Assembly: GCA_017999235.1 (NCBI GenBank)
Contig: JAGOBN010000049.1
Location: 1-11,816 of the forward strand
Length of the DNA stretch: 11,816 nucleotides
DNA from: Anaerolineales bacterium
Lineage (GTDB): Bacteria; Chloroflexota; Anaerolineae; Anaerolineales; UBA6663
Reading direction: 5' to 3'
Shown: positions 1 to 11,816 of the stretch, piece after piece
Position numbering within the stretch: the stretch's first letter is position 1
Layout: each line of letters opens with the position of its first letter
Made by a program: the position numbers and the translations under genes
Notes under the pieces: generated by a model
Databases searched by the model: none
Told to the model about the DNA's origin: nothing
The model's input: only the letters and a program-made list of their open reading frames with translations

Positions 1-2
1 TG

Positions 3-956
3 GCCCGCTGTCTGACGGAAGTGGCCGAGTTCCAGGACTGGCCGGCGATGTCCGCCATGTTCGCCCGCTCCGGCGCCCGGCCGCGGCCGGATTGGGAATT
101 GCCCTTCGCGGCCGGCCAGGCCGTGGAGGGTGACCCCGGCCTCATCGCCTACGGCGCCGCGGCCCTGGCCTGTCTGCAGATCAGCATCATCCTGGCCGAT
201 GATCTGCTCGACGATGATCCGCGCGGCGAGCACCTGAAAATCGGGGCCGGGCGGGCGGCCAACCTGGCGCTGGGCTTCCAGGGCGCGGCCGCGCAAGTCC
301 TGGCCCGCGCGCCGGTGGAACCGGCGGTGCAGGCCGCGGCCCAACGCTGTCTGGCCCAGGCGGCGCTGCGGACCGCGCTGGGGCAGGATCTGGATGCCCA
401 GAACCTGGAAGGCGAAGCCGCGTACTGGCGGGTGGTGGCGCACAAGAGCACCCCGTTCTACGCCGCCGCCCTGGAAATGGGCGCCCTGCTCGGCGGCGCC
501 GCGCCGGAGGTCTGCGCGGGTTTGCACACGGTCGGTGAGCGGCTGGGCGAGATCATCCAGCTCAACGATGACGTGGTGGATGCCTTTGAAACGCCGGCCA
601 ACCCGGATTGGTGCCAGGGCCGCAACAACCTGCTCATCCTGTATGCGCGCACCGCGTCCCACCCGGAGCAGGCCGCGTTTGGCCGGCTCCAGGCTGAGGC
701 CGCCCAGACACCGGCCGCGCTGGCGGAGGCGCAACAGCTGCTCATCCGCTGCGGCGCGGTCAGCTACGCCGTCTATCAGTTGGTGGAGCGCGCCGCCCAG
801 GCCCAGAGCCTGCTCAGCGCCCTGCCGCTCAAGGCGCCGGCCGCGCTGGCCCGGCAGCTGAACCCGCTGTCGCCGGCCCTGCGCACCTGGCTGACCGACC
901 ACGGCCTCCCAACCAGCGGCCTGCTGGTAGAATCCAGGGGTGATAATCGGGCCTAG
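3..956 (+). CDS. Polyprenyl synthetase-fold protein, ComQ-like (5' end outside window)
   Basis: All-alpha isoprenyl diphosphate synthase fold. Residues are numbered from the GTG at 21. The first Asp-rich motif is DDLLD (60-64). A GQDLD motif lies at 121-125, a KST substrate motif at 142-144, and the second Asp-rich motif is QLNDDVVD (180-187). These Asp clusters bind Mg2+ and prenyl diphosphate in the family. The Arg pair that normally follows the first motif is absent: DDD-PRGEHLKIG follows instead. That departs from ordinary chain-elongating synthases and recalls ComQ, which prenylates a Trp in the ComX pheromone. The frame stays open to the left edge, so GTG 21 is probably not the true start and some N-terminal residues are missing. 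The 3' end overlaps the histidine kinase by 17 nt, so the two are probably translationally coupled. Fold confidence is high. The ComQ-like role is an inference; an ordinary farnesyl or geranylgeranyl diphosphate synthase is the alternative. Confidence 0.8.
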   Translation, partial: ARCLTEVAEFQDWPAMSAMFARSGARPRPDWELPFAAGQAVEGDPGLIAYGAAALACLQISIILADDLLDDDPRGEHLKIGAGRAANLALGFQGAAAQVLARAPVEPAVQAAAQRCLAQAALRTALGQDLDAQNLEGEAAYWRVVAHKSTPFYAAALEMGALLGGAAPEVCAGLHTVGERLGEIIQLNDDVVDAFETPANPDWCQGRNNLLILYARTASHPEQAAFGRLQAEAAQTPAALAEAQQLLIRCGAVSYAVYQLVERAAQAQSLLSALPLKAPAALARQLNPLSPALRTWLTDHGLPTSGLLVESRGDNRA

Positions 957-3369
957 CCGCCGCTGGATCACCGACGCCACGAGCGTGTTTCTGTCCCTGA
1001 TGGTGCTGGCCATCGGGGTCTTCTACACGGTCGTCACCATCTTCTATCTCCCCAAACCCGGCTTTACCTTTACCTCCACCTGGGTGGTGTCGGCGGTGGA
1101 TATCTGCCACGACCCTTGGGGCACCTGTGCCGATGACGCGCTGCCGGTGCGCGTCGGCGACCAACTGGAACAAATCGGGGCGTTGAGCTTCGCCCAATAC
1201 CGCGCCGATTTCGGCGCCACCCCGCTGGCCGGCGCCGCCCCCGGCACGGTGGTCCCCCTCACCCTGCTCCGCGACGGCCAGCGGCTGACCGTCGCCTGGC
1301 CAATGCCCACGCCGCCGGCCATGGTGTACTGGCTGGGGGCCGCCCTGCTGCTGGCCTTTCTGCCCTTCTGGCTGGCCGGCACCCTGGTCTTGCTCTTTCT
1401 GCGGCCGCGCGGCCGGCTGTGGGCGGACCTGGTGGCCAGCAACTACCTCCTGGCCCTCTGGGCGGTCACCGGCGTCAATTCGGTTTATCAAGCGCTGGGC
1501 GTCACCTACATCTACGTGTTGGCCGCCTGGTTCTTCCCCAGCGCTTATATCCCGCTGCACCAAGAAGCGCTCGGCTACCCGGCCGCGCACGCGCGCTGGG
1601 GGCGCCGGCTGTTGGTGCTCGGCGGCGGCCTGGGCAGCCTGTTGACGTTTACACATGGCTTAAGCCTGCGCTGGTGTTCGCTGGTTGTGGCCGGCGCCAT
1701 CCTGGTGGGGCTGGGGCTGCTGCTCGCGCACGGGCGTCATCGGGTGCTGGCGATTCGCCAGATGGCGCGCCTGATGATGGCCGCCAACGTGTTGGGGTTT
1801 GGGCCGGGCATCGCCGTCTACACCCTCACCGGCCTCACCAACGGCCAAACGGAATTCGCGCCCGTCACCACCATCGCGGTCATGGCGCTGGCCATCTGGC
1901 CGGTGGGCTATGTATATGCCGCCTACCGCCACACCCTGGGCGCGCTGGAATTCCGGGCCAACCGGGTGATCACGCAATACAGCTACGCCGTCATCGTCAG
2001 CACGGTGATCGGGTTGGTGGTGGCCGCCCGCGTGGGCGGGCTGCTGCGGCCCCCGGAGCTCTTCGCCAGCAGCCTGGTGCTGGCCGGCCTGGTGCTGGCC
2101 CTGGTCTGGCTGGCGCGGCCGTTCCAGGCCTGGATGGACCGCCTGGCGTACGGCGTCGTCTACACCACTGACGACATCCTGCGCGTGATGGCGCGGCAGC
2201 TGCCAGTGGTGTCCGATGAGGCCAGTTTGATCCACCTGCTGGCGGACGAACTGCTGCCCAGCCTGCTGGTGCGCCAGTCCGCGCTGTACCGGCTGACCGA
2301 GCAGGGCCCCGAACTGGTGTATGCGCGCGGGGCGCCGGCGGATCTGACGTCCGACCAATTGCAACAGGCGCTGGCGCATCTCTGGGTCTATCAGCCGCCC
2401 CGGTCCACCGAAGCGTGGGTGCGCCTGGTGATCCCCTTGGACGTCCAGCACCGGCGCCAGGCGCTGTGGCTGCTGGGGCGGCGCGATCCAGACGATTTTT
2501 ATTCGACCCAGGACATCTACTTGCTGCGCCTGCTGGCCAACCAGATCGCCGTGGCCCTGGAAAACACCCGGCTCTACCAGATTGTCCAGCGGCAGGCGGA
2601 GGAGATGGCGCGCCTGTACGAAGCCGAGAAGGAGATCAGCCGGCTCAAGAGCGAATTCCTGGCGCGCACCTCCCACGAGCTGCGCACGCCGCTGACCGGC
2701 ATCCTGGGTTCGCTCAATCTGATTCTGGACGATCCGGAACTGCCGCCGGCCGATCAGCGCCGCTTCCAGGAAGCCGCCCACCGTTCGGCCACCAGCCTGC
2801 TGCGCCTGGTCAATGATTTGCTGGATATGGCCCAGATCGAGGCCGGCCGCCTCGCCCCCCGGCTGTGGGCCATGGACCTCCACCTGCTGGCGCGGGAGGT
2901 CTTTACCGAATTTGAGGCCCAGGCCAAACTGAAGGGGCTGGCCTTCACGGTTGCGGAGGCCCCGGAGCCGGCGCCGCTCGTCTGGGCCGATCCGGAGCGC
3001 GTCCGCCAGATCCTGCGAAATCTGGTGGAGAACGCCCTCAAATTCACGGCGCACGGCCAGGTGCGAATCTCCATCCAGCCGGAGGCACCGGCCGGCCGGG
3101 TGTCCCTGCTGGTCAGCGACAGCGGCGTGGGCGTGGCGCCGGAGCAGCAGGGGCTGCTCTTCCAGCCCTTCGTCCAGATTGACGGCGGGCCTACCCGCCG
3201 CTTCGGCGGCACCGGGCTGGGGCTGGCCATCTCGCGCCGCCTGGCGGAGCTGATGGGCGGCACGCTCACCCTGCACAGCGACGGTCTGGAGCAAGGCAGC
3301 ACGGTGACGCTGACGCTGCGTCTGGCGCCGGCCGCAGGCGCGGAGGCCCCGGCCGATTTGACCCTGTGA
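940..3369 (+). CDS. Membrane sensor histidine kinase with PDZ-like and multi-TM ComP-like sensor
   Basis: 809 residues starting at GTG 940, inside the upstream gene. Order: TM1 (about 15-36); an extracytoplasmic stretch (37-125) whose part 68-120 reads like a PDZ fold (VRVGDQL, then APGTVVPLTLLRDGQ); about eight TM helices (128-392); a GAF-like region (about 410-545) ending NQIAVALENTRLYQ; a short coiled coil (545-570); HisKA with phospho-acceptor His579 (SHELRTP); and HATPase with N-box Asn694/Asn698, G1 DSGVG (727-731) and G2 GGTGLGLA (756-763). All catalytic boxes are intact, so an active autokinase is expected. There is no receiver domain, and no response regulator lies in the window. The TM1, PDZ-like, multi-TM order resembles Bacillus ComP as I remember it, but ComP has a HisKA_3 core and this protein has a classical HisKA. 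The ligand is unknown. The coupled prenyl synthase suggests an isoprenoid or prenylated signal, which is inference. Confidence 0.93.
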   Translation: MIIGPSRRWITDATSVFLSLMVLAIGVFYTVVTIFYLPKPGFTFTSTWVVSAVDICHDPWGTCADDALPVRVGDQLEQIGALSFAQYRADFGATPLAGAAPGTVVPLTLLRDGQRLTVAWPMPTPPAMVYWLGAALLLAFLPFWLAGTLVLLFLRPRGRLWADLVASNYLLALWAVTGVNSVYQALGVTYIYVLAAWFFPSAYIPLHQEALGYPAAHARWGRRLLVLGGGLGSLLTFTHGLSLRWCSLVVAGAILVGLGLLLAHGRHRVLAIRQMARLMMAANVLGFGPGIAVYTLTGLTNGQTEFAPVTTIAVMALAIWPVGYVYAAYRHTLGALEFRANRVITQYSYAVIVSTVIGLVVAARVGGLLRPPELFASSLVLAGLVLALVWLARPFQAWMDRLAYGVVYTTDDILRVMARQLPVVSDEASLIHLLADELLPSLLVRQSALYRLTEQGPELVYARGAPADLTSDQLQQALAHLWVYQPPRSTEAWVRLVIPLDVQHRRQALWLLGRRDPDDFYSTQDIYLLRLLANQIAVALENTRLYQIVQRQAEEMARLYEAEKEISRLKSEFLARTSHELRTPLTGILGSLNLILDDPELPPADQRRFQEAAHRSATSLLRLVNDLLDMAQIEAGRLAPRLWAMDLHLLAREVFTEFEAQAKLKGLAFTVAEAPEPAPLVWADPERVRQILRNLVENALKFTAHGQVRISIQPEAPAGRVSLLVSDSGVGVAPEQQGLLFQPFVQIDGGPTRRFGGTGLGLAISRRLAELMGGTLTLHSDGLEQGSTVTLTLRLAPAAGAEAPADLTL

Positions 3370-3415
3370 GGCGCGCCCGCCTTCCCCGCCCGTGGCCGGT
3401 GCCCAGCACTTGCGA

Positions 3416-3421
3416 TACAAT
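3416..3421 (+). promoter_or_regulatory. Putative -10 box of the thioredoxin-TPR gene
   Basis: TACAAT sits 32 nt upstream of the ATG at 3448, in the 78-nt gap after the kinase stop. At 17-bp spacing the -35 position (3393-3398, TGGCCG) matches the sigma-70 consensus only 3 of 6. The same hexamer precedes the BMP gene. This suggests the downstream gene is not solely co-transcribed with the kinase. Confidence 0.4.
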
Positions 3422-3434
3422 CCCGCTGGTTAAT

Positions 3435-3442
3435 GAGGTGAG
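3435..3442 (+). promoter_or_regulatory. Shine-Dalgarno of the thioredoxin-TPR gene
   Basis: GAGGTGAG lies 5 nt upstream of the ATG at 3448 and fixes that start. Confidence 0.7.
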
Positions 3443-3447
3443 ACGGC

Positions 3448-4284
3448 ATGGGCAAAACCGAACACATCTTGGATGTATCTGAAGCGACATTTGAAAGCGC
3501 GGTCCTGGCGCGTTCGCACAGCGGCCCGGTGGTGGTGGATTTCTGGGCGCCGTGGTGCGCGCCCTGCCGCACCCTGGGGCCGCTGCTGGAGAAACTGGCC
3601 GAGGCCGGCGCCGGCGCGTTTTTGCTGGCCAAAGTCAACGCGGATGAGAACCCCGGCCTGGCCGCCCAATACGGCGTGCGCGGCCTGCCGACCGTGAAAG
3701 CCTTCCGCGAGGGCCAGGTGGTGGCGGAGTTTACCGGCGCCCTGCCGGAGCGCAAGGTGCGGGAGTTCGTGCGTAAGCTCGCGCCTTCCCCGGCCGACCA
3801 GGCGCTCAATGAGGGGCTGAGCCTGCTGGCCACGCGCCACTGGGCGCCGGCCGAAGCCGCCTTCCAGCGCGTGCGCGAGACCGAGCCCGCCCACGGTGCG
3901 GCCGCGCTGGGCCTGGTCAAGGCGGTGCTGGCTCAGGGCCGCGGCTATGAGGCCAGTGAGTGGCTGGATAACTTCCCGCGCTGTGACGAGATTGTGGCGG
4001 CCGAGGCGCTGCGCCCGCTGGCCGAGTTCTTGAGCGAGGTGGAGGGCGCGGACCTGCCCGTGGACGACGACGAGCGCGCGGCGCTGTATCACCAGGCGGC
4101 CCGGCTGCTGGCGCGCGGCCACTGGGAGGCCGGCCTAGACGGTTTACTGGACGTGCTGCGCCAGGATAAGCGCTATCGCGGCGGCGCGGCGCGCAAGGTG
4201 ATGCTGGCGCTCTTCGAACTGATGGGCGAAGCCGATCCGCTCACGCGCCAATACCGCGCCGAACTGGCGTCGGTGCTGTACTAA
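3448..4284 (+). CDS. cnoX: Thioredoxin-TPR co-chaperone, CnoX/YbbN family, with active CXXC
   Basis: 278 residues, close to E. coli YbbN/CnoX (about 284), with no signal peptide, so cytoplasmic. Residues 1-112 are a thioredoxin fold with WAPWCAPCR (active-site Cys37 and Cys40) and the cis-Pro loop GLPT (Pro81). Residues about 115-278 are helical TPR-like repeats. They carry the YbbN C-terminal pattern: an ARLLARGHWEAGLDGLLDVL helix pair, DKRYRGGAARKVMLALFELM, then DPLTRQYRAELASVLY. In the family, CnoX is a holdase that protects unfolded proteins from oxidation and hands them to GroEL and DnaK. E. coli CnoX lacks the CXXC, while this one keeps it, so true oxidoreductase activity is likely. A strong Shine-Dalgarno sets the ATG. 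The gene converges with the copper chaperone gene across 10 nt. Confidence 0.92.
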   Translation: MGKTEHILDVSEATFESAVLARSHSGPVVVDFWAPWCAPCRTLGPLLEKLAEAGAGAFLLAKVNADENPGLAAQYGVRGLPTVKAFREGQVVAEFTGALPERKVREFVRKLAPSPADQALNEGLSLLATRHWAPAEAAFQRVRETEPAHGAAALGLVKAVLAQGRGYEASEWLDNFPRCDEIVAAEALRPLAEFLSEVEGADLPVDDDERAALYHQAARLLARGHWEAGLDGLLDVLRQDKRYRGGAARKVMLALFELMGEADPLTRQYRAELASVLY

Positions 4285-4294
4285 AGCCGCCGAG

Positions 4295-4732
4295 CTATGG
4301 CGCGCGGACCTCGGCCTCCACGGTCAGCGCGCCGGCGTGCTCAAAAGTCAGCGTGAGCGGGATCTTCTCACCCACCGTCAACACGCGGGTCAGGCCGATA
4401 AACATGACGTGCTGGCCGCCGCGCTTCAACTCGGCCTGGCCGCCGGCCGGCAGGTCAACGCCCTCCACGGGCGCCATCGACATCACGTTGTCCTGCAGCT
4501 CAGTGGCATGCAGTTCCACCGCCGCCGCGATGTCGGCGGTCACGCCGATGAGCCGGTCCGCGGCGCCGCCGTTGTGGATGGTGAAATAACCGGCCGCCGT
4601 GCCGCCCACCTCGGCCTGGCCGGGGATCTGGATGACGGCGTTCTGGACTTGCAGCCCGCCAGCCGGGGCCGGCGCGCACGCCGCCAATACGATCACTACT
4701 AATCCCAGCCCGAAAACCTGACACACGCGCAT
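4295..4732 (-). CDS. Periplasmic copper chaperone PCu(A)C lipoprotein (DUF461)
   Basis: 145 residues. The N-terminus is a lipoprotein signal with lipobox LAAC (Cys19), followed by a short Ala/Pro linker and a beta-sandwich domain. The copper site fits the family formula H-x10-M-x21-H-x-M exactly: His75, Met86, His108 and Met110. PCu(A)C proteins bind Cu(I) outside the cytoplasmic membrane and deliver it to cytochrome c oxidase, often together with Sco. No Sco or oxidase subunit gene is in this window, so the client is not shown by context. The ATG is supported by GAGGG (complement of 4737-4741) a few nt upstream and by a TATAAT 36 nt upstream. The gene is divergent from the FmdE-family gene and convergent with the thioredoxin-TPR gene. 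Confidence 0.92.
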   Translation of the reverse strand: MRVCQVFGLGLVVIVLAACAPAPAGGLQVQNAVIQIPGQAEVGGTAAGYFTIHNGGAADRLIGVTADIAAAVELHATELQDNVMSMAPVEGVDLPAGGQAELKRGGQHVMFIGLTRVLTVGEKIPLTLTFEHAGALTVEAEVRAP

Positions 4733-4768
4733 GACACCCTCACTCGGTGAGAACCAGCGGCCTTCTAA

Positions 4769-4774
4769 ATTATA
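4769..4774 (-). promoter_or_regulatory. -10 box of the copper chaperone gene
   Basis: Read on the minus strand this is a perfect TATAAT in a 12-bp AT-rich patch (4763-4774), the only such patch in the 66-bp divergent region 4733-4798. The -35 position (4792-4797, minus-strand CGTGGT) is poor. The AT-rich patch could also serve the divergent FmdE-family gene. Confidence 0.55.
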
Positions 4775-4798
4775 CGCGGCGAGCGGGCGGGACCACGC

Positions 4799-5455
4799 AT
4801 GGCGCCTCAGCCGCTAGCGCTGGCCGAGCCGGGGGCCGCGCCGACACTGGCCGACCTGTTGGCGGCCTCCGCTGAATGGCATCAGCACCTCTGCCCGCGC
4901 CAGGTGCTGGGCGCGCGGATGAGCCTGTGGGCCGGCGCCCTGCTCAACCTGCGCGTGCCGCAGCCGCCGGCCAGCAAACGCCTGCTGGCGATCGCCGAGA
5001 CGGATGGCTGCTTTTTGGATGGGCTGGCTGTGGCCGCCAACTGCTGGGTGGGCCGGCGCACCTTGCGCGTGGTGGATTACGGCAAAGTGGCGGCCACGTT
5101 TGTGGATAAGGTCAGCGGCCAGGCGGTGCGGCTGGCCCCGCACCCGGACGCGCGCCAGCGCGCCGAGGCCTATGCGCCCGAGGCGCGCCACCGTTGGGAA
5201 GCCTATTTGCTGGGGTACCAGCGCCTGCCGGCCGAAGAGCTGCTGCAGGCCGAGGCCGTGCGATTGGTCCCCAGCGTGGAACAGCTGGTCAGCCGCTTCG
5301 CGGCGCGCGCGGTCTGCGCGGCCTGCGGCGAGGAAATCTTCAACGAGCGCGAGGTGGTGCGCGCCGGGGTGACCCTGTGCCAGGCCTGCGCCCACGGCTG
5401 CTACTACGAACGCCGCGCCGCGCCGGCCCGCCTCCCGGCTGCCCCGGAGCCGTGA
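4799..5455 (+). CDS. FmdE family protein with C-terminal zinc ribbon
   Basis: 218 residues, soluble. The N-terminal FmdE domain (about 15-160) shows WHQHLCPRQVLGARM (His28, His30 and Cys32; the family consensus is close to HGHLCPG). It then has ETDGCFLDG (Cys71, Asp74), NCWVGRRTL and VVDYGKVAATF. The C-terminus (173-201) is a treble-clef or zinc-ribbon module with CAAC (173/176) and CQAC (194/197). The family is named after a gene of the molybdenum formylmethanofuran dehydrogenase operon of methanogens. In bacteria it often sits near molybdenum-enzyme or metal genes, and its biochemical role is unresolved. No formate dehydrogenase or molybdopterin gene is visible here. A GGGCGGGA stretch (4784-4791) may be the ribosome site for ATG 4799. 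The stop codon abuts the stop of the convergent permease with no gap. Confidence 0.88.
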   Translation: MAPQPLALAEPGAAPTLADLLAASAEWHQHLCPRQVLGARMSLWAGALLNLRVPQPPASKRLLAIAETDGCFLDGLAVAANCWVGRRTLRVVDYGKVAATFVDKVSGQAVRLAPHPDARQRAEAYAPEARHRWEAYLLGYQRLPAEELLQAEAVRLVPSVEQLVSRFAARAVCAACGEEIFNEREVVRAGVTLCQACAHGCYYERRAAPARLPAAPEP

Positions 5456-6355
5456 TCAGCCGGCCGCCCCCCGCTGTTTGGCGCGCGCCGCGTACACGTA
5501 GAGCGCGAGCAACGTGGCCAGATACGGCACCATGCCCGTGAACTGCGCCGGCACCGCGAAGGACTGCAGAAACAGCCCCAGCCCATCGGCGAAGCCAAAG
5601 ACCAGCGCAATCAGCGCCACCCCCCACGGATTGCCCTTAACCAGAATGATGGCGGCCAGCGAGATCCAGCCGCGGCCGGCGGACATGTTTTCGGCAAACA
5701 GGCGCACATAGCCCAGCGACAGGAACGCCCCGCCCAAGCCGCACAGCCCGCCGCAGATCAGCAGCGCCTGCGCGCGCACGCCAGCCGCCGGCACCCCGCT
5801 GGCATCCAGGCTGGCGGCGTGGTAGCCGGCCGCCCGCAGCCGCAGGCCAAAACGCGTGCGGAAGATCACCCAGGCGCTGACCAGCGTGGCGGCCGCCGCC
5901 ACATAGATCATGAGGTTTTGGCCGCTGAGGATCTCACCGAGCACCGGGATCTGATCCAGCCCCGGCACCGTCAGCGCCGGGATGGCCTGCAGGCGCGGGT
6001 CGGACAGGCTGCCTTTGACGTCGAAGATCTGACGCAGGAGATACGTGGTGGCGCCGACCGCGAACAAGTTGAGCGCGATGCCGGTGACAAAATCATCGGT
6101 TTTGAGCACCACCGCGAAGAGGATGAACAAGCCGGCCAGCAGCACGCCGCCCAGCACCGCGCACAGCACGCCGGCCGCCCAGCTGCCAAAAAAATACGCG
6201 CCCAGCACCGCGCAGAACGCGCCGGCCAGCAGCATGCCCTCCATGGCGATGTTGAACATGCCGGCGTAGTACGTGAAGGCGCCGCCCAGCGCGGCCAGCA
6301 AGATGGGCGTGGCGCCGGAGAGGGTGCCGGTGATTAAACCGATGAAGATGCGCAT
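5456..6355 (-). CDS. BMP-type nucleoside ABC transporter, permease 2 (NupQ-like)
   Basis: 299 residues, multi-spanning BPD_transp_2 permease. Family signatures are [14 protein letters not shown] (34-47), the [13 protein letters not shown] helix (85-97), and [20 protein letters not shown] (221-240) followed by GNPWG, which couples to the ATPase. It would form the membrane channel as a heterodimer with the permease encoded upstream. It is the last gene of the operon BMP-ATPase-permease-permease, transcribed leftward. ATG 6355 is the first start after an in-frame stop (complement of 6365-6367). No Shine-Dalgarno precedes it, and the 82-nt spacer holds a tandem repeat. Assignment to nucleoside rather than riboflavin transport rests on the operon layout and is not proven. 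Confidence 0.93.
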
Positions 6356-6370
6356 GTCAGAAGGTTAAGC

Positions 6371-6397
6371 CACGGATTACACGGATTACACGGATTG
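6371..6397. repeat. 9-bp tandem repeat, 3 copies of CACGGATTA
   Basis: CACGGATTA at 6371-6379, CACGGATTA at 6380-6388 and CACGGATTG at 6389-6397, head to tail with no spacer. It fills the centre of the gap between the two permease genes. The first 17 bp match 13 of 17 positions of the repeat at 9026-9042. The arrangement suggests a dispersed intergenic repeat family. Confidence 0.85.
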
Positions 6398-6437
6398 CAC
6401 CATCACCAATCGCACAATCACCCATCCCCCCGCCACC

Positions 6438-7467
<1,030 letters not shown>

Positions 7468-7478
<11 letters not shown>

Positions 7479-9000
7479 GCGGCCGGCCCTCCAGCATCAG
7501 GTAGCCAATCTCCGCCACGGTTGTGTGCTCCGTCACCCGTTCGGCCACGATCCGGCCGCGATGCATCACGATCAGCCGGTCCGCCAGCAGGAACAGCTCT
7601 TCCAGATCCGCCGAGATGAGCAAGAGGGCGCGCCCCTGCGCGCGCGCCTGCAGGATCCGGTCATGCACATACTCGGTGGAGCCCACATCCAGGCCGCGCG
7701 TCGGCTGATCCAGCAGGATAAACGGCCGCTCCAGCAGCAGCTCCCGGCCCAAGATCACCTTCTGCTGATTGCCGCCGGAGAGGGACCGAAAGGGGGCGTC
7801 GGCGGAGGTCATGGCCACGGCAAACTGTTCCCGCAGGCCGGCCACAAACCGCCGCGCCGCGCCGCCATCCAGCAGCCGGCCGCCCCACCAGGTAAGCGCC
7901 GGCGTGAGCCGATGATGGGTCATGATGGCGTTCTCCAGGATCGACGCGGTCAGGCTGCCCCCCTGCCGGCCGCGGTCCTGCGCCACATACGCCATCTGCC
8001 GCCGCCGTTCGAGGATCGGCGCGTGGGTCAGCGGCTGGCCATTCACGGTCAACGCGCCGGCGCTGGGTTCGGCCAGCCCCATGAGGGCATTGACCAGTTC
8101 CAATTGGCCATTGCCTTCCACGCCCGCCACGCCCACGATCTCGCCGGCGCGCACCTCCAGGCTGGCGGCGGCCAGCTCAATCCGTCCGGCGCCGGCCGGC
8201 ACCGTCACCTGGTCGAGGCGGAACACCACCGGGCCGGGCACGGACGCGGTGCGCCGCGACCCAAACAGCACCTCCCGGCCCACCATCAGCCGCGCCAGCT
8301 CCGGCTTGGTCAGGGCCGCCGTCTCCGTGGTGGCCACATGCCGGCCTTTGCGCAGCACCGTCACGCGGTCGCCCAGGTCCAGCACTTCTTCCAGATGATG
8401 GGAGATAAACAGGAGCGTGTGGCCGGCGTCCCGCAGCCGGCGCAGCTCGCCAAAGAGCTGGGGGATCTCCTGCGGGGTCAGCACCGCCGTGGGCTCATCC
8501 AGGATCAGCACCGTCACCTGACGGTAGAGCAGCTTGAGGATCTCCACCTTCTGGCGCGCCGCCACCGAGAGATCGCCGACGCGCGCGTCCGCGGCCAGTT
8601 GAAAACCAAACTCGTCGATCTTGGCCTGCACCTGCCGGCGCGCGTCCGCGGCGCGCAGCTGGCCCAGCGGGCCGGCCGCCGGCTCCACGCCCAGGATCAC
8701 GTTCTCCCAGACCGTGTACTCGTTGATGAGCAGCAGCTCCTGGTGGACCATGCCCAGGCCGCGGGCGATGGCGTCGCCGGGGCCGCGGAAATGCACCCGC
8801 TGGCCGTCCAGCCGGACCTCGCCGGCGGTGGCCGGCTCCAGCCCATAGAGCACCTTCATCAATGTGCTTTTGCCGGCGCCGTTCTCGCCCACCACGGCGT
8901 GAATCTCGCCGCGCCGGAAGCTCACGCTGACGGCGTCCAGAGCCAGCACGCTGGGCGGAAAGACCTTGGTGATCTGGCGCAGCTCGATGAAGTCAGTCAC
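7468..9000 (-). CDS. BMP-type nucleoside ABC transporter, double ATPase subunit (NupO-like)
   Basis: 510 residues, two fused nucleotide-binding domains as in NupO and RbsA. NBD1 (about 5-240) has Walker [10 protein letters not shown] (38-46), Q-loop Gln87, a weak signature LSVAARQ (144-150), Walker B LILDEP with Asp168/Glu169, and H-loop His201 or His202. NBD2 (about 258-505) has a degenerate Walker A (GVEGNGQ, 303-309), a canonical LSGGNQQ (417-423) and [12 protein letters not shown], where Gln442 replaces the catalytic Glu. NBD1 Walker A with the NBD2 signature gives one consensus ATP site, the usual asymmetry of this family. The start is GTG: an in-frame stop lies 3 codons upstream and no earlier start is possible. 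There is no clear Shine-Dalgarno. Second gene of the operon. Confidence 0.95.
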
Positions 9001-9025
9001 GGCGTTTCAGGCGGCAGCGGTTAAA

Positions 9026-9093
9026 CACGAATGACACGAACTGGCCCGAATGGCCAGATCCCGTGCCATTCGTGGACCTTCGTGCCATTTGTG
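9026..9093. repeat. Palindromic repeat in the BMP-ATPase spacer
   Basis: CACGAATGACACG (9026-9038) is inverted against CGTGCCATTCGTG (9062-9074) with one mismatch. A second, directly repeated arm CGTGCCATTTGTG lies at 9081-9093. Nested inside is a perfect 6-bp hairpin, CTGGCC-CGAAT-GGCCAG (9041-9057). In the leftward operon mRNA it lies just after the binding-protein stop codon. There it could form a strong stem-loop that stabilises the upstream message or attenuates the downstream genes. Confidence 0.75.
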
Positions 9094-9114
9094 GCCAATT
9101 CTAGGTATGCAAGG

Positions 9115-10131
9115 TTACGGCTGGTAGCGTTCGATTTTGAGCTTGCCGGAGATGATGTCCTGGCGGATGGCCATGACTTTGTCGATGCTGGCCTGCGGCA
9201 GCACCTTGATCTGGGCTTCAAAGACCATATCCACGCCGCCCTGGGCCAGGCCGTCTTCGATGACCTGGCCGGGTTTGTAGGTGCCGTCGGCGATGGTCTG
9301 ATACACGGCCTCGATGGAGCGGCCCACGTTCTTGACCATACTGCCGGCCACGAAACCGGGCTCGAGGTCGTTCTGGTTGGTGTCCACGCCAATCGCGTAC
9401 AGCGCGCGCTCCTTGGCCGCCTGCAGCACGCCCAGGCCAGCCGCCGCCGCCACCTGGAAGACGATATCGGCCTTCTGATCAAACAGCTGCAGGGCCGCCT
9501 GCTTGCCCTTGGCGGCGTCATCCCACGCGCCGCCCAGGTATTTGCGCTCCACCTGGATGGCCGCGTCCACCGAGTGCGCGCCGTTCTCATAGGCGAACAA
9601 GAAGGCGTCCACCACCGGGTCCACATCACCGCCGACGACGCCCACCACTTTGTCGGCGTTCACGTTCTTGATGGCGGTATCGGTGGTGAGCAGGCCGGCC
9701 GTGACGCCGGCCAGGTAGGCGGCCTCTTCCTCAATGTAATCCACCGAAGTGATGGTGCTCTTGGAATTCTGGACCACCGTGTCCAGGTTGACGAAGATCT
9801 TGGCGGGGTTCTCGTCCGCGATGGCCTTCAGCTGGTCTTCAAAGCCGTAGGAGATCACGAAGATCACGTCCGCGAACTCCGCCGCCGCCTTGAGCGACGG
9901 CTCATATTTGGCGGCGTCGAAGTTGGCCTCGATGACGCGCGTCTCCAGGCCATACTGCTGGGCGATATTGTCCAGGCCGGCCTTGCCGGAGTCGTAGAAA
10001 GCGTTATCGCCGAGCGCGCCGTTGATCAGGTACACCACGCGCTTGGCGGCGGGGGCGGGTGTGGCGGCGGGCGCGCAGGCGCCGAGCAACAGCGCGGCGA
10101 GCGCCACAATCGAGAACAGACGGGTTTTCAT
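9115..10131 (-). CDS. BMP family substrate-binding lipoprotein, nucleoside ABC importer (PnrA/NupN-like)
   Basis: 338 residues. Lipobox LGAC (Cys19) is followed by an Ala/Pro/Thr linker and a type-1 periplasmic-binding fold of the BMP/PnrA class. Family elements are NGALGDNAFYDSGKAGL (37-53, ligand-loop region; SFN is more usual where AFY stands), VISYGFEDQL (92-101), VVGVVGGD and a DAFLFAYENGA helix (162-185), AIGVDTNQ (246-253, Asp250 expected to touch the ribose) and MVKNVG (265-270). It would capture nucleosides outside the membrane and deliver them to the two permeases. Purine or broad nucleoside specificity is the family default; riboflavin is a known alternative. It is the first gene of the four-gene operon. 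ATG 10131 is backed by AAGGAGT 7 nt upstream and a TACAAT box. Confidence 0.94.
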   Translation of the reverse strand: MKTRLFSIVALAALLLGACAPAATPAPAAKRVVYLINGALGDNAFYDSGKAGLDNIAQQYGLETRVIEANFDAAKYEPSLKAAAEFADVIFVISYGFEDQLKAIADENPAKIFVNLDTVVQNSKSTITSVDYIEEEAAYLAGVTAGLLTTDTAIKNVNADKVVGVVGGDVDPVVDAFLFAYENGAHSVDAAIQVERKYLGGAWDDAAKGKQAALQLFDQKADIVFQVAAAAGLGVLQAAKERALYAIGVDTNQNDLEPGFVAGSMVKNVGRSIEAVYQTIADGTYKPGQVIEDGLAQGGVDMVFEAQIKVLPQASIDKVMAIRQDIISGKLKIERYQP

Positions 10132-10138
10132 AGGGCTG

Positions 10139-10145
10139 ACTCCTT
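10139..10145 (-). promoter_or_regulatory. Shine-Dalgarno of the BMP gene
   Basis: The minus strand reads AAGGAGT, 7 nt before the ATG at 10131. It is the strongest ribosome site in the operon, fitting the high expression needed for a binding protein. Confidence 0.75.
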
Positions 10146-10161
10146 GTCAATGGGTATTGGC

Positions 10162-10167
10162 ATTGTA
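10162..10167 (-). promoter_or_regulatory. Putative -10 box of the BMP-ABC operon
   Basis: The minus strand reads TACAAT, 30 nt upstream of the BMP start codon, in the 97-nt gap 10132-10228. No good -35 hexamer lies at 17 bp (10185-10190 reads GGGGCG). The predicted leader of about 20-25 nt leaves no room for a riboswitch, so any control would act through protein factors. Confidence 0.4.
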
Positions 10168-10228
10168 CCTCGTGCCAACGCCGGCGCCCCTGCAGGCAAA
10201 CTGGCGGCCCGGAGATCGGTTGCCCCCT

Positions 10229-11815
10229 TTACGTCCCCTGGTTGATCAAGGGGAGATAGATTTTCACCGGCGCGGCGGTGGGCGCCACAAAGGCCTGGCC
10301 GTGGTCCAGCCCCAGCGCCACATTCCCCGTCGCGTCCACCGCCTGCACCACAAACTCCACCGGCTCCAGCGGCAAGGCCGTGTTCAACGCCGCCGTCCGG
10401 CTGGCCGCGTCATACGGCAGGTCCAGCTTCGTCCAGGTCCCGCTCGAGAGCGGCCGATACAGCACCACCACCCGCGCTACGCTCCCCCGGTCATCGGTCA
10501 CCAGTACCTGGAACGTCACCCGCGCGTCACTCTCCAGCGTCGCCGTGACCGCCCACAGGCTCGGTGCGACAAAGTCTTGGGCTTCGAACGGCGCGTAGTA
10601 GATATCAAAGTCCAGGTGGGTATACAACCGCTCCGTCCCCGTCACCGCCCCGCCGGCCCGGAACTGACCCGGCACCACCACCAACCGCTCATGCCCGACC
10701 CCGTCGATCCCCAGGAACCGATTCACGATCGCCACGGTCGCCGGATACAGTTCCCCCCGATCTGTAAACTCCGGCTCTGTCGGATGGTAGCTCGTCGCAT
10801 CCGTGATGGTCTGCGCGATCAAGGGATCAAAGCCCGTGATCTCAGTGAAACTTCCGCCCGTCCACAGCACCCCCTGAGCATACACCCCCGTCTGCGTGAT
10901 GTTCAGGCTTGCCTGCGGCTGAACCGGCCGGCCGCCCGCCGCGAACACGTCGGTGCTCCCCGCCACCGTGTAGTACGTGCCCCGCGACCCCGTCGTCGGC
11001 GTGTAGGTGAAGTCCAAGCTGAGCTGCTGGAGCGCAGCAGTCCCACTCGCCGCCACCCCCAAACCGGCCGGCCCTTCCAGCGGGCCGGCATTACCCGCCG
11101 CCGTCACGCTCGCCCCGCCAAACGGCGTGCTGGAAGGCCGCGGCACGCTCACCCCCAGCATCGGCAGGCCGTAGTACGTCATCTCGCTGAGCACCTTCTC
11201 GTCATATAAGCTGAACGCTCCCGCCGCCAGCGAGTTGAAGTACAACTGCTTCGCCCGCATCAAGGCCCACCCCGCCGTCGGCGGCCCTTCACTCCAATCC
11301 GCCAACTCCCCCACAAAGTTCACCATCAACCGCTCGGAATACGCGATCAGGTCGGAATCACCATACCCATATCCCGTGTTTCCGATGAACGTCGCCCGCC
11401 GGCTCAAAAACGCCTGCGCCCAGTCCCCCCCGGCCTGCGGCAGGCCGGCCCCGTCCGGCACACTCAGCCCGCTATGGCAGCCCACCGAGAAGATCAGCGA
11501 CCCGGAATAGTCCGTGAACGCCGCCGCGACTTCACTCGCCAGCACGTCCGGCCCTTCATTCGGGAAGAACTCGGCCTGGGTGAAATGCGCGTTGAGGGAA
11601 ATCAGCCCCGGCGCCGTATCCCCCAGGCTCCCCGGCAGGCCCAGCGCCCCGCGGGCCTCCACCCCCGTCCAGGTGTTGCTCACCAGCGGGTTCACCAGCG
11701 TCACCCACTCCGGGGTAAGTCTGAGCCGAACGGCATAGAACGGAATCAGCGGGATCAGCACGCCAAAGCCCAGCAGATCGACGAAGACGATCAGCAGCAG
11801 CACGATGATGCGCCG
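10229..11815 (-). CDS. Chimeric frame: MFS transporter TM1 joined to a truncated C25 (gingipain-like) peptidase
   Basis: Frame open to the right edge; residues are numbered from GTG 11803. Residues 1-37 (plus RRII upstream) match TM1 of a DHA1/TetA MFS transporter: IVFVDLLGFGVLIPLIPFYA, then LTPEWVTL. From about 41 the text becomes a C25-like cysteine peptidase: ISLNAHF (His73), FSVGCHSG (Cys109), WAQAFLSRRATFIGNTGYGYG, then ISYSERL-like and GLPMLGV blocks to about 217. The 36-residue His-Cys spacing is close to that of gingipain R (33). Residues about 225-410 are an unassigned beta-rich stretch. Residues about 413-510 look like an Ig-like domain, and the tail is VKIYLPLINQGT. The signal peptide and N-terminal half expected of a secreted C25 protein are missing. 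This is either a recombination product or an assembly join, and secretion and activity are doubtful. The direct repeat at 11680-11699 marks the switch. Confidence 0.75.
   Translation of the reverse strand, partial: RRIIVLLLIVFVDLLGFGVLIPLIPFYAVRLRLTPEWVTLVNPLVSNTWTGVEARGALGLPGSLGDTAPGLISLNAHFTQAEFFPNEGPDVLASEVAAAFTDYSGSLIFSVGCHSGLSVPDGAGLPQAGGDWAQAFLSRRATFIGNTGYGYGDSDLIAYSERLMVNFVGELADWSEGPPTAGWALMRAKQLYFNSLAAGAFSLYDEKVLSEMTYYGLPMLGVSVPRPSSTPFGGASVTAAGNAGPLEGPAGLGVAASGTAALQQLSLDFTYTPTTGSRGTYYTVAGSTDVFAAGGRPVQPQASLNITQTGVYAQGVLWTGGSFTEITGFDPLIAQTITDATSYHPTEPEFTDRGELYPATVAIVNRFLGIDGVGHERLVVVPGQFRAGGAVTGTERLYTHLDFDIYYAPFEAQDFVAPSLWAVTATLESDARVTFQVLVTDDRGSVARVVVLYRPLSSGTWTKLDLPYDAASRTAALNTALPLEPVEFVVQAVDATGNVALGLDHGQAFVAPTAAPVKIYLPLINQGT
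11680..11699. repeat. 8-bp direct repeat at the MFS/C25 junction
   Basis: TCACCAGC at 11680-11687 and again at 11692-11699, encoding T35-L36-V37-N38 and P39-L40-V41-S42 on the minus strand. It coincides with the point where the MFS-like text ends and the peptidase text begins. Microhomology of this kind is a common footprint of illegitimate recombination, though an 8-mer could also arise by chance in GC-rich DNA. Confidence 0.5.
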
Positions 11816-11816
11816 G

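What the first reader, a model, noticed from the sequence alone, without database searches (positions are those of the whole stretch)
3..3369. Possible ComQ-ComP-like prenyl-signal module outside Bacillota
A prenyl-synthase-fold gene with non-canonical active-site surroundings overlaps by 17 nt a histidine kinase. The kinase sensor (TM1, PDZ-like segment, about eight TM helices) follows the order I remember for Bacillus ComP. There, the neighbouring ComQ prenylates the peptide ComX, which ComP senses. Here no comX fits between the genes because they overlap. The peptide gene could lie upstream of the window, or the system could sense a non-peptide isoprenoid. No response regulator follows. A kinase coupled to a signal-making prenyltransferase in a probable Chloroflexota genome would be new to me.
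Basis: partly seen in the sequence, partly recalled or inferred. Interest (0 to 1): 0.75.

Follow-up and report, generated by a model that had tools for sequence, protein, structure and literature searches.

The report
Prenyl-peptide signalling cassette in Chloroflexota
The window cuts through a gene set that, in its relatives, also makes a small peptide ending in tryptophan; it probably attaches an isoprenoid to that peptide and senses it with the neighbouring kinase, much as Bacillus does with its ComX pheromone.

Summary
Window 3-956 is a prenyl-synthase-fold enzyme (five codons cut off) whose frame overlaps a PDZ-like, about ten-helix histidine kinase (940-3369) by 17 nt. In Chloroflexota relatives a precursor peptide gene (about 47-69 aa, Trp near the C-terminus) lies directly upstream of the synthase in 34 of 37 loci. 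It is one family under purifying selection: 24 of 24 rank first in leave-one-out profiles over 2,885 small ORFs; dN/dS is 0.07-0.23. It is not found at 20 other polyprenyl-synthase loci. A kinase with the same sensor adjoins 23 of 24 assessable class-wide loci. That sensor is homologous to ComP (hhalign 98-99%, controls at most 22%). The window's own peptide gene lies outside it and was not seen. Best reading: a Trp-prenylated peptide pheromone system that works like ComQXPA but is no ComQXPA member: the peptide is unlike ComX, order is X-Q-P, the SARM is intact, the window's kinase core differs. A 2014 census found no comQXPA outside Firmicutes. Prenylation and sensing are inferred, not shown.

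The parts
3..956 (+). prenyl-synthase-fold enzyme, predicted peptide tryptophan prenyltransferase (ComQ/PalQ-like function); five N-terminal codons lie left of the window
   Evidence: AlphaFold2 model of the near-identical P0130, mean pLDDT 92.5
198..212 (+). first Asp-rich motif DDLLD, followed by DDPRG instead of the canonical double Arg
   Evidence: DDxLD in 49 of 49 rows of alignment A5
567..581 (+). second Asp-rich motif DDVVD with Gln three residues before it (Q-x-x-DD)
   Evidence: Q and first D in 49 of 49 rows of A5
940..3369 (+). sensor histidine kinase with ComP-like sensor; overlaps the synthase by 17 nt if GTG 940 is the start
964..1047 (+). TM helix 1 of the kinase
   Evidence: AlphaFold2 helix 9-36
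1063..1302 (+). PDZ-like extracytoplasmic domain, residues 42-121; candidate pheromone-binding site
   Evidence: order of strands and helix; PDZ_2 in 5 of 16 relatives at E <= 1; position as described for BaComP (PMC9620489, passages)
1318..2112 (+). further TM helices of the sensor, residues 127-391
   Evidence: counted by eye
2248..2565 (+). GAF-like cytoplasmic domain with the family's DPDD motif, residues 437-542
   Evidence: below the Pfam cut-off in the window's protein
2647..2847 (+). HisKA dimerisation/phospho-acceptor domain (His at 2674-2676)
   Evidence: (67.9 bits)
2989..3327 (+). HATPase_c domain
   Evidence: 97.7 bits

Best explanation
The two genes are the right-hand part of a three-gene signalling cassette: precursor peptide, prenyltransferase, sensor kinase. 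The precursor, just left of the window, is predicted to be a peptide of about 55 aa with a leader of the type xxIxxF...L..LxxLT and a Trp within a few residues of the C-terminus (often W-x-G-W-x). The synthase-fold enzyme binds a prenyl diphosphate through its Asp-rich motifs and, instead of adding IPP, transfers the prenyl chain to the indole of that Trp. The C-terminal piece is cut off, leaves the cell by an unknown route, and is bound by the PDZ-like, multi-TM sensor of the neighbouring kinase, which then signals to a regulator (none adjacent in the window; a LuxR-like regulator next door in the other branch). Shown here: the cassette, its conservation, that the peptide is under protein-level selection, and the sensor's homology to ComP. 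Inferred: Trp prenylation, cleavage and export, binding by this kinase, quorum function, and that the window's own genome carries the peptide gene.
For: Peptide ORF upstream on the same strand in 24 of 26 class-wide loci (chosen by eye on Trp and position) and, by profile, in 10 of 11 further loci. Leave-one-out profile: each of the 24 ranks 1st among 2,885 small ORFs once the training and near-identical peptides are set aside, 22 of 24 at E<1e-3. 67 database homologues, all 67 with Trp in the last 22 residues. dN/dS 0.07-0.23 in 13 close pairs (from three groups of related loci); an SD-like stretch before all 34 by eye. 0 of 20 other polyprenyl-synthase loci have a profile hit (best E 0.62). 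Kinase with homologous sensor beside the synthase in 23 of 24 assessable class-wide loci. The same sensor is joined to HisKA, HisKA_3-like, hybrid and HD-GYP outputs, which points to the sensor as the part tied to the enzyme. Sensor against ComP: 98-99% probability along 303-367 columns; reversed, permease and five block-shuffled controls at most 22%. None of 26 enzymes has the GKxxR motif or the double Arg after the first Asp motif that all 11 housekeeping synthases aligned have; the 5 ComQ lack them too, though two near-identical ones have a GK without the Arg. PalQ, a proven C-terminal-Trp prenyltransferase, also has conserved SARM Asp and lies beside a precursor and a kinase (PMC10853753, main text parts 1-3 of 4 read).
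Confidence: 0.66

Rival explanations
1. The peptide is a prenylated RiPP whose main role is antimicrobial or membrane-active; the kinase senses it only to autoregulate its production, as in lantibiotic clusters.
For: Six of 35 loci have peptide and synthase without a linked sensor kinase, four of them with a multi-Trp ending WGW.WDW. Prenylation can raise the antimicrobial activity of peptides (PMC13290415, passages).
Against: By eye, with no family search, no dedicated exporter, immunity or protease gene stood out beside the loci whose genes were listed; one membrane protein lies next to the synthase in L128. Most loci carry peptide, enzyme and sensor together.
Confidence: 0.15
2. The enzyme makes a free isoprenoid (or prenylates a small molecule or free Trp, as Ord1 does) and the kinase senses that; the upstream peptide is an accessory or regulatory peptide.
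For: Both Asp-rich motifs intact in the window; Ord1, described in PMC13290415 (section 9) as farnesylating free Trp, is among the fold matches.
Against: The peptide is present in 34 of 37 loci, and Trp near its C-terminus is one of its two most conserved residues.
Confidence: 0.1
3. The enzyme is an ordinary polyprenyl diphosphate synthase that happens to sit beside a kinase.
For: Source annotations, where given among the 120 proteins listed of 611, say geranylgeranyl pyrophosphate/diphosphate synthase or polyprenyl synthetase; PF00348 match; profile similarity to housekeeping synthases at least as high as to ComQ.
Against: Own 100/100 branch apart from other synthases of the same genomes (one odd, very long row, H_G097b, falls inside it); GKxxR and the double Arg absent in all 26; each of 8 genomes carries 1-5 other PF00348 genes; conserved peptide and sensor neighbours.
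Confidence: 0.06
4. The window's own locus lacks the precursor gene (a decayed or orphan enzyme-kinase pair).
For: The window starts inside the synthase; three of 37 relative loci show no peptide.
Against: The three closest relatives with flanking DNA and 34 of 37 loci have it.
Confidence: 0.06

Closest known systems
ComQXPA of Bacillus and other Bacillota
   Same: Small precursor with a C-terminal Trp, prenyl-synthase-fold modifier and sensor kinase side by side; sensor homologous (TM, PDZ-like, further TM helices); in branch B also an adjacent LuxR-like regulator and a HisKA_3-like kinase core. Bacillota ComX of Anoxybacillus, Lysinibacillus and Priestia end in YWM, IWN and YWK, with Trp second to last as in 12 of the 34 new peptides.
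   Different: Peptide unlike ComX (hhalign 0.1%; no PF05952 match over cut-off in 27 genomes); order X-Q-P, not Q-X-P-A; SARM intact; window kinase core is HisKA, with no linked regulator; different phylum; enzyme not grouped with ComQ, though a joint clade is not rejected.
PalP-PalX-PalQ of Paenibacillus (PMC10853753)
   Same: Kinase, precursor and trans-IDS-like prenyltransferase acting on a C-terminal Trp; SARM Asp conserved; Gln three residues before the SARM.
   Different: PalX has an NHLP leader and ends in Trp itself; in 26 of 34 of the new peptides residues follow the last Trp. PalQ, PalX and PalP sequences were not at hand, so kinship is untested.
Canonical trans-isoprenyl diphosphate synthases (PF00348)
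   Same: Fold and both DDxxD motifs.
   Different: GKxxR motif absent and double Arg reduced; own branch; conserved peptide and sensor partners.

Membership tests
ComQXPA | comX precursor homologous to known ComX (PF05952) | tested here: not met
   No match over cut-off in 27 genomes (the control B. subtilis genome is not over cut-off either, so this test is weak alone); 10 of 10 peptides given have no Pfam or NCBIfam match over cut-off; hhalign of the 24-peptide profile against 5 ComX 0.1%
ComQXPA | precursor with Trp near the C-terminus next to the modifier gene | tested here: met
   34 of 37 loci in relatives; the window's own copy lies outside the window and was not seen
ComQXPA | ComQ with FARM but degenerate SARM | tested here: not met
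   SARM DDxxD in all 26 family members; first Asp lost in the 5 ComQ
ComQXPA | modifier in one clade with ComQ | tested here: inconclusive
   Separate 100/100 groups (20 of 26 family rows used); joint clade not rejected, AU p 0.30 (18 of 26 rows, quick tree)
ComQXPA | ComP-type sensor (TM, PDZ-like, further TM helices) | tested here: met
   hhalign 98-99%, controls at most 22%; topology in model
ComQXPA | HisKA_3 kinase core and adjacent NarL/LuxR-type ComA | tested here: not met
   Window: HisKA, no regulator adjacent. Relatives of branch B do have an adjacent regulator (8 of 8; of three scanned, GerE over cut-off in two) and HisKA_3 matches at E <= 1 (8 of 16 kinases)
ComQXPA | geranyl/farnesyl-Trp pheromone active outside the cell | not testable with these tools
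   needs chemistry
PalQ-type Trp prenyltransferase | sequence in the PalQ cluster | not tested
   no PalQ sequence was at hand
PalQ-type Trp prenyltransferase | Gln three residues before the first SARM Asp | tested here: met
   Q191 and D194 in 49 of 49 rows; also present in the housekeeping synthases aligned there, so not diagnostic
canonical trans-IDS | GKxxR IPP-site motif and double Arg after FARM | tested here: not met
   Present in 11 of 11 housekeeping synthases aligned (11 of the 20 found; fused and divergent ones left out), absent in 26 of 26 family members; the Arg of the motif is kept in 40 of 49 close relatives

The most novel reading that the evidence does not exclude
Anaerolineae-group Chloroflexota own a separate class of tryptophan-prenylated peptide pheromones. 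The precursor family is of their own. The prenyltransferase was recruited from diphosphate synthases independently of ComQ. One ComP-like sensor module has been plugged into different outputs: plain and hybrid kinases, ComP-like HisKA_3 kinases with LuxR-like regulators, and HD-GYP proteins linked to c-di-GMP. Prenyl-peptide cell-cell signalling would then be an older and more modular bacterial language than the Bacillus case suggests.
Probability: 0.4. Interest if true: 0.88.

Novelty: new variant of a known kind. Interest (0 to 1): 0.77.

Why it matters
As far as I recall, peptide quorum sensing is little studied in Chloroflexota (one unrelated paper in the search). The 2014 census (PMC4008528, abstract and passages) found comQXPA-like loci in none outside the Firmicutes. 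[quoted passage not shown] The precursor homologues listed are unnamed or 'hypothetical protein', and the named enzymes among those listed are called geranylgeranyl diphosphate synthase or polyprenyl synthetase, so the annotation hides the system. If right, it gives a testable signal for a group known largely from metagenome-assembled genomes, a new set of peptide tryptophan prenyltransferases with short substrates, and a way to ask whether prenyl-peptide sensing arose twice or spread between phyla.

Tried and rejected
Plasmid records with the window synthase: no match at E <= 1e-6. Pfam ComX model in 27 genomes: no hit over cut-off; 10 of 27 have weak matches at E 0.1-1, none at a cassette locus. 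Ten of ten peptides without a Pfam/NCBIfam match over cut-off. Synthase as ComQ orthologue: not supported, not rejected. GAF region against ComP: no similarity. Fold search with the kinase model: the kinase core fills the list shown, so the PDZ-like part was not tested by fold. Ord1 appears in the synthase fold list only within the common band. A ComQ-like synthase on an Acaryochloris plasmid: no ComX-like ORF was seen nearby by eye. A Trp-ended small ATG ORF alone is not proof: it occurs upstream of 35 of 211 other genes (17%) against 15 of 20 synthases in that count, hence the profile test. Shared contig lengths between sensor and synthase proteins (9 of 62, against a mean of 0.3 and a maximum of 3 in 120 offset controls) are indirect and used only as support. 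Paper searches for the system in Chloroflexota gave no paper on it by title and listed abstract; of the papers listed there only PMC8895600 was opened.
Full report
WHAT IS IN THE WINDOW. The left edge holds a prenyl-synthase-fold gene (3-956, +) cut five codons after its start: a 99% identical database protein has 322 aa and begins MYANLARCL. Its frame overlaps that of a histidine kinase (940-3369, +) by 17 nt if the kinase starts at GTG 940. The kinase has TM1, a small beta/alpha domain, about nine more TM helices (by eye on the model), a GAF-like domain, HisKA and HATPase_c. Next come a thioredoxin/TPR gene, a small lipoprotein-like frame on the other strand (by eye), an FmdE-type gene and what look by eye like ABC importer genes. 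No regulator is adjacent.

RELATIVES. Three Chloroflexota loci were found by sequence. A profile of three synthases found the family in 26 of 396 genomes of the class of G002 (E <= 1e-35; at most 5 candidates per genome were scored) and in 6 of 400 of the phylum (same setting; 5 of the 6 were already known). The window protein found it in 13 of 52 genomes of the family of G003 (E <= 1e-25). All 26 class-wide loci and all 11 further new loci were read with wide flanks where contigs allowed.

THE PEPTIDE. In L002 and L003 a small ORF ending AWDGWG or AWSGWSA sits upstream of the synthase, with an SD-like site. The same is true for 24 of 26 class-wide loci. Exceptions: G304, and G332 with a broken synthase. 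G001 (contig end, found only) and the window (window end) cannot be judged. The candidates were first chosen by eye on position and Trp. As a test, each peptide was then held out together with all peptides at least 50% identical to it, and a profile of the rest was run against 2,885 small ORFs of the same loci. With the training and near-identical peptides set aside, the held-out ORF ranked first in 24 of 24, with E below 1e-3 in 22 (not G366, 0.39, nor G064, 0.14). The profile of all 24 then found the peptide in 10 of 11 further loci, at E 1.9e-4 or better, so 34 of 37 in all. It found none in 613 small ORFs around 20 other polyprenyl-synthase genes of eight genomes (best E 0.62). Trp-ended small ORFs by themselves are common (35 of 211 other genes), so the profile test is the one that counts. 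In 13 close pairs, from three groups of related loci, dN/dS is 0.07-0.23 and 51-75% of the changes fall on third positions: the ORF is translated and selected as protein. In the 24-row alignment one Phe near the N-terminus is invariant and one Trp near the end nearly so. The last Trp is 0-2 residues from the end in 26 of 34 and up to 13 in the rest. The protein database gave 67 homologues at E <= 0.01 among 218 candidates, unnamed or 'hypothetical protein', all 67 with a Trp in the last 22 residues. Peptide and synthase distances agree (Mantel r 0.85, 0 of 2,000 permutations as high, 23 loci), which shared descent alone could also give.

THE KINASE AND ITS SENSOR. A kinase with a homologous sensor lies beside the synthase or beside the regulator next to it in 23 of 24 class-wide loci with enough flank (not G097; G377 and G026 end at the synthase; in G304 the kinase frame is split, in G332 the synthase is broken). 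In the further set it is seen in 6 of 11. There are two layouts. A, as in the window: peptide, synthase, HisKA kinase on one strand. B (8 class-wide loci): the kinase, with a HisKA_3-like core, is on the other strand from peptide-synthase, and a response regulator similar to that of L002 is within the locus in 8 of 8. Of three of these regulators scanned, a GerE (LuxR-type) match is over cut-off in two and below it in L002. At G752:C7 the peptide is missing and a regulator with a receiver and a weak Trans_reg_C match follows. The same sensor is found on hybrid kinases and HD-GYP proteins (62 proteins at E <= 1e-5 among a capped 7,992 candidates). So the input part is shared while the output part is exchanged. 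Nine of these 62 share their contig length with one of 120 listed synthase proteins (offset controls: mean 0.3, maximum 3), including an HD-GYP one.

COMPARISON WITH BACILLUS. Real comQ-comX loci were taken from plasmid records of Bacillus velezensis, Anoxybacillus, Priestia, Lysinibacillus and a record filed as Stenotrophomonas. The Chloroflexota sensor profile (16 rows) was aligned with a ComP sensor profile of 4 rows: three kinases from comQXP loci (Anoxybacillus, Priestia, the Stenotrophomonas record) and a Lysinibacillus homologue that lies away from comQX on its plasmid. They align along 367 columns at 99.2% (98.6 and 99.0 for branches A and B apart); a second run with another setting gave 98.1 over 303 columns. 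In that setting the reversed ComP profile gives 0.1%, two permeases 0.2%, five block shuffles 0.6-21.8%. The two branches align with each other at 100%. The topology agrees with that published for B. amyloliquefaciens ComP: PDZ between TM1 and TM2, ten TM, cytoplasmic from about residue 382 (PMC9620489, passages). The GAF region does not match ComP's (2%).

MECHANISM. Shown: cassette, selection on the peptide, homology of sensor and ComP. Inferred from known families: Trp prenylation, then binding to the PDZ-like/TM sensor. Open: protease, export, chain length, target genes. Peptide-synthase pairs without a kinase in the stretch read (four with WGW.WDW endings, plus G743, which has a regulator, and G097) may signal to unlinked kinases or be a side branch with another use.

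PRIOR WORK SEEN. PMC4008528: abstract and passages. PMC10853753: main text parts 1-3 of 4. PMC13290415: section 9 and passages. PMC9620489: passages. [quoted passage not shown] another passage of that paper names deinococci for that pair. Searches showed no paper that by its title or listed abstract describes this system in Chloroflexota (one search listed 10 of 12); the library is open-access only.

Noticed in passing
window 10229-11815 (-): 528 aa open frame without Pfam hit; its start reads like an MFS transporter and the rest like a secreted peptidase/surface protein (by eye): a possible fused gene or chimera near the right edge.
   Followed up: no
L053:11731-12618 (-), genome G097: A second, very divergent synthase-fold gene (DDLVDDD, HDDLQD) about 2.8 kb from a peptide-synthase pair that has no kinase of this type beside it.
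   Followed up: partly
L127, L129, L131, L132: Peptides ending VWGWxWDW with their synthase next to a response regulator (OmpR-type by Pfam in L127) and, in three of the four, near respiratory complex I genes (by eye); no sensor kinase of this type in the stretch read: possibly a different use of the same chemistry.
   Followed up: partly
L133 (G407:C635): Two sensor frames flank one peptide-synthase pair (the second cut by the contig end); the synthase's longest frame overlaps the peptide gene.
   Followed up: no
L074 (Acaryochloris marina plasmid pREC3), 4833-5780: ComQ-like synthase (58 bits) on a cyanobacterial plasmid typed as conjugative; no ComX-like ORF seen nearby by eye.
   Followed up: partly
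P0081, P0089 (protein database): The ComP-like sensor joined to HD-GYP (c-di-GMP phosphodiesterase) outputs; P0089 shares its contig length with synthase P0155.
   Followed up: partly
L076 (CP031730.1): A plasmid record filed as Stenotrophomonas carries comQ and comX nearly identical to the Lysinibacillus ones; the record may be mislabelled or contaminated.
   Followed up: no
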